In this document: piece by piece, positions 1 through 64,000 of the stretch
Position numbering within the stretch: the stretch's first letter is position 1
Layout of the letters: every line of letters starts with the position of its first letter
Assembly (NCBI GenBank): GCA_003217735.2
Contig: CP031585.1
Span: 3,769,501-3,833,500 of the forward strand
Length of the DNA stretch: 64,000 nucleotides
DNA from: Marinibacterium anthonyi
Lineage (GTDB): Bacteria; Pseudomonadota; Alphaproteobacteria; Rhodobacterales; Rhodobacteraceae
Direction of reading: 5' to 3'
Position numbers and translations under genes: made by a program
The notes under the pieces: model-generated
What the model saw: only the letters and a program-made list of their open reading frames with translations
The model's database searches: none
What the model was told of the DNA's origin: nothing

Positions 1-1
1 G

Positions 2-1057
2 GCCGACCAGGAGATGGGCGAAGAGGCCGAGATGCCCGAAGGCGAGGCGCCGCTGGACCCGCCCCCGCCGCCGCCGGTGTCGGACGCCGATCCGGACTAC
101 AAGGTCTACCTGTCGCAACACGACGAGGAAATCGCCGCCGAGGACCTGGCCGAACCCGCCGAACTGGAACGGCTGCGCGCCTACCTGGATCAGCAGCTGG
201 AACCGCTGAAGGGCGCCGTGTCGAGGCTGGCCAACAAGCTGCAGCGCCGTCTTCAGGCGCAGCAGAACCGCAGCTGGGAATTCGACCTCGAGGAAGGCAT
301 CCTGGATGCCGGCCGCCTGGCCCGTGTCGTCGCCAACCCGACCACGCCGCTGAGCTTCAAGGTCGAGAAGGACACCGAATTCCGCGACACCGTCGTGACG
401 CTGCTGCTGGACAATTCCGGGTCCATGCGCGGCCGCCCGATTTCCATTGCGGCGATCTGCGCCGACGTCCTGGCGCGCACGCTGGAACGCTGCAACGTCA
501 AGGTCGAGATCCTGGGCTTTACCACCCGCGCCTGGAAGGGCGGACAGGCGCGCGAGGCCTGGCTGAACGACGGCCGTCCGCAGCAGCCGGGCCGTCTGAA
601 CGACCTGCGCCACATCATCTACAAGGGCGCCGATGCGCCCTGGCGCCGGGCGCGGCCGAACCTGGGCCTGATGATGAAGGAAGGCCTGCTGAAGGAGAAC
701 ATCGACGGCGAGGCGCTGGAATGGGCGCACCGGCGGATGGTGGCGCGGCGCGAGCAGCGCAAGATCCTGATGGTGATCTCGGACGGGGCGCCGGTGGACG
801 ATTCGACCCTGTCGGTGAACCCGGCGAATTACCTGGAAAAACACCTGCGCGATGTGATCGCCATGGTGGAAAAGCGCAAGATGGTCGAACTGCTGGCCAT
901 CGGCATCGGTCACGACGTGACCCGCTATTACAACCGGGCCGTGACGATCACCGACGTCGAACAGCTGGCCGGCGCCATGACCGAACAGCTGGCCGCGCTT
1001 TTCGATTCCGATCCGCGGGCCCGGGCCCGGGTGATGGGGATCAGAAAGGCCAGCTGA
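2..1057 (+). CDS. cobT: Cobaltochelatase subunit CobT, C-terminal part (5' end outside window)
   Basis: CobT works with CobS as the AAA-type chaperone of aerobic cobaltochelatase, which inserts Co2+ into hydrogenobyrinate diamide during cobalamin synthesis in the cytoplasm. The visible 351 residues begin with an acidic, proline-rich linker and end in a von Willebrand factor A domain. The metal-site motif DNSGS lies near base 410, with [11 protein letters not shown] further on as the usual CobT VWA signature. The frame is open to the first base of the window, and family members are about 600 residues long, so roughly the N-terminal 40% is missing. It ends shortly before a dispersed hairpin repeat. 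Confidence 0.9.
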
Positions 1058-1080
1058 GGCTGGCCTCGCCTCCGGCGGGA

Positions 1081-1140
1081 GGTATTTGAGCCAAGAAGAA
1101 GACAGGGGCGCGCTCCTGCTTCTTTCTTTTCAAAAATACC
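1081..1140. repeat. Dispersed hairpin repeat, copy 1
   Basis: An imperfect inverted repeat: GGTATTT and CCAAGAAGAAG on the left, CTTCTTTCTTTT and AAAATACC on the right, with GCGCTCCTG near the centre. A second copy with the same arm and centre sequences is at 23437-23499. Both lie just after a stop codon, so they may serve as bidirectional transcript ends. From memory this hairpin type is common between genes in Rhodobacterales. Confidence 0.7.
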
Positions 1141-1286
1141 CGGCGGGCCGATCCCGACGGGCACGCCAACTCAGAAAAAGGCGCCTGGAACACCATGCGC
1201 CGCTTGTTGTCGCGCCGGCCCCATCGGGGTTGCGCAAATGCCGCATATCGGGTGGGATCGCCCGGTCAAGATCCGGAGACCCATCG

Positions 1287-3077
1287 ATGTTTCAGACCTT
1301 CGAGGTGACAGCCCGCCCCGAACAGGGCCCTCCGCGCCTGGCCGCCCTGCGCGGCGAAATCGCGGCTGCGGGGCTGGATGGATTCCTGGTGCCGCGGGCG
1401 GATGCGCACCAGGGGGAATACGTGGCCGCGCGCGATGCGCGGCTGTCCTGGCTGACCGGGTTCACCGGATCCGCCGGGTTCTGCGTGGCGCTGATGGATA
1501 TCGCCGGGGTCTTTATCGACGGGCGGTACCGGACGCAGGTGAAATCCCAGGTGGCGGATGTCTATACACCGGTCCCCTGGCCCGAAATCCGCATGGCCGA
1601 CTGGCTGATGGACCAGCTGCCGCAGGGCGGCCGGGTGGGGTTCGACCCCTGGTTGCACGCGGTGGCGCAGCTGCGCGAGGCGCGGGCGGCGTTAAAGGGA
1701 TCGGGCGTCGAGCTGGTGGCGCACGAGAACCTGGTCGACCGGATCTGGGAAGATCAGCCGGCGCCGCCGATGGAACCGGCGCGCGCGCACCCGCTGGAAT
1801 TCGCAGGCGAATCGGCGCTGGACAAGCGCACCCGGCTGGCAGGCGAGCTGGAGACAGCCGGGCATCGCGGGGTGGTCATCACCCTGCCGGATTCCATCAT
1901 GTGGCTGCTGAACATCCGCGGCTCGGATATCGAACGCAACCCGGTCGCCCAGTGTTTCGCGGTGCTTTACGACGACGGCGCGGTCGACCTGTTCATCGCG
2001 CCCACCAAGGTGGCCGACCTGGCCGATCACCTGGGCACCGATGTCATGATCTGGCCGACGGAACGGCTGCTGGACGCGCTCGAGGCGCTGGAGGGGCCGA
2101 TCCGCTACGATCCGGCCTCGGCGCCGCAGGCGGTGGCCGATGCGCTGGGGGACAACGGGGTCGAGGGCACGGATCCCTGCCTGCTGCCCAAGGCCTGCAA
2201 GACCGCCGCCGAGATCGCCGGCAGCGCCGCCGCGCATCTGCGCGACGGCGCGGCGATGGTGGAATGCCTGGCCTGGCTGGACGCCCAGGCGCCGGGCAGC
2301 GTGACCGAGATCGACGTGGTGACGAAGCTTGAGGCCTGCCGGCGCCAGGACAACGCCCTGCGCGACATCTCGTTCGAGACGATTTCCGGCACCGGACCGA
2401 ACGGCGCCATCATCCATTACCGGGTGAGCGAGGAAAGCGACGCGACGCTGGAGCAGGGTCACCTGCTGGTTCTGGACAGCGGCGGGCAGTACCTGGACGG
2501 CACCACCGACATCACCCGCACCATCGCCGTGGGCGAAGTGGGGATGGAGGAGAAAGCCTGTTTCACCCGGGTCCTGAAGGGCATGATCGCCATCAGCCGC
2601 CTGCGCTGGCCGCGCGGGCTGGCGGGGCGCGACATAGAGGCCATCGGGCGCATGCCGCTGTGGCTGGCAGGGCAGGATTTCAACCACGGCCTGGGCCACG
2701 GCGTCGGCGCGTACCTGAGCGTGCACGAAGGCCCGCAGCGGCTGAGCCGGGCGTCGGACGTGGCCTTGCGTCCGGGGATGATCCTGTCGAACGAGCCCGG
2801 CTATTACCGCGAGGGCGCCTTTGGCATCCGGATCGAGAACCTGCTGGTGGTGCAGGAGGCCGAGGCGCTGGAGACGTCGGATGCGGAGCGGGTCATGTAC
2901 GACTGGCGCACGCTGACCTTCGTGCCGATCGACCGGCGCTGCATTGTCGCCGACATGCTGACGGTCGAGGAACGGGACTGGCTGAACGCCTATCATGGCG
3001 AAGTTCTGGCCAAGCTGGCGGACCGGGTGGGCGACGTCGCCCGCGCCTGGCTGGACCAGGCCTGCGCACCGCTTTGA
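1287..3077 (+). CDS. Xaa-Pro aminopeptidase, M24B family
   Basis: A 596-residue cytoplasmic metallopeptidase predicted to remove the N-terminal residue before proline. Two creatinase-like N-terminal domains are followed by the pita-bread catalytic domain. The dinuclear metal ligands are visible in order: Asp in LVLDSGG, Asp in GTTDITRT, His in GLGHGVG, Glu in LSNEPGYY and Glu in RIENLLV. The length fits the long eukaryotic-type aminopeptidase P with a C-terminal extension. The ATG at 1287 follows a GGAG 9 bases upstream; the frame stays open further upstream, but that part overlaps the hairpin repeat and looks non-coding. Confidence 0.9.
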   Translation: MFQTFEVTARPEQGPPRLAALRGEIAAAGLDGFLVPRADAHQGEYVAARDARLSWLTGFTGSAGFCVALMDIAGVFIDGRYRTQVKSQVADVYTPVPWPEIRMADWLMDQLPQGGRVGFDPWLHAVAQLREARAALKGSGVELVAHENLVDRIWEDQPAPPMEPARAHPLEFAGESALDKRTRLAGELETAGHRGVVITLPDSIMWLLNIRGSDIERNPVAQCFAVLYDDGAVDLFIAPTKVADLADHLGTDVMIWPTERLLDALEALEGPIRYDPASAPQAVADALGDNGVEGTDPCLLPKACKTAAEIAGSAAAHLRDGAAMVECLAWLDAQAPGSVTEIDVVTKLEACRRQDNALRDISFETISGTGPNGAIIHYRVSEESDATLEQGHLLVLDSGGQYLDGTTDITRTIAVGEVGMEEKACFTRVLKGMIAISRLRWPRGLAGRDIEAIGRMPLWLAGQDFNHGLGHGVGAYLSVHEGPQRLSRASDVALRPGMILSNEPGYYREGAFGIRIENLLVVQEAEALETSDAERVMYDWRTLTFVPIDRRCIVADMLTVEERDWLNAYHGEVLAKLADRVGDVARAWLDQACAPL

Positions 3078-3085
3078 TCTGTCAC

Positions 3086-3107
3086 GCCCGCGTTACATGG
3101 CGCGGGC
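3086..3107. terminator. Hairpin after the aminopeptidase gene
   Basis: A perfect 7-bp stem (GCCCGCG / CGCGGGC) with an 8-base loop lies directly after the aminopeptidase stop and before the DUF427 ribosome binding site. There is no T tract, so it could be a weak terminator or a processing/stability hairpin. Confidence 0.35.
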
Positions 3108-3139
3108 ACATCACATAACAAAAAAGGGAAGGACGGGAC

Positions 3140-3484
3140 ATGGCTGATCATATCCGAATTCGCAAGGCCGAGGGTGTCTGGACGGTGCGCTCTGGCGGGG
3201 CGGTTCTGGCGGAAAGCAGCAATGCGCTGGAACTGAGCGAGGGCGATTACGCGCCCGTCATCTACTTTCCGCGCGGCGATATCGCGATGGCGTTCCTGGA
3301 GCGGACCGACCACGTCACCCATTGCCCCTACAAGGGCGATGCCAATTACTATTCGATCATCAACCGGTCCTCGGTCATCGAGAACGGCGCCTGGACCTAT
3401 GAAACCCCGCTGGACGGCGTGGCCCAGATCAAGGATTGCCTGGCCTTCTACGCGACCGGCGACCTGACGGTGGAACGGATCTGA
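3140..3484 (+). CDS. DUF427 domain protein
   Basis: A 114-residue cytoplasmic protein covering one whole DUF427 domain. Family features visible are IRIRKAEGVWTVRSGGAVLAES at the start, the VIYFPRGDI strand, and the THCPYKGDANYYS segment with conserved Cys-Pro-Tyr-Lys-Gly. The biochemical role of the family is not established. A good AAGGA ribosome binding site precedes ATG 3140. It converges with the ClC gene, and a shared hairpin lies in the 52-base gap. Confidence 0.85.
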   Translation: MADHIRIRKAEGVWTVRSGGAVLAESSNALELSEGDYAPVIYFPRGDIAMAFLERTDHVTHCPYKGDANYYSIINRSSVIENGAWTYETPLDGVAQIKDCLAFYATGDLTVERI

Positions 3485-3504
3485 AACGGATCTGATGGGG
3501 GCCC

Positions 3505-3527
3505 GATTTTCCGAGACCCGGAAAATC
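3505..3527. terminator. Bidirectional hairpin between convergent genes
   Basis: A perfect 8-bp stem (GATTTTCC / GGAAAATC) with a 7-base loop, flanked by G and C runs that can extend it. It lies between the convergent DUF427 and ClC genes and can work on either strand, because the T-rich and A-rich arms supply a U-run in both directions. Confidence 0.5.
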
Positions 3528-3536
3528 CCCCACCCC

Positions 3537-5228
3537 TCAGGAATGCTCTTCTGCCGCCGTGGCCGCCAATGCGCGGTTGTAGGCCTTGAGCGCATCGACG
3601 TGAAAGAGCGCCCCGCGCAGTTCCGGGGCGTTCTTGTCGCCGGTCAGGGACACCACCGGCAGGAACGGCATCCCGGCCCTGTCAAAGGCCGGCATCGCGG
3701 CTTCCAGTGTCGCGTTGACATCGACATAGATCCCCTCGCCGATCATCTCCCAGCATGTCTGCGGATCCGCCGTTCGCGGATCGTCCGGGGTGCGCATCAC
3801 CGCGCCGGCCTTGAACATCGCCAGCAGGTAGGCCTGCGGCCCCGCCGCCAGGTGGATGCCCCGCCGTTCGATCATGGTCAGGAAGAACGACCGGTCCACC
3901 AGCCGCGAGGCCAGCGCCGTGGACATCGACACCGACACCATCACCGCCAGCCCGATCTGCCAGTCCCCGGTCAGTTCGAACACGATGAGCGTGGTCGAGA
4001 TCGGCGCGCCCAGCACCGCCGCCGTCACCGCGCCCATGCCGGCAAAGGCGTACAGCGCCGGCGTCCCCGACACGTCCGGCATCACCCCGGTCGCGATCAG
4101 CCCGAAGGCCAGCCCCGAGATCGCGCCGACCATCAGCGAGGGCGAGAACATGCCCCCGCCCATGCGGCCCGCGATGGTGATCGCCACGGCGATCACCTTG
4201 ACGATGACGAAGACGATGGCCGTGGTCACGGCCAGGTCGCCGGACAATGCACGCAGCGTGGTTTCGTAGCCCACGCCGATGATATGCGGGAAGGGGATCG
4301 CGATCAGCCCGAGCAGAAGCCCCGCGATCCCCGGCCGCACCCAGCGCGGCATGCCGAGTTTGCGTTGAACATGGTTGCCGATGTCGTCGGCAAGGAAGAT
4401 GGACCGCATCAGTGCCACGGCGATCAGCCCCGACACCAGACCCAGGATCAGGAAGGCCGGCAATTCGACGTAAAACTGCAACTCTCCCGGCGTGGTCTGC
4501 AGGACGAATTCCGTCAGCCCGCCGAAATTCACCCGGTTGATCACCGTGCCCGCGACCGACGCGATGACGATCGGCGCAAAGGCATGGACGGCGAAGTGCC
4601 TCAGCACGACTTCCAGCGCGAACAGCGCGCCGGCGATCGGCGCGTTGAAGCTGGCGGACACGGCCGCCGCCACCGCACAGCCCAGCAGGTCGCGCCCGGT
4701 GATCCCGTCGGCGTTGATCCGGCCCGACACCCAGGACGCCATCACGCCCGCCAGGTGCACCACCGGCCCTTCCCGCCCCGACGAGCCCCCCGAGGACAAC
4801 GTGATCAGGCTGGCCAGCGCCGAGGCGAAGCCGGCCTTGGTTTCCACCCGCCCCTCGTGCAGGGCCGCGCCTTCGATCACGTCCGCCACCGACCGCAGCC
4901 GGCCATCCGGTGTCAGCCAGTGCAAGACGCCCCCCACCACCAGCCCGCCGCAGACCGGGATGATCACCAGAACCCACCACGGCATCATCGCCGCATGGCT
5001 GTGGATCATCGCCGGGTCGTCGGTCTGGTACAGAAAGCCCTGCAGCGCAAAGATCCCCTTGCGGAACAGCAGCGCGGCAAAACCCGCCGCCACCCCGATC
5101 GCCAGCGCGATGAACCAGAACTGGATCTGGCTTGGCCCGCGGTGCAGCAGCACGCGCCAGCCGTTTCGGGCCGTCGAGACGGCAAGATCGAATTGCTGGG
5201 CAAGAATGGAGCGCGTCGGGGCGGCCAT
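3537..5228 (-). CDS. ClC-family chloride channel/transporter with degenerate CBS region
   Basis: A 563-residue inner-membrane protein with the ClC fold (residues ~35-440) and a soluble C-terminal part of about 110 residues that probably represents a degenerate CBS pair. The selectivity-filter motif SSGREGPVV carries the external gating glutamate at about residue 153. FNAPIAGALFALEVV and the helix-N motif GAPISTTLIVFELTGDW are also clear. At the site equivalent to the internal proton glutamate of E. coli ClC-ec1 (second Glu of FIIEE) the sequence reads ALEV, so valine replaces it. This is the pattern of ClC channels, so passive chloride flow is as likely as H+/Cl- exchange. It starts divergently from the Popeye-like gene. 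Confidence 0.9.
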   Translation of the reverse strand: MAAPTRSILAQQFDLAVSTARNGWRVLLHRGPSQIQFWFIALAIGVAAGFAALLFRKGIFALQGFLYQTDDPAMIHSHAAMMPWWVLVIIPVCGGLVVGGVLHWLTPDGRLRSVADVIEGAALHEGRVETKAGFASALASLITLSSGGSSGREGPVVHLAGVMASWVSGRINADGITGRDLLGCAVAAAVSASFNAPIAGALFALEVVLRHFAVHAFAPIVIASVAGTVINRVNFGGLTEFVLQTTPGELQFYVELPAFLILGLVSGLIAVALMRSIFLADDIGNHVQRKLGMPRWVRPGIAGLLLGLIAIPFPHIIGVGYETTLRALSGDLAVTTAIVFVIVKVIAVAITIAGRMGGGMFSPSLMVGAISGLAFGLIATGVMPDVSGTPALYAFAGMGAVTAAVLGAPISTTLIVFELTGDWQIGLAVMVSVSMSTALASRLVDRSFFLTMIERRGIHLAAGPQAYLLAMFKAGAVMRTPDDPRTADPQTCWEMIGEGIYVDVNATLEAAMPAFDRAGMPFLPVVSLTGDKNAPELRGALFHVDALKAYNRALAATAAEEHS

Positions 5229-5495
5229 CGGGTCTTCCGGGTGGGGTCTGTCCCTGTCTAGGCCAGCGCCTGCCCGGGTAAAAGGCCCTGCGAATGCTCA
5301 AATCCGGACCGTGTCATCCGGGTGTCGCACCGATCCCGGCGGCCAGGCGGTCAAGGCACATGGACAATTGCGCCCGTCCCGGCCAAAGATCCGCGCCATT
5401 GGCCGGACCACCCCGCAAGCGGACGACTTCGGCCGGTCGCCGGCGCATTTCGCCGGGGGTGACGGGCGCGGACGCTGTCCGGACCCACAGTCGCG

Positions 5496-6242
5496 ATGAC
5501 ATTCTGGACGACATTCGGAGAGACGATTTTGACAAGCGTATACACATCCGGGATCGAGGTCCTTTTGTTCATCGGCCTCGCCCTGAAAGTATCGGGGTTC
5601 CTGGTGCGCGACGAAATGATCCTGCGGGCGCTGGTGACCGGCGGCATGGTCTTCGACATCGCCTTTTACGGGCTGCGCGCCGATCCGATCGTGCTGTCGA
5701 TCTTCACCAACACGGTCATGGCCTCGATCAACTTCGCGCTGATCGTGCTGATCGTCTTCGAACGCACCACCCTGTCGATGACGCCCGAGGCGCGGCGGCT
5801 GTTCCGGCATTTCCCGTCGCTCACGCCCGGGCATTTCCGGTTCATCTATCGCCATGTCGAATGGCGCCAGACCACGCAGGCCGAAACCGTTCTGCGGACC
5901 GGGACCGAGGTGACAGAGCTGTATTGCGTGATGGGCGAAACCTACACGATCAGCAAATGCGGCGCGGCATTCGCGGCGCGCGGCCCGGCCTTCGTGGGGG
6001 AAATCGCGCTGCTGACGGACCGCGCGTCCAGCGCCACGGTCGAACTGCCGCCCGGCACGCGCTATGCCGCGATCCCCTTCGCGCCGCTCAGGAAACGGAT
6101 GAAACGGTCGCGCGCCTTCCACAATTCGATGGTCGCCGTCTTTTCCGAGGACCTGGCCGCCAAGGTCGCCAATTCCGTGCCCATGGCCAGCATCGACCAG
6201 GTCGCCGCCTACCAGGATCTGTGCGCCAAAGCGGGCCGGTGA
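5496..6242 (+). CDS. Popeye-like membrane protein with cyclic-nucleotide-binding-like domain
   Basis: A 248-residue protein with three predicted membrane helices in residues ~10-90, followed by a soluble domain with a cNMP-binding-like cassette (FVGEIALLTDRASSATVEL). The arrangement resembles bacterial Popeye (POPDC) proteins; this family call is inference from layout and motif. No ribosome binding site precedes ATG 5496, but GGAGAG lies 6 bases before an in-frame TTG at 5529, so translation may start there. It ends 6 bases from the convergent downstream gene. Confidence 0.6.
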   Translation: MTFWTTFGETILTSVYTSGIEVLLFIGLALKVSGFLVRDEMILRALVTGGMVFDIAFYGLRADPIVLSIFTNTVMASINFALIVLIVFERTTLSMTPEARRLFRHFPSLTPGHFRFIYRHVEWRQTTQAETVLRTGTEVTELYCVMGETYTISKCGAAFAARGPAFVGEIALLTDRASSATVELPPGTRYAAIPFAPLRKRMKRSRAFHNSMVAVFSEDLAAKVANSVPMASIDQVAAYQDLCAKAGR

Positions 6243-6248
6243 ACCCGC

Positions 6249-6731
6249 TCAGCCCTGCCGCCGCACCCGGCCTGCCCAGATCTGGGTGGCGACCATCAGA
6301 ACGACCCAGACCGCGATCATGAAGGGCCGCCCTGCCATCGCCAACGGGATCAGCACCAGGCCGAATCCGATGGAAATCACCTCGGTCAGGGTCAGCCCGT
6401 CGGCGGCCAGGTCGGGCAACAGGCCGATGGCGCTGCCGACCAGACCGCCGATGAGCGAGGCCAGGACCGCGCCCAGCAGGGCCAGCACCCAGCCCGGGAT
6501 CGACATCCGCCCGAACATCCCGGCAAAGATCGCGCCCGAGACCAATCCGCCCAAGGCCATGGCGACGATATAACGGATGATCAGCCCCTGCGAGACCTGG
6601 TCGGCCTGTGTTTCCGTGACACGGGCCATGTCGTCGGTCAGGAACCCGTAAAAGAAGGCGGCCCCGGTGACGGCCATCATCCCCATGACGACCAGACGGG
6701 CCCTGACCTTGGCCTTGCGTGATTGCGACAT
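6249..6731 (-). CDS. Small integral membrane protein, function unknown
   Basis: A 160-residue protein with a basic N terminus (SRKAKVRARL) and four predicted hydrophobic helices, several glycine-rich (ALGGLVSGAIFAGMFG, GLVGSAIGLLP). No family is recognised. It converges with the Popeye-like gene and is read toward it, with recN further upstream on the same strand. Confidence 0.65.
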   Translation of the reverse strand: MSQSRKAKVRARLVVMGMMAVTGAAFFYGFLTDDMARVTETQADQVSQGLIIRYIVAMALGGLVSGAIFAGMFGRMSIPGWVLALLGAVLASLIGGLVGSAIGLLPDLAADGLTLTEVISIGFGLVLIPLAMAGRPFMIAVWVVLMVATQIWAGRVRRQG

Positions 6732-6825
6732 GAGCAGACTACCTTTTACCCCCGCGTTCGGCGGCGATGATGGCAGCGGATCGCGGGTCCGTCGAGAGGC
6801 GGGAAAAAGTTGCGGCCAAAGGGCG

Positions 6826-8478
6826 TCAGGGCTGCAACAGGGCGCGGGCGGCGGCGCGGGCTTCGTCGGTGATGGTGTCGCCGGCCAGCATGCGTGCGAT
6901 TTCGTCCACCCGGTCGCGTTCGGCCAGCGCCGCCACGGTCGACAGCGTCGCGCCGTTGCGCACGTCCTTGGACACGCGCCAGTGGTGCCCGCCCCGCGCC
7001 GCGACCTGCGGCGAATGGGTGACGACCAGCACCTGCCCCTCGTGCGCCAGCGATTCGAGCCTGCGGCCCACCGCGTCCGCCGTGGCGCCGCCGACCCCGC
7101 GGTCGATTTCGTCGAAGATCATCGTCAGCCCCGGCGCATCGCCCGCAAGGCAGACCTTGAGCGCCAGAAGGAACCGGCTGAGTTCGCCGCCCGACGCGAT
7201 CTTGTTGATCGGCCCCGAAGGCGCGCCCGGGTTCGTTGCCACGGTAAAGGCCACCGCATCCCGCCCGTCCGGGCCCGGCGCATCCTCGCGCACTTCGGTG
7301 ACGAAGACCGCGCGATCCAGCTTCAGCGGCGCCAGTTCGGCGGTGACCTCGCTGTCCAGCCGCATGGCCGAAGCCAGCCGGGCATCGGTCAGCGCCTGGG
7401 CGGCCAGGTCGTAATCGGCCTCGGCCTCGGCCAGCGCCTTGCGGCGGTCCTTCAGGTCGGCCTCGCCCCCGTCCAGCGCCGCCAGGCGGTCGCGCAGGTC
7501 GCTGGCGAAATCGCCCAGATCGTCCGGCACCAACCCGTGCTTGCGCGACAGGCGGCGGATCTCGAACAGTCGTTCTTCGACCCGCTCAAGTTCGTGGGGG
7601 TCGAAGTCCAGCGCGTCGAGCGCGGTTTCGATCCCCGACAGCGCCTCGCCCAGTTCGATCAGGGCGCGGCCCAGGGCGGCCACCGGCGCATCCATCGTGT
7701 CGCCGCCAGCCTGGTCCGCCGCGCCTTCCAGCCAGCGCAGCGCGTCGCCCGCCGCGCCTTCGGCCCCGTCGCGGCCCACCGCCTGGTGGGCACGCATCAC
7801 GTCGGCGCGGATCCGTTCGGCCCCCTGCATCAGGCGGCGGCGGCTGTCCAGCTCGCCGTCCTCGCCCGGTTGCGGGTCCAGCTTGTCCAGCTCGGCCACG
7901 GAGTGGCGCAGGAAATCCTCCTCGGCGCGGACCTCCTCCAGCGCCTTCACCGCCGCGTCCAATGCGGCGGCGGCGGTGCGCCGCTTGGCCCAGGCCGCGC
8001 GGGTGGCGGCGCGCAGGTCGTCATGACCGCCAAAGGCATCCAGCAGCGCCCTGTGCCCGCGCGGGTTCAGCAGGCCCCGGTCGTCATGTTGTCCGTGCAG
8101 TTCCACCAGCGTGTCCGACAATTGCCGCAGCACGTCGCCGGACGCACGGCGGTCATTGATCCAGGCGGTCTTGCGCCCGTCGGCGCGGTTCACCCGGCGC
8201 AGGATCAGTTCGTCATCCGCCGGCAGCCCGGCTTCTTCCAGCACCGCGTGGGCGGGATGGCCCGCCGGCAGGTCGAAGACGGCGGTCACCTCGCCCTGCG
8301 CCGCGCCGTCGCGGACCAGCTCGGCCCGGCCGCGCCAGCCCAGGACGAACCCCAGGGCGTCAAGAAGGATGGATTTGCCTGCCCCGGTCTCGCCGGTCAG
8401 AACGTTCAAACCCGGCTGGAACGCAAGTTCCAGCCGGTCGATGATCAGAATGTCGCGAATATCAAGCGAGCGCAGCAT
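6826..8478 (-). CDS. recN: DNA repair protein RecN
   Basis: RecN is an SMC-like ATPase that acts on double-strand breaks during recombinational repair. The 550-residue protein has an N-terminal Walker A (GETGAGKSILLDALG), a long central coiled-coil region, the ABC signature SGGELSRFLLALK and Walker B in MIFDEIDRGVGG. It starts MLRSLDIRDILIIDRL, the typical RecN opening. It follows bamD with only a palindromic 40-base gap. No GTTC-N7-GTTC LexA box was seen just upstream of its start. Confidence 0.95.
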   Translation of the reverse strand: MLRSLDIRDILIIDRLELAFQPGLNVLTGETGAGKSILLDALGFVLGWRGRAELVRDGAAQGEVTAVFDLPAGHPAHAVLEEAGLPADDELILRRVNRADGRKTAWINDRRASGDVLRQLSDTLVELHGQHDDRGLLNPRGHRALLDAFGGHDDLRAATRAAWAKRRTAAAALDAAVKALEEVRAEEDFLRHSVAELDKLDPQPGEDGELDSRRRLMQGAERIRADVMRAHQAVGRDGAEGAAGDALRWLEGAADQAGGDTMDAPVAALGRALIELGEALSGIETALDALDFDPHELERVEERLFEIRRLSRKHGLVPDDLGDFASDLRDRLAALDGGEADLKDRRKALAEAEADYDLAAQALTDARLASAMRLDSEVTAELAPLKLDRAVFVTEVREDAPGPDGRDAVAFTVATNPGAPSGPINKIASGGELSRFLLALKVCLAGDAPGLTMIFDEIDRGVGGATADAVGRRLESLAHEGQVLVVTHSPQVAARGGHHWRVSKDVRNGATLSTVAALAERDRVDEIARMLAGDTITDEARAAARALLQP

Positions 8479-8493
8479 CGGATCCCACCGTAG

Positions 8494-8512
8494 GGCGGGG
8501 TGTCACCCCGCC
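8494..8512. repeat. Palindromic hairpin between bamD and recN
   Basis: A perfect 9-bp stem (GGCGGGGTG / CACCCCGCC) around a single T, preceded by GTAG. It fills most of the gap between bamD (stop at 8518) and recN (start at 8478). The form resembles short GTAGGG-type intergenic palindromes found in many bacteria. It could lower recN expression relative to bamD. Confidence 0.5.
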
Positions 8513-8517
8513 GCTCG

Positions 8518-9378
8518 TTACAGCCACTCACCCTTGATCGATTGTCGATAGATCTGGCTCAGCCAGTTGTTGCCGCGATCCTTCAGCTCAAGCCCCTTGC
8601 TTGTCAGCAGCTTGTAGCTGTCCTCGTACCACTGGGTGGAGCGGTAGTTGTAACCAAGGATCGCGCCGGCCGTCTGCGCCTCGTCCACCAGACCCAGCGA
8701 AAGATAGGCCTCGACCAGGCGGTGCAGCGCTTCGGGTGTATGGGTCGTCGTCTGGAAATCCTCGACCACCACGCGGAAGCGGTTGATCGCGGCGGTATAG
8801 TTCTTGCGGCGCAGGTAGTAGCGGCCGATCTCCATCTCCTTGCCGGCAAGATGGTCGAAGGCCAGGTCGAATTTCAGGATCGCCGAGGTGGCGTATTCGC
8901 TGTCCGGATAGCGTTCGATCACCGTCCGAAGCGCCTGCAGCGCCTGGAAGGTCAGGCCCTGGTCGCGCCCGATCTCGTCGATCTGGTCGTAATAGGACAG
9001 CGCCAGCAGGTACTGGGCATAGGCCGCGTCCTCGTCCGCCGGATAGAAATCGATGTAACGCTGCGCAGAGGCGCGCGAATTCTCGTAGTCCTTGTCCTCG
9101 TGGTAGGAATAGGCCTGCATGATCAGGGCCCGGCGCGCCCAGTCGGAATAGGGATAAAGCCGTTCGATTTCCGAGAAGTAGAAGGCCGCGTCGTCGGGCC
9201 GGCGCTCACTGAGTTCGTATTCGCCCCGCTCGTAGATCTGGTCGGCGGTATAGCCGTCCAGGTCTTCCCCGGTATGCGAATTGTTGCCACCGAAAAGTCC
9301 GCCGTCGCCGCATCCGGCCAGCGAAAGTGCCAGCACCAATACAGCCGCCTTACGGAACGCTGACCTGCCGCCTGTCAT
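8518..9378 (-). CDS. bamD: Outer membrane assembly lipoprotein BamD
   Basis: BamD is the essential lipoprotein of the BAM complex that folds beta-barrel proteins into the outer membrane. The 286-residue protein has a lipoprotein signal ending LSLAGC (Cys about residue 22), followed by TPR repeats recognisable in ERGEYELSERRPDDAAFYF and RYPDSEYATSAILKFDLAFDHLAGKE. It lies directly downstream of lpxC and upstream of recN, the common alphaproteobacterial order. Confidence 0.93.
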   Translation of the reverse strand: MTGGRSAFRKAAVLVLALSLAGCGDGGLFGGNNSHTGEDLDGYTADQIYERGEYELSERRPDDAAFYFSEIERLYPYSDWARRALIMQAYSYHEDKDYENSRASAQRYIDFYPADEDAAYAQYLLALSYYDQIDEIGRDQGLTFQALQALRTVIERYPDSEYATSAILKFDLAFDHLAGKEMEIGRYYLRRKNYTAAINRFRVVVEDFQTTTHTPEALHRLVEAYLSLGLVDEAQTAGAILGYNYRSTQWYEDSYKLLTSKGLELKDRGNNWLSQIYRQSIKGEWL

Positions 9379-9499
9379 TCTCGCCTATCCTCACCGACTA
9401 GTCCGGGTATGCCCCCGATTTTCAGTGGGGTCTAGCACATTAAAATCCGGGGCAAAACGCCCAATCGTGCCCCAGGCAAACCATGGCGGCGCGGTAATT

Positions 9500-9523
9500 C
9501 TGCCGCCCCGTTCGGGACGGCAG
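9500..9523 (-). terminator. Hairpin after lpxC
   Basis: An 11-bp stem with one mismatch (CTGCCGCCCCG / CGGGACGGCAG) and a TT loop, 8 bases after the lpxC stop codon. Only AATT follows on the minus strand, so it is a weak or Rho-assisted terminator, or a barrier between lpxC and bamD. Confidence 0.4.
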
Positions 9524-9530
9524 GGTCGGG

Positions 9531-10451
9531 TCAGGCGACTTGCGGGATCTCGCGCGCGGCCAGGCCGGCACCGGGCAGGCGCATCATCTGGTCTTCGTCG
9601 CAGATCACCATGCGCACGGCGTCGGGCGTGGCGAACAGCTTGCGCAGCAGGGCGTTGGTGACGGAATGACCGGCCCGGTTGCCCGTGTACCGGCCCAGAA
9701 TCGGCCCGCCCGCCAGCGCCAGGTCGCCCAGGGCGTCCAGCATCTTGTGACGCACCGCCTCGTCCGCGTGGCGCAGGCCGCCGGGGGTCAGCACCTCTGC
9801 CCCGTTGACGACGACGGCGTTTTCCAGCGTGCCGCCCTTGATCAGGCCCGCGGCGCGCATCTGGTCGATGTCTTCCTTGCGGCAGAACGTCCGGCTGTCG
9901 CACAGTTCCCGCACGAAGGCGCCGTTGGCCATGTTCAGCCGGCGCGCCTGGGCGCCGATGGCGGGATCGGGGAAGTCGATGTGGAAATCGATCTCCATCC
10001 CGTCCAGCGGTTCCAGCCGTGCGGTGGCGGCACCGACGGTGACCTCGACCGGGGCCAGGATCTTCAGCGCGCGCACCGGCGCGACCTGTCCGCGCAGCCC
10101 GCGGTCCATGATGCCCTTGACGAACGGCAGCGCCGATCCGTCCATGATCGGCGCCTCGGGCCCGTCGATGTCGATCAACGCATTGTGAACGCCACAGCCG
10201 GCCAGCGCCGCCATGACATGTTCCACTGTCGACACCGAAACACCGGCGTGGTTGATCAGCCGCGTGCACAGCGGCGTCTGTTCGACAACGTCCCACAGCG
10301 CCGGAATCATGGTGTCGCCAAGGGTGATGTCGGTGCGGCGGAACCAGATCCCGTGCTCGGCCGAGGCCGGACGGATGACCAGCTTGGCCGGGCGGCCCGA
10401 ATGCAGGCCGACACCCTCGAACGTCACTGGTGCTTTCAGCGTCTGTTGCAT
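9531..10451 (-). CDS. lpxC: UDP-3-O-acyl-N-acetylglucosamine deacetylase LpxC
   Basis: LpxC catalyses the committed step of lipid A synthesis, removing the N-acetyl group from UDP-3-O-acyl-GlcNAc, using zinc. The 306-residue protein shows the zinc ligands in TVEHVMAAL and in RHKMLDALGDLAL (His and Asp), and the catalytic His in AGHSVTNALL. The start QQTLKAPVTFEGVGLHSG is typical. It sits downstream of ftsZ behind a clear terminator and its own ~300-base upstream region, so it is probably transcribed separately. Confidence 0.95.
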   Translation of the reverse strand: MQQTLKAPVTFEGVGLHSGRPAKLVIRPASAEHGIWFRRTDITLGDTMIPALWDVVEQTPLCTRLINHAGVSVSTVEHVMAALAGCGVHNALIDIDGPEAPIMDGSALPFVKGIMDRGLRGQVAPVRALKILAPVEVTVGAATARLEPLDGMEIDFHIDFPDPAIGAQARRLNMANGAFVRELCDSRTFCRKEDIDQMRAAGLIKGGTLENAVVVNGAEVLTPGGLRHADEAVRHKMLDALGDLALAGGPILGRYTGNRAGHSVTNALLRKLFATPDAVRMVICDEDQMMRLPGAGLAAREIPQVA

Positions 10452-10705
10452 GTTACCCCTTTCGGACCCACCCCGGGCCCATTTGCGTGCGTCTCAGGCT
10501 GCGTCTCGGCTCCAGGCGGTGTCCGGTTTGAAACTTCCGGATCCGGGAGCGGGTTCCTTCGCTGCACGGCAGAAATCGTTAATCCTGAAGTAGTAAAGGG
10601 GCCGCCGCACCTCAATTCAAACATTGCAACCGATTGAAACATGCGCGGCAACAAAGGGCGCTACCCCGCCTATGCGCCGTTAAATAACTGTTTTTAAAAT
10701 AAAAA
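10452..10705 (-). promoter_or_regulatory. lpxC upstream region
   Basis: About 250 bases without a gene between the ftsZ terminator and the lpxC start. It is less GC-rich than the genes around it and must hold the lpxC promoter, but no convincing -35/-10 pair or operator was identified. Confidence 0.35.
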
Positions 10706-10726
10706 GAGGCCGCGCAAGGCGGCCTC
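10690..10726 (-). terminator. Intrinsic terminator of ftsZ
   Basis: A perfect 8-bp stem (GAGGCCGC / GCGGCCTC at 10706-10726, 5-base loop) which, read on the minus strand, is followed by TTTTTATTTTAAAAA. It lies 25 bases after the ftsZ stop codon and is the clearest Rho-independent terminator in the dcw cluster. Confidence 0.85.
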
Positions 10727-10750
10727 CGAGTGCTTGGGTTGTGATCCCGG

Positions 10751-12445
10751 TCAGTTGGCCTGACGGCGAAGGAAGGCCGGGATTTCTATCCGATCCTGAT
10801 CCGGATCGTTTTGCGGTTTCGACTGGACGCCCGCGCTTGGCTGGTGAACCGGGGGCTGGGCGCGGACCGCGGCGGCCCCACCGCGATGGTCCGGCGTGTC
10901 GCCGGCATGGCCGGTCATCCGGTTGATCAGCGAGTTGATGCCAAAGCGCGACCGTTCGTGTTCGGCCGGGGCGGCGGCGGCGCGCGGCGCCGGTTTGGCG
11001 GCCGGCACGTCCTGGGCGCGGGCCGCGGCTGCGCGCAGGCGGTCCATCATTTCCGGTGTCGGCTGGCCGGCCTTGGGCGCCTTGGGGGCGACGAAGGTAT
11101 CCGGATCGGCCTCCAGCGTGTCGCGCTGCGGCTGGAAGGCGGCAACCTTGGGCTGGTAGGCCGGCGGCGGCAGGCCGTCGTCCGACATCGATGCGGGCTC
11201 GTCTTCGTAATAGCCTTCGGCACGATCCAGCGCCGCCGCGGCATTCGCGTCCAGCCCGTCGAACAGGCCCGGTTCTTCCGCGGCTTCGGCATAATCGTTT
11301 TCGTCGTAGCCGCGGGCGGCCATCACCGGCTCGGGGCGCGGTTCGGGCTTGGGCGCGGAAGCCGGCACCGCGGTCGGCCCGGACCCAGGCATGGGCTTTT
11401 GCGCCTCTTCGACCGAAGTGGTGGCTTTCAGCGGGCGCGACATCGGGCGACGCGGAACCGGCACTTCGGAATGCACTTCGGATGCGTCGATGCCGGTGGC
11501 GACAACGCTGACGCGCATCACGCCGTTCATGTCCGGATCCAGGGTCGAACCCACGATGATGTTGGCGTCCGGGTCCACTTCCTCGCGGATGCGGTTGGCC
11601 GCTTCGTCCAGTTCGAACAGCGTCAGGTCGTGGCTGCCGGTGATGTTGATCAGCACGCCCTTGGCGCCGCGCAGGGAAATTTCGTCCAGCAGCGGGTTGG
11701 CGATGGCCTTCTCGGCGGCCTGGATCGCGCGGTCTTCGCCCTCGGCCTCGCCGGTGCCCATCATCGCCTTGCCCATTTCGTCCATCACGGCGCGGACGTC
11801 GGCAAAGTCGAGGTTGATCAGGCCGGGCCGCACCATCAGGTCGGTCACACCCTTGACGCCCTGGTACAGCACGTCGTCGGCCATCGAAAACGCCTCGGTA
11901 AAGGTCGTCTTTTCGTTGGCCAGGCGGAACAGGTTCTGGTTGGGGATGATGATCAGCGTGTCGACCATCTTCTGCAGCATTTCCACGCCTTCCTCGGCCT
12001 GGCGCATGCGCTTGGCGCCTTCGAACTGGAAGGGTTTGGTCACCACGCCGACGGTCAGCACGCCAAGTTCACGCGCCGCCTGGGCGATGATCGGCGCCGC
12101 ACCGGTGCCGGTGCCGCCGCCCATGCCGGCGGTGATAAAGCACATGTGCGCCCCCGCCAGGTGATCGACGATCTGTTCGATGCTCTCTTCGGCGGCGGCG
12201 GCGCCAACGGACGCGCGGGCCCCTGCCCCCAGTCCTTCGGTCACCTTCACGCCAAGCTGCACCCGGGCCGGGGCCGAACTTTGCTGAAGCGCCTGGGCAT
12301 CGGTGTTGGCCACGACGAAGTCGACCCCGTCGAGCTCTTTCTCGATCATGTTGTTGACCGCGTTGCCGCCAGCCCCTCCGACACCGAAGACAGTGATCCT
12401 CGGCTTGAGTTCTTCCTGGCCCGGCATCGAAAGGTTCAGTGTCAT
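10751..12445 (-). CDS. ftsZ: Cell division GTPase FtsZ
   Basis: FtsZ polymerises at mid-cell as the scaffold of the division ring. The 564-residue protein has the tubulin/FtsZ GTPase domain ([14 protein letters not shown], the signature [10 protein letters not shown] at residues ~109-118, the T7 loop [11 protein letters not shown]), then a long alanine/proline-rich linker of over 200 residues, ending in the partner-binding tail [10 protein letters not shown]. The linker is long, as in other Rhodobacterales. ATG 12445 is preferred over an in-frame ATG at 12475 because MTLNLSMP matches the family start. The chosen ATG overlaps the stop of a 26-codon upstream frame by four bases. Confidence 0.95.
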
Positions 12446-12522
12446 GTATCTGTCCGCCTGTCTGCTGCCACCCATTCGGGCGTCTTTTTTACCTGTCCGA
12501 TCATATCGTAGCGCCAGTTCAT
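12442..12522 (-). CDS. Putative 26-residue upstream ORF overlapping the ftsZ start
   Basis: An ATG at 12522 opens a frame of 26 codons ([17 protein letters not shown] and so on, ending RRTDT) whose TGA overlaps the ftsZ ATG in an ATGA junction. The overlap is the usual geometry of translational coupling. A GGGTGA about 9 bases before the ATG could act as a weak ribosome binding site. No homologue is recognised, so this may be a leader peptide that sets FtsZ translation or may be chance. Confidence 0.35.
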
Positions 12523-12816
12523 GAGATCGTCACCCAAAAAACACGCTGATACCACGAAATAACGGGCAAAATCGCCCGCTTGTCGCTGTATTTCGCCGAT
12601 GCACCCAGATCTTGGGTGTCAGGCGACATAGGGCACAAACACGCCCATCGCCCGCGTTGCTTGCGCAGCGCAGATCGGGGCTTGGAATGTCGGTGGGTCC
12701 TGCTCGACCCGTGTGCCGGCGCATCTCTGGCGGATGCGTCCGACTCTCTTGCTAGCATGTCGTCCGGGCACCGTCACGGGCCGTTTTCACGGCCCGCCGA
12801 TTTCCGCCCGAAGGTC
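12523..12816 (-). promoter_or_regulatory. ftsA-ftsZ intergenic region with three hairpins
   Basis: The gap between ftsA and ftsZ is 371 bases, unusually large for this cluster. Three short inverted repeats are visible: CGGGC/GCCCG (12563-12578), CACCCA/TGGGTG (12602-12618) and GGGCCGT/ACGGCCC (12778-12795), the last just after the ftsA stop. None has a T tract on the minus strand. The region probably holds an ftsZ promoter and leader, but no clear -35/-10 pair was identified. Confidence 0.45.
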
Positions 12817-14151
12817 TTACCAGTTTTCCTTGAACCACCGCACGGCGCGTTTCAGCGACCGGGTCGGGTAACGGTCCGACGGGATCTCGAAGTCCCACCA
12901 TTCGTCCTGCGGATGCGCCGCGAACAGCGACAGGCCCACCACGCCGGCAAAGCCCGGACCCGTGGCCGCCTGCGGCAACCCGTGGACGCGCAGCGGACGG
13001 CCCAGGCGCACCTGCTGGCCCAGGATCCGGCTGGCCAAACCGTCAAGGCCGGGGATCTGGCTGGCGCCGCCGGTCAGCACGATCTGCTGGGACGGCAGGT
13101 AATCGAAGCCCGCCGCATCCAGCCGCGTGCGCACCTCCTCGAGGATCTCCTCGACGCGGGGGCGCATGATGCCGATCAGCTCGGCGCGGGAAACGGTGCG
13201 CCGGTCATGTTCCCAGTCGCCGGTATCGCCGCCGATCTCGATCAGTTCGCGGTCGTCCATGCCGGTGGCGTGCACGCCGCCATGCATCGTCTTGATCCAT
13301 TCCGCCTTTGCCATCGGCACGCCCAGGCCCATGGAAATGTCGCCGGTGACGTGATCGCCGCCCATCCGCACGGTGTCGGCAAAGATCATGTGCTTCTTCA
13401 TGAAGATCGACACGCCCGTGGCGCCGCCCCCCATGTCGATGCAGGCCGCGCCCAGTTCCTGTTCGTCCTCGACCAGCGCCGAAACGCCCGACATGTACGA
13501 CGACGACGCGATCCCGGCCAGTTCCAGGTCACAGCGCTTGATGCAATGGGCCAGGTTCTGCACGGCGGTGGCGTCAACCGTCAGCATGTGCATGTCGACG
13601 GCCAGTTCCTGTCCCAGCTGGCCGCGCGGATCCGACAGGCCGGACCGGTGGTCCAGCGCAAAGTTCACCGGCTGGGCATGCAGCACCTCGCGGCCGGGGC
13701 CGTAATCGGGCACCTCGCAGGCCGCCAGCACGCGCGCGATCTCGTTCTCGGTGACGACCTGGCCTTCCAGTTCGACCCGCGCGTCCAGCCCGTAGCTGCG
13801 CGGCCCCGCGCCCGAGAAACAGGCGATCACGTGGTCCACCCGGATCTCGGCCATCTTCTGCGCGGCTTGCAGCGCGGTGCGAATGGCGCGCTCGGTCTCC
13901 TGCATGGCGGTGATCTCGCCGAACTGGACGCCGCGCGACCGTGTCGTCGCCGCCCCCACCACGCGGAACCCGGTCTGCCCGGCCAGAGAGCCGATGGAAT
14001 TGTCCTCGCTCAGCCGGCCCGTGCCGTCGAAGCGCAACACGAGGCAGGCGATCTTGGACGATCCCACGTCCAGAATGGCCACCACGCCCCGCTGCATCGC
14101 CATACGCCGCATGTGCCGCATGGCCCGCTGTGACTGATAGAGGTCCGTCAT
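12817..14151 (-). CDS. ftsA: Cell division protein FtsA
   Basis: FtsA is an actin-like ATPase that tethers FtsZ to the membrane and recruits later division proteins. The 444-residue protein shows the phosphate-binding motif ILDVGSSKIACLVLR, GGGATGVSIF and LTGGASQIPGLDGLA, plus the inserted SHS2 (1C) domain. It ends in an amphipathic segment, LKRAVRWFKENW, which is the membrane-targeting helix. It lies 17 bases downstream of ftsQ. Confidence 0.95.
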   Translation of the reverse strand: MTDLYQSQRAMRHMRRMAMQRGVVAILDVGSSKIACLVLRFDGTGRLSEDNSIGSLAGQTGFRVVGAATTRSRGVQFGEITAMQETERAIRTALQAAQKMAEIRVDHVIACFSGAGPRSYGLDARVELEGQVVTENEIARVLAACEVPDYGPGREVLHAQPVNFALDHRSGLSDPRGQLGQELAVDMHMLTVDATAVQNLAHCIKRCDLELAGIASSSYMSGVSALVEDEQELGAACIDMGGGATGVSIFMKKHMIFADTVRMGGDHVTGDISMGLGVPMAKAEWIKTMHGGVHATGMDDRELIEIGGDTGDWEHDRRTVSRAELIGIMRPRVEEILEEVRTRLDAAGFDYLPSQQIVLTGGASQIPGLDGLASRILGQQVRLGRPLRVHGLPQAATGPGFAGVVGLSLFAAHPQDEWWDFEIPSDRYPTRSLKRAVRWFKENW

Positions 14152-14168
14152 CTTCTACCCGCTGCCCC

Positions 14169-15035
14169 TTAATTTTTGTCCAGGTGCCGTATTTGCCACC
14201 AGTCTTGTTGTGCATTCTCGCTCATGCGCAGCGTCGGCCGCGCCGCGATCCGCATGTCCACGACCACCACGTCCCGCGCCAGCAGGTCCTGCGCCTCGCT
14301 CAGCGCGATCACCCGCTCCAGCGCCTGCACCGGGTTCTCGGTGGGCAGCATGATCCTTTGATTGCGGTCCAGCAGAACGTCCCAGCGCCGTTCGCCCATC
14401 CGCACGATGCCGCGCACCCGGTCGGCCAGCTTGTCGGCCGCCATCAGGATCTGGATCGCCTCGCCGACATGGTCCTCGGCCCCCTCGCCCGCGATCAGCG
14501 GCAGGTCGGGCCGGTCGGCGCGGGCGGCCAGGGTTTCCACATAGACGCCCTCCGCATCCAGCAGGTCCAGCCCCTCGCGGTTGCGCCACACCACCACGGG
14601 CACCCGTTCCGTCACGTCCACCTGCAGGATCCCGCCGGGGCGGATCCGCACGGTGGCCGACCTGACCGGGTCCAGCGCCTCGATCTCGTCGCGGATTTCG
14701 GTCAGGTCCAGGTCGAAGGACGAGACCGGGAATTCGATCGGCACCATGTCGCGGATATCGTCCGCCAGGTTGTCGCCGGCCCCGTCGATGGCCATCAGGT
14801 TCACCATGAACTCGGGCCGTTCCTCGATCGCGCTGCGGGTCTGGGTGTACAGCGCCACGATGTCGGCGCGCCGGGTCGGGCTGGCCAGGAACACCCCGGC
14901 GGTGCCCAGCACCACCAGCGTCGGGATCCCCGCCTTCAGCAGGAACCGGATGCCCGGCGTCAGCAGCCAGCGCTGCACCCGGAACTGGAACCGTGTCGGT
15001 GCCGGATCGTGGGACGCGGGCCTTACCGATTGCAC
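14169..15035 (-). CDS. ftsQ: Cell division protein FtsQ
   Basis: FtsQ is a bitopic inner-membrane protein linking early and late divisome parts. The 288 residues comprise a short cytoplasmic tail, one membrane helix at about residues 35-55 (AGIPTLVVLGTAGVFL), and a periplasmic POTRA domain (VSSFDLDLTEIRDEIEALDP) plus FtsQ domain (VTERVPVVVWRNREG, LLDAEGVYVETL). Its start overlaps the end of ddl by 13 bases, implying translational coupling. Confidence 0.92.
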   Translation of the reverse strand: MQSVRPASHDPAPTRFQFRVQRWLLTPGIRFLLKAGIPTLVVLGTAGVFLASPTRRADIVALYTQTRSAIEERPEFMVNLMAIDGAGDNLADDIRDMVPIEFPVSSFDLDLTEIRDEIEALDPVRSATVRIRPGGILQVDVTERVPVVVWRNREGLDLLDAEGVYVETLAARADRPDLPLIAGEGAEDHVGEAIQILMAADKLADRVRGIVRMGERRWDVLLDRNQRIMLPTENPVQALERVIALSEAQDLLARDVVVVDMRIAARPTLRMSENAQQDWWQIRHLDKN

Positions 15036-15937
15036 GACGCGTCCTCCACCAGCCAGCGGCAGAAGGCGCCGAAATCATAGCCCGCATAGGCCGCCTGTTC
15101 CGGCGCCAGCGACGTCGGCGTCATGCCCGGCTGAGTATTGGTCTCAAGCAGGTACAGCCCCTGCAGCCCAAGGCTTTCGTTCCAGCGGAAATCGGTCCGC
15201 GACAGGCCCCGGCACCCCAGCGCATCATGGGCGCGCAGGGCGTAGTCCATGCACATGTCGAAGATTGGCCTGGGCAGGTCGGCCGGGATCTGGTGGGTCG
15301 ATCCGCCGGGCTTGTATTTCGCGTCGTAATCGTACCAGCCGGTGGTGATGATGTCGGTCACCGTCAGCGCCCGGTCGCCCATCACCGTCACGGTCAGCTC
15401 GCGTCCCGGCACGTAGGTTTCCACCATCACCTGCTCGGGCATCTCGGCCGATAGCTGCGGCGGGGTGTTGGCCATGTCATGCACCAGGTAGACGCCGACG
15501 GACGACCCTTCGTTGTTGGGCTTCACCACGTAGGGCGGCACCATCATGTGGCCCGACATGACCTGGGCCTTGTCGCAGATCAGGCTTTCGACAACCGGCA
15601 GACCGGCCGACAGGTACACGGTCTTGGACCGCTGCTTGTCCATGGCCAGGGCCGAAGCCAGCACGCCGGAATGGGTATAGGGAATGCGCAGCCATTCAAG
15701 GATGCCCTGCACGCAGCCGTCTTCGCCCCAGCGGCCATGCAATGCGTTGAACACCACGTCGGGCCCGATCGCCTTCAGCCGTTCGGCCAGGTCGGGACCC
15801 GCGTCCAGCTCGGTCACGTCATAGCCTTCGCTGCGCAACGCCGCGGCACATTCGGTGCCCGACGACAACGAAACCTCACGCTCCGCTGACGGACCGCCCA
15901 TAAGCACAACGACTGAATTGGCTGCCCTGCCCGACAT
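15023..15937 (-). CDS. ddl: D-alanine--D-alanine ligase
   Basis: An ATP-grasp ligase joining two D-alanines for the peptidoglycan stem peptide. The 304-residue protein begins MSGRAANSVVVLMGGPSAER, with HGRWGEDGCVQG and NNEGSSVGVYLV as substrate and ATP loops and ETNTQPGMTPTS at the metal/substrate end. ATG 15937 is chosen because the 48 extra upstream codons do not resemble the family and AGGTG precedes this ATG. It lies between murB and ftsQ in the usual dcw order. Confidence 0.95.
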   Translation of the reverse strand: MSGRAANSVVVLMGGPSAEREVSLSSGTECAAALRSEGYDVTELDAGPDLAERLKAIGPDVVFNALHGRWGEDGCVQGILEWLRIPYTHSGVLASALAMDKQRSKTVYLSAGLPVVESLICDKAQVMSGHMMVPPYVVKPNNEGSSVGVYLVHDMANTPPQLSAEMPEQVMVETYVPGRELTVTVMGDRALTVTDIITTGWYDYDAKYKPGGSTHQIPADLPRPIFDMCMDYALRAHDALGCRGLSRTDFRWNESLGLQGLYLLETNTQPGMTPTSLAPEQAAYAGYDFGAFCRWLVEDASCNR

Positions 15938-16050
15938 GCCACACCTGCCACTCTGTCGGCGCGGGTCTGTTTTTAGGGTGACCCGTCGCTCTGCTGCCCG
16001 AATACGCGCCCCGGTTGTTTTTGCCTGCCCGGGTTCGCGTGGAGAATTTC

Positions 16051-16980
16051 CTACGGATCGCCGATCCGCATGATTTCCCATTCTAGCGTTATACCGCTTG
16101 TTTCGTAAACCTTTATTCGCACCTCTTCACCCAAACCCTCCAGATCCGCGGCACTTGCCGCATCGGCGTTGATCAGGAAGTTCGAATGCTTCTCGCTCAT
16201 CTGCGCGCCGCCCTTGCGGGCCCCGCGCATCCCGGCGTCGTCGATCAGTTTCCAGGCCTTCAGGTCGTGCACGTCGTCGGCCCGCCCGGTCGAAGAGAAC
16301 CCCGCCGGATTGCGAAAAGTTGATCCGGCGCTGCGCGCCTTCGTCGGCTGCGAGGCGTCGCGGCGCGCGATCTGGTCGTCCATTTTCGCGTCCAGCGCGT
16401 CGGGCTCGCCCGCCTGCCCCTCGAACACGGCCTCTACGAGGACCGCGCCCTCCGGCCAGGCGGTCTCGCGGTATCCGAACTTCAGGTCCTGCGCGGTCAG
16501 CGTGACGGTTTCGCCCGTCCGCAGCACCGCGCGGGCTTCGACGAAATGATCGGCGACATAGGACCCGTAGCAGCCCGCGTTCATGCGCACCGCGCCGCCG
16601 ATGGATCCCGGAATCGTGCGCAGAAAGGTCAGGTCCACCCCCGCCCCGGCCGCCTTTTTCGCCACATGCGCATCCAGCGCGGCGGCGCCGGCGGTCACGC
16701 GGTTGCCGTCGACCGCGATCGCGTTGAAGCCCCGCCCCAGCCGGATCACCACCGCCCGCAGCCCGCCATCGCGCACGATCAGGTTCGACCCCACGCCCAT
16801 GGGAAAGACCGGCACCGCCGGATCCAGCGCGCGCAGGAAATCCGCCAGGTCGTCGGCATCGGCGGGCTGGAACAGCCAGTCCGCCGGGCCGCCGACCCGC
16901 AGCCAGGTCAGATCGGACAGGGCGCGCTGCGGCGTCAACCGGCCGCGCGGGGTGGGAAGGTCGAAGGCAGGTTCATTCAT
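16051..16980 (-). CDS. murB: UDP-N-acetylenolpyruvoylglucosamine reductase MurB
   Basis: A FAD enzyme that reduces enolpyruvyl-UDP-GlcNAc to UDP-MurNAc. The 309-residue protein has the FAD motifs [13 protein letters not shown] and [18 protein letters not shown], the catalytic Ser in [10 protein letters not shown] and HSNFLINAD near the end, with the short type II C terminus. ATG 16980 ([11 protein letters not shown]) is preferred over an in-frame ATG at 17016; neither has a strong ribosome binding site. It follows two tiny DUF2484 genes. Confidence 0.93.
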
Positions 16981-17019
16981 GGCGCCGTTGCTATCCGGGC
17001 CCGTCCGTTCGGGCAAGCG

Positions 17020-17265
17020 CTACCCGCGCAGCTTGCCCCGCAGCCAGTGACCCAGCGTGATCACCGGCCAGCGCATCACCGACATGCCGGCCAGCAACCC
17101 GATCAGCCCCACGACCGGCCCGTTCTGCCAGGTCAGGTAGCCCAGCAACGGAATGCCGACGACGATCAGCACATAGGCCGCCGTCCAGTGCTGGTCGCGG
17201 CTGGGCAGCATCGCGGCGACATTCGCCCCGATGATCCACAGGCTGACCAGGATGATGGATGTCAT
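17020..17265 (-). CDS. DUF2484 family membrane protein, copy A
   Basis: An 81-residue protein with two or three predicted membrane helices (ILVSLWIIGANVAAMLPS, WTAAYVLIVVGIPLLGYL, VVGLIGLLAGMSVMRWPV). It matches the DUF2484 pattern known from Rhodobacterales dcw clusters. Its start overlaps the stop of the related upstream gene by four bases (ATGA), and murB follows after 39 bases, so it is probably co-expressed with murB. No function is known. Confidence 0.7.
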   Translation of the reverse strand: MTSIILVSLWIIGANVAAMLPSRDQHWTAAYVLIVVGIPLLGYLTWQNGPVVGLIGLLAGMSVMRWPVITLGHWLRGKLRG

Positions 17266-17519
17266 TCCAGCGATCCCTGTTCCACCGGCCCCCGGAACAG
17301 CGTCCAGAGCGACCGCAGCGGATTGCGATACAGCGACACGAAGGCCGCCAGCGCGGCGATTCCGGCGAGCGGGCCGAAATCATGGGCCAGCCCCCAGACC
17401 AGCAGCGGCGCGGTGACCAGCAGCAGGCTGCCGGGCCGGAACTGCCGTTCGACCGGCAGGAACGCCACGATGGTCGATGCAAAGACCCACAGAATGGCAA
17501 GCGTCAGCGAGAGTGTCAT
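17262..17519 (-). CDS. DUF2484 family membrane protein, copy B
   Basis: An 85-residue paralogue of the next gene, with the same layout: an N-terminal helix (LTLAILWVFASTIVAFLP), a short hydrophilic link, and a second hydrophobic stretch (GIAALAAFVSLYRNPLRSL). The shared start pattern (short hydrophobic helix ending in a LP motif followed by RDQH/ERQF) supports tandem duplication. It is separated from murC by 162 bases. Confidence 0.7.
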   Translation of the reverse strand: MTLSLTLAILWVFASTIVAFLPVERQFRPGSLLLVTAPLLVWGLAHDFGPLAGIAALAAFVSLYRNPLRSLWTLFRGPVEQGSLE

Positions 17520-17681
17520 GAACCGCCTCCGGTGATCGGGTGATGTGCTGCGGCCTGTCGGCGCGCGGCCCTTTGGGAACGAGGCGCCATATCGTCTTCG
17601 CGATGGACCGTCATCCGTTCAACGCCCGCAAACGCCCTAAGATCCGCATTCCGTGGGGTCGGGCACGAGGGTGTCATCGTG

Positions 17682-19106
17682 TCATCCTTTCAGACGGTCG
17701 GGCGGAGCGTCGGCCCGCAGACGGTCGGGCAGGTTGTTGGCCCAGGTGCTGATCGTGCCCGCGCCCAGGCAGACCACCATGTCGCCGGGCCGCGCCTGTT
17801 CGCGCACCAGGCGTTCCAGGTCGTTTTCGTTCAGGATGGCGCGGGCGTGGCGGTGGCCATGGCGGATCAGCCCCGCCACCAGGTCATCGCGCGACGCACC
17901 GGGAATGGGCGTTTCGCCGGCCGCGTAAACCTCGGCGATCGCCACCACGTCGGCCTCGTTGAAGCAGGCGCAGAAATCGTCGAACAGCGAATGCAGGCGC
18001 GTGTAGCGGTGAGGCTGGTGAACAGCGATGATGCGACCCTCCGTCGCCTGGCGGGCGGCCTTCAGGACGGCGGCGATTTCCACCGGGTGATGGCCGTAAT
18101 CGTCAATGATCGTTACGCCACCAACTTCTCCGACTTTCGTAAATCTCCGGTTAACGCCGCCAAAGGCGGCCAGCGCATCGCGGATTTCGTCCATCTTCAT
18201 GCCAAGGTGGCGCGCCACGGCCACCGCCGACAGCGCGTTCGACACGTTGTGATCGCCCGGCATCGGCAGGGTGCAGCCTTCGATCACCTTGTCCTCGGCC
18301 TGCAGCGCGATGTCGAAATGCGCCGTGCCCGCCTTGTAGGTCAGGTTGATCGCCCGCACGTCGGCCTGCGCGTTGAACCCGTAGGTGATCACCCGTCGGT
18401 CGGTGATCCGGCCCACCAGCTTCTGCACCTCTTCATGATCGGTGCAGCACACCGCCACCCCGTAGAAGGGAATGTTGGACACGAAATCGTAGAACCCGTC
18501 GCGCAGGCTGTCGAAATCGCCCCAGTGCTCCATGTGCTCGGGGTCGATGTTGGTCACGATGGCGATGGTCGCGGGCAGGCGGTTGAAGGTGCCGTCGCTC
18601 TCGTCGGCCTCCACCACCATCCATTCGCCCTGCCCCATGCGCGCGTTGGACCCGTAGGCGTGGATGATCCCGCCATTGACCACCGTCGGGTCGAAATCGC
18701 CCGCATCCAGCAGCGTCGCCACCATGGTCGTCGTCGTCGTCTTGCCGTGCGTGCCGGCGATGGCGACGTTGGACTTCAGCCGCATCAGTTCGGCCAGCAT
18801 CTCGGCCCGGCGCACCACCGGCAGGCCGCGCAGCCGCGCCTCGTCCAGCTCGGCGTTGCCCGTCTTGATCGCCGAGGAAATCACCACCACGGCGGCATTT
18901 TCCAGGTTCCCGGCGGTCTGCCCCTCGAAGATGGTGGCGCCCAGCGACGCCAGCCGGTCGGTGATCTTGGACGCCTTCAGGTCGGATCCCTGCACCGTGT
19001 AGCCCAGGTTCAGCAGAACCTCGGCGATGCCCGACATGCCGATGCCGCCGATGCCCACGAAATGAATGGGGCCCACGTCGGTGGGCAACTTGGTGGCGGG
19101 GGTCAT
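17682..19106 (-). CDS. murC: UDP-N-acetylmuramate--L-alanine ligase MurC
   Basis: The first Mur ligase, adding L-Ala to UDP-MurNAc at the expense of ATP. The 474-residue protein has the Rossmann motif [17 protein letters not shown]-loop GTHGKTTTT near residue 115, EADESDGTF, and [13 protein letters not shown] in the C-terminal domain. Its start overlaps the murG stop by four bases, so translation of the two is probably coupled. Confidence 0.96.
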
Positions 19107-20203
19107 TCGGTTACCTCGGAAGGGTTGGCCAGATCCTCGACCAGCGCGACAAGCCGTTCGGTCGCGTCCGGCGCGCTGACCGAAACGGCGGCGCGCGCCA
19201 TCTGAAGCGCGCCCTGCGGCTGGGTCAGGATCGTGGTGATGTTGTCGCTCAGCGCCTCCGGCGTCAGCGCGCTTTCGGGAATGCGAATCGCGGCGCCGGC
19301 CTCGACCAGGGCGCGCGCGTTGGCGGTCTGTTCGTCGCGGATCGCCGCGGCCAGCGGCACAAGGATCGAAGGCCGCCCGATCACCGAAACATCGGCCACC
19401 GTCGAGGCCCCGGCCCGTGTGATCACAAGCTGCGCCTCGGCCATGCGGTTGGGCACATCGTGAAAGAACGGCTGCACATCGGCGGAAATGCCGTGTTCGG
19501 CGTAAAACGCCGTCACCCGGTCATGATCCTCGGCCCGCGCCTGGTGGCTGACGCGCACGTTGTGGCGCAGGCCCTCGGGCAGGCCGGCAATTGCCGCCGG
19601 CACCACATCCGACAGGATCCGCGCCCCCTGGCTGCCGCCCATCACCAGGATCGACATCGGGTAATCTCCGGGCGGAATATAGGGCGCATTGGCGCGTTCC
19701 AGCACGGCCCGGCGCACCGGGTTGCCGGTATAGACGCCCTGCACGCCCTCGGGCAGCTCGGTCGGCCAGGTGCCACAGCCGACCCGGTCGACCCGCGTCG
19801 CGAAGACCTGGTTCACCCGGCCCAGAACGCCGTTCTGTTCGTGGATCATCCGGGGCAGCCCCATCAGGTACGCCGCCCCCAGCGCCGGGATCGACGGATA
19901 GCCGCCAAAGCCCACCACCGCGTCCGGCCTGTCGCCCCGCATCTTCATCATGGCCGCCAGAACGCCCGCCCCCACCCGGAACGGCACGCCTGCCTTGGCC
20001 AGCACCCCGCCCCGCGCGAAGGTGGCCGACGGCACTTCCTCGATCTCGACCGCATCCGGAAAGCCGCCGACATAACGCGCGCCCCGGGCGTCGGTCGACA
20101 GCTTGACGCGCCAGCCGCGCGCCAGCATCGCCTCGGCCAGCGCCTGGGCCGGGAACATATGGCCCCCGGTTCCCCCGGCGGCCATCAGCAGAAGTCGGCT
20201 CAC
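19103..20203 (-). CDS. murG: Lipid II synthase MurG
   Basis: A peripheral membrane glycosyltransferase (GT28) adding GlcNAc to lipid I on the cytoplasmic face. The 366-residue protein shows the glycine loop [31 protein letters not shown] at the second Rossmann domain and [19 protein letters not shown] at the UDP-GlcNAc site. It overlaps ftsW by four bases upstream and murC by four bases downstream. Confidence 0.96.
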
Positions 20204-21366
20204 CGGCTCCGTCCCCTCAGGATATCCCCGATCTCGCCTTGCGGGCGCGACCGCGTCAGCGCCAGCAGCATGCCAAGCGCGATGCCGCCCGCGATCAGCG
20301 ACGACCCACCGTAGCTGACGAAGGGCAGCGTCATGCCCTTGGCGGGCAGCAGCCGCACGGCCACGCCCATGTTGATCATCGCCTGCACGCCGAAGGTCGC
20401 GGCCAGGCCGGTGCCGGCCAGGCGGATGAACGGATCGCGTTCGCGCATCAGCCGGAACAGCGACCGCACCACGATCAGGCCGTACAGCGCGATGATGATC
20501 AGCACCAGGATCAGCCCGTATTCCTCGGCCGCCACGGCGATGATGAAATCCGTATGTGCATCAGGCAACGACCATTTCACCTGCCCCTCGCCCACGCCGA
20601 CGCCGAACAGCCCGCCTTCGCGGATCGCGTTGGCGGCATAGCCCAGCTGTGTGGTCGGGTCGACATCGGGGCTGAGAAACCCGTCGATCCGGCGCGCGAA
20701 GTGTTCCGAGCTGGAATAGGCCATCGTCCCGCCCAGCACGACCAGGGTCGCCATGCCCACCAGCAGCAGCATCGGCGCGCCGGCGACGAAATACATCACC
20801 CCCCAGCCGAACAGCACCAGGCAGGCCTGGCCAAAGTCCGGCTGCAGCACCAGCATGCCGACGATGGTCACGCACAGGATGAAGGAATACAGCTTGCCCG
20901 ACGGCCCGTTGATCTGCTGGCTGGCCGCCATCAGCCAGGCCGACACGATCACGAATCCGGGTTTCAAGAACTCCGACGGCTGCACGCTGGCAAAGCCCAG
21001 CGAGAACCAGCGCACGGCGCCCTTGCCGAAATCGGTGCCAAAGACCGGCAGCAGGGCCAGCGCGACGAAGGACAGGATGAAGCCCAGCGTGCCGACCCGG
21101 CGCACCACCGTGGGCGACATCATCGACGTCATGATCATCGCGATCAGCGCAAGACCGCCGAAAAACGCCTGCCGTTGCACATAGTGGAAGGGCTGGAAAT
21201 TGTTCCGTTCCGCCAGCGGCACCGAGGCGGCAAGCCCCAGCAACAGCCCGATCAGGAACAGGATCAGCACACAGCCGATCGACCATTTGTCCAGGGTTCG
21301 TGCCCATTTGGGCAGAATCGGTTCGCTATCCCGTACGGGAAGCGCACCATAGACCATCTCCGTCAT
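20200..21366 (-). CDS. ftsW: Septal peptidoglycan glycosyltransferase FtsW
   Basis: A SEDS-family polymerase that works with FtsI (PBP3) to build septal peptidoglycan. The 388-residue protein has about ten membrane helices, the loop [20 protein letters not shown] and the signature [22 protein letters not shown] 21366 ([16 protein letters not shown]) is chosen because the 79 extra upstream codons look non-coding. It heads the ftsW-murG-murC run after a ~370-base gap. Confidence 0.94.
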
Positions 21367-21733
21367 GGGAAGTCCGCCGCTCGATTGCCTCTGCTCGCCC
21401 CTTTTCGGGGTCTGGACGGAATCGTAGCGTGAAAGCGCGCGCCTGACCAGTCCCCAGGCCAGATGTTCCCCTTTTGCCCCGTGTAAATTGGTCCAAGCCA
21501 CGCGGACAGGGGCGCACGGCCCCCAAACACCGCCCCTCGATGCGCTCCCGATGCCAATGCGGCCATGTCCCGTGCCGTCGGGGCGACATCCCCATGACCT
21601 CAAGGGAGCGCGGAATCCGGCCTACGCCACGTCACCGTCGACTTGCCCCAAGGACCTATTCGCAAGACCGGCGGAACATCCTAGCCTGCCCGCAATCACC
21701 GCCGGCCAGCCGATCGGACAAAAGGGATATGAC
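21367..21733. other. Gap between divergent ftsW and small secreted gene
   Basis: About 367 bases with no supported gene; open frames on both strands look like shadows. It must carry the promoters of ftsW on the minus strand and of the secreted-protein gene on the plus strand. No clear promoter box, operator or RNA gene was identified. Confidence 0.4.
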
Positions 21734-22129
21734 ATGCGCCTTGTCTTGCGAACACGTGTATTGCGAACCCTGGCGATCTGCGCCACCGGTCTGCCGGCCA
21801 CGGCGGTCACGGCGGTCACGGCTCAGGACGCATACGAAACCTTCGTCGGCCAATACATGGCGGCCGTGAACATTGCCACGACCTGCCACGAAACGACCGT
21901 TGCAAGTCGGCCAAGCGCGGGAGGGATCGCCCAGTCCACGGCCGGATTGCGCGGTCAGAAGGTCCTTCGGCTCATCTATTACAGCCCGCAGGACGCCCTG
22001 ATCGACCTCGGCAACGCGACCCTGGCCGCCCGTGGCATCGACCCGCAGAATCGGGACCAGGTCTGCCGCTTCGGCCGCGGGATCGCCGCAAGGAACGACA
22101 CCATCGGACGGTTCCTGCGCCCAAGGTAG
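21734..22129 (+). CDS. Small secreted protein, DUF5333-like
   Basis: A 131-residue protein with a Sec signal peptide (basic start MRLVLRTRVLR, hydrophobic core, cleavage probably near TAVTAQDA) and a mature part of about 100 residues with two cysteines (TTCHETT, QVCRFGRG). The C-terminal pattern CRFGRGIAARNDTIGRFLR resembles the DUF5333 family of periplasmic Rhodobacterales proteins; this is recalled similarity, not a search. AAAAGGG precedes ATG 21734. It lies on the opposite strand inside the dcw cluster. Confidence 0.6.
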   Translation: MRLVLRTRVLRTLAICATGLPATAVTAVTAQDAYETFVGQYMAAVNIATTCHETTVASRPSAGGIAQSTAGLRGQKVLRLIYYSPQDALIDLGNATLAARGIDPQNRDQVCRFGRGIAARNDTIGRFLRPR

Positions 22130-22252
22130 CCCGACCGACACGGCCCGGCGGCCATGTCCGGCCCACGACGCGCCATGCCCAACCTCGCCCGCCCGCGGCA
22201 AAGCCCGGGATCGCGCCTTGCATCTTCCGCCGTCGCCGGGCCACAAGCTCGC

Positions 22253-23422
22253 ATGCAGTTCGATACCCTGATCCTTGGCGCCGGCGCCGCCGGCCTGTTT
22301 GCCGCCGGGCGCCTGCCCGGACGGGTGCTTCTGGTCGATCACGCCAGGGCCCCGGGCGAAAAGATCCGCATCTCGGGCGGCGGGCGGTGCAACTTCACCA
22401 ACCTGCACGCCGCCCCGTCCGCCTACCTGTCGGCCAACCCCCATTTCTGCAAATCGGCGCTGGCGCGCTATACCCAGTGGGATTTCATCGACCTCGTCTC
22501 GCGCCACTCCATCGCCTGGCATGAAAAGACGCTGGGGCAATTGTTCTGCGACGGCAAGGCCACCCAGATCATCGACATGCTGCTGGCCGAAATGCCGCGC
22601 GCCGACCTCTGGCTGCGGACCGACTTGCGCGCGCTCTCACATGGGCCCGACGGCTTCACCGCCACGCTCGACCGCGACGGCGCGCGCCAGGTGGTCACGG
22701 CCCGCCAGGTCATCGTGGCGACGGGGGGCAAGTCGATCCCCAAGATGGGCGCCACGGGCCTCGCCTACGACATCGCCCGCCAGTTCGGGTTGCACGTGAC
22801 CGACACCCGCCCCGCCCTCGTCCCCTTCACCTTCGCCCCCGACCGGTTCGCCGGACTCGCCGGCGTCGCCCTGCCCGTGCGCCTGTCAAACCCGCGCGCC
22901 AGCTTCGACGAAGCGCTGCTGTTCACCCATCGCGGCCTCTCCGGCCCCTCGGTGCTGCAGCTGTCGTCCTACTGGCGCGATGGAGAGGAGATCGCCGTCA
23001 ACCTCCTGCCCGACCGCAACGCCTTCGACTGGCTGCGCGCCGAACGCCAGTCCGCTGGCCGCCGCCAGCTGTCGACGGTGCTGACCCAGGCCCTGCCCTC
23101 CCGCCTTGTACCGCAGCTGGACCTGCAGGACGCCCGGCTGGCCGATCTGTCGGACAAGGCGATCGAGGCGCTTCTGCCCCGGCTCACCGACTGGCGCCTG
23201 ACCCCCTCGGGCACCGAAGGCTACCGCACGGCCGAAGTCACCCTGGGCGGCATCGACACAGACGGCCTGTCGTCTCGCACGATGGAAGCGAAAACCCAGC
23301 CCGGTCTCTACTTCATCGGCGAGGCGGTGGATGTGACGGGCTGGCTGGGCGGGTACAATTTCCAATGGGCCTGGTCCTCGGCCGCCGCCGCCGCATCCGC
23401 CATTGCCGAACGCCGCGCCTGA
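22253..23422 (+). CDS. HI0933-type FAD/NAD(P)-dependent oxidoreductase
   Basis: A 389-residue flavoprotein with the FAD-binding motif ILGAGAAGLFAAGRL at the N terminus, the family signature ISGGGRCNFTN at about residue 48, ATGGKSIPKMGATGLAYDIA, and a C-terminal FAD motif GLYFIGEAVDVTGWLGGYNFQWAWSS. These are marks of the HI0933/BaiN family (PP_4765-like branch). The substrate is unknown. ATG 22253 is used because upstream codons lack the family pattern. It sits between murD and ftsW but on the other strand. Confidence 0.85.
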   Translation: MQFDTLILGAGAAGLFAAGRLPGRVLLVDHARAPGEKIRISGGGRCNFTNLHAAPSAYLSANPHFCKSALARYTQWDFIDLVSRHSIAWHEKTLGQLFCDGKATQIIDMLLAEMPRADLWLRTDLRALSHGPDGFTATLDRDGARQVVTARQVIVATGGKSIPKMGATGLAYDIARQFGLHVTDTRPALVPFTFAPDRFAGLAGVALPVRLSNPRASFDEALLFTHRGLSGPSVLQLSSYWRDGEEIAVNLLPDRNAFDWLRAERQSAGRRQLSTVLTQALPSRLVPQLDLQDARLADLSDKAIEALLPRLTDWRLTPSGTEGYRTAEVTLGGIDTDGLSSRTMEAKTQPGLYFIGEAVDVTGWLGGYNFQWAWSSAAAAASAIAERRA

Positions 23423-23436
23423 TCCGACCCGGGTAT

Positions 23437-23499
23437 AGGTATTTTCACCAAGAAGAAGCAGCAGGACGCGCTCCTGTCTTCTTCTTGGCCCAAATACCT
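23437..23499. repeat. Dispersed hairpin repeat, copy 2
   Basis: A long, nearly perfect hairpin: AGGTATTT and CCAAGAAGAAG on the left, CTTCTTCTTGG and AAATACCT on the right, with CAGGA/TCCTG around a GCGC centre. It is the same element as at 1081-1140. It lies between convergent genes (the flavoprotein and murD) and can terminate in both directions. Confidence 0.75.
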
Positions 23500-23526
23500 T
23501 ATCCGCGATCTGCCAGAAGAATGCCC

Positions 23527-24933
23527 TCAGGCCTCCGGGACCAGCCGCTTCTGCACCTCGGCCATGAAGTCCAGGCCGCGTTGTTCGAAATTGTCGTATT
23601 GATCGAACGACGCCGCGGCCGGCGCCAGAAGAACCGTATCGCCGGGCTCCGCATCCGCCATCGCGCGGGCCACGGCAGTGTCCATCGTGGTACAGACCTC
23701 GGCCTCGACATCCAGCTGGATGGCGAAATTCGCCGCTTCGCGCCCGATGACATAGGCCCGCGCGACCGTGTCCGTCGCGCCTTTAAGCCCGCCCAGACCG
23801 CCTTCCTTTTCCAGCCCGCCACAGATCCACCGGATCCGCTTGAAGGCCCCCAGCGCGCGCCGCGCGGCGTCGACATTGGTGGCCTTGCTGTCATTCACGA
23901 AGACCACGCCGTTCGCTTCGGCGATGCGCTGGCTGCGGTGCGGCAGGCCCGGGTAGGAATGCAGGGCCGCCTCGATCGCCTTCGGCGACAGGCCCAGGGT
24001 ACGCGCCACCGCGTAGGCGGCACAGGCGTTCTGATGGTTGTGCGCGCCGGGCAAGCCCTTGATGTCGCGCAGGTCTATCGACGCCGTCTGCCGCGCCTTG
24101 CGCCATTCGGTCAGGAACCCCTTGCGCGCATAGACGTTCCAGCCCGGACCGGACAGCTTTTGCCCCGACGACACCCGGATCACCCGGTCATCGCCCGGTC
24201 CCTCGGCCAATTGCCCCGCCAGGAACAGGCCTTCGTCCTCGTCCACGCCGATCACCGCCCGGTCCGGCCCGCCTTCGGCGAACAGCCGGCGCTTGGCGGC
24301 GAAATACCCGCCCAGCCCGCCATGGCGGTCCAGGTGATCGGGCGACAGGTTGGTGAAAACGGCGATATCGGGCGTCAGCGCGCGGGCCAGGTCGGTCTGG
24401 TAGGATGACAGTTCCAGCACCACGACTTCGCCGTCATGGGGTGGTTCGATGTCCAGAACACCCCGCCCGATGTTGCCCGCCAGCTGGCTTGGCCGTCCGG
24501 AGTCGGTCAGGATGTGGTGGATCAGCGCCGATGTCGTCGATTTCCCGTTGGACCCCGTGACCGCGACAACGCGCGGCGGGGTGTCGAATTCCGACCAGCT
24601 TCCGTCCGCGAAGGACCGGAAGAACAGCCCGATGTCATTGTCCACCGGCACGCCGGCCTGCAGCGCGGCCAGAACGACGGGGTTCGGCGCGGGATAAAGA
24701 TGGGGAATGCCGGGCGAGACGACCAGCGTAACAATCTCCTCGAACGCCCCCTGCCGCCTGAGGTCGAGCGTTTCGAACCCTTCGCCCTCGGCGGCCGCGC
24801 GCGCGGCCGGGTTGTCATCCCAGCAGATCGGCGTACCGCCGCCTTCGCGGATCGCCCGAGCGGCGGACAGCCCCGACCGGCCCAGCCCCAGAATGGCCAG
24901 TTTCCGCCCCTCAACGCCCTGAACCGGTATCAT
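23527..24933 (-). CDS. murD: UDP-N-acetylmuramoylalanine--D-glutamate ligase MurD
   Basis: Adds D-Glu to UDP-MurNAc-L-Ala. The 468-residue protein has the nucleotide fold [16 protein letters not shown]-loop [29 protein letters not shown] and [16 protein letters not shown] typical of MurD. ATG 24933 ([15 protein letters not shown]) has AAGGGG upstream; the longer open frame would overlap the next gene and is rejected. It is separated from mraY by two unrelated genes. Confidence 0.95.
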
Positions 24934-25103
24934 CGCGTGCCCCTTCGCTGCATCCTTCACGGCCAGCGCTAGCGCAATCCCCGGGGCAAGGCCAGAGGCC
25001 CGCCACCTGTTCCCCGCCAGGGCGCGTATCGTCGGGCCGTCGCGCGCGAGCGCACGGCGGGCCGCGCCCCCGGGTCCCGGGCATTTGCCCCCGGGCGCCC
25101 GGA

Positions 25104-25691
25104 TCAGCGCACCTTGAAGAACCTGGCGATGGCCTTGCCGATCTCGTCCGGAGTGCACGGAGACTGCTTCCTGGCCGACAGCGACCTGGCGGCCTGCGCA
25201 CCGGCCTTGCGGTCGGACATGAACAGCACCACGGTATCGGCCAGCAGGCTTTCATCCTCTATCGCCAGATGCTGCTTCAATGCCTTTGGGATCTTGATCG
25301 ATTTGCGCAGGGTTTGCACGTGATAGGCCTTGAAGTCGGGGGACTTGTAAAAATCGTCCTGGAAATTGACCTCCATCTGCACGTTGATCGCTTTTCGGCT
25401 GTCACTGTAGATCTTCCGCCAGCCGCCCGCCTTCCAGTCACCGGCTTCGGCCAGAGCCTTTGCCTGGTTCTTGATCTTGGAATCGACGTTGATCGAATAC
25501 TTTCCCTCGTCGTCGAAAAAGACCGGGTATTGCTTGCGGGGGTCGATCGTCCTGGCCGTCTGGTCGAGGAACTGCCAGTTCTCTTCTGCCGAGCGTTTCT
25601 TCAGGAAGACCCGGTACATGTTGCCGAGCGGTTTGAACTTGAGCAGGCGCTCGTCGCCTTCGGGATAGGTGATATTGTCGATCTTGGGCAT
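25104..25691 (-). CDS. Lysine-rich protein of unknown function
   Basis: A 195-residue soluble protein without signal peptide or membrane helix, starting [19 protein letters not shown]. It is rich in Lys and aromatic residues ([38 protein letters not shown]), unlike its neighbours. No family is recognised. It lies between dedA and murD in the otherwise conserved dcw cluster, followed by a very GC-rich hairpin region at about 25060-25100. ATG 25691 is preferred over an in-frame start at 25730. Confidence 0.6.
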
Positions 25692-25948
25692 GTCGCTTCG
25701 CCTTTTCCATGTCTGAAAGGGCGAGACCATCGCGCCCTTGAAATGGGTCGGGGAAGCCGGTGCAACGGTTCAATCGATGTGCGATGAGGGTCCCGGCGTT
25801 GCCGAAGCCGCCCTGTCCGGCCAGGGTCCGCGCCACCGCGCCTGCCCGCGCCGCATCACGTCATCGCGCACGGCTTCATTGGCGCGGGACATTCCTAACG
25901 AATGGTGAATCCGCCGCTGCAACCCATTGGATTCATTGCAACGGATTG

Positions 25949-25966
25949 TGTCCCACGCGTGGGACA
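25949..25966. promoter_or_regulatory. 18-bp perfect palindrome after dedA
   Basis: TGTCCCACG-CGTGGGACA is a perfect palindrome starting 8 bases after the dedA stop codon, inside the 283-base gap before the unknown gene. It could be a protein-binding site or, as RNA, a hairpin end for dedA. The half-site TGTCCCAC resembles the ParB parS half-site, but the spacing is two bases too long. Confidence 0.5.
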
Positions 25967-25974
25967 GGCCCGGT

Positions 25975-26562
25975 TCAATCGGTGGATTCCGCCCGGTTCC
26001 GGGCCCTGGTGCGGCGCCCCAGCACCAACCACAGCACGCCCGCCACCACCGCGAAGATCAGCAGGGCAAGGCCGGCGTGCAGCTCAAGCCTGAGTTTCCC
26101 GAACAGCTGTTCGATCGCCGTTCCCACGAAGAACCCAAGCCCCACGAACAGATGCGCCCAGACGAACACCGCGATCGCATCCAGCGCGGAATACCGCAGC
26201 CAGGGTACGGGCGTCGCCGCGATCAGAAGCGGCGCGATGGTCTTCAACCCATAGATGAAGCGGAACCCGAGGATCGCCTTGGTCTGGTGGCGGTGCACCA
26301 TGTCGCGCACCGGGGCCACCTTGTGATGGGCCAGCAGCTTTTGCACATAGCCCCAGCGCCCGCCGAACCGGCCCAGGGCAAAGGTCACGTTGTCGGTGAT
26401 GATCGCGCCGAGTGTGGCGGCCAGCGCGGCCGCTTCGAAGTGGAACAGGTGCCGGTGGGCAAAGACCCCCGACAGGAACGCCACGCCCTCGCCTTCGATC
26501 GCGGTGCCGATCACGACGCCCGGCAAGCCCAGCGTCTGGACGATCTGATCAAGGGATATCAC
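25975..26562 (-). CDS. DedA family membrane protein
   Basis: A 195-residue inner-membrane protein of the DedA/SNARE-associated family (some members flip undecaprenyl phosphate or phospholipids). Visible features are GVVIGTAIEGEGVAFLSG near the start, the re-entrant segment FALGRFGGRWGYV, and FRFIYGLKTIAPLLIAAT with the conserved Arg. It lies 9 bases after mraY, so co-transcription is likely; since lipid-carrier recycling is part of peptidoglycan synthesis, a carrier-recycling role is plausible but only inferred. Confidence 0.8.
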   Translation of the reverse strand: MISLDQIVQTLGLPGVVIGTAIEGEGVAFLSGVFAHRHLFHFEAAALAATLGAIITDNVTFALGRFGGRWGYVQKLLAHHKVAPVRDMVHRHQTKAILGFRFIYGLKTIAPLLIAATPVPWLRYSALDAIAVFVWAHLFVGLGFFVGTAIEQLFGKLRLELHAGLALLIFAVVAGVLWLVLGRRTRARNRAESTD

Positions 26563-26571
26563 AAGCGTGCC

Positions 26572-27654
26572 TCAGCGGATTTTCAGTGTGGCAAGCCCGA
26601 TCATGGCGAGGATCAGCGAGATGATCCAGAAGCGGATCACGATGGTGGGCTCGGCCCAGCCCTTTTTCTCGTAGTGATGGTGAATTGGCGCCATCAGGAA
26701 CACGCGTTTGCCGGTGCGCTTGAAATAGGCGACCTGGATGATGACCGACAGCGCCTCGACCACGAAGACGCCGCCGACGATGGCCAGCACGATCTCGTGC
26801 TTGGTGGCGACCGCGATGGCGCCAAGCGCGCCGCCAAGCGCCAGAGAGCCGGTGTCGCCCATGAAGACGGCCGCCGGCGGCGCGTTGTACCACAGGAACC
26901 CAAGCCCCCCGCCGATCAGCGCGGCGGTGAAGATCAGGATCTCGCCCGTTCCCGGCACGTAGTGGACATCGAGGTAATCCGAGAAGTCGACGCGCCCGAC
27001 GGCATAGGCGATCACGCCCAGGGCGCCGGCCGCGATCATCACCGGCATGATGGCCAGCCCGTCCAGCCCGTCGGTCAGGTTCACCGCGTTGGCCGACCCG
27101 ACGATGACCAGCGTGCCGAAGGCCAGGTAAAGGACGCCCAGGTTGATCAGAACGTCCTTGAAGACCGGCAGCGCCAGCCGATCCTGCAGCTCGGCCGGAT
27201 GGGTCGCGGTGGCGATCCAGGTGGCCAGCAGCGCGATGAAGATCCCCAGCCCCAGCCGCACCTTGCCCGGCACGCCCTTGGTGTTCTGCTTGGACACCTT
27301 GGCGTAGTCGTCGGCGAACCCGATGGCCGCGAAGGTCAGCGTCACGCCCAGCACCATCCAGACATAGACATTGTCCAGCCGCGCCCACAGCATCGTCGCC
27401 GTCACCAAGGCACCCACGATCAGCAATCCGCCCATGGTCGGCGTGCCCGCCTTGGAAAAGTGGCTTTCCGGGCCGTCGTCCCGAATCGGCTGCCCCTTGC
27501 CCTGGGTCTTGCGCAGCACGTTGATCAGCGGACGCCCGAAGACGAAACCGAAGATGAGCGCGGTCAGAAAGGCGCCGCCGGCGCGAAAGGTGATGTAGCG
27601 AAAGAGGTTAAAGAAGTCGCCGCCGTCGGACAGTGCCGTCAACCAATAGAGCAT
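26572..27654 (-). CDS. mraY: Phospho-MurNAc-pentapeptide-transferase MraY
   Basis: Makes lipid I from UDP-MurNAc-pentapeptide and undecaprenyl phosphate in the inner membrane. The 360-residue polytopic protein shows [50 protein letters not shown] and [10 protein letters not shown], the conserved catalytic loops. It lies 11 bases after murF. Confidence 0.97.
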
Positions 27655-27665
27655 GCTAGCCAGTC

Positions 27666-29102
27666 CTACTCATCATATTGTGCGTCGGGATGGCCCATTT
27701 TCCGGATCGCGTCAACGACCCGGGACAGCGCCATGGACAGCGATCCCTTGACCAGAACCACGTCCCCGCCATCGACCTTGCCGCGCATGTCGCGCAGCAT
27801 CGGCTTGGCGTCCTTGAACCACAGTCCCCGCCGCGACGCGGGCAGCGCTTCGTGCAGGTTCTTCATCAGCGGGCCGATGCAATGGACGATGTCGATCCGC
27901 TTCATCGTGGGCAGATCGGCCAGCCCTGCGTGCAGCGCCGCCTCGTCCGGGCCCAGTTCCTTCATGTCGCCCAGGATCGCGATGCGGCGGCCCTTGGCGA
28001 TGCGGCCCAGACCGTCACGGGTCTTTGCCGCCGCCAGAACTTCCAGCGCGGCCGCCATCGAGGTCGGGTTGGCGTTGTAGGCGTCGTCGATCAGTTCCAG
28101 CGACAGGTGCCGGTCGACCGGGTCCAGCACGATGCGCGTGCGCTGCCCCCGCCCCGATACCGCCCGCCAGGCGGCCAGCGCAAAGACCGCGCGGCCCCGG
28201 TCGGCCTTCAGCGCAAAGACGGCGGCCAGCACGGCCAGTGCGTTGATCGCGTAATGGCGGCCCTCGGCACCGACCTTGTACAACACCGGCGTCCGCCAGG
28301 CCCGGGCCTGCACCACGGTGGATCCCGCGGCGATCCGGACCGAGATCGCGCGATGATGGCTGCCACGGCTTTCGCCGAACGTGATCACGCGGGCCTTGTT
28401 CGCCTTCGCAGCCGCTTCGAGGATCGGGTAGGTCGACAGATCCTTGTTCAGAATGGCGATGCCGCGCGGTTCAAGCCCTTCACAGATCGATGCCTTTTCG
28501 GCGGCGATGCCTTCGATGGACTCGAATGCCTCAAGGTGCGCGGCGGCGACGGTGGTGACGATGGCCACGTGCGGGCGGGCCATTTTCGCCAGCGGCGCGA
28601 TCTCGCCCGGGTGGTTCATGCCGATCTCGATCACCGCGTACTGGGTGTCGGCGGGCATGCGGGCCAGCGTCAGGGGCACGCCCCAGTGGTTGTTGTAGCT
28701 GGCGACGCTGGCGTGGGTGCGCCCCTGGTCTTCCAGGACCGAGGCCAGCATCTCCTTGGTCGACGTCTTGCCGACCGAACCGGTGATGGCGACGACCCTT
28801 GCCTTCGTCCGCTTGCGCGCGGCGCGGCCAAGCGCTTCGAGACCCTGCAGCACGTCGTCGACGATCAGCAGCGGCGCGTCGTCGGGAACCCCGTCGGGAA
28901 CGCGGGTCACAAGCGCCGCGGCGGCGCCCTTTTCCAGCGCCTGGGCGACGAAGTCGTGGGCGTCCCGCGCGGCGGTCAGCGCGACGAACAGGTCGCCGGG
29001 CTGCAGCGTGCGGGTGTCGATGGACACGCCATTGCATTCCCAGGGCACGGTCACGCGTCCGCCGGTTGCCCGCGCGGCTTCGGCGCTGGTCCAAAGGCTC
29101 AT
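27666..29102 (-). CDS. murF: UDP-MurNAc-tripeptide--D-Ala-D-Ala ligase MurF
   Basis: Adds the D-Ala-D-Ala dipeptide to complete the UDP-MurNAc-pentapeptide. The 478-residue protein has P-loop [17 protein letters not shown], the motif [21 protein letters not shown] and [18 protein letters not shown]. Its start overlaps the murE stop by four bases (ATGA), indicating coupled translation. Confidence 0.96.
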
Positions 29103-30580
29103 GCGCGGCCCCCTTCCAGGGCGGCCACGGAAATGCTGGCCTGTTCGGCGTCGTCGAACGGCAGCACCTGGTTGCCGACGATCTGCCCCGTTTCATGCCC
29201 CTTGCCGCAGATCAGCAGCGCATCGCCCGGACCCAGCGCATCGACGCCGCGCAGGATCGCCTCGGCGCGGTCGCCGATTTCCCACGCGCCCGGTGCGCCG
29301 TTCATGACCGAGGCGCGGATCACGGCCGGATCCTCGCTGCGGGGATTGTCGTCGGTCACGATGACCATGTCGGCGGCGGCGGTGGCGGCCTGCCCCATCA
29401 GGGGCCGCTTGGCGCGATCGCGGTCGCCGCCCGCGCCGATGATCGCGACCAGGCGGCCCATCACATGGGGACGCAGGGCGCGGATGGCGGTGCCGACAGC
29501 GTCCGGCGTATGGGCGAAGTCGACAAAGACGGTGGCCTGGTTGGCCCGCTGCGCCGCCAGCTGCATCCGCCCGCGCACGGTTTCCAGCTGTGGCAACACG
29601 CGGAACACGTCATCGGGCGCCTCGCCGCTGGCGATGACCAGGCCGCAGGCCAGCAGCACGTTTTCCGCCTGGAAGCCGCCGATCAGGTTCAACCGGGTCT
29701 GGCGCGCCGTGCCGTGCCAGGCAAAGCGCAGGTCCTGGCCCGTGGCATCGAACCGCTGCGCGATCAGCTGCAGATCGCCCGCCTGCCGCCCCACCCCGAT
29801 GACCTCGAGCCCGCGCGCGGCGGAAATCGCGCGCATCTCGGTACCCCGGGGGTCGTCCAGGTTGATGACGGCGGTGGAATCGTCGGGCAGGACCCGACGG
29901 AACAGCCCGGCCTTGGCGGCGAAATAGGCTTCGAAACTGGCGTGGTAGTCCAGGTGGTCCTGGCTGAAATTGGTGAAGCCCCCGGCGGCCAGCTGCACAC
30001 CGTCCAGGCGGCGCTGTTCCAGCCCGTGCGACGACGCTTCCATCGAGGCGTGGGTGATGCCGGCGTGGGCCGCACCGGCCAGCACCCGGTGCAGGGTGAT
30101 CGGTTCGGGCGTGGTGTGGGCCAGCGGCGCGTGCCAGTCGCCTTCGACACCGGTGGTGCCCACGTTGACGGCGGCATGGCCGATGCCCTGCCAGATCTGG
30201 CGCACGAAGCTGGCGACGGATGTCTTGCCGTTGGTGCCCGTCACCGCGACCATGGTCCTGGGCTGCGCCCCGAACCACAGCGCCGCGGTATAGGCCAGCG
30301 CCTGGCGGGGATCTTCGGCGATGACCACGGCAGCCTTCGAGGCGCCCAGCACGTCGGCCGCGATGGCCGCGCCTTCGGCATCGGTCAGGATGGCCACGGC
30401 GCCGCGCGTCAGCACGTCGGCAATGTATTCCGCGCCGTGGACCTTGGTCCCCGGCATCGCGGCGAAAAGGTACCCCGCCTCGACCTTGCGGCTGTCGACG
30501 GCAAGCCCGGTGATCACCGGATCGCGGCCGCCCTGCGCGGTCAGTGCCAATTGCGAAAGGGGTACCGGCCCCGGTGTCAT
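29099..30580 (-). CDS. murE: UDP-MurNAc-L-Ala-D-Glu--meso-DAP ligase MurE
   Basis: Adds the third stem-peptide residue. The 493-residue protein has P-loop TGTNGKTSVASFVRQI, ASSHGLEQRRLDGVQ, NFSQDHLDYH and, in the C-terminal domain, the DDNPRSEDP motif; DNPR is the known marker for meso-diaminopimelate rather than lysine. It follows ftsI after 32 bases and overlaps murF by four. Confidence 0.97.
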   Translation of the reverse strand: MTPGPVPLSQLALTAQGGRDPVITGLAVDSRKVEAGYLFAAMPGTKVHGAEYIADVLTRGAVAILTDAEGAAIAADVLGASKAAVVIAEDPRQALAYTAALWFGAQPRTMVAVTGTNGKTSVASFVRQIWQGIGHAAVNVGTTGVEGDWHAPLAHTTPEPITLHRVLAGAAHAGITHASMEASSHGLEQRRLDGVQLAAGGFTNFSQDHLDYHASFEAYFAAKAGLFRRVLPDDSTAVINLDDPRGTEMRAISAARGLEVIGVGRQAGDLQLIAQRFDATGQDLRFAWHGTARQTRLNLIGGFQAENVLLACGLVIASGEAPDDVFRVLPQLETVRGRMQLAAQRANQATVFVDFAHTPDAVGTAIRALRPHVMGRLVAIIGAGGDRDRAKRPLMGQAATAAADMVIVTDDNPRSEDPAVIRASVMNGAPGAWEIGDRAEAILRGVDALGPGDALLICGKGHETGQIVGNQVLPFDDAEQASISVAALEGGRA

Positions 30581-30612
30581 GTCGTCCCCCTGCGCCTTCT
30601 GGCGTCGTGGCT

Positions 30613-32400
30613 TCAGTTGCTTGAGGTCAGCTGTATACCCGCAAGCGTGGCAGGTTCAACGGCCGGCCTGAGGCCCAGCAGCGGCGCCACCCGGCCGATC
30701 AGTTCGGCTGCCACCGGCACCGCCGTCCAGCCGGCCGTGCGGCGGGTTTCGCCGTAGGCCACGACCGAAGGTTCGTCCAGCGTCAGCACCAGCACGTATT
30801 TCGGATCGTCGATCGGGAAGATGCTGGCGAAGGTCGCGATCAGCCTGTCCTTGTAGTATCCGCCGCCGGGCTTGGGCTTGTCGGCGCTTCCGGTCTTGCC
30901 GCCCACCGAATAGCCCTTCACGTCGCCGAAGCTGGCCGTGCCTTCCGTCACCACGCGGCGCAGCATCGTGCGCGCCGCCGCAGCCGCCTGCGAGGACATC
31001 ACCCGCGGCCCCAGTTGCGGGCCGTTCTGCTTCAGCACCGTGGGGCTGACGTAATTGCCGCCGTTCGCGATGGCCGAATAGGCCGCCGCCAGGTGCATCG
31101 GGCTGACCGACAGGCCGTGCCCGAAGGAAATCGTCACCGTCGACAGGTCGGTCCAGCGTTCGGGCACCAGCGGCTTGCCCTGGGCGGCCTCGACGATCTC
31201 GAACGGGGTCGGGTCGAACATGCCCAGGCTGCCCAGGAAGGCTTTTTGACGGGTCGCGCCGATCATCAGGGCGACCTTTCCGGTGCCCCGGTTCGAACTG
31301 TGCATGATGACGTCCGAAACGCTGATCTGGCCGTAATTGTGGTTGTCGAATTCGTGGATGTTGTGGCCGCCGACCTTGAAGGGGGGCCGGGTGTCGATGA
31401 TCGTGTCCGGCGTCACCAGGCCCAGGTCCATGGCCTGCGCGATAGCGAAGATCTTGAAGGTCGAGCCCAGTTCGTAGACCCCCTGCACCGCGCGATTGAA
31501 CAGCGGGCTGTCGGACGGATCCCCCGTCACCGGGGGGCGGGGACGGTTGTTCGGGTCGAAATCGGGCAGCGAGGCCACGGCGATGACCTCGCCGGTGTGC
31601 ACATCCATCAGCACCGCGCTGGCACCCTTGGCATTCATCAGCGCCATGCCGCCCGCCAGGACCCGTTCGGTCGCGGCCTGAACCGTCAGGTCGATCGACA
31701 GCGTCAGTGGCTTGGTGCCGTTGGCCGGGTCGCGCAGGTAGCCGTCGAACTGCTTTTCGACGCCGGCGATGCCGATCACCTCGGCCGCGTTCACGCCTTC
31801 CTTGCCGTATTGCGTGCCGCCCATGATCTGCGCGGCCAGCTTGCCATTGGGGTAAAGCCGCATCTCGCGCGGGCCGAACAACAGCCCGGGATCGCCGATG
31901 TCATGCACCGCCTGCTTCTGTTCGGGCGAGATCCGGCGCTTGATCCAGTCGAACTTCCGCTTGCCGGTGAAAAGCGCGTAAAGCTTCTCTTCGTTGAGGT
32001 CGGGGAAGATCTTGACCAGTTCCTCGGCCGCGTGCTTCGGGTCGATCAGGTTGGGCGGCTGCACGTACAGGGAATGGGTTTCGAAATTGGTCGCCAGGAT
32101 CCGGCCCTGCCGGTCGACGATGTCGGCGCGCTGCTGGGCGATGGTCGCGCCGGTATAGGTGGCGACGGGTTCGACCGCTTCGGATGTCGCCAGATGCCCC
32201 ATCCGCACCCCGATCACCGCGAAGGCCACGAAGAAGAAGACCGACAGCACCAGCAGCCGGCCTTCGGCCCGCGCGCGCGACCGGTCCTGCATTTCCTCGT
32301 GCCGCTGGCGGATGTTTTCACGTTCGATCACATCCGGGTTCTCGCCGTTTTCGCGGGCGGGCAGGATGCGGGCGAGCGGGCGCAGGGGAATGCGGCTCAT
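30613..32400 (-). CDS. ftsI: Septal transpeptidase FtsI (PBP3)
   Basis: A class B penicillin-binding protein that cross-links septal peptidoglycan with FtsW. The 595-residue protein has a cytoplasmic tail, one membrane helix at about residues 48-68, a pedestal domain, and the transpeptidase domain with STFK (residue ~313, catalytic Ser), SSN (~368) and KTG (~502) in the right order and spacing. It overlaps ftsL by four bases. Confidence 0.96.
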   Translation of the reverse strand: MSRIPLRPLARILPARENGENPDVIERENIRQRHEEMQDRSRARAEGRLLVLSVFFFVAFAVIGVRMGHLATSEAVEPVATYTGATIAQQRADIVDRQGRILATNFETHSLYVQPPNLIDPKHAAEELVKIFPDLNEEKLYALFTGKRKFDWIKRRISPEQKQAVHDIGDPGLLFGPREMRLYPNGKLAAQIMGGTQYGKEGVNAAEVIGIAGVEKQFDGYLRDPANGTKPLTLSIDLTVQAATERVLAGGMALMNAKGASAVLMDVHTGEVIAVASLPDFDPNNRPRPPVTGDPSDSPLFNRAVQGVYELGSTFKIFAIAQAMDLGLVTPDTIIDTRPPFKVGGHNIHEFDNHNYGQISVSDVIMHSSNRGTGKVALMIGATRQKAFLGSLGMFDPTPFEIVEAAQGKPLVPERWTDLSTVTISFGHGLSVSPMHLAAAYSAIANGGNYVSPTVLKQNGPQLGPRVMSSQAAAAARTMLRRVVTEGTASFGDVKGYSVGGKTGSADKPKPGGGYYKDRLIATFASIFPIDDPKYVLVLTLDEPSVVAYGETRRTAGWTAVPVAAELIGRVAPLLGLRPAVEPATLAGIQLTSSN

Positions 32401-32762
32401 GGGAAGTCCATATCCTTGGGAGCATCGGGATTGTTTGAGACATCGACGGCGCCGTCGACGGTCAGCGGTTCGTCGGGTTTGGGATAGCCGACTTCGTCCA
32501 CGTGACCGAATTGGTCGGGACGCAGAGGCAGCAGGCCCAGCCTGTCAAAGTTGATCTCGGCCAGTTCGCGCAGCCGGTCGGGGCGGTTCAGATAGGCCCA
32601 TTCGGCCTTGAGCACCGCAAGCTTGGACTGGGCCGAGCCGATTTCGCGCTGCAGCCGCTGGGTTTCCGACATGACTTCCTGGGTCGCGTAATTCTCGCGG
32701 TAGGCCCAGAAGGCCAGCCCGAACACCGCCAGCGCGGACAGGATATAGAGAAGGCCTTTCAC
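32397..32762 (-). CDS. ftsL: Cell division protein FtsL
   Basis: A 121-residue bitopic protein with one N-terminal membrane helix ([18 protein letters not shown]) and a heptad-like coiled coil ([22 protein letters not shown]), which is the FtsL layout for binding FtsB and activating FtsWI. Four-base overlaps with rsmH upstream and ftsI downstream fix both ends and place it in the expected position. Confidence 0.88.
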
Positions 32763-33754
32763 TGTCGGGTCTCCTTCAGTTGCGGCATGCCGAGGGACTT
32801 GGCGTCGATGGTCCCCGCGGGCGCATCGGTGCGCGTGGCGACCCGCAGCTTGGCCGAGCGCGCGCGCGGATTCACGGCCAGTTCCTCGTCGTCGGGGCCG
32901 ATGGCCTTGCGCGTCGACTGCGTGAATTGCGCGGCCTCGACCTCGGCCTCGGGCGCATAGCGGTTGGCGCGACCGGACTTGCCGGCACGCGACTGCAGGA
33001 AGCGCTTGACCATGCGGTCCTCGATCGAATGAAAGGTCACCACGGCCAGCTTGCCACCCGGCTTCAGCGCCCGTTCCGCGGCCATGAGCCCCTGGTACAG
33101 CTCGTCGTATTCGGCGTTCACCGCGATCCTGAGCCCCTGGAAGCTGCGCGTCGCGGGATGGGATTGACCGGGCTTGGCGCGCGGCAGGCAGCCTTCGACG
33201 ATCCCGGCCAGGCGCAGGGTGGTGGTGATCGGATCGACCGCGCGTTCACGCACGATGGCCCGGGCGATGCGGCGGCTGGCGCGTTCCTCGCCGAAGTGGA
33301 ACAGGATGTCGGCCAGTTCCTCTTCCGACGCGCCATTGACGATATCGGCGGCGGATGGTCCGTCCTGCGACATGCGCATGTCCAGCGGCCCGTCGCGCAG
33401 GAAGGAAAAGCCCCGTTCGGCCAGGTCCAGCTGCATCGACGACACGCCCAGGTCCAGCACCACGCCGTCCAGATCCGTCGCGTAGTCATCCATGCGCGAA
33501 AACACGCCCTGTTGCAGGATCAGCCGGTCGCCGTATTCGCCAACCCAGGGCGCGGCCATTTCGAAGGCCAGCGGGTCGCGGTCGACACCGATGACCTGCG
33601 CGGCCCGGGCCTCCAGCAGCCCCCGGGCATAGCCCCCTGCCCCGAAGGTTCCGTCCAGCCAGCGCCCTTCGACCGGCGCCACCGCGGCCAGGAGCGGACG
33701 CAGCAGAACAGGGATATGGGCGGCACCGGACGGCGTATGCGCTGCCGCGGCCAT
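32759..33754 (-). CDS. rsmH: 16S rRNA (cytosine1402-N4)-methyltransferase RsmH
   Basis: A SAM-dependent enzyme methylating C1402 in the ribosomal P site. The 331-residue protein shows the SAM loop [37 protein letters not shown], and [17 protein letters not shown] with [15 protein letters not shown]. It follows mraZ after 3 bases and overlaps ftsL by four. Confidence 0.96.
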
Positions 33755-33757
33755 GTC

Positions 33758-34294
33758 CTAGCCCGCCTCGCGCTTGGCGCGCTGCTGGTCCAGCACCATG
33801 TCCAGCGCATCCAGCGGATTGGTCCCGGACGGAAGGTCGAAGCCCAGGTCGTCGTCGGCCTCGGTCTCGTCCAGGTAGGCTTCGTATGCGTCTTCGGCCC
33901 AGATCTGGAACGTGGCCAGCGTGCCGACAAAGACGGCATTGGCTTCAAGTTCCAGCCCGATCATCTCGCGATGGCGTTGCGGTATGACCAGGCGGCCGTC
34001 GGGATCGATCATGATGGGAATGGATTTCGAGACATATTGCCGGACCAACCGCCGCTTGAGGTTGGATTCGGGCAGAAGGGCGATCTTGTCGGCGCGCTCT
34101 TCGGCGGCCTCGACGGTGTAGCCTTCGAGGAACCGGTTGTCGCTGCCACCGTAGACAAGGACGAGATTGGGGCGAAGGCCGTCGGCCCAGGCAGGATCGC
34201 CGGCTTCAAGCACACGGCGGAAGTCGGCCGGGATGGACATCCGGCCCTTCTTGTCCACCTTGAAGGTGTGCTCGCCTCTGAACCTGCGGTCCAA
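33758..34294 (-). CDS. mraZ: Transcriptional regulator MraZ
   Basis: MraZ is a DNA-binding ring protein of the AbrB-like fold that represses the dcw cluster in studied bacteria. The 178-residue protein carries the two repeats (FRGEHTFKVDKKGRMSIPADFR and MIDPDGRLVIPQRHRE) and a C-terminal tail longer than in E. coli (about 152 residues). The start codon is TTG (34292-34294) with GAAGGGA 8-9 bases upstream. It is the first gene of the minus-strand dcw run. Confidence 0.92.
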   Translation of the reverse strand: MDRRFRGEHTFKVDKKGRMSIPADFRRVLEAGDPAWADGLRPNLVLVYGGSDNRFLEGYTVEAAEERADKIALLPESNLKRRLVRQYVSKSIPIMIDPDGRLVIPQRHREMIGLELEANAVFVGTLATFQIWAEDAYEAYLDETEADDDLGFDLPSGTNPLDALDMVLDQQRAKREAG

Positions 34295-34930
34295 AAAACT
34301 GTCCCTTCGCTTGCGCCGCCTTCTCTGTTAGGGTTGCGCCTGTCACGTCCCCCGTGGTGCCGAAATGGAAAACGGCGAGTTGAACTGCTGCCACTGTTCA
34401 ACCCGCCGCCCTCGTCCCGCTTCGCGGGGTGTCCAGCAACGCGCGCCACCTGGGGGGATGTCTGCTCGCTCGCGCGCCGGATCTCTCTTTTTAGTCAGAT
34501 GAAAGGGGGAGCCTGTATGGTGTTTGCCTACTGTTCGAGCTCTTTTTCCGGCTCTGTTGTGGTCTGTACTGCCCCGTCGCTTCCGACAACCAAGTTGTCT
34601 CATGGGAGGGCATGGAGATCAACAGGAATTTACGGGACTTAGCCCCACACCACGGGGAATCCGGCACCAGACGCCCTAGGGATAAGTCTGTGGATAAGCA
34701 AGAACCTGCCCACATCGGCCAGGTAACGTCAGCGAGAGCACTAGATGTAGTAGTCACTATCGCCTCCCGTGAAATCCCAGCACAATGCTCTGTGGGTGAC
34801 ATTTTTTTCGCATTCGCATGGGAACAGGGTCGAATTTGTTGGATTTCCAGCGGTCGAGACCCGTTTCAGGCCCGCTTCAGACCTGAATCCGGTACGAATC
34901 GCGGGGCGTTCCCATGCACAGGCGGACACA
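34295..34930 (-). promoter_or_regulatory. Long dcw leader region upstream of mraZ
   Basis: About 635 bases without a gene between the mrp terminator and mraZ. It holds a perfect DnaA box (TTATCCACA on the minus strand, 34689-34697), a GACAAC/GTTGTC hairpin (34585-34599), a GTTGAAC/GTTCAAC hairpin (34379-34402), a CCCGC/GCGGG hairpin (34416-34428) and a 10-base inverted pair GCATGGGAAC (34816) / GTTCCCATGC (34908). In Rhodobacter sphaeroides the mraZ 5' leader yields the sRNA UpsM; the same may hold here, but neither its ends nor a promoter could be fixed. Confidence 0.5.
34689..34697 (-). promoter_or_regulatory. DnaA box in the dcw leader
   Basis: TGTGGATAA on the plus strand is the exact complement of the DnaA consensus TTATCCACA. 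Only one strong box was seen in this stretch, so an origin is not indicated; DnaA control of the dcw cluster is possible. Confidence 0.4.
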
Positions 34931-34964
34931 AAAAGACCCGGTGAGGTCAAATACCCCCCGGGTC
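34930..34964 (-). terminator. Intrinsic terminator of mrp
   Basis: A 7-bp stem GACCCGG / CCGGGTC (34935-34941 and 34958-34964) with an inner GGT/ACC pairing; on the minus strand it is followed by TTTTTGTG. It lies about 120 bases after the mrp stop. The stretch between holds irregular GGGAT/GGGGT runs on the minus strand. Confidence 0.75.
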
Positions 34965-35085
34965 CCATCCATTCCCACTCCTGATCCCGTGATATCCCAC
35001 CGGAACCCCGGTCCGATCCCATCCGCACCCCGATCGGGCCCGGATCAATCCCGGATACGCCCGGTGAAACCCCGATCCGGGCGTG

Positions 35086-36171
35086 TCAGGCCATCCCGCC
35101 GGCCACCAGTCCCGCCGCGATGCGGCCATAGGCCTGCGCCATCGGGCCATCCCCGGCGGCAACCGGTTCTCCCTTGTCGCCCGACAATCGTGTGTCGAGG
35201 TCGATGGGCAACATGCCCAACAGCGGCACGCCCAGGGCCTCGGCCTCGTCACGCACGCCGCCATGGCCGAAGATCTCTGTCTCTTTCCCGCAATGGGGAC
35301 AGATGAAGGACGACATGTTTTCGATCAGGCCCAGAATGGGGGTCTTGAGCGTCTGGAACATGTCGATCGCCTTGCGCGCATCCAGCAGCGCCACGTCCTG
35401 CGGCGTGGACACTATTATAGAGCCGGTCAGTTGCGTCTTGGTCGCCAGCGTCAGCTGGATATCCCCCGTGCCCGGCGGCAGGTCGACGATAAGCACGTCC
35501 AGCTCTCCCCAGGCCACCTGCCCCATCAATTGCTGAAGCGCGCCCATCAGCATGGGCCCGCGCCAGATGACCGCCTTGGCTTCCTCGACCATGAAGCCGA
35601 TGGACATGACCGTGACACCATGCGCGTGCAGCGGCAGGATGATCTTGCCGTCGGGCGAAGCCGGTTTGCCCGAGACCCCCATCATCCGGGGAATCGATGG
35701 GCCGTATATATCGGCGTCCAGCAGCCCGACTCGCCGCCCCGCCTTGGCCAGCGCAACGGCCAGATTTGTGGCGACGGTCGATTTTCCGACCCCGCCCTTG
35801 CCTGACCCTACGGCAAGTATGCGGTCCACGCCGGTCGGTTTCATCGGTCCGTCCTGGGGTTTCGGATGCCCGCCAAGCTTCAGGCTGGGCGGTTGCGACG
35901 GCGCCGGTTTCGCCGGGGCCGCCGGGCCATGCGCGGTCAGCGCGACGCTGACCTTCTCTACCCCGGGCAATGCCGCGACGGCCTGTTGCGCCGCGGCACG
36001 CACCGGTTCCATCTGGCGGGCCAGTTCGGGGCTAGGGGCTTCTATAATAAAGCGAACATTTGGCCCGTCTATTTGTACCGCCCGGACCAAATCGCGACTC
36101 ATGAGCGTTCCGCCGCCCGGAATCTCGACCCCGTCCAGCGCCTCTTCGACTTCGGATCGTGTCAGTGTCAT
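35086..36171 (-). CDS. mrp: Iron-sulfur cluster carrier ATPase Mrp/ApbC
   Basis: A cytosolic P-loop protein that carries and delivers Fe-S clusters. The 361-residue protein has an N-terminal MIP18-like (DUF59) domain, a Pro/Ala linker, then the deviant Walker A GSGKGGVGKSTVATNLA, DADIYGPSIPRMMG, VDLPPGTGDIQLTL and the cluster-binding CPHC motif (SSFICPHCGKET). It lies just upstream of the dcw cluster, separated by its own terminator. Confidence 0.95.
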   Translation of the reverse strand: MTLTRSEVEEALDGVEIPGGGTLMSRDLVRAVQIDGPNVRFIIEAPSPELARQMEPVRAAAQQAVAALPGVEKVSVALTAHGPAAPAKPAPSQPPSLKLGGHPKPQDGPMKPTGVDRILAVGSGKGGVGKSTVATNLAVALAKAGRRVGLLDADIYGPSIPRMMGVSGKPASPDGKIILPLHAHGVTVMSIGFMVEEAKAVIWRGPMLMGALQQLMGQVAWGELDVLIVDLPPGTGDIQLTLATKTQLTGSIIVSTPQDVALLDARKAIDMFQTLKTPILGLIENMSSFICPHCGKETEIFGHGGVRDEAEALGVPLLGMLPIDLDTRLSGDKGEPVAAGDGPMAQAYGRIAAGLVAGGMA

Positions 36172-36402
36172 CCCGCCCTCCTGGCTTGGTCACCGGACTA
36201 TCCGGCACCTGCCGCCCGAATGACAAGCCCATGAACGCCGTCGCCCAAGACGCAATCAATCCGATTTTCAGGGGCCCCGATCTGCATGCAGTTTCTGCAT
36301 AGCAGCATTGAAGAGGTATCCATTGTGCACCTGCAGCATGAAATCTAAGTTTGGGCTAACAACGACGACGAAACAACACCTTAACTCAGAAGGCCAAGAG
36401 CT

Positions 36403-36621
36403 ATGAGCAAGCAGATCGCAATGTCGGCCCCGATGGCCCACGAACCCGCTTTGCTGCGTAACCTGATGGATCGGTTCGTGGCACGCCGTGCCCGCAACAA
36501 GGTCTACCGCGAGACCCTCGCAGAGCTGCGCTCGCTCAGCGACCGCGATCTCAGCGACCTCGGCCTGGCCCGCTCGAACATCAGCAGCGTCGCCTGGGAA
36601 GCAGCAAACGGCGCCCGCTGA
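36403..36621 (+). CDS. DUF1127 small protein, likely CcaF1-type, host gene of the sRNA array
   Basis: A 72-residue protein ending in a DUF1127 (YjiS-like) domain: RARNKVYRETLAELRSLSDRDLSDLGLARSNI. These arginine-rich proteins bind RNA; in Rhodobacter sphaeroides the DUF1127 protein CcaF1 is encoded directly before the CcsR sRNAs and affects their maturation. Here six CcsR-like units begin 21 bases after the stop. AGAAGG precedes ATG 36403. The upstream region (36280-36350) has repeated CTGCA/TGCAT motifs; the Rhodobacter promoter is of heat-shock sigma type, but a matching pair could not be assigned here with confidence. Confidence 0.85.
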   Translation: MSKQIAMSAPMAHEPALLRNLMDRFVARRARNKVYRETLAELRSLSDRDLSDLGLARSNISSVAWEAANGAR

Positions 36622-36642
36622 GGCGCCAAGGAACACAGAGAT

Positions 36643-36714
36643 CAGGTTTCCATCTCCTCCTCCCTTGGAAACCTGACTAAGCGGCGGCATCCTCCTCCTC
36701 CCTGATGTCGCCGC
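36643..36714 (+). ncRNA. CcsR-like sRNA unit 1
   Basis: Hairpin A pairs CAGGTTTCC with GGAAACCTG (36643-36675) around a loop with CTCCTCCTCCC; after ACTAA, hairpin B pairs GCGGCGGCATC with GATGTCGCCGC (36681-36714) around the same loop sequence. It begins 21 bases after the DUF1127 stop. Its stems differ in sequence from later units while the loops are the same. CTCCTCC can pair with GGAGG, so the RNA may act on ribosome binding sites or sequester an anti-SD-binding factor. Confidence 0.8.
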
Positions 36715-36748
36715 GCTTTATACCGGCCCCGAATGCCGGAACAGAACG

Positions 36749-36824
36749 CACCGGGAGCTCCTCCTCCTCCCTTGTTTCCGGTGTGTCAGCGGCGGTTACC
36801 ACTCCTCCTCCCAGGTGCCGCCGC
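36749..36824 (+). ncRNA. CcsR-like sRNA unit 2
   Basis: Hairpin A pairs CACCGG with CCGGTG (36749-36783) with loop CTCCTCCTCCTCCC, the longest CTCC run of the array; hairpin B pairs GCGGCGG..ACC with GGT.CCGCCGC (36789-36824). A spacer hairpin (CCGGC/GCCGG) separates it from unit 1. Confidence 0.8.
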
Positions 36825-36859
36825 ACACCCATACCGGCCTTGAACGCCGGAACAGAATG

Positions 36860-36932
36860 CACCGGGGCTTTCCTCCTCCCTCGCTCCGGTGTGTCAGCGG
36901 CGGTTGCCACTCCTCCTCCCAGGTGCCGCCGC
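36860..36932 (+). ncRNA. CcsR-like sRNA unit 3
   Basis: Hairpin A CACCGG/CCGGTG (36860-36891) with loop TTTCCTCCTCCC; hairpin B GCGGCGG/CCGCCGC (36897-36932) with loop ACTCCTCCTCCC. It differs from unit 4 at only two positions (one in each hairpin), indicating recent duplication or gene conversion. Confidence 0.8.
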
Positions 36933-36967
36933 ACACTCATACCGGCCTTGAACGCCGGAACAGAATG

Positions 36968-37040
36968 CACCGGGGCTTTCCTCCTCCCTCGCCCCGGTGT
37001 GTCAGCGGCGGTTACCACTCCTCCTCCCAGGTGCCGCCGC
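36968..37040 (+). ncRNA. CcsR-like sRNA unit 4
   Basis: Same two-hairpin plan as unit 3 (36968-36999 and 37005-37040), exactly 108 bases further on. One change, T to C in the closing arm of hairpin A, extends the stem to CACCGGGG/CCCCGGTG. Confidence 0.8.
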
Positions 37041-37075
37041 ACACTCATACCGGCCTTGAACGCCGGAACAGAATG

Positions 37076-37148
37076 CACCGGGGCTTTCCTCCTCCCTCGC
37101 TCCGGTGTGTCAGCGGCGGTTACCACTCCTCCTCCCAGGTGCCGCCGC
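37076..37148 (+). ncRNA. CcsR-like sRNA unit 5
   Basis: Same plan (37076-37107 and 37113-37148), again 108 bases from unit 4. The spacer after it switches to a CTGGTC/GACCAG hairpin, marking the junction between the homogenised units and the divergent last unit. Confidence 0.8.
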
Positions 37149-37182
37149 ACACTCATACTGGTCGCAAGACCAGGCCGATATG

Positions 37183-37265
37183 CGCCAGGACGTTTCCTCC
37201 TCCCTCGATCCTGGTGCTGTAGCGAACGGCGGCGCCACTCCTCCTCCCAGGCGTCGCCGTTTCGC
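37183..37265 (+). ncRNA. CcsR-like sRNA unit 6 and probable transcript end
   Basis: Hairpin A is CGCCAGGA/TCCTGGTG (37183-37216), different in sequence from CACCGG/CCGGTG but equal in shape; hairpin B is a longer stem, GCGAACGGCGGCGCC against GGCGTCGCCGTTTCGC (37222-37265), still with loop ACTCCTCCTCCC. The longer final stem followed by GTTT suggests it also ends the transcript. Confidence 0.75.
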
Positions 37266-37841
37266 GTTTACGGGACTCCGAAAAGCGAAACCTCGCTCAA
37301 CTTCAGTTGATTTCCGGTCAATTTCTGAAAAATTTGAAACAACCGCATCGAAAAATATTCTCGGTCGTGTAAGTTGTACGGAAGATTTCGGTCCCGCACA
37401 GACGCGACCAGACGCGGAGCATGGCGCAGGCGAATTCAATCGCACGGCTTCGGACCTGCCGGATCGATTGAATGGATTCTGGTATTGTGGCGATGTCCAC
37501 TGCGACCGCTTTCGGAACCAGGGAAAAGGATTTTGATTTCAGTCCACTACCAGCCCGATACAGCCAGTGGGGCCATTGCCCGCCCGGCCCTGCCGTCGAT
37601 GGCCGACTGGACGCCGGAAGCACACGGCGGGCATTCCCCGGCCATTCGGTCCTGCCAGAAACCCACGATCGTATTCGCAAAACCTCACGCCACATAGGTC
37701 GCGATCATGGAACAATTTGGCTTCGGCAGCGTCCTATGTTTCATAGATGAGAAATAGTTGCCGGTCTGAAATCCCGCTGCCGTGCAATCCCCCGGATGCG
37801 CGGCAGGTTGCCTGAGCGGAGAGAAGGAAGGAAAGGGTTCC
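37266..37841. other. 576-base gene-free stretch after the sRNA array
   Basis: No supported gene or RNA. The first part is AT-richer than the surrounding genome (AAAATTTG, AAAAATATTC near 37328-37365). The end carries the strong ribosome binding site AGAAGGAAGG of the next gene. The promoter of that gene must lie here, but no clear boxes were found. Confidence 0.4.
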
Positions 37842-38507
37842 ATGACGGTCCTGAAAGAAGGTTCAACGGGCGATGACGTGCAGAGCGTGCAGGTGCGCCT
37901 GAACGAACTTGGTGCCCACCCCGAACTGCGGACCGACGGGGACTTTGGCCCGATGACCCGCAATGCCCTGATCGCGTTCCAGACCATGGCGCGTCTGCCG
38001 CGGCGTGACGGAGAGCTTGACGCGATGACCCGCGCGGCCCTGAAGAAAGGCGGCAAGCTTCCGCAGATGCCCGTCATGGACTATGCGCAGCTGCCCGACA
38101 TCTTCGAAAGCATCCCCGACAATTTCGCCCGCCTGCTGGAACATCTGAACCGGATGAAAAGCCTGATTGCGCGACTGGACTCGCAGGTCAGCCGCAACCG
38201 CGAGGCGATGCAGTCGATGATGGCCCGGAACGGGCCGCTGTGGTGCGAACTGTCGCAGCGCTATGAGGCGATCGCCAAGCTGCAGCAGGAATTCCGCGAG
38301 GTCCTGCTGGATGATCCCCACCGCGCCGAGCAGATTGCACTGGATTGCGTCAAGCGCAATGGCGAGGCGCAAAAGCTTTATAACGCGGCCTTCGAGGCGC
38401 AGAGCGACACGAACGACGCCCTGAAAACCCTGCAATCCTACACCGCGACCATGGCCAGGGAAATGACCCGGCAGGCGGACGAACTGGCCAAGCTGCTGAA
38501 GAACTGA
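37842..38507 (+). CDS. Peptidoglycan-binding-like domain protein with coiled coil, unsecreted
   Basis: A 221-residue protein whose residues ~5-65 match the PG_binding_1 fold (LKEGSTGDDVQSVQVRLNEL, DGDFGPMTRNALIAFQ). The rest (residues ~85-221) is predicted helical and coiled coil (MKSLIARLDSQVSRNREAMQSM onward). No signal peptide or membrane helix is present, which is odd for a cell-wall binder; the domain may have been reused or the protein may be exported by a specialised route. It precedes an HExxH-like gene on the same strand. Confidence 0.65.
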   Translation: MTVLKEGSTGDDVQSVQVRLNELGAHPELRTDGDFGPMTRNALIAFQTMARLPRRDGELDAMTRAALKKGGKLPQMPVMDYAQLPDIFESIPDNFARLLEHLNRMKSLIARLDSQVSRNREAMQSMMARNGPLWCELSQRYEAIAKLQQEFREVLLDDPHRAEQIALDCVKRNGEAQKLYNAAFEAQSDTNDALKTLQSYTATMAREMTRQADELAKLLKN

Positions 38508-38580
38508 CGCCGCCAGAATCCGGCCATGGTCCGGCCGGATCCGGACACACCATGTGCCCACCGGGCCCTTTTCGTATCAC

Positions 38581-38610
38581 CGGCGGCGTCCGCCCAGAGC
38601 GCCGCCGTTT
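38581..38610 (+). terminator. Hairpin after the peptidoglycan-binding-like gene
   Basis: An 8-bp stem CGGCGGCG/CGCCGCCG (38581-38607, 11-base loop) followed by TTT. A second, weaker GCCCG/CGGGC hairpin with TTTT lies at 38704-38725, just before the next start codon. Either could reduce read-through into the next gene. Confidence 0.4.
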
Positions 38611-38741
38611 CGCGTTATGGGCCATTCGAAGTGATGGAATTCCTGTTTTGGGTGTAATCTGCGTCACAGACGGGCGCCCAATCGTGCGCCATTGTCCCCA
38701 CATGCCCGCCAGTTCGGGCGCTTTTGCGAGTGGAGCACGAC

Positions 38742-39335
38742 ATGGGTACTGCAACGAAGGTCGAGAAATTTCCGGTGATCAAGGTCAAGACCAGCCTTGG
38801 CAAACCCAGCATGAAGACCAGTTTCAAGGTCAAGGGCGCGACCCTGGACGAGGTGCGCGACAACCTCGCAAAGTTCGATCACTGGGGGGAATACACCTGC
38901 CCGCTGGGCACCAAGTGGAAGACGGCGGGCAAGCAGAAGAACGCGACCGAAGTCTCGCTGACCACGAAACCCGAGATCGCGATGCCGGTCTGGTCGAATT
39001 ACTCGAAGGCCTCCAAGGACGACAAGGCCGCCTGGGACGCCATGTACGCCAAGCTGCTGAAGCACGAGAAGAACCACCATGCGCTGGCGCTTGAGGCCAT
39101 TGCCATCTTCATCAAGGAAATCGACGACAAGAATTCCGCGATCGACGCCGTGAACAAGAAGATCGACAAGGAAACCGACCCGAAGAAACAGGAAAAACTG
39201 CGCGATGACTTCGACGCGATGACGGAATCCGTCCTGAAGGCGCGGCTGAAGACATTGGGCGAAGACCTGCAAAAGGTGCAGGACGACTACGACACCAAAT
39301 CGGACCACGGCAAGAAGGAAGGCGTCAAGCTGTGA
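38742..39335 (+). CDS. Putative DUF922-like zinc protease, unsecreted
   Basis: A 197-residue soluble, lysine-rich protein. The central pattern AAWDAMYAKLLKHEKNHHALAL contains HEKNH, an HExxH zinc-protease motif in a helix, and the segment before it (MPVWSNYSKASKDDKAAW) resembles the DUF922 family. The C-terminal third is coiled coil (KKIDKETDPKKQEKLRDDF). No signal peptide is visible. GGAG lies 9 bases before ATG 38742. Function unknown; protease activity is inferred from the motif only. It converges with the helicase gene after 11 bases. Confidence 0.6.
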   Translation: MGTATKVEKFPVIKVKTSLGKPSMKTSFKVKGATLDEVRDNLAKFDHWGEYTCPLGTKWKTAGKQKNATEVSLTTKPEIAMPVWSNYSKASKDDKAAWDAMYAKLLKHEKNHHALALEAIAIFIKEIDDKNSAIDAVNKKIDKETDPKKQEKLRDDFDAMTESVLKARLKTLGEDLQKVQDDYDTKSDHGKKEGVKL

Positions 39336-39346
39336 CGCCCACCTGA

Positions 39347-41728
39347 TCAGAAGGGAATATCGTCGCTGGCTGACACGAAGCGGGCGACGACCTTCTTCAC
39401 CCCCGCCTTTTCAAAGTCGATCTCCAGCTTGTCGCCTTCTATCCCGACGATGGCGCCATAGCCGAACTTCTGGTGGAACACCCGTTCGCCCATGGTAAAG
39501 CTCGACACCGCTTCCAGGTCGATCACCGAATTCCGGCTTTCCTTGGGCTGCGACATGCCGCGCTGTCCGGCCCGCGCCTGCAGGCGTTTCCAGCCCGGCG
39601 AGTTGTAGACATTGGCCTCGGCCGCTTTCGCCTCGACTCCCGCGTTCAGACCCGACCCCAACCCGGACCCCATGCCGGCGGATGCCGCACCGAAGCCCCC
39701 GCCGTACAGGCCCGGCGGCGTCAGCACCTCGACATGCTGTTCGGGCAGTTCGTCGATGAACCGCGACGGCAACGCCGATTGCCACTGGCCGAACACCCGC
39801 CGGTTGGCCGCGAAGGAAATCGTGCAGACTTCCTCGGCGCGGGTGATGCCCACGTAGGCCAGCCGCCGTTCCTCCTCGAGCCCCTTGAGCCCGGTCTCGT
39901 CCATCGACCGTTGCGACGGGAACAGCCCATCCTCCCACCCCGGCAGGAACACGGCGGGAAATTCCAGCCCCTTGGCCGCATGCAGCGTCATGATCGATAT
40001 CTTCTCGTCCGCGTCGTCGCTTTCATTGTCCATGATCAGCGCGACGTGTTCCAGGAAGCCCTGCAGGTTCTCGAAGGATTCCAGTGCCTTGATCAGTTCC
40101 TTGAGGTTCTCCAGACGGCCCGGCGCCTCGGGCGTCTTGTCGTTCTGCCACATCTCGGTGTAGCCGGATTCATCCAGGATGATCTCGGCCAGTTCCATGT
40201 GGCTGACCGATGTATCCCCCGTCATCCGCCCCCAACGCGCCAGGCTTTCGACCAGGTGACGCAGCTGGTTGGCGCCCTTGCCCTTGATCAACCCGGTTTC
40301 GACCGCGATCGCCGCGCCTTCCACCAGGCTTACGCCATTGCTGCGGGCAGCCACCTGGATCGTCTGTTGCGCCTTGTCGCCCAGACCCCGTTTCGGCGTG
40401 TTGACGATGCGTTCGAACGCCAGGTCGTCGTCGGGCGACACCACCAGCCGGAAATAGGCCATGGCATCGCGGATCTCCATCCGTTCGTAAAAGCGCGGGC
40501 CGCCGATGACCTTGTAGGGCAGACCGATGGTCAGGAACCTGTCCTCGAACGCCCGCATCTGGTGGGACGCCCGCACCAGGATCGCCATCTGGTTCAGCGA
40601 ATAGGGATGCATGCCACGGGTGCCGCGCTGCATCGATTCGACTTCCTCGCCGATCCAGCGCGCCTCTTCCTCGCCGTCCCAATGGCCGATCAGGCGCACC
40701 TTCTCGCCCTCCTGCGCATCGGTCCACAGCGTCTTGCCCAACCGCCCCTCGTTCCCGGCGATCACGCCGGACGCGGCGGCCAGGATATGCGGGGTCGACC
40801 GGTAATTCTGTTCCAGCCGCACAACATGGGCACCCGGAAAATCCTTTTCGAACCGCAGGATGTTGCCCACCTCGGCGCCGCGCCAGCCATAGATCGACTG
40901 GTCGTCATCCCCCACGCAGCAGATGTTCTTGTGCCCCGACGCCAACAGCCGCAGCCACAGGTACTGGGCCACGTTGGTATCCTGATATTCGTCCACCAGG
41001 ATGTAGCGGAACCAGCGCTGGTATTGCTCCAGCACGTCGGGATGGGCCTGGAAGATCGTCACCATGTGCAGCAGCAGGTCGCCGAAATCGACGGCGTTCA
41101 ATTCGCGCAGGCGTTCCTGGTACTGGGCGTACAGGCCGACGCCCTTGTGGTTGTAGGCCCCCGCATCCGCCGCCGGCACCTTGCCCGGGGTCAGCGCCCG
41201 GTTCTTCCAGCCGTCGATGATGTTGGCCAGCTGGCGCGCCGGCCAGCGCTTGTCGTCGATGCCCGCCGCCTGCACCAGCTGCTTGAGCAGGCGAAGCTGG
41301 TCGTCGGTGTCCAGAATCGTGAAATTCGACTTAAGCCCGGCCAGTTCGGCGTGACGGCGCAAGAGCTTCACGCAGATCGAATGGAAGGTGCCCAGCCAGG
41401 GCACCCCTTCGATCGCCTGGCCCAGCATGCCGCCCACGCGGTTCTTCATCTCGCGCGCGGCCTTGTTGGTGAAGGTCACGGCCAGGATCTCGTTCGGGCG
41501 GGCGGAACCGGTGTTCAGCAGATGCACGATCCGCGCGGTCAGCGCCTTGGTCTTGCCGGTTCCGGCGCCGGCCAGCATCAGGACCGGACCATCCAGGATC
41601 TCGACCGCCTCGCGTTGGGCCGGGTTCAGACCGTCAAGATAGGGCATGGGCCGGCTGGCCATCGCGCGCGCCGACAGTGAACTTCGGTCGGCCTGTTCAA
41701 AGGCGTCCATGTCATCGAAACTGCTCAT
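39347..41728 (-). CDS. uvrD: ATP-dependent DNA helicase UvrD/PcrA
   Basis: A superfamily 1A 3'-5' helicase for nucleotide-excision and mismatch repair and removal of RecA filaments. The 793-residue protein has Walker A AGAGTGKTKALTARI, motif Ia VTFTNKAAREMKNR, Walker B VDEYQDTN, motif III GDDDQSIYGWRGAE, motif V MTLHAAKGLEFPAVFLPGWE and motif VI RLAYVGITRA. Its C-terminal end carries a Tudor-like fold typical of PcrA. A LexA-type box lies 42 bases upstream of ATG 41728, suggesting SOS control. Confidence 0.94.
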   Translation of the reverse strand: MSSFDDMDAFEQADRSSLSARAMASRPMPYLDGLNPAQREAVEILDGPVLMLAGAGTGKTKALTARIVHLLNTGSARPNEILAVTFTNKAAREMKNRVGGMLGQAIEGVPWLGTFHSICVKLLRRHAELAGLKSNFTILDTDDQLRLLKQLVQAAGIDDKRWPARQLANIIDGWKNRALTPGKVPAADAGAYNHKGVGLYAQYQERLRELNAVDFGDLLLHMVTIFQAHPDVLEQYQRWFRYILVDEYQDTNVAQYLWLRLLASGHKNICCVGDDDQSIYGWRGAEVGNILRFEKDFPGAHVVRLEQNYRSTPHILAAASGVIAGNEGRLGKTLWTDAQEGEKVRLIGHWDGEEEARWIGEEVESMQRGTRGMHPYSLNQMAILVRASHQMRAFEDRFLTIGLPYKVIGGPRFYERMEIRDAMAYFRLVVSPDDDLAFERIVNTPKRGLGDKAQQTIQVAARSNGVSLVEGAAIAVETGLIKGKGANQLRHLVESLARWGRMTGDTSVSHMELAEIILDESGYTEMWQNDKTPEAPGRLENLKELIKALESFENLQGFLEHVALIMDNESDDADEKISIMTLHAAKGLEFPAVFLPGWEDGLFPSQRSMDETGLKGLEEERRLAYVGITRAEEVCTISFAANRRVFGQWQSALPSRFIDELPEQHVEVLTPPGLYGGGFGAASAGMGSGLGSGLNAGVEAKAAEANVYNSPGWKRLQARAGQRGMSQPKESRNSVIDLEAVSSFTMGERVFHQKFGYGAIVGIEGDKLEIDFEKAGVKKVVARFVSASDDIPF

Positions 41729-41769
41729 GGAAACGATCCTAGCGCGGTTCGGCGGAACGGAAAAGGCTT

Positions 41770-41784
41770 GTTCGCCGTTCGTTC
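41770..41784. promoter_or_regulatory. LexA-type SOS box upstream of uvrD
   Basis: GTTC-GCCGTTC-GTTC fits the alphaproteobacterial LexA consensus GTTC-N7-GTTC exactly. It lies 42 bases before the uvrD start, in the opposite orientation (GAAC-N7-GAAC on the minus strand), which is also used by LexA. Confidence 0.6.
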
Positions 41785-41905
41785 ACTTCAAATCGGCAAT
41801 CGCCCGCACGTTTTCCTGCAAGAAAACGGCACGGGAAATTCGAATTTTCCGGCAAGGGCCCGAGCCCTCTGGACTTAGGCGTTAACTTTGCACAGGGTCC
41901 GGCCC

Positions 41906-43057
41906 GTGGACCTGCACCAGACATATCCCGGGCTATCCGATCTGCGCGCCCGCGCCCGGCGCCGGCTGCCGGCGTTCGTGTGGGAATACCTGGACAGCGC
42001 GACGGGAACCGAGGCCACCAAGCACCGCAATCGCGCCGCGCTGGACCGAATCGGGTTCGAACCGTCGATCCTGCACGGGGCCTTCACCCCCGACCTGACC
42101 GCCCCGCTTCTGGGCCATGATTTTCCCTTGCCCGTGGGCATCGCGCCGGTCGGCATGTCCGGCCTGATCTGGGAACGGGCCGAAATCCACCTGGCGCGCG
42201 CCGCCGCCAGGGCCGGCATCCCCTATTCGATGTCCACCGTCGCCACCCGGTCGCCCGAAGACGTGGCGCCGCACCTGGGCGATCACGGCTGGTTCCAGCT
42301 GTACCCGCCCAAGGACGAAGGCATCCGCAAGGACATGCTGGCGCGCGCGAAGGACGCCGGATTTACAGGGCTGGTTCTGACGGTCGACGTGCCCGTCGCC
42401 TCGCGCCGCGAACGCCAGACCCGGTCGGGGCTGAAAAGCCCGCCCAAGCTGACGCCGCGCCTTTTGGCGCAGGTGGCGATGTGCCCGGCCTGGGCCTGGG
42501 CGATGAAGGGCGAACGCGACATCCACATGCGCACGCTCGACAAGTATTCCGACCTGCAGGCCAACCTGCCGCCGACCGAACACATCGGATACCTGCTGCG
42601 CACCTCGCCCGACTGGCATTACCTGCGTTGGCTGCGCGAGCATTGGGATGGCCACCTGATCGTGAAAGGCGTGCTGCGCGGATCCGACGCAGCCGCATTG
42701 GAAGCCGAAGGGGTCGACGCGATCTGGGTATCCAACCACGCCGGCCGTCAGTTCGATGCTGCACCCGCATCCATCGAATCCCTGCCCCGGATCCGCCAGA
42801 ACACCACGCTGCCGGTAATCTTCGACAGTGGCATCGAAGGCGGGCTGGACATCCTGCGCGCCATCGCCCTGGGCGCCGATTTCGTCATGCTGGGCAGGGG
42901 CTTCCACTATGCCCTTGCCGCCCTGGGCCCCGAAGGCCCGGCCCACCTGGTCGACATCCTCGCCAAGGACATGGCCGCGAACATGGGGCAACTGGGCGCC
43001 AAGGACCTCAAATCCCTGCCGCCGGCCTTTTTGCTGGACGATCACCTGAAAATATAA
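41906..43057 (+). CDS. lldD: FMN-dependent L-lactate dehydrogenase / alpha-hydroxy acid oxidase
   Basis: A 383-residue FMN enzyme oxidising L-lactate (or a related 2-hydroxy acid) to the keto acid. Visible family residues are Tyr in AFVWEYLDSATG, STVATRSPEDV, FQLYPPKD, LIVKGVL (Lys), and the catalytic His-Arg in SNHAGRQFD, where Ala replaces the usual second Gly. DSGIEGGLDILRAIALGAD binds the FMN phosphate. GTG 41906 is used (VDLHQTYPGLSDLRARA), with AGGG upstream; an in-frame TTG at 41888 is possible. It precedes pyc, suggesting lactate/pyruvate entry. Confidence 0.88.
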   Translation: MDLHQTYPGLSDLRARARRRLPAFVWEYLDSATGTEATKHRNRAALDRIGFEPSILHGAFTPDLTAPLLGHDFPLPVGIAPVGMSGLIWERAEIHLARAAARAGIPYSMSTVATRSPEDVAPHLGDHGWFQLYPPKDEGIRKDMLARAKDAGFTGLVLTVDVPVASRRERQTRSGLKSPPKLTPRLLAQVAMCPAWAWAMKGERDIHMRTLDKYSDLQANLPPTEHIGYLLRTSPDWHYLRWLREHWDGHLIVKGVLRGSDAAALEAEGVDAIWVSNHAGRQFDAAPASIESLPRIRQNTTLPVIFDSGIEGGLDILRAIALGADFVMLGRGFHYALAALGPEGPAHLVDILAKDMAANMGQLGAKDLKSLPPAFLLDDHLKI

Positions 43058-43128
43058 CCATTCTGCACTGCAGAACCGGGGCCGCAAGCCGCGCTTGGAC
43101 CAAAGACCGTATTGTGCGGCGCAAGGTC

Positions 43129-43144
43129 TTAACGTGTGGTTAAC
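43129..43144. promoter_or_regulatory. CtrA-type box upstream of pyc
   Basis: TTAA-CGTGTGG-TTAAC is an exact match to the CtrA consensus TTAA-N7-TTAAC, 43 bases before the pyc start codon. It is the only full match noted in the window, so CtrA control of pyruvate carboxylase is a reasonable but unproven reading. Confidence 0.5.
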
Positions 43145-43186
43145 GCTGACGGGGCCGGTGAGGACTGGGAAGGGAAGAGGACCAGC

Positions 43187-46100
43187 ATGACCGAATTTCG
43201 CAAGATTCTGGTGGCCAACCGCGGCGAGATCGCGATCCGCGTGATGCGCGCCGCAAACGAGATGGGCAAGCGCACCGTCGCTGTCTTTGCCGAAGAGGAC
43301 AAGCTGTCGCTGCACCGCTTCAAGGCGGACGAGGCCTATCGCATCGGCGAAGGACTGGGCCCGGTGCAGGCCTACCTTTCCATCCCCGAGATCATCCGCG
43401 TCGCCAAGGATTGCGGCGCCGACGCGATCCACCCGGGCTACGGCCTGCTGTCCGAGAACCCCGAATTCGTCGACGCCTGCGACGCCGCCGGCATCACCTT
43501 CATCGGGCCCAGGGCCGAAACCATGCGCGCCCTTGGCGACAAGGCATCGGCCCGCAAGGTCGCCATCGAGGCCGGCGTGCCCGTCATCCCCGCGACCGAA
43601 GTGCTGGGCGACGACATGGAGCTGATCGCGAAGGAGGCGGCCGAGATCGGCTATCCGCTGATGCTCAAGGCCTCGTGGGGCGGCGGCGGCCGGGGGATGC
43701 GCCCGATCATGGACCCGTCCGAGCTGAAGGAAAAGGTGCTGGAAGGCCGGCGCGAGGCCGAGGCGGCGTTCGGCAATGGCGAAGGCTACCTGGAAAAGAT
43801 GATCCTGCGCGCCCGCCACGTCGAGGTTCAGATCCTCGGCGACAAGCACGGGCACATGTACCACCTGTTCGAACGCGACTGTTCGGTTCAGCGGCGCAAC
43901 CAGAAGGTCGTCGAACGCGCGCCCGCCCCCTACCTGACCGAAGACCAGCGGGCCGAGATCTGTGACCTGGGCTACCGGATCTGCAAGCACGTGAACTATG
44001 AATGCGCCGGCACGGTCGAATTCCTGATGGATATGGAAACCGGCCATTTCTACTTCATCGAGGTGAACCCCCGCGTGCAGGTGGAACACACGGTGACGGA
44101 GGAAGTCACCGGCATCGACATCGTGCGCGCCCAGATCCTGATCGCCGAGGGCAAGACCATCGCCGAGGCCACCGGCAAGGCGAACCAGTCCGAGGTGCGA
44201 CTGAACGGCCACGCGATCCAGGCCCGGATCACCACCGAGGATCCGCAGAACAACTTCATCCCCGATTACGGCCGCATCACCGCCTATCGCGGGGCCACCG
44301 GCATGGGGATCCGGCTGGACGGCGGCACCGCCTATTCCGGCGCCGTGATCACGCGGTACTACGATTCGCTGCTGGAAAAGGTCACCGCCTGGGCGCCCAC
44401 ACCCGAAATGGCCATCGCCCGCATGGACCGCGCCCTGCGCGAATTCCGCATTCGGGGCGTGTCCACCAACATCGCCTTTGTCGAGAACCTGCTGAAGCAC
44501 CCGACGTTCCTTTCGAACGAATACACCACCAAGTTCATCGACACGACCGACGCGCTGTTCGACTTCGTCCAGCGCCGCGACCGGGCCACCCGGATCCTGA
44601 CCTATATCGCCGACATCACCGTCAACGGTCACCCCGACGTCGCCGGCCGCCCCCGTCCGCCGGCCACCATCAAGCTGCCCGTCGCGCCGCGCCCGATGGC
44701 CGACAGCCCCGCGCCCGGCACCAAGCAGATCCTGGACGAACAGGGTCCGCAGGCGGTGGCCGACTGGATGGCCGCGCAGGACAGGCTGCTGATCACCGAC
44801 ACCACCATGCGCGATGCGCCGCAATCGCTGCTGGCCACGCGGATGCGGTCGCTCGACATGATCAAGATCGCGCCGAACTACGCGCGCGACCTGCCCAACC
44901 TGTTCAGCGTCGAATGCTGGGGCGGCGCGACCTTTGACGTGGCCTACCGCTTCCTGCAGGAATGCCCCTGGCAGCGCCTGCGCGACCTGCGCGCTGCGAT
45001 GCCCAACGTGATGACCCAGATGCTGCTGCGCGGGTCGAACGGGGTCGGTTATACGAACTATCCCGACAACGTGGTGCAATCCTTTGTCGCCCAGGCGGCC
45101 GAAACCGGCATCGACCTGTTCCGCGTCTTCGACCCGCTGAACTGGGTCGAGAACATGCGCGTCGCCATGGATGCGGTGCTGGACTCGGGCAAGGTGCTGG
45201 AAGGCGCGATCTGCTATACCGGCGATATCCACGATCCGGACCGGGCCAAGTACAACCTCAAGTACTATGTCGACATGGGCAAGGAACTGAAGGCTGCCGG
45301 GGTGCATGTGCTGGGCCTGAAGGACATGGGCGGGCTGGTCAAACCCCGCGCCGCCACCGTGCTGGTCAAGGCGCTGAAGGAAGAACTGGGCCTGCCGATC
45401 CACTTCCACACCCATGACACCGCCGGCATCGCCTGTGCATCGATCTTCGCCGCGGCCGAGGCCGGGGTTGATGCAGTCGACGGGGCGATGGATGCGCTCT
45501 CGGGCAACACATCCCAGGCGACGCTGGGCACGCTGGTTGAGGCGTTGAAGCATTCCGACCGAGACACGCAGCTGGATATCGAGGCGATCCGTCGGATTTC
45601 CAACTACTGGGAATCGGTGCGCAACCACTACGTGGCGTTTGAATCCGGCATGCAGTCGCCTTCGTCCGAGGTCTATCTGCACGAAATGCCGGGCGGCCAG
45701 TTCACAAACCTCAAGGCGCAGGCCAGGTCCATGGGGCTGGAAGACAAGTGGCACGAGGTCGCCAAGGCCTATGCCGACGTGAACCAGCTGTTCGGCGACG
45801 TGATCAAGGTGACGCCCATCGCCAAGACCGTCGGCGACCTGGCGCTGATGCTGGTCAGCCAGGGGATCAGCACCGAGGAACTGCTGAAGCCGGAAACCGA
45901 ATTTTCCTTCCCCGACAGCGTGATCACGCTGATGAAGGGCAATGTCGGCCAGGCGCCCGGCGGCTTCCCCCCGGCCATCGTCAAGAAGGTGCTGAAGGAC
46001 GAGGAACCGATCACCGTGCGCCCCGGATCACTGCTGCCGCCTGCCGACATGGAGGCCGAGCGCAGGAAGCTGATCGAGACATACGAGGTCGAGATCGATG

Positions 46101-46627
46101 ACGAGGACCTGAACGGCTACATGATGTATCCCAAGGTCTTCACCGATTACCTGGAACGCCACGCGATCTATGGCCCCGTGCGCACCCTGCCGACCAAGAC
46201 GTTCTTCTACGGCATGGAACCGGGCGAGGAGATCACGGCGGAAATCGATCCGGGCAAGACGCTTGAGATCCTGTTCCAGACGATTTCCGAAACCGACGAA
46301 AAGGGCGAGGTGCGGGTGTTCTTCGAACTGAACGGCCAGCCCCGGGTGATCCGCGTGCCCAACCGCAAGATGGCGGGATCGGCGGCGATGCGGCCCAAGG
46401 CGGATCCGTCGAACCCCAACCACGTGGCGGCGCCCATGCCGGGTGTCGTGGCCTCGGTCGCGGTGCAGGCCGGCGCCACGGTCAAGCCGGGCGACATGCT
46501 GCTGACCATCGAGGCGATGAAGATGGAAACCGGCATGCACGCCGACCGCGATGCCAAGGTCAAGGCGGTGCACGTGCAGCCGGGCAGCCAGATCGACGCC
46601 AAGGACCTGCTGATCGAATTCGAATAG
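43187..46627 (+). CDS. pyc: Pyruvate carboxylase
   Basis: A biotin enzyme making oxaloacetate from pyruvate and bicarbonate, refilling the TCA cycle. The 1146-residue single chain contains biotin carboxylase (residues ~1-450; ILVANRGEIAIRVMRAANE, KASWGGGGRGMRPI), carboxyltransferase (~530-830; DTTMRDAPQSLLATRMRS, LKDMGGLVKP), the PYC allosteric region and the biotinyl domain with EAMKMETGM (Lys at residue ~1112). AGAGGA precedes ATG 43187. A hairpin follows its stop. Confidence 0.97.
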   Translation: MTEFRKILVANRGEIAIRVMRAANEMGKRTVAVFAEEDKLSLHRFKADEAYRIGEGLGPVQAYLSIPEIIRVAKDCGADAIHPGYGLLSENPEFVDACDAAGITFIGPRAETMRALGDKASARKVAIEAGVPVIPATEVLGDDMELIAKEAAEIGYPLMLKASWGGGGRGMRPIMDPSELKEKVLEGRREAEAAFGNGEGYLEKMILRARHVEVQILGDKHGHMYHLFERDCSVQRRNQKVVERAPAPYLTEDQRAEICDLGYRICKHVNYECAGTVEFLMDMETGHFYFIEVNPRVQVEHTVTEEVTGIDIVRAQILIAEGKTIAEATGKANQSEVRLNGHAIQARITTEDPQNNFIPDYGRITAYRGATGMGIRLDGGTAYSGAVITRYYDSLLEKVTAWAPTPEMAIARMDRALREFRIRGVSTNIAFVENLLKHPTFLSNEYTTKFIDTTDALFDFVQRRDRATRILTYIADITVNGHPDVAGRPRPPATIKLPVAPRPMADSPAPGTKQILDEQGPQAVADWMAAQDRLLITDTTMRDAPQSLLATRMRSLDMIKIAPNYARDLPNLFSVECWGGATFDVAYRFLQECPWQRLRDLRAAMPNVMTQMLLRGSNGVGYTNYPDNVVQSFVAQAAETGIDLFRVFDPLNWVENMRVAMDAVLDSGKVLEGAICYTGDIHDPDRAKYNLKYYVDMGKELKAAGVHVLGLKDMGGLVKPRAATVLVKALKEELGLPIHFHTHDTAGIACASIFAAAEAGVDAVDGAMDALSGNTSQATLGTLVEALKHSDRDTQLDIEAIRRISNYWESVRNHYVAFESGMQSPSSEVYLHEMPGGQFTNLKAQARSMGLEDKWHEVAKAYADVNQLFGDVIKVTPIAKTVGDLALMLVSQGISTEELLKPETEFSFPDSVITLMKGNVGQAPGGFPPAIVKKVLKDEEPITVRPGSLLPPADMEAERRKLIETYEVEIDDEDLNGYMMYPKVFTDYLERHAIYGPVRTLPTKTFFYGMEPGEEITAEIDPGKTLEILFQTISETDEKGEVRVFFELNGQPRVIRVPNRKMAGSAAMRPKADPSNPNHVAAPMPGVVASVAVQAGATVKPGDMLLTIEAMKMETGMHADRDAKVKAVHVQPGSQIDAKDLLIEFE

Positions 46628-46646
46628 GATTCAATGCCACCAAAAT

Positions 46647-46678
46647 GCCCCAAAGCGGTTTCTTTCCCGCCTTGGGGC
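46647..46678 (+). terminator. Hairpin after pyc
   Basis: GCCCCAA and GCGG pair with CCGC and TTGGGGC around a TTTCTTT-rich loop, 20 bases after the pyc stop. No T tract follows, so termination efficiency is uncertain. Confidence 0.5.
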
Positions 46679-46714
46679 GCAGGCAGACTGCCCGCCAGTT
46701 AGGGAGTCTGCCCC

Positions 46715-47533
46715 ATGCGTTTCATTTCCGGTGCCCTGTCGGCCGTCCTTGTCCTGCTGATCGGCGCGGTGGCCTACACGGCGCTGAACCCGCTTGCACC
46801 GCGCGCCGTCTCCGCGACCCTGCAGACGGACTTGCCTGACATCTCCCCCGCCGCGTCCTTCGCCGGATCCCCGAAGGGGCACGTCCCCCTGCCGAGCGAA
46901 GCCCAGATCATCCTGCAGCTCCCCGCCCGATCGGCCGAGGTCATCGCAGCCCGGCCCGTCCCCGTCGCGGGTCCCGCGGCGCCCGGTCCGGTGCCCGAAA
47001 AGGCCCGCGCTACCGCTCTTGATACCGCTCTTGATATGGCGCCCAAGACCATCCCGCTGCCGCATCCCACGGTCGACGCCCGATCCCAACCACCCTCCAC
47101 CCAGTCCCCTCTTTTGCCCCCCGACCTCGCCCCCGAACTGGCCCCCGTCCTCGCCCCCGTCCTGGCCCCCAACCTGGCCGACCCGTCGACCACGATGCCG
47201 CCCGAGGACGTGAACGTGGCCACCATGCAGGACATGCCGGTCAAACGCCCTGTCACCTGGCGCCCCCCGGCCGACGCCACGGCCCCCGAACCGCCCGCGA
47301 TCGAAACCGACGCCGCGCCGGTCGACATGGTCTATGTGTCGGGCAAACGGGTGAACATGCGGTCCGGCCCCGGGTCGCGCTATGACTGGGTCGCCAGCCT
47401 GGCGCGTGGCACCGGCCTTGTGCTGATCGAAAAGCGCAACCGCTGGTACAAGGTCCAGACCGAACTTGACGGCCGGGTGGTGACCGGCTGGATGGCAGCG
47501 TCCTTCCTGACGACAGACCGAACCGACACCTGA
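46715..47533 (+). CDS. Secreted or membrane-anchored bacterial SH3 domain protein
   Basis: A 272-residue protein with an N-terminal signal/anchor helix (ISGALSAVLVLLIGAVAYTAL), a long Pro/Ala-rich linker with near-repeats (PDLAPELAPVLAPVLAPNL), and a C-terminal SH3b domain (VYVSGKRVNMRSGPGSRYDW ... GRVVTGWMAASFL). SH3b domains often bind peptidoglycan in the periplasm. AGGGAG precedes ATG 46715. Confidence 0.75.
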   Translation: MRFISGALSAVLVLLIGAVAYTALNPLAPRAVSATLQTDLPDISPAASFAGSPKGHVPLPSEAQIILQLPARSAEVIAARPVPVAGPAAPGPVPEKARATALDTALDMAPKTIPLPHPTVDARSQPPSTQSPLLPPDLAPELAPVLAPVLAPNLADPSTTMPPEDVNVATMQDMPVKRPVTWRPPADATAPEPPAIETDAAPVDMVYVSGKRVNMRSGPGSRYDWVASLARGTGLVLIEKRNRWYKVQTELDGRVVTGWMAASFLTTDRTDT

Positions 47534-47640
47534 TCCCGGGCGGCCTTCTCCCGACCTGTCGGAAAATTTCGATTTCAAGCGTCGGAAGCCGCGACGTCGC
47601 GCGTTTCACCCTCAAACGCGACAAAAGCAGGGAGAATGAC

Positions 47641-47802
47641 ATGAGGTGTCTCGACAGGATCAAGGTCGGCCTTCTGGTGGCGGCCATCGGCGTCGCCGTT
47701 CTGAGCCAGCACATCGGCCCCGCCCCGGCCCCGATCCACTGGCACAGCAACACCCAGGCGGACGAGGTCGGGCTTCCGACGCCCTATGTCCTGTTCGGCT
47801 GA
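47641..47802 (+). CDS. 53-residue small membrane or secreted protein
   Basis: A short frame with a good ribosome binding site (GGGAG, 5 bases before ATG) and a hydrophobic stretch KVGLLVAAIGVAVLSQHIG after a basic start, followed by a Pro/His-rich tail ending TPYVLFG. It fits a single-span or secreted micro-protein. A hairpin follows the stop. No family is recognised. Confidence 0.5.
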   Translation: MRCLDRIKVGLLVAAIGVAVLSQHIGPAPAPIHWHSNTQADEVGLPTPYVLFG

Positions 47803-47823
47803 CCGGCGGCGACCCTGCGTTTC

Positions 47824-47850
47824 GCGGGCCGGCAATTTTTTTCGGCCCGC
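47824..47850 (+). terminator. Hairpin with U-rich loop after the 53-residue ORF
   Basis: An 8-bp stem GCGGGCCG/CGGCCCGC with the T-rich loop GCAATTTTTTT, 21 bases after the small ORF and before the tRNA-Gly promoter. The T run is in the loop rather than after the stem, so it is an unusual or weak terminator. Confidence 0.35.
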
Positions 47851-47864
47851 CCGCGATTTTGCTC

Positions 47865-47891
47865 TTGCAGCCGGACGGCACACTTTATAAT
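47865..47891 (+). promoter_or_regulatory. Sigma-70-type promoter of tRNA-Gly copy 1
   Basis: A perfect TATAAT at 47886-47891 with TTGCAG 15 bases upstream; the tRNA starts 20 bases after the -10 box. The spacer is short, so the exact -35 is uncertain. Confidence 0.5.
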
Positions 47892-47910
47892 TCCGCTCTA
47901 CCCAATGGAC

Positions 47911-47985
47911 GCGGGCGTAGCTCAGGGGTAGAGCATTACCTTGCCAAGGTAAGGGTCGAGAGTTCGAATCTCTTCGCCCGCTCCA
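47911..47985 (+). tRNA. tRNA-Gly (GCC), copy 1
   Basis: A complete cloverleaf: acceptor GCGGGCG/CGCCCGC, D arm, anticodon stem TTACC/GGTAA with anticodon GCC (47943-47945), T arm with TTCGAATC, discriminator T and encoded CCA. It decodes GGC and GGU. An identical copy is 248 bases downstream. Confidence 0.97.
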
Positions 47986-48158
47986 ATTGGGATCTTCGGG
48001 ACAAGTCAGATGCAGGCCAGCGCACGCGCTGCCCCTTGGCCTGTCCGGGGCCTTTGTCGCGACCGGGTGACGCCCGACCGCTTCCCTTGCGACAGGCCGC
48101 CAACTTTCTTCTTGCGCTCGGGATCCGAAACCAATACGTCACGCCCTACCCAAAGGAC

Positions 48159-48233
48159 GCGGGCGTAGCTCAGGGGTAGAGCATTACCTTGCCAAGGTAA
48201 GGGTCGAGAGTTCGAATCTCTTCGCCCGCTCCA
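48159..48233 (+). tRNA. tRNA-Gly (GCC), copy 2
   Basis: Identical over its 75 bases to the first copy, including CCA. The preceding bases (CTACCC, then A, then GGAC) are also nearly the same as before copy 1, so the duplication took in a little flanking DNA. A hairpin follows. Confidence 0.97.
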
Positions 48234-48252
48234 CTATCTCTCTTGCAGAGAA

Positions 48253-48290
48253 CGACCAAAGGGCCGCCAACGCGCGGCCCTTCGTCGTTT
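48253..48290 (+). terminator. Terminator after tRNA-Gly copy 2
   Basis: A 9-bp stem AAGGGCCGC/GCGGCCCTT (48259-48282), extended by CGAC/GTCG, followed by TTT. It is placed to end the tRNA transcript before the SDR gene. Confidence 0.6.
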
Positions 48291-48420
48291 CCGGCCCCCT
48301 TTTCCGCCCCGTGCATCCGCGCAGACCCCCTGTGCGCTCTTGATCCGCAGGATCCGGGTCGCTCCGCTGCGCGTCTCCCGGCTTTGCTGAGCCGGTCAGA
48401 GCCAGCCACAGGAGACCCCA

Positions 48421-49173
48421 ATGCGCTTTGCAGACAAGACCATCATCGTCACCGGCGCCAGCAGCGGCATCGGCCGCGCCGCCGCCCGTCTTCTGGCGGC
48501 CGAGGGCGCCAACCTTGTCATCACCGCCCGCCGCGCCGACCGGCTGGACGCCCTGCGGGCCGACCTGGCCGACACCCCCGGGGACATCACCGCCCTGCCC
48601 GGCGACATCCGGTCCGAAGACCACGCGAAAGCGCTGGTCGATTGCGCGGTCCGAACCTTCGGGGGCCTCGACGGCGCCTTCAACAACGCGGGCACCACCG
48701 GCGCGGCCGGCCCTGTTCCCGACATGACCGCCGAAGGCTGGGCCGAGGTGCTGGACACCAACCTGACGGCGGCGGCCTATGCGGCCAAGTACCAGGTCCC
48801 GGCGCTGATCGCGCGCGGCGGCGGGTCGGTCGTTTACACCTCGTCCTTCGTGGGTCACGCCATCGGCCTGCCCGGCATGGGCGCCTATGGCGCGGCCAAG
48901 GCGGGGCTCGTGGGGCTGGTCAGGGTGCTGGCGGCGGAACACGGGGCGCAGGGCATTCGCGTCAACGCGCTGATGCCGGGCGGAACCATGACCGAGATGG
49001 CGGGCGACGACCCGGCCTTCCACGACTGGGTCCGGGGCCTGCACGCGCTGAAACGCATCGCCGAGCCCGAAGAGATCGCGCAGGGGGCGCTGTTCCTGCT
49101 GTCCAATCAGGCGTCTTTCGTCACCGGATCGGCGCTTTATGCCGATGGCGGCAATTCTATCTGCAAGACGTGA
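48421..49173 (+). CDS. Short-chain dehydrogenase/reductase (SDR)
   Basis: A 250-residue classical SDR with the NAD(P) motif TGASSGIGRAAARLL, NNAG at ~residue 89, and catalytic Ser and YxxxK (TSSFVG, AYGAAKAG). The C-terminal NALMPGGTMTEM and LYADGGNS complete the fold. Substrate is not evident. AGGAG precedes ATG 48421. It converges with the Lrp-type gene after 12 bases. Confidence 0.88.
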   Translation: MRFADKTIIVTGASSGIGRAAARLLAAEGANLVITARRADRLDALRADLADTPGDITALPGDIRSEDHAKALVDCAVRTFGGLDGAFNNAGTTGAAGPVPDMTAEGWAEVLDTNLTAAAYAAKYQVPALIARGGGSVVYTSSFVGHAIGLPGMGAYGAAKAGLVGLVRVLAAEHGAQGIRVNALMPGGTMTEMAGDDPAFHDWVRGLHALKRIAEPEEIAQGALFLLSNQASFVTGSALYADGGNSICKT

Positions 49174-49185
49174 TCGGAACGCCCT

Positions 49186-49425
49186 TCAGAACGCCTTGAA
49201 CGTCATCGTCGTCAGCGACCGTTCGATATCGGGGATCGTGAGCAGGTGATCGTTGATGTACTTGCCCACGTCCTCGCCCGTCGGGATGTAGAGCTTCATG
49301 AGCAGATCGAAATCTCCGGACGTGGAATACAGCTCGGAATGAATCTCGCGCAGGGCGATATCCTCGGCCACCTTGTAGGTCTTGCCGGGTTTGCAGCGGA
49401 TCTGGATGAAGACGCAGATGGTCAT
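49186..49425 (-). CDS. Stand-alone Lrp/AsnC ligand-binding (RAM) domain protein
   Basis: A 79-residue protein consisting only of the RAM/SAM effector domain of Lrp/AsnC regulators (TICVFIQIRCKPGKTYKVAEDI, STSGDFDLLMKLYIPT). The DNA-binding half is absent, as in known stand-alone members that form rings and bind amino acids. It lies 102 bases upstream of, and divergent from, hisB. Confidence 0.82.
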   Translation of the reverse strand: MTICVFIQIRCKPGKTYKVAEDIALREIHSELYSTSGDFDLLMKLYIPTGEDVGKYINDHLLTIPDIERSLTTMTFKAF

Positions 49426-49527
49426 CGGGGATCTCCTTGATTGGCCCGCAAGCTGTCATGGGGCGGGCAGCGTTGCAATCCCCCGCACCGCTCGGGTACA
49501 GGGAACCAGACCACACAGGATCCGCCC

Positions 49528-50115
49528 ATGCGACGCGCCCAGATCAACCGCAAGACCGCCGAAACCGATATCACCGTGTCGGTCAACCTTGACGGCACCG
49601 GCAGCTATGACAACCGGACCGGGGTCGGGTTCTTCGACCACATGCTGGACCAGCTGGCGCGCCACGCGCTGATCGACATGCACGTCAAGGCGGTGGGCGA
49701 TCTGCACATCGACGATCACCACACGGTCGAGGACGTGGGCATCGCGCTGGGTCAGGCGCTGACCCAGGCCATGGGCGACAAGAAGGGGATCACGCGCTAT
49801 GGCGCATGCCTTCTGCCGATGGACGACGCCCTGGTGCGGGCCGCGCTGGACCTGTCGGGCCGGCCCTACCTGGTGTGGAACGTCGCGATGACATCGCCCA
49901 AGATCGGCACATTCGACACCGAACTGGTGCGCGAATTCTTCCAGGCGCTGTCGACCCACGGCGGGATCACCCTGCACATCGACCAGCTGCACGGGCTGAA
50001 TTCGCACCACATCGCCGAGGCCACGTTCAAGGCCGTCGCCCGCGCCCTGCGCGACGCGCTGGAAACCGATCCGCGCAAGGCGGATGCGGTGCCTTCGACC
50101 AAGGGCACGCTGTAA
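49528..50115 (+). CDS. hisB: Imidazoleglycerol-phosphate dehydratase HisB
   Basis: The dehydratase of histidine synthesis. The 195-residue protein is the single-function form without the HisB phosphatase domain. Metal-binding repeats are [15 protein letters not shown] and [17 protein letters not shown], with [21 protein letters not shown] near the end. ATG 49528 follows AGGA. It is the first of five his genes here. Confidence 0.95.
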
Positions 50116-50117
50116 GG

Positions 50118-50729
50118 TCAGGCGATGGCCGGGACAGGCGCCCGGCCCCGCCGCACGATCCATTCCGCCACCAGCGCATTCGGCACCCAGCAGGCCCAGG
50201 CGACGATCAGGTAGCCGGTGTCGAACCCCAGTGTCATGGCCAGCAGCGGCAGGTAAAGCCTGAGCGTGATCGCCGCCATTGTCAGCGCGGCGGACCGGAT
50301 CATCCAGTTGCGATGTTCGGCGATCCGCCCGGCCATCGCCAGCCGCACCGCCTGCCCCGTCACCCGCAGCCACAGCACCGCCAGCAGGCCAAATCCCGTT
50401 CCCGCCACCGGCCCGGCATCGGTGGTCATCGCCAAGGCGATGCCGCCCAGCCCCGCGATCAGGATCGCCAGCGCATAGGTCCGGCCCAGCCAGCGGTGCA
50501 GCCCCGGGCGCCGCGCGCGCAGCCGTGACCAGAACTGGAATGGCACCAGGGCCAGCGCCACGGGGGCAAACCCGACATGGGCGATGAACGCCCAGGGCCT
50601 GTCCAGCCAGTGATGCAGCATCGGTTCCATCCAGGTCCCGACGCCCAGGACAAAGCGGTAGGAGACCAGCGCGATCGCCAGCGCCAGGACCCAGACAAAA
50701 AGGAAACGCAAGACGGCGGACAGGGACAT
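50118..50729 (-). CDS. DUF2306-like membrane protein, divergent from tetR
   Basis: A 203-residue protein with about six membrane helices. HVGFAPVALALVPFQFWSRLR and the following GLHRWLGRTYALAILIAG fit the DUF2306 pattern (HxxxG...HRxxGRxY), a family likely to bind heme or shuttle electrons. Start ATG 50729 has GGAG 8 bases upstream; a GTG at 50738 is less likely. It shares an operator region with the divergent TetR gene, so it is its probable target. Confidence 0.7.
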   Translation of the reverse strand: MSLSAVLRFLFVWVLALAIALVSYRFVLGVGTWMEPMLHHWLDRPWAFIAHVGFAPVALALVPFQFWSRLRARRPGLHRWLGRTYALAILIAGLGGIALAMTTDAGPVAGTGFGLLAVLWLRVTGQAVRLAMAGRIAEHRNWMIRSAALTMAAITLRLYLPLLAMTLGFDTGYLIVAWACWVPNALVAEWIVRRGRAPVPAIA

Positions 50730-50753
50730 CGGGAACACTCCGGGTCAGATAAA

Positions 50754-50809
50754 CTTGACAGTGTAAAGATCACGTCGATCAGAAATCACGTCATCTTGAC
50801 GCTGTCAAG
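50754..50809. promoter_or_regulatory. Twin TetR-type operators between DUF2306 and tetR
   Basis: Two copies of a 15-bp inverted repeat: CTTGAC-AGT-GTAAAG at 50754-50768 and CTTGAC-GCT-GTCAAG at 50795-50809. Centres are 41 bp apart, about four helical turns, so bound dimers would face the same side. Each contains a TTGAC that can act as -35 for the divergent promoters, so binding would block both genes. Confidence 0.7.
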
Positions 50810-50830
50810 TTCCTGTCCTACCCCTGCCCC

Positions 50831-51436
50831 ATGACCCATCCCAAACCCGCCCATCATCACGGCAACCTGCGCGCGGCGCTGATCCATGCCGGCATCGACC
50901 TGCTGGAAGACGGCGGACCCGAGGCGCTGACGCTGCGCAAATGCGCCCTGCGCGCCGGCGTCTCGCACGCCGCCCCCGCGCATCACTTCGACGGGCTCGC
51001 CGGGCTGAAAGAGGCCATCGCGGGCGAGGCTTTCCACCGGTTCTCCGCCTCGATGCTGAAGGCCGTGGCAACCGGCGATCCGTCACCGCGCGGCAGGCTG
51101 AAGTCGATCTGCCGGGGCTACCTGCAATTCGGCCTTGATCACCCTGCGCTGCTGGACCTGATCTTTGGCGTGCCGGCCCCTGTCCCGCAGGATATCGACC
51201 CCGATGCAAAGGACGAGACCGCCTATGGCGTCCTGCGCCAGACCTGCGCGCCCTTCGTGCCCCAAGGCACCCCGCGCGAGGTGATCGAAGCGCAGGTCTG
51301 GTCGCTGATCCACGGCTACACGCTGCTGTTCATCTCGGGCCGTCTGAACTGCCGCGCGCCGCGCGCTGTCGAGGATGGTCCCTTCGATGCGGTCATGGCG
51401 CTGCTGGACCGGGTGGGCGTCGATCCGGCACCTTGA
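50831..51436 (+). CDS. TetR/AcrR family regulator
   Basis: A 201-residue regulator with an N-terminal helix-turn-helix (NLRAALIHAGIDLLEDGGPEALTLRKCALRAGVSHAAPAHHF in segments) and a helical ligand domain. It probably represses itself and the divergent DUF2306 gene through the two operators in the 100-base gap. The ligand is unknown. Confidence 0.88.
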   Translation: MTHPKPAHHHGNLRAALIHAGIDLLEDGGPEALTLRKCALRAGVSHAAPAHHFDGLAGLKEAIAGEAFHRFSASMLKAVATGDPSPRGRLKSICRGYLQFGLDHPALLDLIFGVPAPVPQDIDPDAKDETAYGVLRQTCAPFVPQGTPREVIEAQVWSLIHGYTLLFISGRLNCRAPRAVEDGPFDAVMALLDRVGVDPAP

Positions 51437-51494
51437 CCCCGGCGCCATTTGTCTTCACTTGATCGCCGGACCCAGGACCAGGAGGTGCCCCGCC

Positions 51495-52133
51495 ATGCTG
51501 ACCGCGATCGTCGACTACGAAGCCGGCAACCTCCATTCCGCCGAAAAGGCGTTCCAGCGCATGGCACGCGAGACCGGCGCGGGCGAGGTCATCGTCACCG
51601 ACAAGGCCGAGGTCGTGGCAAGGGCCGACCGCATCGTGCTGCCCGGCGACGGCGCCTTCCCGGCCTGCATGTCGGAACTGAAGGGCCACAAGGGCATCTT
51701 TGACGCCATGGTCGAGGCGGTCACCGTCAAGGGCCGCCCCTTCATGGGGATCTGCGTGGGCATGCAGCTGATGGCCACGCGCGGGCTGGAATACCAGGAC
51801 ACGCCCGGGCTGGGCTGGATCGCGGGCGAGGTCGACAGGATCGTGCCATCGGATCCCGCGCTGAAGGTGCCGCACATGGGCTGGAACGATCTGGTGCTGG
51901 ACGGCGATCACCCGGTCTTTGCCGGGATCCAGACCGGCGATCACGCCTATTTCGTCCATTCCTACCACTTCCGCACCACCGATCCCGCGCAGACGCTGGC
52001 CCACGTGGATTACGGCGGCCCGGTGACGGCGGTGGTCGGGCGCGACACCATCATCGGCACCCAGTTCCACCCGGAAAAAAGCCATGCCGCCGGTCTCAGG
52101 ATGATCGCCAACTTCCTGACCTGGACGCCCTGA
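51495..52133 (+). CDS. hisH: Imidazole glycerol phosphate synthase subunit HisH
   Basis: The glutaminase subunit, feeding ammonia to HisF. The 212-residue class I glutamine amidotransferase shows nucleophile Cys in MGICVGMQLM, and His-Glu in GTQFHPEKS, with VDYEAGNLHSAEKAF at the start. GGAGG 8 bases before ATG 51495 fixes the start. Confidence 0.95.
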   Translation: MLTAIVDYEAGNLHSAEKAFQRMARETGAGEVIVTDKAEVVARADRIVLPGDGAFPACMSELKGHKGIFDAMVEAVTVKGRPFMGICVGMQLMATRGLEYQDTPGLGWIAGEVDRIVPSDPALKVPHMGWNDLVLDGDHPVFAGIQTGDHAYFVHSYHFRTTDPAQTLAHVDYGGPVTAVVGRDTIIGTQFHPEKSHAAGLRMIANFLTWTP

Positions 52134-52136
52134 GCG

Positions 52137-52535
52137 CTACTTCACCCGCGTCCAGTCCTGGCCGCGGCAGATCACGCCGCCCGCGACGCAGCCCTTGACC
52201 GTCAGGGTCTGCCCCGACAGCGCCATCTTGGCCTTGTAGGTCTTGCCCGTGTCCGGCGCCCAGATCCTGCCGCCGCCATAGGCATTGCCGCCCTCGGCCG
52301 TCATGTCCCAGATCAGCGCCTTGCCCAGGTTTTCGTACTCCGGCGACGGGTCCCCGCCCGCCTTGAAGGCCTTGGCAATTGTCCCGCACAGGGCGGCGCC
52401 GCAGGGCGCGATGGTCACGTACAGATGGCCGCCGCTTTCGCCCTCGGCGGTCCGCCAGGTGCCTTCGACCGGATCGGCGGCCAGCGGGCCGGCCACCAGC
52501 GCCAGAAGCGCCGCGGCGCGGATGATGGGTGTCAT
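52137..52535 (-). CDS. Secreted DUF2147 protein
   Basis: A 132-residue protein with a signal peptide (IIRAAALLALVAGPLAA, cleavage near AAD) and a DUF2147 domain: VEGTWRTAEGESGGHLYVTI, CGAALCGTI with two Cys, and LTVKGCVAGGVICRGQDWTR with two more, probably two disulfides. Periplasmic; family function unknown. It converges with hisH after 3 bases. Confidence 0.82.
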   Translation of the reverse strand: MTPIIRAAALLALVAGPLAADPVEGTWRTAEGESGGHLYVTIAPCGAALCGTIAKAFKAGGDPSPEYENLGKALIWDMTAEGGNAYGGGRIWAPDTGKTYKAKMALSGQTLTVKGCVAGGVICRGQDWTRVK

Positions 52536-52679
52536 GACGGATCCTCCTCCTCTGTCGCCTCAAGGCTGAGCATCCACCCGGAGAGCGATCAAGCCTGACG
52601 CGACGGCGCGTTGCGCCACGTCGCGTCACGTGCCATATGGCCCGAAACCTGCCCGAACCCGTATTATCCGGAGCCTCCG

Positions 52680-53402
52680 ATGATCCTCTACCCCGCCATC
52701 GATCTCAAGGACGGCCAGGCCGTGCGCCTGCTGCGCGGCGACATGGACAAGGCCACCGTCTTCAACGACGATCCGGCGGCCCAGGCGAAGGCCTTTGTCG
52801 ACGCGGGCTGCGAATGGCTGCACCTGGTGGATCTGAACGGCGCCTTCGAAGGCACCCCCGTCAATGCCGCCCCGGTCGAGTCGATCCTGGCGGCCTGCAA
52901 GGTGCCGGCGCAGCTGGGCGGCGGCATCCGCGACATGGCCACGATCGAAACCTGGCTCGACAAGGGGCTGGCGCGCGTGATCCTGGGCACCGTGGCGGTG
53001 GAAAACCCCGACCTGGTGCGCGAGGCCGCGCGGGCGTTTCCCGGCAAGGTCGCCGTCGGCATCGACGCGCGCGGCGGCCGGGTGGCCACCCGGGGCTGGG
53101 CCGAAGAGACCGACACCGACGCCACCGACCTGGCCCGCAGCTTCGAGGACGCGGGCGTCGCGGCGATCATCTACACCGACATCAACCGCGACGGCGCCAT
53201 GCAGGGCCCCAATATCGAAGCCACGGCGGCGCTGGCCCGGGCGGTGTCGATCCCGGTGATCGCTTCGGGCGGGGTGTCGTCGCTGGAAGACCTGATCGCG
53301 CTGCGCGATTGCGGCGCCGGGCTGAACGGCGCCATCTCGGGGCGGGCGCTGTATGACGGGGCCATCAACCTGGGCGGGGCGCTTGCCGCCCTGCGGCACT
53401 GA
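52680..53402 (+). CDS. hisA: ProFAR isomerase HisA
   Basis: Catalyses the Amadori isomerisation in histidine synthesis. The 240-residue TIM barrel has catalytic Asp in [14 protein letters not shown] and second Asp in [12 protein letters not shown], with phosphate loops LGGGIRDM and [14 protein letters not shown] 52680 matches the family start MILYPAIDL. Confidence 0.95.
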
Positions 53403-53407
53403 CGCAG

Positions 53408-53689
53408 ATGCGCCGCGCTGCCGTCTACCTTGTTCTCAAGGGCGGCATCCTGATCTGTTTTCTGCCCATCGGCTTCGTCGGCTGGGCGTCGTATTTCGCG
53501 GAACGGCACGGCTGCACGCTGAACGATGATATCGTCTTTCCCTGCGTGGTGGAGGGTATCGATTACGGCCAACGGCTGCACTGGGCCTATGACGCCAGCT
53601 GGCTGCTGTTCTTCACCATGCCGGTGGCGGTCCTGCTTCTGGCGCTGGCCATCGCGCTGTCTCTCTATGAAGCCCTGGGCAGCGGATAG
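53408..53689 (+). CDS. Small two-helix membrane protein within the his cluster
   Basis: A 93-residue protein with two predicted helices ([18 protein letters not shown] and [17 protein letters not shown]) and a short loop with two cysteines ([12 protein letters not shown]), which would be periplasmic and could form a disulfide. It starts 5 bases after hisA and precedes hisF, so it is probably co-transcribed. No family is recognised. Confidence 0.6.
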
Positions 53690-53744
53690 GCAAAGCGGCG
53701 TCACGGCCACTTGCCCGGGCCGCGCGAGGGTCTATAAGGCGGAC

Positions 53745-54506
53745 ATGCTCAAGACCCGTGTGATCCCCTGTCTCGATGTCGCCGATGGCCGCGTGGTCAA
53801 GGGCGTCAATTTCGTCGATCTTGTCGATGCCGGCGACCCGGTGGAAAGCGCCCGCGCCTATGACGCCGCCGGCGCGGACGAGATCTGTTTCCTCGACATC
53901 CATGCAACGCACGAGAACCGCGGCACCATGTACGACGTGGTCACCCGCACGGCCGAGCAATGCTATATTCCGCTGACCGTGGGCGGCGGTGTGCGCACCA
54001 AGGACGACGTGCGCGCCCTGCTGCTGGCCGGCGCCGACAAGGTCAGTTTCAATTCGGCCGCCGTGGCCAATCCGGACGTGGTGGCCGAAGCCGCCGACGT
54101 CTTCGGCAGCCAGTGCATCGTGGTGGCCATCGACGCCAAGACCGTCAGCCCCGGCAAGTGGGAAATCTTTACCCACGGCGGCCGCCGCCCGACCGGGATC
54201 GACGCGGTGGACTTCGCGCGAACCGTAGCGGCGAAGGGGGCCGGAGAGATCCTGCTGACCTCGATGGACCGCGACGGCACCAAGTCGGGGTTCAACATCC
54301 CCCTCACCCGCACGATCGCGGACGCGGTGGACATTCCCGTCATCGCGTCGGGCGGGGTCGGCACACTGGACCACCTGGTGGAAGGCGTGACCGAAGGCCA
54401 TGCCAGCGCCGTGCTGGCGGCCTCGATCTTCCATTTCGGCACCTATTCCATCGGCGAGGCCAAGGCGCACATGGCCGCCGCCGGCATCGCGGTGAGGCCG
54501 GCATGA
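53745..54506 (+). CDS. hisF: Imidazole glycerol phosphate synthase subunit HisF
   Basis: The cyclase subunit that joins with HisH. The 253-residue TIM barrel has catalytic Asp in [18 protein letters not shown] and Asp in [13 protein letters not shown], with phosphate sites [11 protein letters not shown] and [11 protein letters not shown]. It overlaps hisE by four bases. Confidence 0.96.
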
Positions 54507-54811
54507 CCGTTCTGGACGCCCTGTTCGAGACGATCGAGGCCCGGCGCGGCGCGGATCCCGAAACCAGCTGGACGGCAAAGCTGTTCGCCAAGGGGCCGGA
54601 GAAATGCGCCGAGAAGTTCGGGGAAGAGGCCGTCGAGGCGATCATCGAGGCGGTGAAGGGCGATCGTGAGCGGCTGACCTCGGAAGCGGCCGACGTGCTG
54701 TATCACCTGCTGGTCATGCTGGCGGCACGGGACGTGGCGCTGTCGGATGTGCTGGACGAACTTGCCCGGCGCCAGGGTCTGAGCGGGATCGAGGAAAAGG
54801 CCAGCCGCTGA
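54503..54811 (+). CDS. hisE: Phosphoribosyl-ATP pyrophosphatase HisE
   Basis: Hydrolyses PR-ATP to PR-AMP. The 102-residue protein is an all-helical MazG-like fold with metal motifs [17 protein letters not shown] and [18 protein letters not shown]. An ATGA overlap with hisF indicates coupled translation. It ends the his run; a pair of hairpins follows. Confidence 0.94.
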
Positions 54812-54820
54812 GCCCGGCCC

Positions 54821-54872
54821 AGAAAATGTGGACACATTTTCTCGCCCCCCCGATTTTCTTCGACGAAGAAAA
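54821..54872. terminator. Double hairpin between hisE and the CoA-binding gene
   Basis: Two perfect hairpins in series: AGAAAATGTG/CACATTTTCT with a GA loop (54821-54842) and TTTTCTTCG/CGAAGAAAA around one A (54854-54872). They lie between convergent genes, and A/T-rich arms give U-runs in both directions. Such modules recur between genes in related genomes (recalled, not searched). Confidence 0.6.
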
Positions 54873-54879
54873 CCACCCC

Positions 54880-55350
54880 TCACAGTTTCGACGAAATCAC
54901 CCCGGTCGCGAATCCCGCCTTGCGCAATTCGCCAAACAGCCGCTGGTGTTCGATCTTCGGACAGCGGTCCTGCACCACGTCGATCCCGCGCGCCTCGGCC
55001 ATGGCCGCCGCTTGCGCGCTTTCGACCCCGATCTGCATCCAGACCGTCTTGAGATTTGGAAACACCGCGATCGCCTCCTCGACGATCCCCGGCACCGCTT
55101 CGGACTTGCGAAAAATGTCGACCATGTCCACGTCCGGCCCCGCTTCGGCCAGCGTGGCGACCGCCACCTCGCCGAACAGCCGCTGCCCCGCCGCCTTCGG
55201 ATTGACCGGGATCACCCGGTAGCCTTTCAGCGACAGGTAGCGCCCCACGAAATAGCTGGGCCGCAGGGGATCCGGCGACAGGCCCACCATCGCGATGACC
55301 TTCGTGCCTGCCAGGATCCGTTTCAGGATCGAATCGTCGTAATCTGCCAT
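54880..55350 (-). CDS. CoA-binding domain protein (YccU-like)
   Basis: A 156-residue Rossmann-fold protein of the CoA_binding_2 type: KVIAMVGLSPDPLRPSYFVG at the nucleotide loop, GYRVIPVNPKAAGQRLFG, VWMQIGVESAQAAAMAEARG and VVQDRCPKIEHQRL at the conserved end. Cytoplasmic; role not established. ATG 55350 is used (MADYDDSILKRIL). Confidence 0.85.
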   Translation of the reverse strand: MADYDDSILKRILAGTKVIAMVGLSPDPLRPSYFVGRYLSLKGYRVIPVNPKAAGQRLFGEVAVATLAEAGPDVDMVDIFRKSEAVPGIVEEAIAVFPNLKTVWMQIGVESAQAAAMAEARGIDVVQDRCPKIEHQRLFGELRKAGFATGVISSKL

Positions 55351-55409
55351 GGGTCCGATCCTAGAGCTGTGCAAGCCGACAGCCCAGCCGCCAAGTGCAG
55401 CCCCCGCGA

Positions 55410-55442
55410 AAGAAAAAAGCGCCCAGGGCGTACCCTGGGCGC
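55410..55442 (-). terminator. Strong intrinsic terminator, possible sRNA end
   Basis: A perfect 10-bp stem GCGCCCAGGG/CCCTGGGCGC (55419-55442, 4-base loop), followed on the minus strand by TTTTTTCT. It is 140 bases past the YHS gene stop. The stretch before it also has a CACGGA/TCCGTG hairpin (55473-55492), so it may end a small RNA rather than only the YHS transcript. Confidence 0.75.
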
Positions 55443-55583
55443 AGTGTCGGAACGAGGGACAGTGAAGTGGAGCACGGAGGTTCCGGTCCGTGTCCTGAAG
55501 GTGACATAAGAAAATTATCTCACCTTGGAATAGCATCTCGCAGGGATGTGAACAGAAGGTGACGGCGATCGCCTGTGCGCCGG

Positions 55584-56045
55584 TCAGTAGCCCGAACTGC
55601 GCAGGATGTCCGGCCAGTTGGCGTCCGCGCGCGCGATATTGCCCGGCATGTCCTCGAGCCAGCGGTCGTGGGTGGCCTCGTCCTGGGTCAGGTACAGCCG
55701 CCCGCTCGACAATTGCCAGGCCCGGGGACTGCCCGGCTTCAGCTGGCCCTGCGACAGGGCATAGGCGCAATAGCCGCCGTAACGGGGCGCCATGGACCAG
55801 GGATTCGCCTCGAAGATGTCGCGATGCGCGGGGGTCGCGAAATACCACACCGCGCCCTTCCACATCAGCCCGATGTCCCGGCGCCCGCGCCGGGGTTCGC
55901 GCGCCGCGAAATAGCTCACCGCGTCATAGCCATCCAGCGCCACACCGTCCGTCGCGCAGAACACCGCCCGATAGGCCAGTGCCGGGCCGGCGGCCAGGCC
56001 GACTCCGGCGGCGGCGCTGGTGGCAAGGAACTGACGGCGGTTCAT
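55584..56045 (-). CDS. Tat-exported YHS domain protein
   Basis: A 153-residue protein with a twin-arginine signal (MNRRQFLATSAAAGVGLAAG) and a YHS domain: DGVALDGYDAVSYFAAREP, MWKGAVWYFATPAHRDIFEANP and APRYGGYCAYALSQG. YHS domains are linked to metal binding. Tat export suggests folding with a cofactor before export. The start is fixed by the RR motif. Confidence 0.8.
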   Translation of the reverse strand: MNRRQFLATSAAAGVGLAAGPALAYRAVFCATDGVALDGYDAVSYFAAREPRRGRRDIGLMWKGAVWYFATPAHRDIFEANPWSMAPRYGGYCAYALSQGQLKPGSPRAWQLSSGRLYLTQDEATHDRWLEDMPGNIARADANWPDILRSSGY

Positions 56046-56188
56046 CTGGCTGGGGGCTCCGGCTGGGGGGATGATATGTTCTCCCCCCAAATTGGCCGAC
56101 CGGCGCGCCGCCGCCAAGACCGGCAACGCAGATGTGAGCGGTGTTGCAAAGCCTCTCACGCGACTGTGCGCAGGCCTTGCGCAGGCGG

Positions 56189-56965
56189 TCACGCCCGTTG
56201 CGTTGCGTAAAGCGCGATGGCCGCCGCGTTCGACACGTTGAGCGATCCAAAGCCCCCCGCCGCGTCGATGCGCACCAGCCGGTCCACCGTCTCGCGCGTC
56301 TTGGGGCGCAGCCCGGGCCCTTCGGCCCCCAGCACAAGGGCCACGGGGCGGTCGCCATGCCCCTCCAGCGCGGTTTCCAGCGTCACCTCGCCTTCGCCGT
56401 CCAGCCCCAGCACCAGGTAGCCCATGTCCTGCAATGACGTGATCGCCTCGGAGAGGTTGCGTACCCTCAGGTAGGGCTGGCGTTCCAGCGCGCCGCTGGC
56501 CGTCTTGGCCAGCGCACCGGTTTCGGGCGCCGAATAATGCCAGGGCGCGATCACCGCCGAGGCGCCCAGCACCTCGGCCGACCGCAGGATGGCGCCCACG
56601 TTGTGCGGGTCGGTCACCCGGTCCAGCAGCAGCACGCGCGGCGCCGACGTTTCGCCGATACAGACATCCTCCAGCCGTCCCCAATCCAGCGGCCTGACCT
56701 CAAGCGCCGCGCCCTGGTGCACCGACGCCGGATCGATCGGCGCGCTGAACTTGCGCGGTTCCTCGACCTCGGGCGTCAGGCCCGATGCCGCGATGGCATC
56801 TTCCAGCTTGGCCTGCGCATTCGGCGTCACCAGCAGCCGCAGTTTTTCGCGCCGCGGATTCTGCAGCGCGTCGCGCACCGCATGCAGGCCGAACAGCCAG
56901 ACGGTTTCCGTCTTGGCGGCCTTTTTCGCCTGTTCCTTTTCCACGACCCATTTGGGCTTTTTCAT
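56189..56965 (-). CDS. rlmB: 23S rRNA (guanosine2251-2'-O)-methyltransferase RlmB
   Basis: A SpoU-family methyltransferase of the ribosomal P loop. The 258-residue protein has a substrate-binding N domain (VWLFGLHAVRDALQNP) and the knotted SPOUT domain with motif 1 DRVTDPHNVGAILRSAE, motif 2 LVLGAEGPGL and motif 3 SLNVSNAAAIALY. Its start faces the tRNA-Tyr promoter. Confidence 0.93.
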   Translation of the reverse strand: MKKPKWVVEKEQAKKAAKTETVWLFGLHAVRDALQNPRREKLRLLVTPNAQAKLEDAIAASGLTPEVEEPRKFSAPIDPASVHQGAALEVRPLDWGRLEDVCIGETSAPRVLLLDRVTDPHNVGAILRSAEVLGASAVIAPWHYSAPETGALAKTASGALERQPYLRVRNLSEAITSLQDMGYLVLGLDGEGEVTLETALEGHGDRPVALVLGAEGPGLRPKTRETVDRLVRIDAAGGFGSLNVSNAAAIALYATQRA

Positions 56966-57014
56966 CTTCGGCCTCGCATCTGCATCTGACGTCGGGAAAC
57001 CTCGGTTTTTCCTG

Positions 57015-57043
57015 TTGACGCCCCTTGGACGCGCTTGTAATCA
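57015..57043 (+). promoter_or_regulatory. Promoter of tRNA-Tyr
   Basis: TTGACG, 17 bases, then TAATCA: a good sigma-70-type promoter. The tRNA starts 32 bases after the -10 box. Confidence 0.6.
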
Positions 57044-57074
57044 CGCCTCCACGCCGGGTGCAACGCCCGGAGAT

Positions 57075-57158
57075 GGGCGACAGGCCGCAAGGTGTGGCAG
57101 GGGACTGTAACTCCCTCGCGGAGACGCACGCCTGGTTCGATTCCAGGGTCGCCCACCA
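57075..57158 (+). tRNA. tRNA-Tyr (GTA)
   Basis: An 84-base class II tRNA with acceptor GGGCGAC/GTCGCCC, discriminator A and encoded CCA, anticodon loop CTGTAAC (GTA), a long variable arm, and T arm CCTGG/CCAGG with TTCGATT. It decodes TAC and TAT. The mobile element on its 3' side makes the 3' end a probable attachment site. Confidence 0.95.
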
Positions 57159-58440
57159 TCCCACACTTTGGGGTGAAAAAATCCGCTAACACCTTGAAAG
57201 GAAAGGTGGTTTTAGCGGTTCGATAGCCGGTTTCGCGGTTATATCGCAAAGGCTCCGCAAAGGTCAGTTTCAGCACTGTTCTCTTGAGAGGCAGGCTTCC
57301 CTTTTCGTAGATATTCCAAGGATTTGCCAAGAACCCCAGCGCGTGTTCGATAAACTCCTCGAACCTGCCCTGCGGAGGCACCGACTGAGCCGCTTGTTCG
57401 GCCAAGTTGATCTTCTGCCGCTCCAGCTTGTTGATGCGGGTCTCATAGGCTTGAATGACCGATGGAGTGGATGCGTCCACGATTCTATCGAGCAGGCCCT
57501 CAATCTGGCCTTCGATGTCCTTAATCTGCACGTGTAGCGCCTTGCTGGCGTTAGCTGCTTCTGCAAGGCGCATATCCCAGATATCGGTGAACATCGCCCT
57601 TGCCAGCGCGACGAGCTGGCGCGCCGGTTGCAAGGACCGTAGCATGGCTTCGGCTCCATCCTCGATATCGGCGCGCGGGATAGACTTGCGCTTTGAAGCG
57701 CAACCCGGCGTGTCGCAGAGTAAATTCGGGTAATGCTTCTTGCGTCCCTTGGACCAGCATGAGGTCAAAGGCTGCCCGCAATCGTCACAAGCCACAAAGC
57801 CTCGCAAAGGGAAGTCATCGTTAATGTCTTTCCGCGCAGGCGCATACACATTGCCCTGCAGAGCGGCTTGCACACGCTCGTATGTAGCAAAGCTGATTAG
57901 AGGCTCATGGTGGCCCTTGCGGAGGCTCACGCCCCAATCTGGCGCCTCCACATAGCCCGCATAGACGGACCGCTGAAGCATATCCTTAACCCTGCTCGGG
58001 TGGACGTAGCCCGACGCACCGCTCTTTGGGAATTCGGGCTTGGCTTCGAGGAAGCGTTTCACTTCCACCTGTGAAGCGAACCTGCCATGGGCGAAGCCCT
58101 CCAACGCCTCGGCAATGATCGATGCCACCGGCTCATCGCGCACCAGCAGCTTGCCGTGCACCTTGTCTTTCGCGTAGCGATAGCCGACCGGCGGATGGAA
58201 GACATGATAGCCTTTCTCCACGCGGGCCTTCATTTTCTGGACCACCTGGCGACTATTCTGTTCACGTTCCAGCTGGCCCTGAGCGGCGATCACGGTTTCG
58301 ATGAAACGGCCTTCGGGTGTATCCTCGAAACGGAAGTTCAGGCATTCGACGCTGGCACCTTGAGCTACCCCCCGAAATTCGGACACTGACATAAGCTACG
58401 ATTTGCAGTCTGCTGATCTTCGACGAGAAGGAGATCAGAG

Positions 58441-58734
58441 ATGTCGAAACGGAAGCAGCACGCGCCTGAGTTCAAGGCGAAGGTCGCGCTGGAAGCCCTG
58501 AAAGGCGAGGAGACGGCCGCCGAGCTGGCAAGCCGGTTCGGGGTGCATCCGACGATGATCCATCAATGGAAGCGAGCCCTGCTCGAAGGCGCCTCCGGTG
58601 TGTTCGAGCGCGGGGGCCGCAAGAAGCCCGAGATTGACGAGGAGCAGGTGAAGGAGCTCCACGCCAAGATCGGGGAGCTGGCGGTGGCCAACTCTTTTTT
58701 GGAACGAAAGCTGAAGCCCTGGGGCGGGAAGTGA
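58441..58734 (+). CDS. IS3-family transposase OrfA
   Basis: A 97-residue DNA-binding protein with a helix-turn-helix (FKAKVALEALKGEETAAELASRFGV) and a leucine-zipper-like C terminus (IGELAVANSFLERKL), as in IS3 OrfA proteins. The slippery heptamer T TTT TTG at 58695-58701 lies in phase to shift ribosomes into orfB by -1, giving the OrfAB transposase. Confidence 0.88.
   Translation: MSKRKQHAPEFKAKVALEALKGEETAAELASRFGVHPTMIHQWKRALLEGASGVFERGGRKKPEIDEEQVKELHAKIGELAVANSFLERKLKPWGGK
58695..58701 (+). other. Programmed -1 frameshift site
   Basis: Codons TCT TTT TTG contain heptamer T TTT TTG in the orfA frame; a -1 slip gives a frame open into orfB with no stop between. The match to the X XXY YYZ rule supports frameshifting, as used by IS3-family elements. 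Confidence 0.55.
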
Positions 58735-59594
58735 GGCGCGGCATGATCGAGCCGGACCACCCGGACCTGTCGATCGGCCAGCAGTGCAAGCTGCTGTCGA
58801 TCGCGCGCTCGTCTTTCTACTACACGCCCAAGGGCGAGTCTGAGCGGAACCTCGGCCTGATGCGGCGGATCGACGAGCAGTTCCTGGAGACGCCGTTCTT
58901 CGGCGTTCGGCAGATGACCTGGCATCTGCGTAACGACGGACACCTTGTGAACGAGAAGCGCATCCGGCGACTGATGCGCCTGATGGGGCTAATGCCGATT
59001 TACGAGAAGCCCAACACGAGCAGGCCGACGAAGGGCCACAAGACCTATCCCTACCTGCTCAGAGGTCTGCGGGTGGAACGCCCGAACCAGGTCTGGTGCT
59101 CGGATATCACCTACCTGCCCATGCGGCGCGGGTTCCTATACCTCGTGGCGATCATGGACTGGCACACCCGCAAGGTCCTGTCCTGGCGGATCTCGAACAC
59201 GCTGGAGGCCGACTTCTGTGTCGAGGCGCTGAACGAGGCCATCCACAAGTTCGGCCCGCCAGAGATAATGAATACAGATCAGGGATCCCAGTTCACCTCC
59301 TTTGCCTGGACGGATCGGCTCCGCCGGTCCAGCGTGCGCATATCGATGGATGGGAAAGGCCGGTTCCTCGACAACATCTTCATCGAGAGGCTGTGGCGCA
59401 CCCTGAAATACGAGTGCGTCTACCTGCATGCCTGGGAGACCGGATCGGAGACGAAAGCGGCCATCCGGAAATGGATGAGCTTCTACAACAACCAGCGCCC
59501 GCATTCAGCCCTGGGCGGCCAGCCTCCGGCGCTGGTCTACTGGCAGAGAAATGATATCAACCAACCCGATCAGCAGGTGCAACGAGTAGCTTAA
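58731..59594 (+). CDS. IS3-family transposase OrfB (DDE integrase core)
   Basis: The catalytic part of the transposase, 287 residues. The DDE triad is visible: Asp in VWCSDITYLPM, Asp in MNTDQGSQFTSF and Glu in DNIFIERLWRTLK, with the usual spacing. It starts with GTG overlapping orfA and is more likely made as a fusion by frameshift. Confidence 0.92.
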   Translation: MRRGMIEPDHPDLSIGQQCKLLSIARSSFYYTPKGESERNLGLMRRIDEQFLETPFFGVRQMTWHLRNDGHLVNEKRIRRLMRLMGLMPIYEKPNTSRPTKGHKTYPYLLRGLRVERPNQVWCSDITYLPMRRGFLYLVAIMDWHTRKVLSWRISNTLEADFCVEALNEAIHKFGPPEIMNTDQGSQFTSFAWTDRLRRSSVRISMDGKGRFLDNIFIERLWRTLKYECVYLHAWETGSETKAAIRKWMSFYNNQRPHSALGGQPPALVYWQRNDINQPDQQVQRVA

Positions 59595-59974
59595 TTTACG
59601 CCAGATCCTGTCCAATAGATGGGGAGTAGCTCACCGCGCTGCGCAAACTCCCGGCGAAGTTTGATATGAAACTCGGTGTCGCGCGCAAAACGCTTCAGGT
59701 CATCGAAGATGACCACGTAATTGCGGTCCTTCTCGGAATCGAGATAGGCGAGCATGGCGCGCATCGCGGGGCGCTTCATGAAGTCGCCGCCCCCGCTGAT
59801 ATCGTCGGGAAAGACCATTTCGACCGCGTAGCCGTGTTCTTGCGCGTAGGCGCGGCAACGATGCTCCTGGCTCTCCAGGCCGTGGCCGTCAGTCTTCTGC
59901 TTCCTGTCCGAGACACGGCAATAGATCAGCGCAACCTGCGCCTTGTCCGGTTTGAGTTGAGCTTGTGGTTTCAT
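59591..59974 (-). pseudogene. Large serine recombinase, N-terminal fragment (IS-split)
   Basis: Residues 1-114 are the start of a serine recombinase: ALIYCRVSDRKQ with the catalytic Ser, GLESQEHRCRAYAQEHGY, FPDDISGGGDFMKRPAMRAML and VVIFDDLKRFARDTEFHIKL. The frame then enters the IS (ELLPIYWTGSGVN) and stops. It follows the partner gene after 30 bases, so the two formed an operon. The split should inactivate the integrase and fix the element in place. Confidence 0.85.
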
Positions 59975-60004
59975 GTAACCCGCCTTTCTTCTTGTGCCGG
60001 GGCG

Positions 60005-60385
60005 CTAGTCGCGCTCCGGGCTATCGTTGAATTCACTCGCGAGACCAGTGTCGTCGGAGGGTAGCACATTCGAATCGTGCGAAGATGCGAGATCAAGGTT
60101 TTTCTCGACTTGTCCACAGGCCTGCTGGACAGGATGCACCCCGAAGCCAAGCTCGACAAAGGCCATCATGATGCTCCAGAGCGCGTTCATGATTTCTGCC
60201 CGCTGCGCATCGCTCAGCGAGGGGTCATCCAAATAGGCCTGATACTTTTCGACATCGATACCAAGGCTGTGTTCGTTAGCCTTGCGCATCGCGTGATCGA
60301 GCGCCTGACTGTGATCTGGCAGCACCGATTTTTCGAACTGGCCAGAAAGCCTATCTGCGGCTTTGTTCGGGGTCTCATCTTTCAT
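60005..60385 (-). CDS. Conserved partner protein of the recombinase, function unknown
   Basis: A 126-residue acidic, soluble protein. The core VEKYQAYLDDPSLSDAQRAE and ALWSIMMAFVELGFGVHPVQQ recalls small proteins found next to serine recombinases in alphaproteobacterial islands (recalled similarity). It could be a directionality factor or a regulator, but nothing in the sequence proves this. GAGGAT precedes ATG 60385; the recombinase start follows 30 bases after its stop. Confidence 0.6.
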   Translation of the reverse strand: MKDETPNKAADRLSGQFEKSVLPDHSQALDHAMRKANEHSLGIDVEKYQAYLDDPSLSDAQRAEIMNALWSIMMAFVELGFGVHPVQQACGQVEKNLDLASSHDSNVLPSDDTGLASEFNDSPERD

Positions 60386-60431
60386 ACAACCATCCTCGCA
60401 TCGTTGTGTTGTTTCTAGATCTGGTTGCCCC

Positions 60432-60472
60432 TATACTTTAGTATACTACCCATAGTAGAATTTTGCAAAATT
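60432..60472. promoter_or_regulatory. Operator-like cluster of three palindromes upstream of the recombinase operon
   Basis: In an AT-rich patch: TATACT-TT-AGTATA (60432-60445), TACTA-CCCA-TAGTA (60444-60457) and the perfect 14-bp AATTTTGCAAAATT (60459-60472). They lie 47-87 bases upstream of the partner-gene start, so they probably form the promoter and operators controlling element excision. Confidence 0.55.
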
Positions 60473-60559
60473 GAGGGGCGTGTTGGGTGTCCTCACCTCA
60501 TGCGAAGGCTTGTGCGATATGCCCTCGCGGCACCGAGAGGATTAGGCGGAAAAAAGCGC

Positions 60560-62503
60560 TCATCGCTTCCTCCACATGATCAGGGGACAGTAGCCCGAGG
60601 CCTCGAACCCTTCCGAGACCACGGGCAGGCCGAGATAGCGGCAATAGCTATGCGAGCGCGTGTACTCCCAAAGCAGGTGCGGCGTACCGAAGGTGCTGAC
60701 GACAAATGCCAGCGCGCCGATGACGATCAGCGGCGTTGCAGGAACCGTCCCGGCAAGCGCAGTCAGAACCGGGCGAAGGACCGGTCGGCGCGACCGTGTG
60801 ATGGCCCGTTTACCTGCGCGCGCAGAGACAGCGCGTCCGCGCCGGATGCGCATCTTGATCTTGCCCAGATAGCGGGTGCCACCATGAAGCGGGTTATTCG
60901 CCACTTGCATGCGCCAGGGCATGACCTCGTGATACCCGGCCTTCATGACGCGTGCGGCCCGCAGGTTCTTGATAAACAGGATTTGCTCATCATCGCTCAA
61001 GCGGCGGATTTGATCCGGGGTCAGCAACGGCTTTCTGGATTTGCCAATCGACAGGCTAGGCGTCTCTCCGGGTGTTGCGCCCAAGCCGAAGCTTTCGGAA
61101 GAAACCTCTTCCTCGCCCAGCATCTGACTCACAAGCCGGGCGGTCTCCAGGGAAGACACGCCAAAGAACTGCTTTACATCGGTTTGGCTCAGGATCGTGG
61201 CCATCGCCTCGCGGCCATAGACACGGGCAATCTCTTCGAGCTCCTGCACCACCATCCAGCACCGCACCCCATAGCCGCCAAGCGCCGTCAGGGCGTTCGG
61301 CAGGCCTGGGAGCCGGTAGTTGGTGAACTCATCGAGCAGGAACTGCACCGGCACCGCGTTGTCGCTGCGCACCAGCTCCTTCAGCGCGGCCCAGATCAGC
61401 AGGCCGAGCCAGGGCGCGAATACATCCATCCGGGAATAATCACAGACCAGAAACAGCGTGGTCTTTTCGCGCTTCAGATCGGCGAAGCGGAAGTCGCAGT
61501 GTGTCATCGACGGGGCAAGCCGCCCGCTGGGACCGAACGCGACCAGGGCTTGCACCGCCCCTTCGCGGAACGATTCAAAGTGTTTGATATTGGCCCGCGC
61601 CGTCGCGGCGATGTTCCGGGCGAGCGTGGCCAGTTCTCCGCCAAGGGCAGCACTGTCCCGCGCCTCCTTTAGCAATTCAACGAAGGCACCGTTATCCCCG
61701 AGCACGGTGAATGCACCCGGCAGATTGGCCTCGGTCTCCTCCCGCAGCACGCACAGCGCCACAACCACAAACACAATCAGTTTGCGCGTGCCATTCGGCC
61801 AGAACGGATCGCGCTCGCCGCCCGGCGGCGGCGGCACCAATTGGAAGGCAAGCGACCAGGCATCCGCAATGACATCCTCTGACGCGCAGGCGAGATCATC
61901 CAAGAGGATCTGAAGCGGGTTGTAGCCCGCATTGCCTAGCCCGAACTTATGCCCCGGGTTGACGATGATGACAGGCTGGCCGTGCCGCTCCTCGATCAGC
62001 TGCGCCGTCTGCGCGGCCAATTCGCCTTTCATATCCGCCACGATTCTGCTGGTGCCGATGTCGTGGCAGAGCGCCGCCATTACAAAGCCTGTGGTCTTGC
62101 CCTTGCGGGCGGGAGAGCACAGCAGACCGTGAACGCACGTGTCAATGAAAAGCGGCTGGCCATCCAAAATGCCCAAGAACAGCCCCTTGGCCTGCCCAAG
62201 CCCCGCTTTGCGCGCCTGTTTCACTGTCAACCAGCTGGCCGAGGCCTCGCTACGTTTGGGCCGAAGCGCCCGAAAGATGCGCCCCAGCTTGAGTGTGGCA
62301 GCCATCAACTCAGCAACAACGCCGCTCACGCCAATCCCAAAGACGAGCGCCCCGGCGGCCCAGGCATAAAGCCACCATTCGGGGCCAAAACTGCCCGGCT
62401 GAACATACGGCCAGCTGTGATAGAGCCCGTATCCGAGCGCAGTCGTGACCAGCAGCTTCTGGATCAGGCCCGCGCCGGGCTTATGAGGAGCGCCGTGCAT
62501 CAC
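60560..62503 (-). CDS. VirD4/TraG-type conjugative coupling protein
   Basis: The type IV coupling ATPase that brings relaxase-bound DNA to a conjugation channel. The 647-residue protein has two N-terminal membrane helices (about 15-70), a P-loop-like CSPARKGKTTGFVMAAL, the central VirD4 fold with Walker B QFLLDEFTNYRLPGLP and LSQTDVKQFFGVSS, and an additional C-terminal hydrophobic helix (TPLIVIGALAFVVSTFG), which is unusual. The P-loop deviates from GxxGxGK[ST] at its first glycines. It overlaps the next upstream gene by four bases. Confidence 0.88.
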   Translation of the reverse strand: MMHGAPHKPGAGLIQKLLVTTALGYGLYHSWPYVQPGSFGPEWWLYAWAAGALVFGIGVSGVVAELMAATLKLGRIFRALRPKRSEASASWLTVKQARKAGLGQAKGLFLGILDGQPLFIDTCVHGLLCSPARKGKTTGFVMAALCHDIGTSRIVADMKGELAAQTAQLIEERHGQPVIIVNPGHKFGLGNAGYNPLQILLDDLACASEDVIADAWSLAFQLVPPPPGGERDPFWPNGTRKLIVFVVVALCVLREETEANLPGAFTVLGDNGAFVELLKEARDSAALGGELATLARNIAATARANIKHFESFREGAVQALVAFGPSGRLAPSMTHCDFRFADLKREKTTLFLVCDYSRMDVFAPWLGLLIWAALKELVRSDNAVPVQFLLDEFTNYRLPGLPNALTALGGYGVRCWMVVQELEEIARVYGREAMATILSQTDVKQFFGVSSLETARLVSQMLGEEEVSSESFGLGATPGETPSLSIGKSRKPLLTPDQIRRLSDDEQILFIKNLRAARVMKAGYHEVMPWRMQVANNPLHGGTRYLGKIKMRIRRGRAVSARAGKRAITRSRRPVLRPVLTALAGTVPATPLIVIGALAFVVSTFGTPHLLWEYTRSHSYCRYLGLPVVSEGFEASGYCPLIMWRKR

Positions 62504-63087
62504 AGCGCTTCCGGGAAATGGCAGGCAGCTTTGGCCTGATCCAGCTGTGCCCGCGTCAAATCAGCGTCGCTCAATTGCGCGGGGCTGACTCGGGTCCAAC
62601 GCACGGCTTCGCCAGACGTTTGATTGCCGAGCGTGATCTGGCGGCGCAGCCCCCGCACATCGCGGTCCAGATAACACCATGCTTCCGACCAGACTTCGGG
62701 CTTCAGGACCGAGGCGAACCGAATGCCGGTCGACACTTTGCCGAAGCGCAGGGTCTCGGTTTGAAACTGGCTGTAGTTCTCGACCAGGCCGTTAAGTGCC
62801 TCCAGCTCTTTCCGACGGGCCTCATACTCCGTAGCCTGGCGAACAAGATCGTCGCGTTCGGCTTCCACGGCGCGGTGCGCTGCCTCCAGCGCGGCGAACT
62901 TTTCCGCCACGCAGGCGCTGCCCTCCGCCGGGATGCCAGCTATGCAGCGCAGCTGCGTGCCGAGCGCCTTGAGGCCCGGCAGTTGCTCTGCGGCCAGGGA
63001 CAGTACCAAGGCGATGATCCCTGCGGAGAAGGCGGCCGCCATGGCAAAGCCAATGGCTGTTCCGAACATGCCCTTGAGCGCTTTCAT
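62500..63087 (-). CDS. Conjugation accessory protein with membrane helix and coiled coil
   Basis: A 195-residue protein with an N-terminal membrane helix (TAIGFAMAAAFSAGIIALVLSL), a periplasmic coiled coil (ALEAAHRAVEAERDDLVRQATE), and four cysteines in the mature part (LRCIAG, SACVAEK, EAWCYLD, KAACHF). It overlaps virD4 and the next gene by four bases each. No family recognised; the tight coupling to virD4 argues for a role in transfer. Confidence 0.6.
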   Translation of the reverse strand: MKALKGMFGTAIGFAMAAAFSAGIIALVLSLAAEQLPGLKALGTQLRCIAGIPAEGSACVAEKFAALEAAHRAVEAERDDLVRQATEYEARRKELEALNGLVENYSQFQTETLRFGKVSTGIRFASVLKPEVWSEAWCYLDRDVRGLRRQITLGNQTSGEAVRWTRVSPAQLSDADLTRAQLDQAKAACHFPEAL

Positions 63088-63998
63088 TGGAATTCTCCTG
63101 TGTGAATTGAAAATTTGCGCGCCCGGGATTTGATCGCCGCGCCCGCAAAGAGCAGCGTGGAGAGAGGCGCGAACAGATCGATGGCAAGCGCCAGAGCGAG
63201 CTGGGGCAGATGCAGCGTCCAGTGCTTCAGCACCACGACCTGCGCGGGGCTAAGATTGGCGCGGTCCGCATGTGGCAGCGGCAGAGATTGGATGTCATCG
63301 ACAAGGGCGGAGATCGCCGCACCAGACGCCCGCTCTTCCTGCACGATAGCGGCCACGGCTTGCGCTTGAGCCTGGGCGAGCGTGCCGGTGACGCTCTCTA
63401 GCTCGGCCACCGAACCGGCCATGGCGTTTGAGGCGGCGCGCAAGCCGCGCGTCCGGTCGGCATTCTCAAGGTCCTGCAAAAGCCGGTCCAGTTGCCGAGC
63501 GAGCCCCAGGAATGCCAGCTCACGCGCGCCGATAGGCACGTCCCGCTGAAAGATGATCTGATCGAGCTCAGCCGAAAGAGCCGAGATATCGCGGCTGCGG
63601 GACTCATTGGCGGCAATCGTCTCTTCCAGCGCATCAGCGATTGCACGCTTGCCGGTGCAGAATCCCAGCAGATAGCCCGTAACGATGCCCTTGCCGCGCG
63701 CACCAGTTATCGCACCCGTTTGAAGCTCTTGTTCATAGCGGGCGCAGGCGCTTTCCGCCTGCGGGCCAATCACCAGCAGCGCATCATTCATCGCGGCCGC
63801 CCGGCGGGACAAGAGCTCCGCCTTGGCCGCGTAGGCATCGGCCTGCCGCTGAAGCTCCAGACCGCGCGCCGAATCCTGCGCCAGACCGATGAAGCTGGTA
63901 TAGGTGCTAGACAATCCCAGGATCACGATCAGCACCACAACGACGACAACGCCGATGCTGCGCGCCTGAAAGCTCTCATAGCGCGGGATCAGGCGCAT
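63084..63998 (-). CDS. Conjugation accessory membrane protein with coiled coil
   Basis: A 304-residue protein with an N-terminal helix (IGVVVVVVLIVILGLSSTYTS), a long helical periplasmic part (residues ~45-240), and a second helix near the C terminus (ALALAIDLFAPLSTLLFAG). The layout resembles a chemoreceptor-like sensor without a signalling domain, but no family is recognised. ATG 63998 is two bases from the window edge, so a start further out cannot be excluded. Confidence 0.55.
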   Translation of the reverse strand: MRLIPRYESFQARSIGVVVVVVLIVILGLSSTYTSFIGLAQDSARGLELQRQADAYAAKAELLSRRAAAMNDALLVIGPQAESACARYEQELQTGAITGARGKGIVTGYLLGFCTGKRAIADALEETIAANESRSRDISALSAELDQIIFQRDVPIGARELAFLGLARQLDRLLQDLENADRTRGLRAASNAMAGSVAELESVTGTLAQAQAQAVAAIVQEERASGAAISALVDDIQSLPLPHADRANLSPAQVVVLKHWTLHLPQLALALAIDLFAPLSTLLFAGAAIKSRARKFSIHTGEFQ

Positions 63999-64000
63999 CG

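Follow-up and report, generated by a model that had tools for sequence, protein, structure and literature searches.

A six-unit CcsR/cuckoo-type array of anti-Shine-Dalgarno RNAs behind a DUF1127 gene in Marinibacterium anthonyi, and its promoter element

Anatomy of the locus

The window, i.e. the whole stretch of 64,000 nucleotides of Marinibacterium anthonyi DNA that was analysed, contains a short DUF1127 gene and, 3' of it, twelve exact CCTCCTCCC loops of the anti-Shine-Dalgarno (aSD) type, arranged in six pairs (span 36656-37248). The features are, in positions of the window:

36295..36310, plus strand: upstream operator-like block CTGCATAGCAGCATTG, holding at 36295-36305 the sequence CTGCNNNGCAG, a reported PhaR site (PMC12542648); block kept with two mismatches or fewer in 46 of 49 loci
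36322..36339, plus strand: second conserved block ATTGTGCANNNGCAGCAT; 0-2 mismatches in 49 of 50 loci
36323..36351, plus strand: putative RpoH-like promoter TTGTGC-N17-TAAGTT with a weak -10 (compare the legend of PMC10673084, and PMC3441632)
36403..36621, plus strand: DUF1127 protein of 72 aa, CcaF1-like (Pfam PF06568, E 1.6e-10)
36639..36720, plus strand: unit 1, two aSD hairpins (loops start at 36656 and 36694; Rfam CcsR1, E 5.1e-9)
36723..36739, plus strand: mini-hairpin without aSD loop, after unit 1
36746..36830, plus strand: unit 2 (loops 36763 and 36804; CcsR1, E 6.2e-6)
36834..36850, plus strand: mini-hairpin after unit 2
36855..36938, plus strand: unit 3 (loops 36872 and 36912; CcsR1, E 8.3e-9)
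36942..36958, plus strand: mini-hairpin after unit 3
36963..37046, plus strand: unit 4 (loops 36980 and 37020; CcsR1, E 9e-10)
37050..37066, plus strand: mini-hairpin after unit 4
37071..37154, plus strand: unit 5 (loops 37088 and 37128; CcsR1, E 5.3e-9)
37158..37173, plus strand: mini-hairpin after unit 5, with other stem bases
37179..37266, plus strand: unit 6 (loops 37196 and 37240; CcsR1, E 5.6e-7)

In local folds, a stem closes each of the twelve loops, whose starts lie 38-44 bases apart within a pair and 68-69 bases apart from one pair to the next, and the array region as a whole (679 nt) folds 9.3 standard deviations below its dinucleotide shuffles (z -9.3), none of 20 shuffles being as stable. 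All six units have the same orientation. The spaced three-loop pattern is matched in the own genome at the array locus only (five matches on one strand) and its reversed control nowhere in that genome, so that chance is a poor explanation. Units 3-5 follow one another at an exact 108-base period with 98-99% identity, unit 1 and unit 6 are 47-49% and 64-66% identical to units 2-5, respectively, and the hairpin of the last spacer (37158-37173) differs in its stem bases from the four preceding spacer hairpins. An earlier sequence-only reading had claimed twelve hairpins in six pairs after a DUF1127 gene, a 108-base repeat in units 3-5 and a last spacer with changed stem bases, and these claims hold in full. 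The second hairpin of unit 6 is followed by a T-rich but broken tail, and the two together are a possible candidate for the 3' end; a terminator scan flagged no intrinsic terminator at this end of the array.

Long open reading frames across the array (e.g. 36677-37156 on the minus strand) track the 108-base period, and a protein-coding repeat was set aside. Elsewhere in the window lies an identical pair of tRNA genes (47911-47982 and 48159-48230, 248 bases start to start) with the anticodon GCC as read from the sequence.

Relation to the CcsR and cuckoo RNAs

The search with Rfam covariance models, which the sequence-only reading had proposed as a check, gave an answer with two sides. The CcsR1 model (RF02791) matches all six units, each aligning to the full 83 positions of the model (E 9e-10 to 6.2e-6), but with 33.0-46.0 bits none of them reaches the gathering score of 65.3 bits; the array is presumably CcsR-like in its working and is not a member of RF02791 at the curated cut-off. 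The ar14 model (RF02344), which represents the NfeR1 family of Sinorhizobium, likewise has two aSD hairpins and matches some units, but the scores stay under its cut-off (48.5 bits against 58.8 for the region of unit 1).

What kind of locus is this, then? It is one that is already known, a CIN1 locus with hairpins of the cuckoo family, here in a well-preserved form with six units. The cuckoo RNA family and the CIN1 locus of alphaproteobacteria were reportedly described by Reinkensmeier and Giegerich in 2015. Of the features that define such loci, at least two adjacent CCUCCUCCC-loop hairpins are present with 12 of 12 loops exact, the stems vary with their pairing kept (see the covariation below), and a short DUF1127 gene is linked to the hairpins both here and in 50 of the 52 arrays compared. 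The CcsR/cuckoo-like layout put forward at the outset is thus borne out.

In Rhodobacter sphaeroides, ccaF1 and CcsR1-4 are reported to be co-transcribed from an RpoHI/RpoHII promoter, the DUF1127 protein CcaF1 assisting RNase E in cutting the common transcript (PMC10253847, PMC8625941, PMC7866481), and CcsR1-4 are freed by RNase E as separate sRNAs (PMC10253847, PMC7866481). Short DUF1127 genes together with CcsR-like RNAs have been named the CIN1 locus and their hairpins the cuckoo family (PMC10253847, PMC4504443), with which the present locus shares the conserved aSD loop, the freely varying stems and the short DUF1127 gene; RNAs that carry two, three or four hairpins with aSD loops have also been described (PMC3927594). 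As in R. sphaeroides, a DUF1127 gene (71 aa there, 72 aa here) is followed by tandem CCUCCUCCC-hairpin RNAs; unlike there, the units number six instead of four, and the intrinsic terminator reported for that locus has no clear counterpart among the sites found here (PMC10253847). Two further differences are the mini-hairpin between units, which lies outside the stretch matched by the CcsR1 model, and the twelve hairpins in six spaced pairs, where two to four hairpins are described for the cuckoo motif (PMC4504443).

Distribution and copy number

Of 295 genomes sampled evenly across the family of this species, 135 contain a spaced pattern of at least two units. At the level of the class, 289 genomes (four family members among them) gave two matches, both in the family; the 285 class genomes outside the family gave no spaced array of at least two units with a pattern that misses other spacings, and as far as this pattern can tell the spaced array seems specific to the family. 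The 52 arrays compared comprise the own array, two from the same genus, 30 loci from the family pattern search and 19 from 20 genomic loci that were hand-picked, mostly for their many matches, which biases array sizes upward. A DUF1127 open reading frame, detected with a profile grown from the protein of the window, precedes 50 of the 52, in the same orientation and with 20-349 bases between it and the first loop. Marinibacterium profundimaris is the one named relative found, its DUF1127 protein being 82% identical.

Is the array an expanded one, as the sequence-only reading had it? The comparison does not sustain this claim. The 52 arrays hold from 4 to 14 exact loops, at least 12 of them in 13 arrays (in a sample skewed to large arrays), and a sister species (G239) also has 12. 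At least five pattern matches occur in 12 of the 295 family genomes and more than the five of the own genome in six of them. In these counts, other spacings and loop variants escape the search patterns, and where loops are dense (e.g. G018, G046) matches do not equal units. One assembly (G295) breaks inside its array, both contig ends (end of L036, start of L048) entering the same last unit; its loop number is uncertain, with nine and four loops on the two pieces.

Covariation of the stems and a conserved inter-unit hairpin

The stems covary between genomes. When the 3' flanks were swapped between 34 genomes, with the register re-fitted, pairing in the first (A) hairpin fell from 0.89 to 0.72 and in the second (B) hairpin from 0.97 to 0.82, the best of 200 swaps giving 0.77 and 0.85, respectively; the 34 are those of the 52 arrays that have a regularly spaced unit. 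In an alignment of 23 units from 23 of these arrays, both-sided changes occur in 15 of 16 consensus pairs, and single pairs of the A hairpin and the mini-hairpin are broken in 3-7 of the 23 sequences. Conservation of the stems in relatives, on which the first reading had in part staked its claim, is thereby supported. By an ungapped stem score, 291 of the 462 loops of the 52 arrays lie above the 99th percentile of shuffled flanks, and hence not every hairpin is strong.

Between the units, following an A/U-richer linker, stands the mini-hairpin that lacks an aSD loop. Over 126 spacers from 44 genomes its median z is -1.8, the genome mean is below -1 in 40 of the 44, and its helix score of 14.75 compares with 11.2 when the halves are swapped (best of 30 swaps 12.2) and 9.8 when they are shuffled. 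Two of the 126 spacers (L028, L034) have a variant aSD hairpin in its place. A+T makes up 60% of the 8 bases that follow the second hairpin, as against 36% of whole units. We infer that the mini-hairpin serves as a processing landmark.

Turnover of the middle and persistence of the edges

When the three species of the genus are compared, first units agree with one another at 86-90% and with every other unit at 43-59%. Last units are 81%, 79% and 72% identical to one another and 53-72% identical to the remaining units, so that the positional match is clear for two of the three species pairs. Comparison of middle units inside one genome gives identities of 83-99% (one unit of the sister species G239 stands apart with 72-74%), comparison between genomes 69-82%. 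The same pattern recurs in 21 regular arrays compared with their loops removed, 31 of the 52 having been dropped for fewer than four regular pairs or too many leftover loops: the mean interior-to-interior identity is 0.81, the first-to-interior identity (0.55) is lower than it in all 21 and the last-to-interior identity (0.67) in 16 of 21. In arrays with an odd loop number the last pair need not coincide with the last unit, and L036 lacks part of its true last unit because the contig ends there. The identities support a middle homogenised by unequal exchange or gene conversion, as had been supposed from the window's own repeats.

The sequence-only reading had also attributed the divergent edges to selection for structure. 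The edges, however, are kept in sequence and not merely in fold, the last unit less clearly so than unit 1. Beside the identities just given (86-90% for unit 1, 72-81% for the last unit) stands an arm of the form GATG[TC]C[GA][CT]CG[CT] after loop 2, found in 13 of the 52 arrays (the window, L005, L006, L010, L015, L019, L027, L036, L037, L071, L075, L077 and L082) and after none of 410 other loops (p 1e-13, without tree correction); arms of this GATGTCGCCGC kind are confined to the second hairpin of unit 1. For the last unit, a role of its second hairpin as the 3' end may explain why this hairpin is kept.

A promoter element shared across the arrays and with solo aSD RNAs

The block ATTGTGCANNNGCAGCAT lies within 200 bases before the DUF1127 start in the 49 of 50 loci given above, in 30 of them exactly, by a search pattern that was itself derived from loci of the own genome; of 1000 shuffles, one reached three mismatches and none fewer. 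A further block, CTGCATNGCAGCATTG, stands 11-12 bases upstream of it in 47 of 49 loci and has at most two mismatches in 46 of 49. This promoter element, shared across the arrays, is new here.

The own genome (G000) has four exact copies of ATTGTGCANNNGCAGCAT, and all of them precede aSD-RNA loci, namely the present array and three solo genes; four other copies with one mismatch have no aSD RNA in the following 260 bases. In all, this genome has four solo two-hairpin aSD RNA genes (on L001, L100 and L002), whose promoters are alike in layout and contain a CTGCNNNGCAG site:

G000:C1:141072-141200: solo aSD RNA
G000:C1:146551-146680: solo aSD RNA
G000:C1:2581770-2581912, minus strand: solo aSD RNA
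G000:C4:141390-141530, minus strand: solo aSD RNA, with a decayed ATTGTGCANNNGCAGCAT block

The solo gene at C1:2581895 has the variant CCTCGTCCC as its second loop and was noticed only through the second block. Each of the four solos closes with an aSD hairpin and a T run behind it, a combination that looks like a terminator with an aSD loop. A degenerate fifth solo (L175:760-910, G000:C8:98.7 kb) retains one intact CCTCCTCCC loop and a decayed partner, with CTGCGATGCAG upstream.

The array and the four solos, i.e. five loci of the own genome, have in common the layout TTGTG[CT]-N17-TA[AT][GC]T with a weak -10, at a place where a sigma-70 scan found nothing. An RpoH-type promoter of another DUF1127 gene has TTG at -35 and TAT at -12 according to a figure legend (PMC10673084), and TTG at -35 is reported for promoters of the RpoHI/HII type (PMC3441632). 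The layout would be compatible with an RpoHI/HII-like promoter with a weak -10.

Which mRNAs might such loops meet? The own genome matches the pattern GGGAGGAGG-N3-11-ATG 22 times (two of the matches share one site) and its reversal not once; 20 of the matches were translated, and the two on C8 were read from the matches themselves and from L175. Six are antisense to aSD hairpins, five precede reading frames of 1-52 aa and 11 precede frames of at least 138 aa; ten of these 11 were scanned, the eleventh being a second copy. They include an enoyl-CoA hydratase, a 3-oxoadipyl-CoA thiolase, an acyl-CoA-ligase-like protein and a quinoprotein-dehydrogenase-associated SoxYZ-like carrier, in a list that does not identify real targets because GGAGG is part of any strong Shine-Dalgarno sequence. 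One MFS-type transporter gene occurs in two copies 153 kb apart (G000:C1:52356 and C1:205698; L050, L053) with the same GGGAGGAGG leader, and the residues compared (up to 400) look identical.

Does PhaR read the carbon store into the element?

The sequence CTGCNNNGCAG is the reported site, in R. sphaeroides, of PhaR, the repressor that senses polyhydroxybutyrate (PHB) stores; in Sinorhizobium meliloti, the -35 of phaP1 and that of phaP2 each lie between two PhaR palindromes, and the sRNA MmgR is repressed by PhaR (PMC12542648). The present loci resemble these PhaR-controlled promoters (phaP1, phaP2 and mmgR of S. meliloti; R. sphaeroides PhaR) in having CTGCNNNGCAG-type sites around -35, and an sRNA gene as a PhaR target is known from mmgR (PMC12542648). 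They differ from them in that the DUF1127/aSD arrays are predicted targets; a link between PhaR and such arrays was not found in the titles and abstract beginnings of the matching open-licence PMC papers.

At the arrays, CTGCNNNGCAG is perfect in 34 of 49 loci and has at most one mismatch in 46 of 49, as against 1.0% and 3.8% of random windows. A site of this type precedes all four solos of the own genome, which keep CTGC...GCAG with other centres (ACT, GTT, AAT and AAT). The own genome has a phaR gene (a protein with PF07879 and PF05233 at C1:1499.4 kb), and CTGCATAGCAG, located between phaZ (PHB depolymerase) and phaC (PHB synthase; L120:1381-1540, G000:C1:1494.69 kb), is an 11-mer identical to the one before the array.

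In the family, PhaR (PF07879) is present in 285 of 295 genomes and the bipartite element in 167 of 295. Among well-assembled genomes the element occurs in none of five without PhaR and in 152 of 255 with it (one-sided p 0.012, no tree correction); among all genomes it occurs in two of ten and 165 of 285, respectively (p 0.020, again with no tree correction). Four of the five well-assembled PhaR-less genomes also have no multi-unit array by pattern, and the absence of the whole locus may account for the loss of the element in these. That leaves G150 as the one telling case: this genome (L142; 100% complete) has no PhaR match and keeps an array of eight loops and, by eye, a DUF1127-like reading frame, while its promoter element is absent, the best block matches having five and four mismatches. 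Two genomes have the element and no PhaR match (G098, 84% complete; G166, 71% complete), perhaps because they are incomplete. Conversely, 103 of the 255 well-assembled genomes with PhaR have no element match, among them G018, G051, G091 and G149, in whose arrays the element departs from the bipartite search pattern.

We give an even chance to the proposal that PhaR gates, in the Rhodobacteraceae, an RpoH-type stress promoter common to the DUF1127-aSD array and the scattered solo aSD RNAs; how much general translation-blocking RNA a cell makes under stress would then depend on its carbon store, with the arrays, homogenised in the middle and stabler at the edges, as a dosage device. Could the element instead be the site of a different, dedicated regulator, or a mere extended promoter? 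This is a serious contender, albeit one that we are slightly inclined to doubt. The combination of CTGCAT[AG]GCAGCATTG and ATTGTGCANNNGCAGCAT is stricter at the arrays than a CTGCNNNGCAG site requires, the core CTGCAT[AG]GCAG varying less than binding by PhaR would call for and having a centre other than the RNY of the S. meliloti PhaR motif, and the second block, which lies between -35 and -10, fits a PhaR site only with a four-base centre and one changed base. It is harder to see why a different regulator would leave CTGC...GCAG in place at the solos with the centre changed, why the identical 11-mer should lie between phaZ and phaC, why two sites should flank -35 in the layout of S. meliloti phaP1 and phaP2 (PMC12542648), and why the element should be missing from all five well-assembled genomes that lack PhaR.

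A working model for the array

The anatomy, the covariation, the conservation across the family of DUF1127 gene, array and promoter block, and the pattern of unit turnover are together best explained by an operon of the CcsR/cuckoo type, an explanation that we consider probable. By analogy with R. sphaeroides, one promoter, probably of the RpoH type, would give a transcript with the small CcaF1-like DUF1127 protein and six two-hairpin aSD RNAs. This transcript would most likely be cut by RNase E and the DUF1127 protein in the A/U-rich linkers ahead of the mini-hairpins, yielding six RNAs of roughly 85-110 nt; the last hairpin would probably form the 3' end as well. Each RNA would expose two CCUCCUCCC loops, pair with purine-rich ribosome-binding sites (GGGAGGAGG) of presumed targets and block their translation under stress, the copy number setting the dose. 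Middle units would be swapped and homogenised by recombination, with unit 1 and the last unit being stabler, and the array would probably be held down by the PHB-responsive repressor PhaR via the CTGCNNNGCAG sites.

Might the array instead act as one long unprocessed 3' UTR, a multivalent RNA of twelve loops that collects mRNAs or titrates a protein (Hfq or the DUF1127 protein), with copy number setting valency and not sRNA dose? The single orientation of the units would suit such an RNA, as would the one terminator-like site across the region, no more than in shuffles (mean 1.3). We nevertheless think it improbable: CcsR1-4 of R. sphaeroides are freed separately by RNase E (PMC10253847, PMC7866481), the second hairpin is followed by the A+T-rich bases described above (60% against 36%), and two-hairpin units of like kind stand alone as solo genes in the own genome. 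That the repeats are due to chance or are a selfish tandem repeat devoid of RNA function, as the nearly identical middle copies might suggest, is rejected as wholly implausible, being contradicted by the compensatory changes in the A, B and mini-hairpins (34 genomes; 23 units), the fixed loops and the retention of the gene (50 of 52) and the promoter block (49 of 50 loci).

For a CcsR/cuckoo-type operon, the array is a well-resolved case added to a known family. Its comparison yields a conserved inter-unit hairpin and stabler edges around a homogenised middle, both of which may already be contained in the CcsR or cuckoo papers, and a family-wide promoter element that resembles PhaR sites around an RpoH-type -35. 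Should the PhaR reading hold, a large family of bacteria would have its carbon storage coupled to a broad stress response of the anti-Shine-Dalgarno type.
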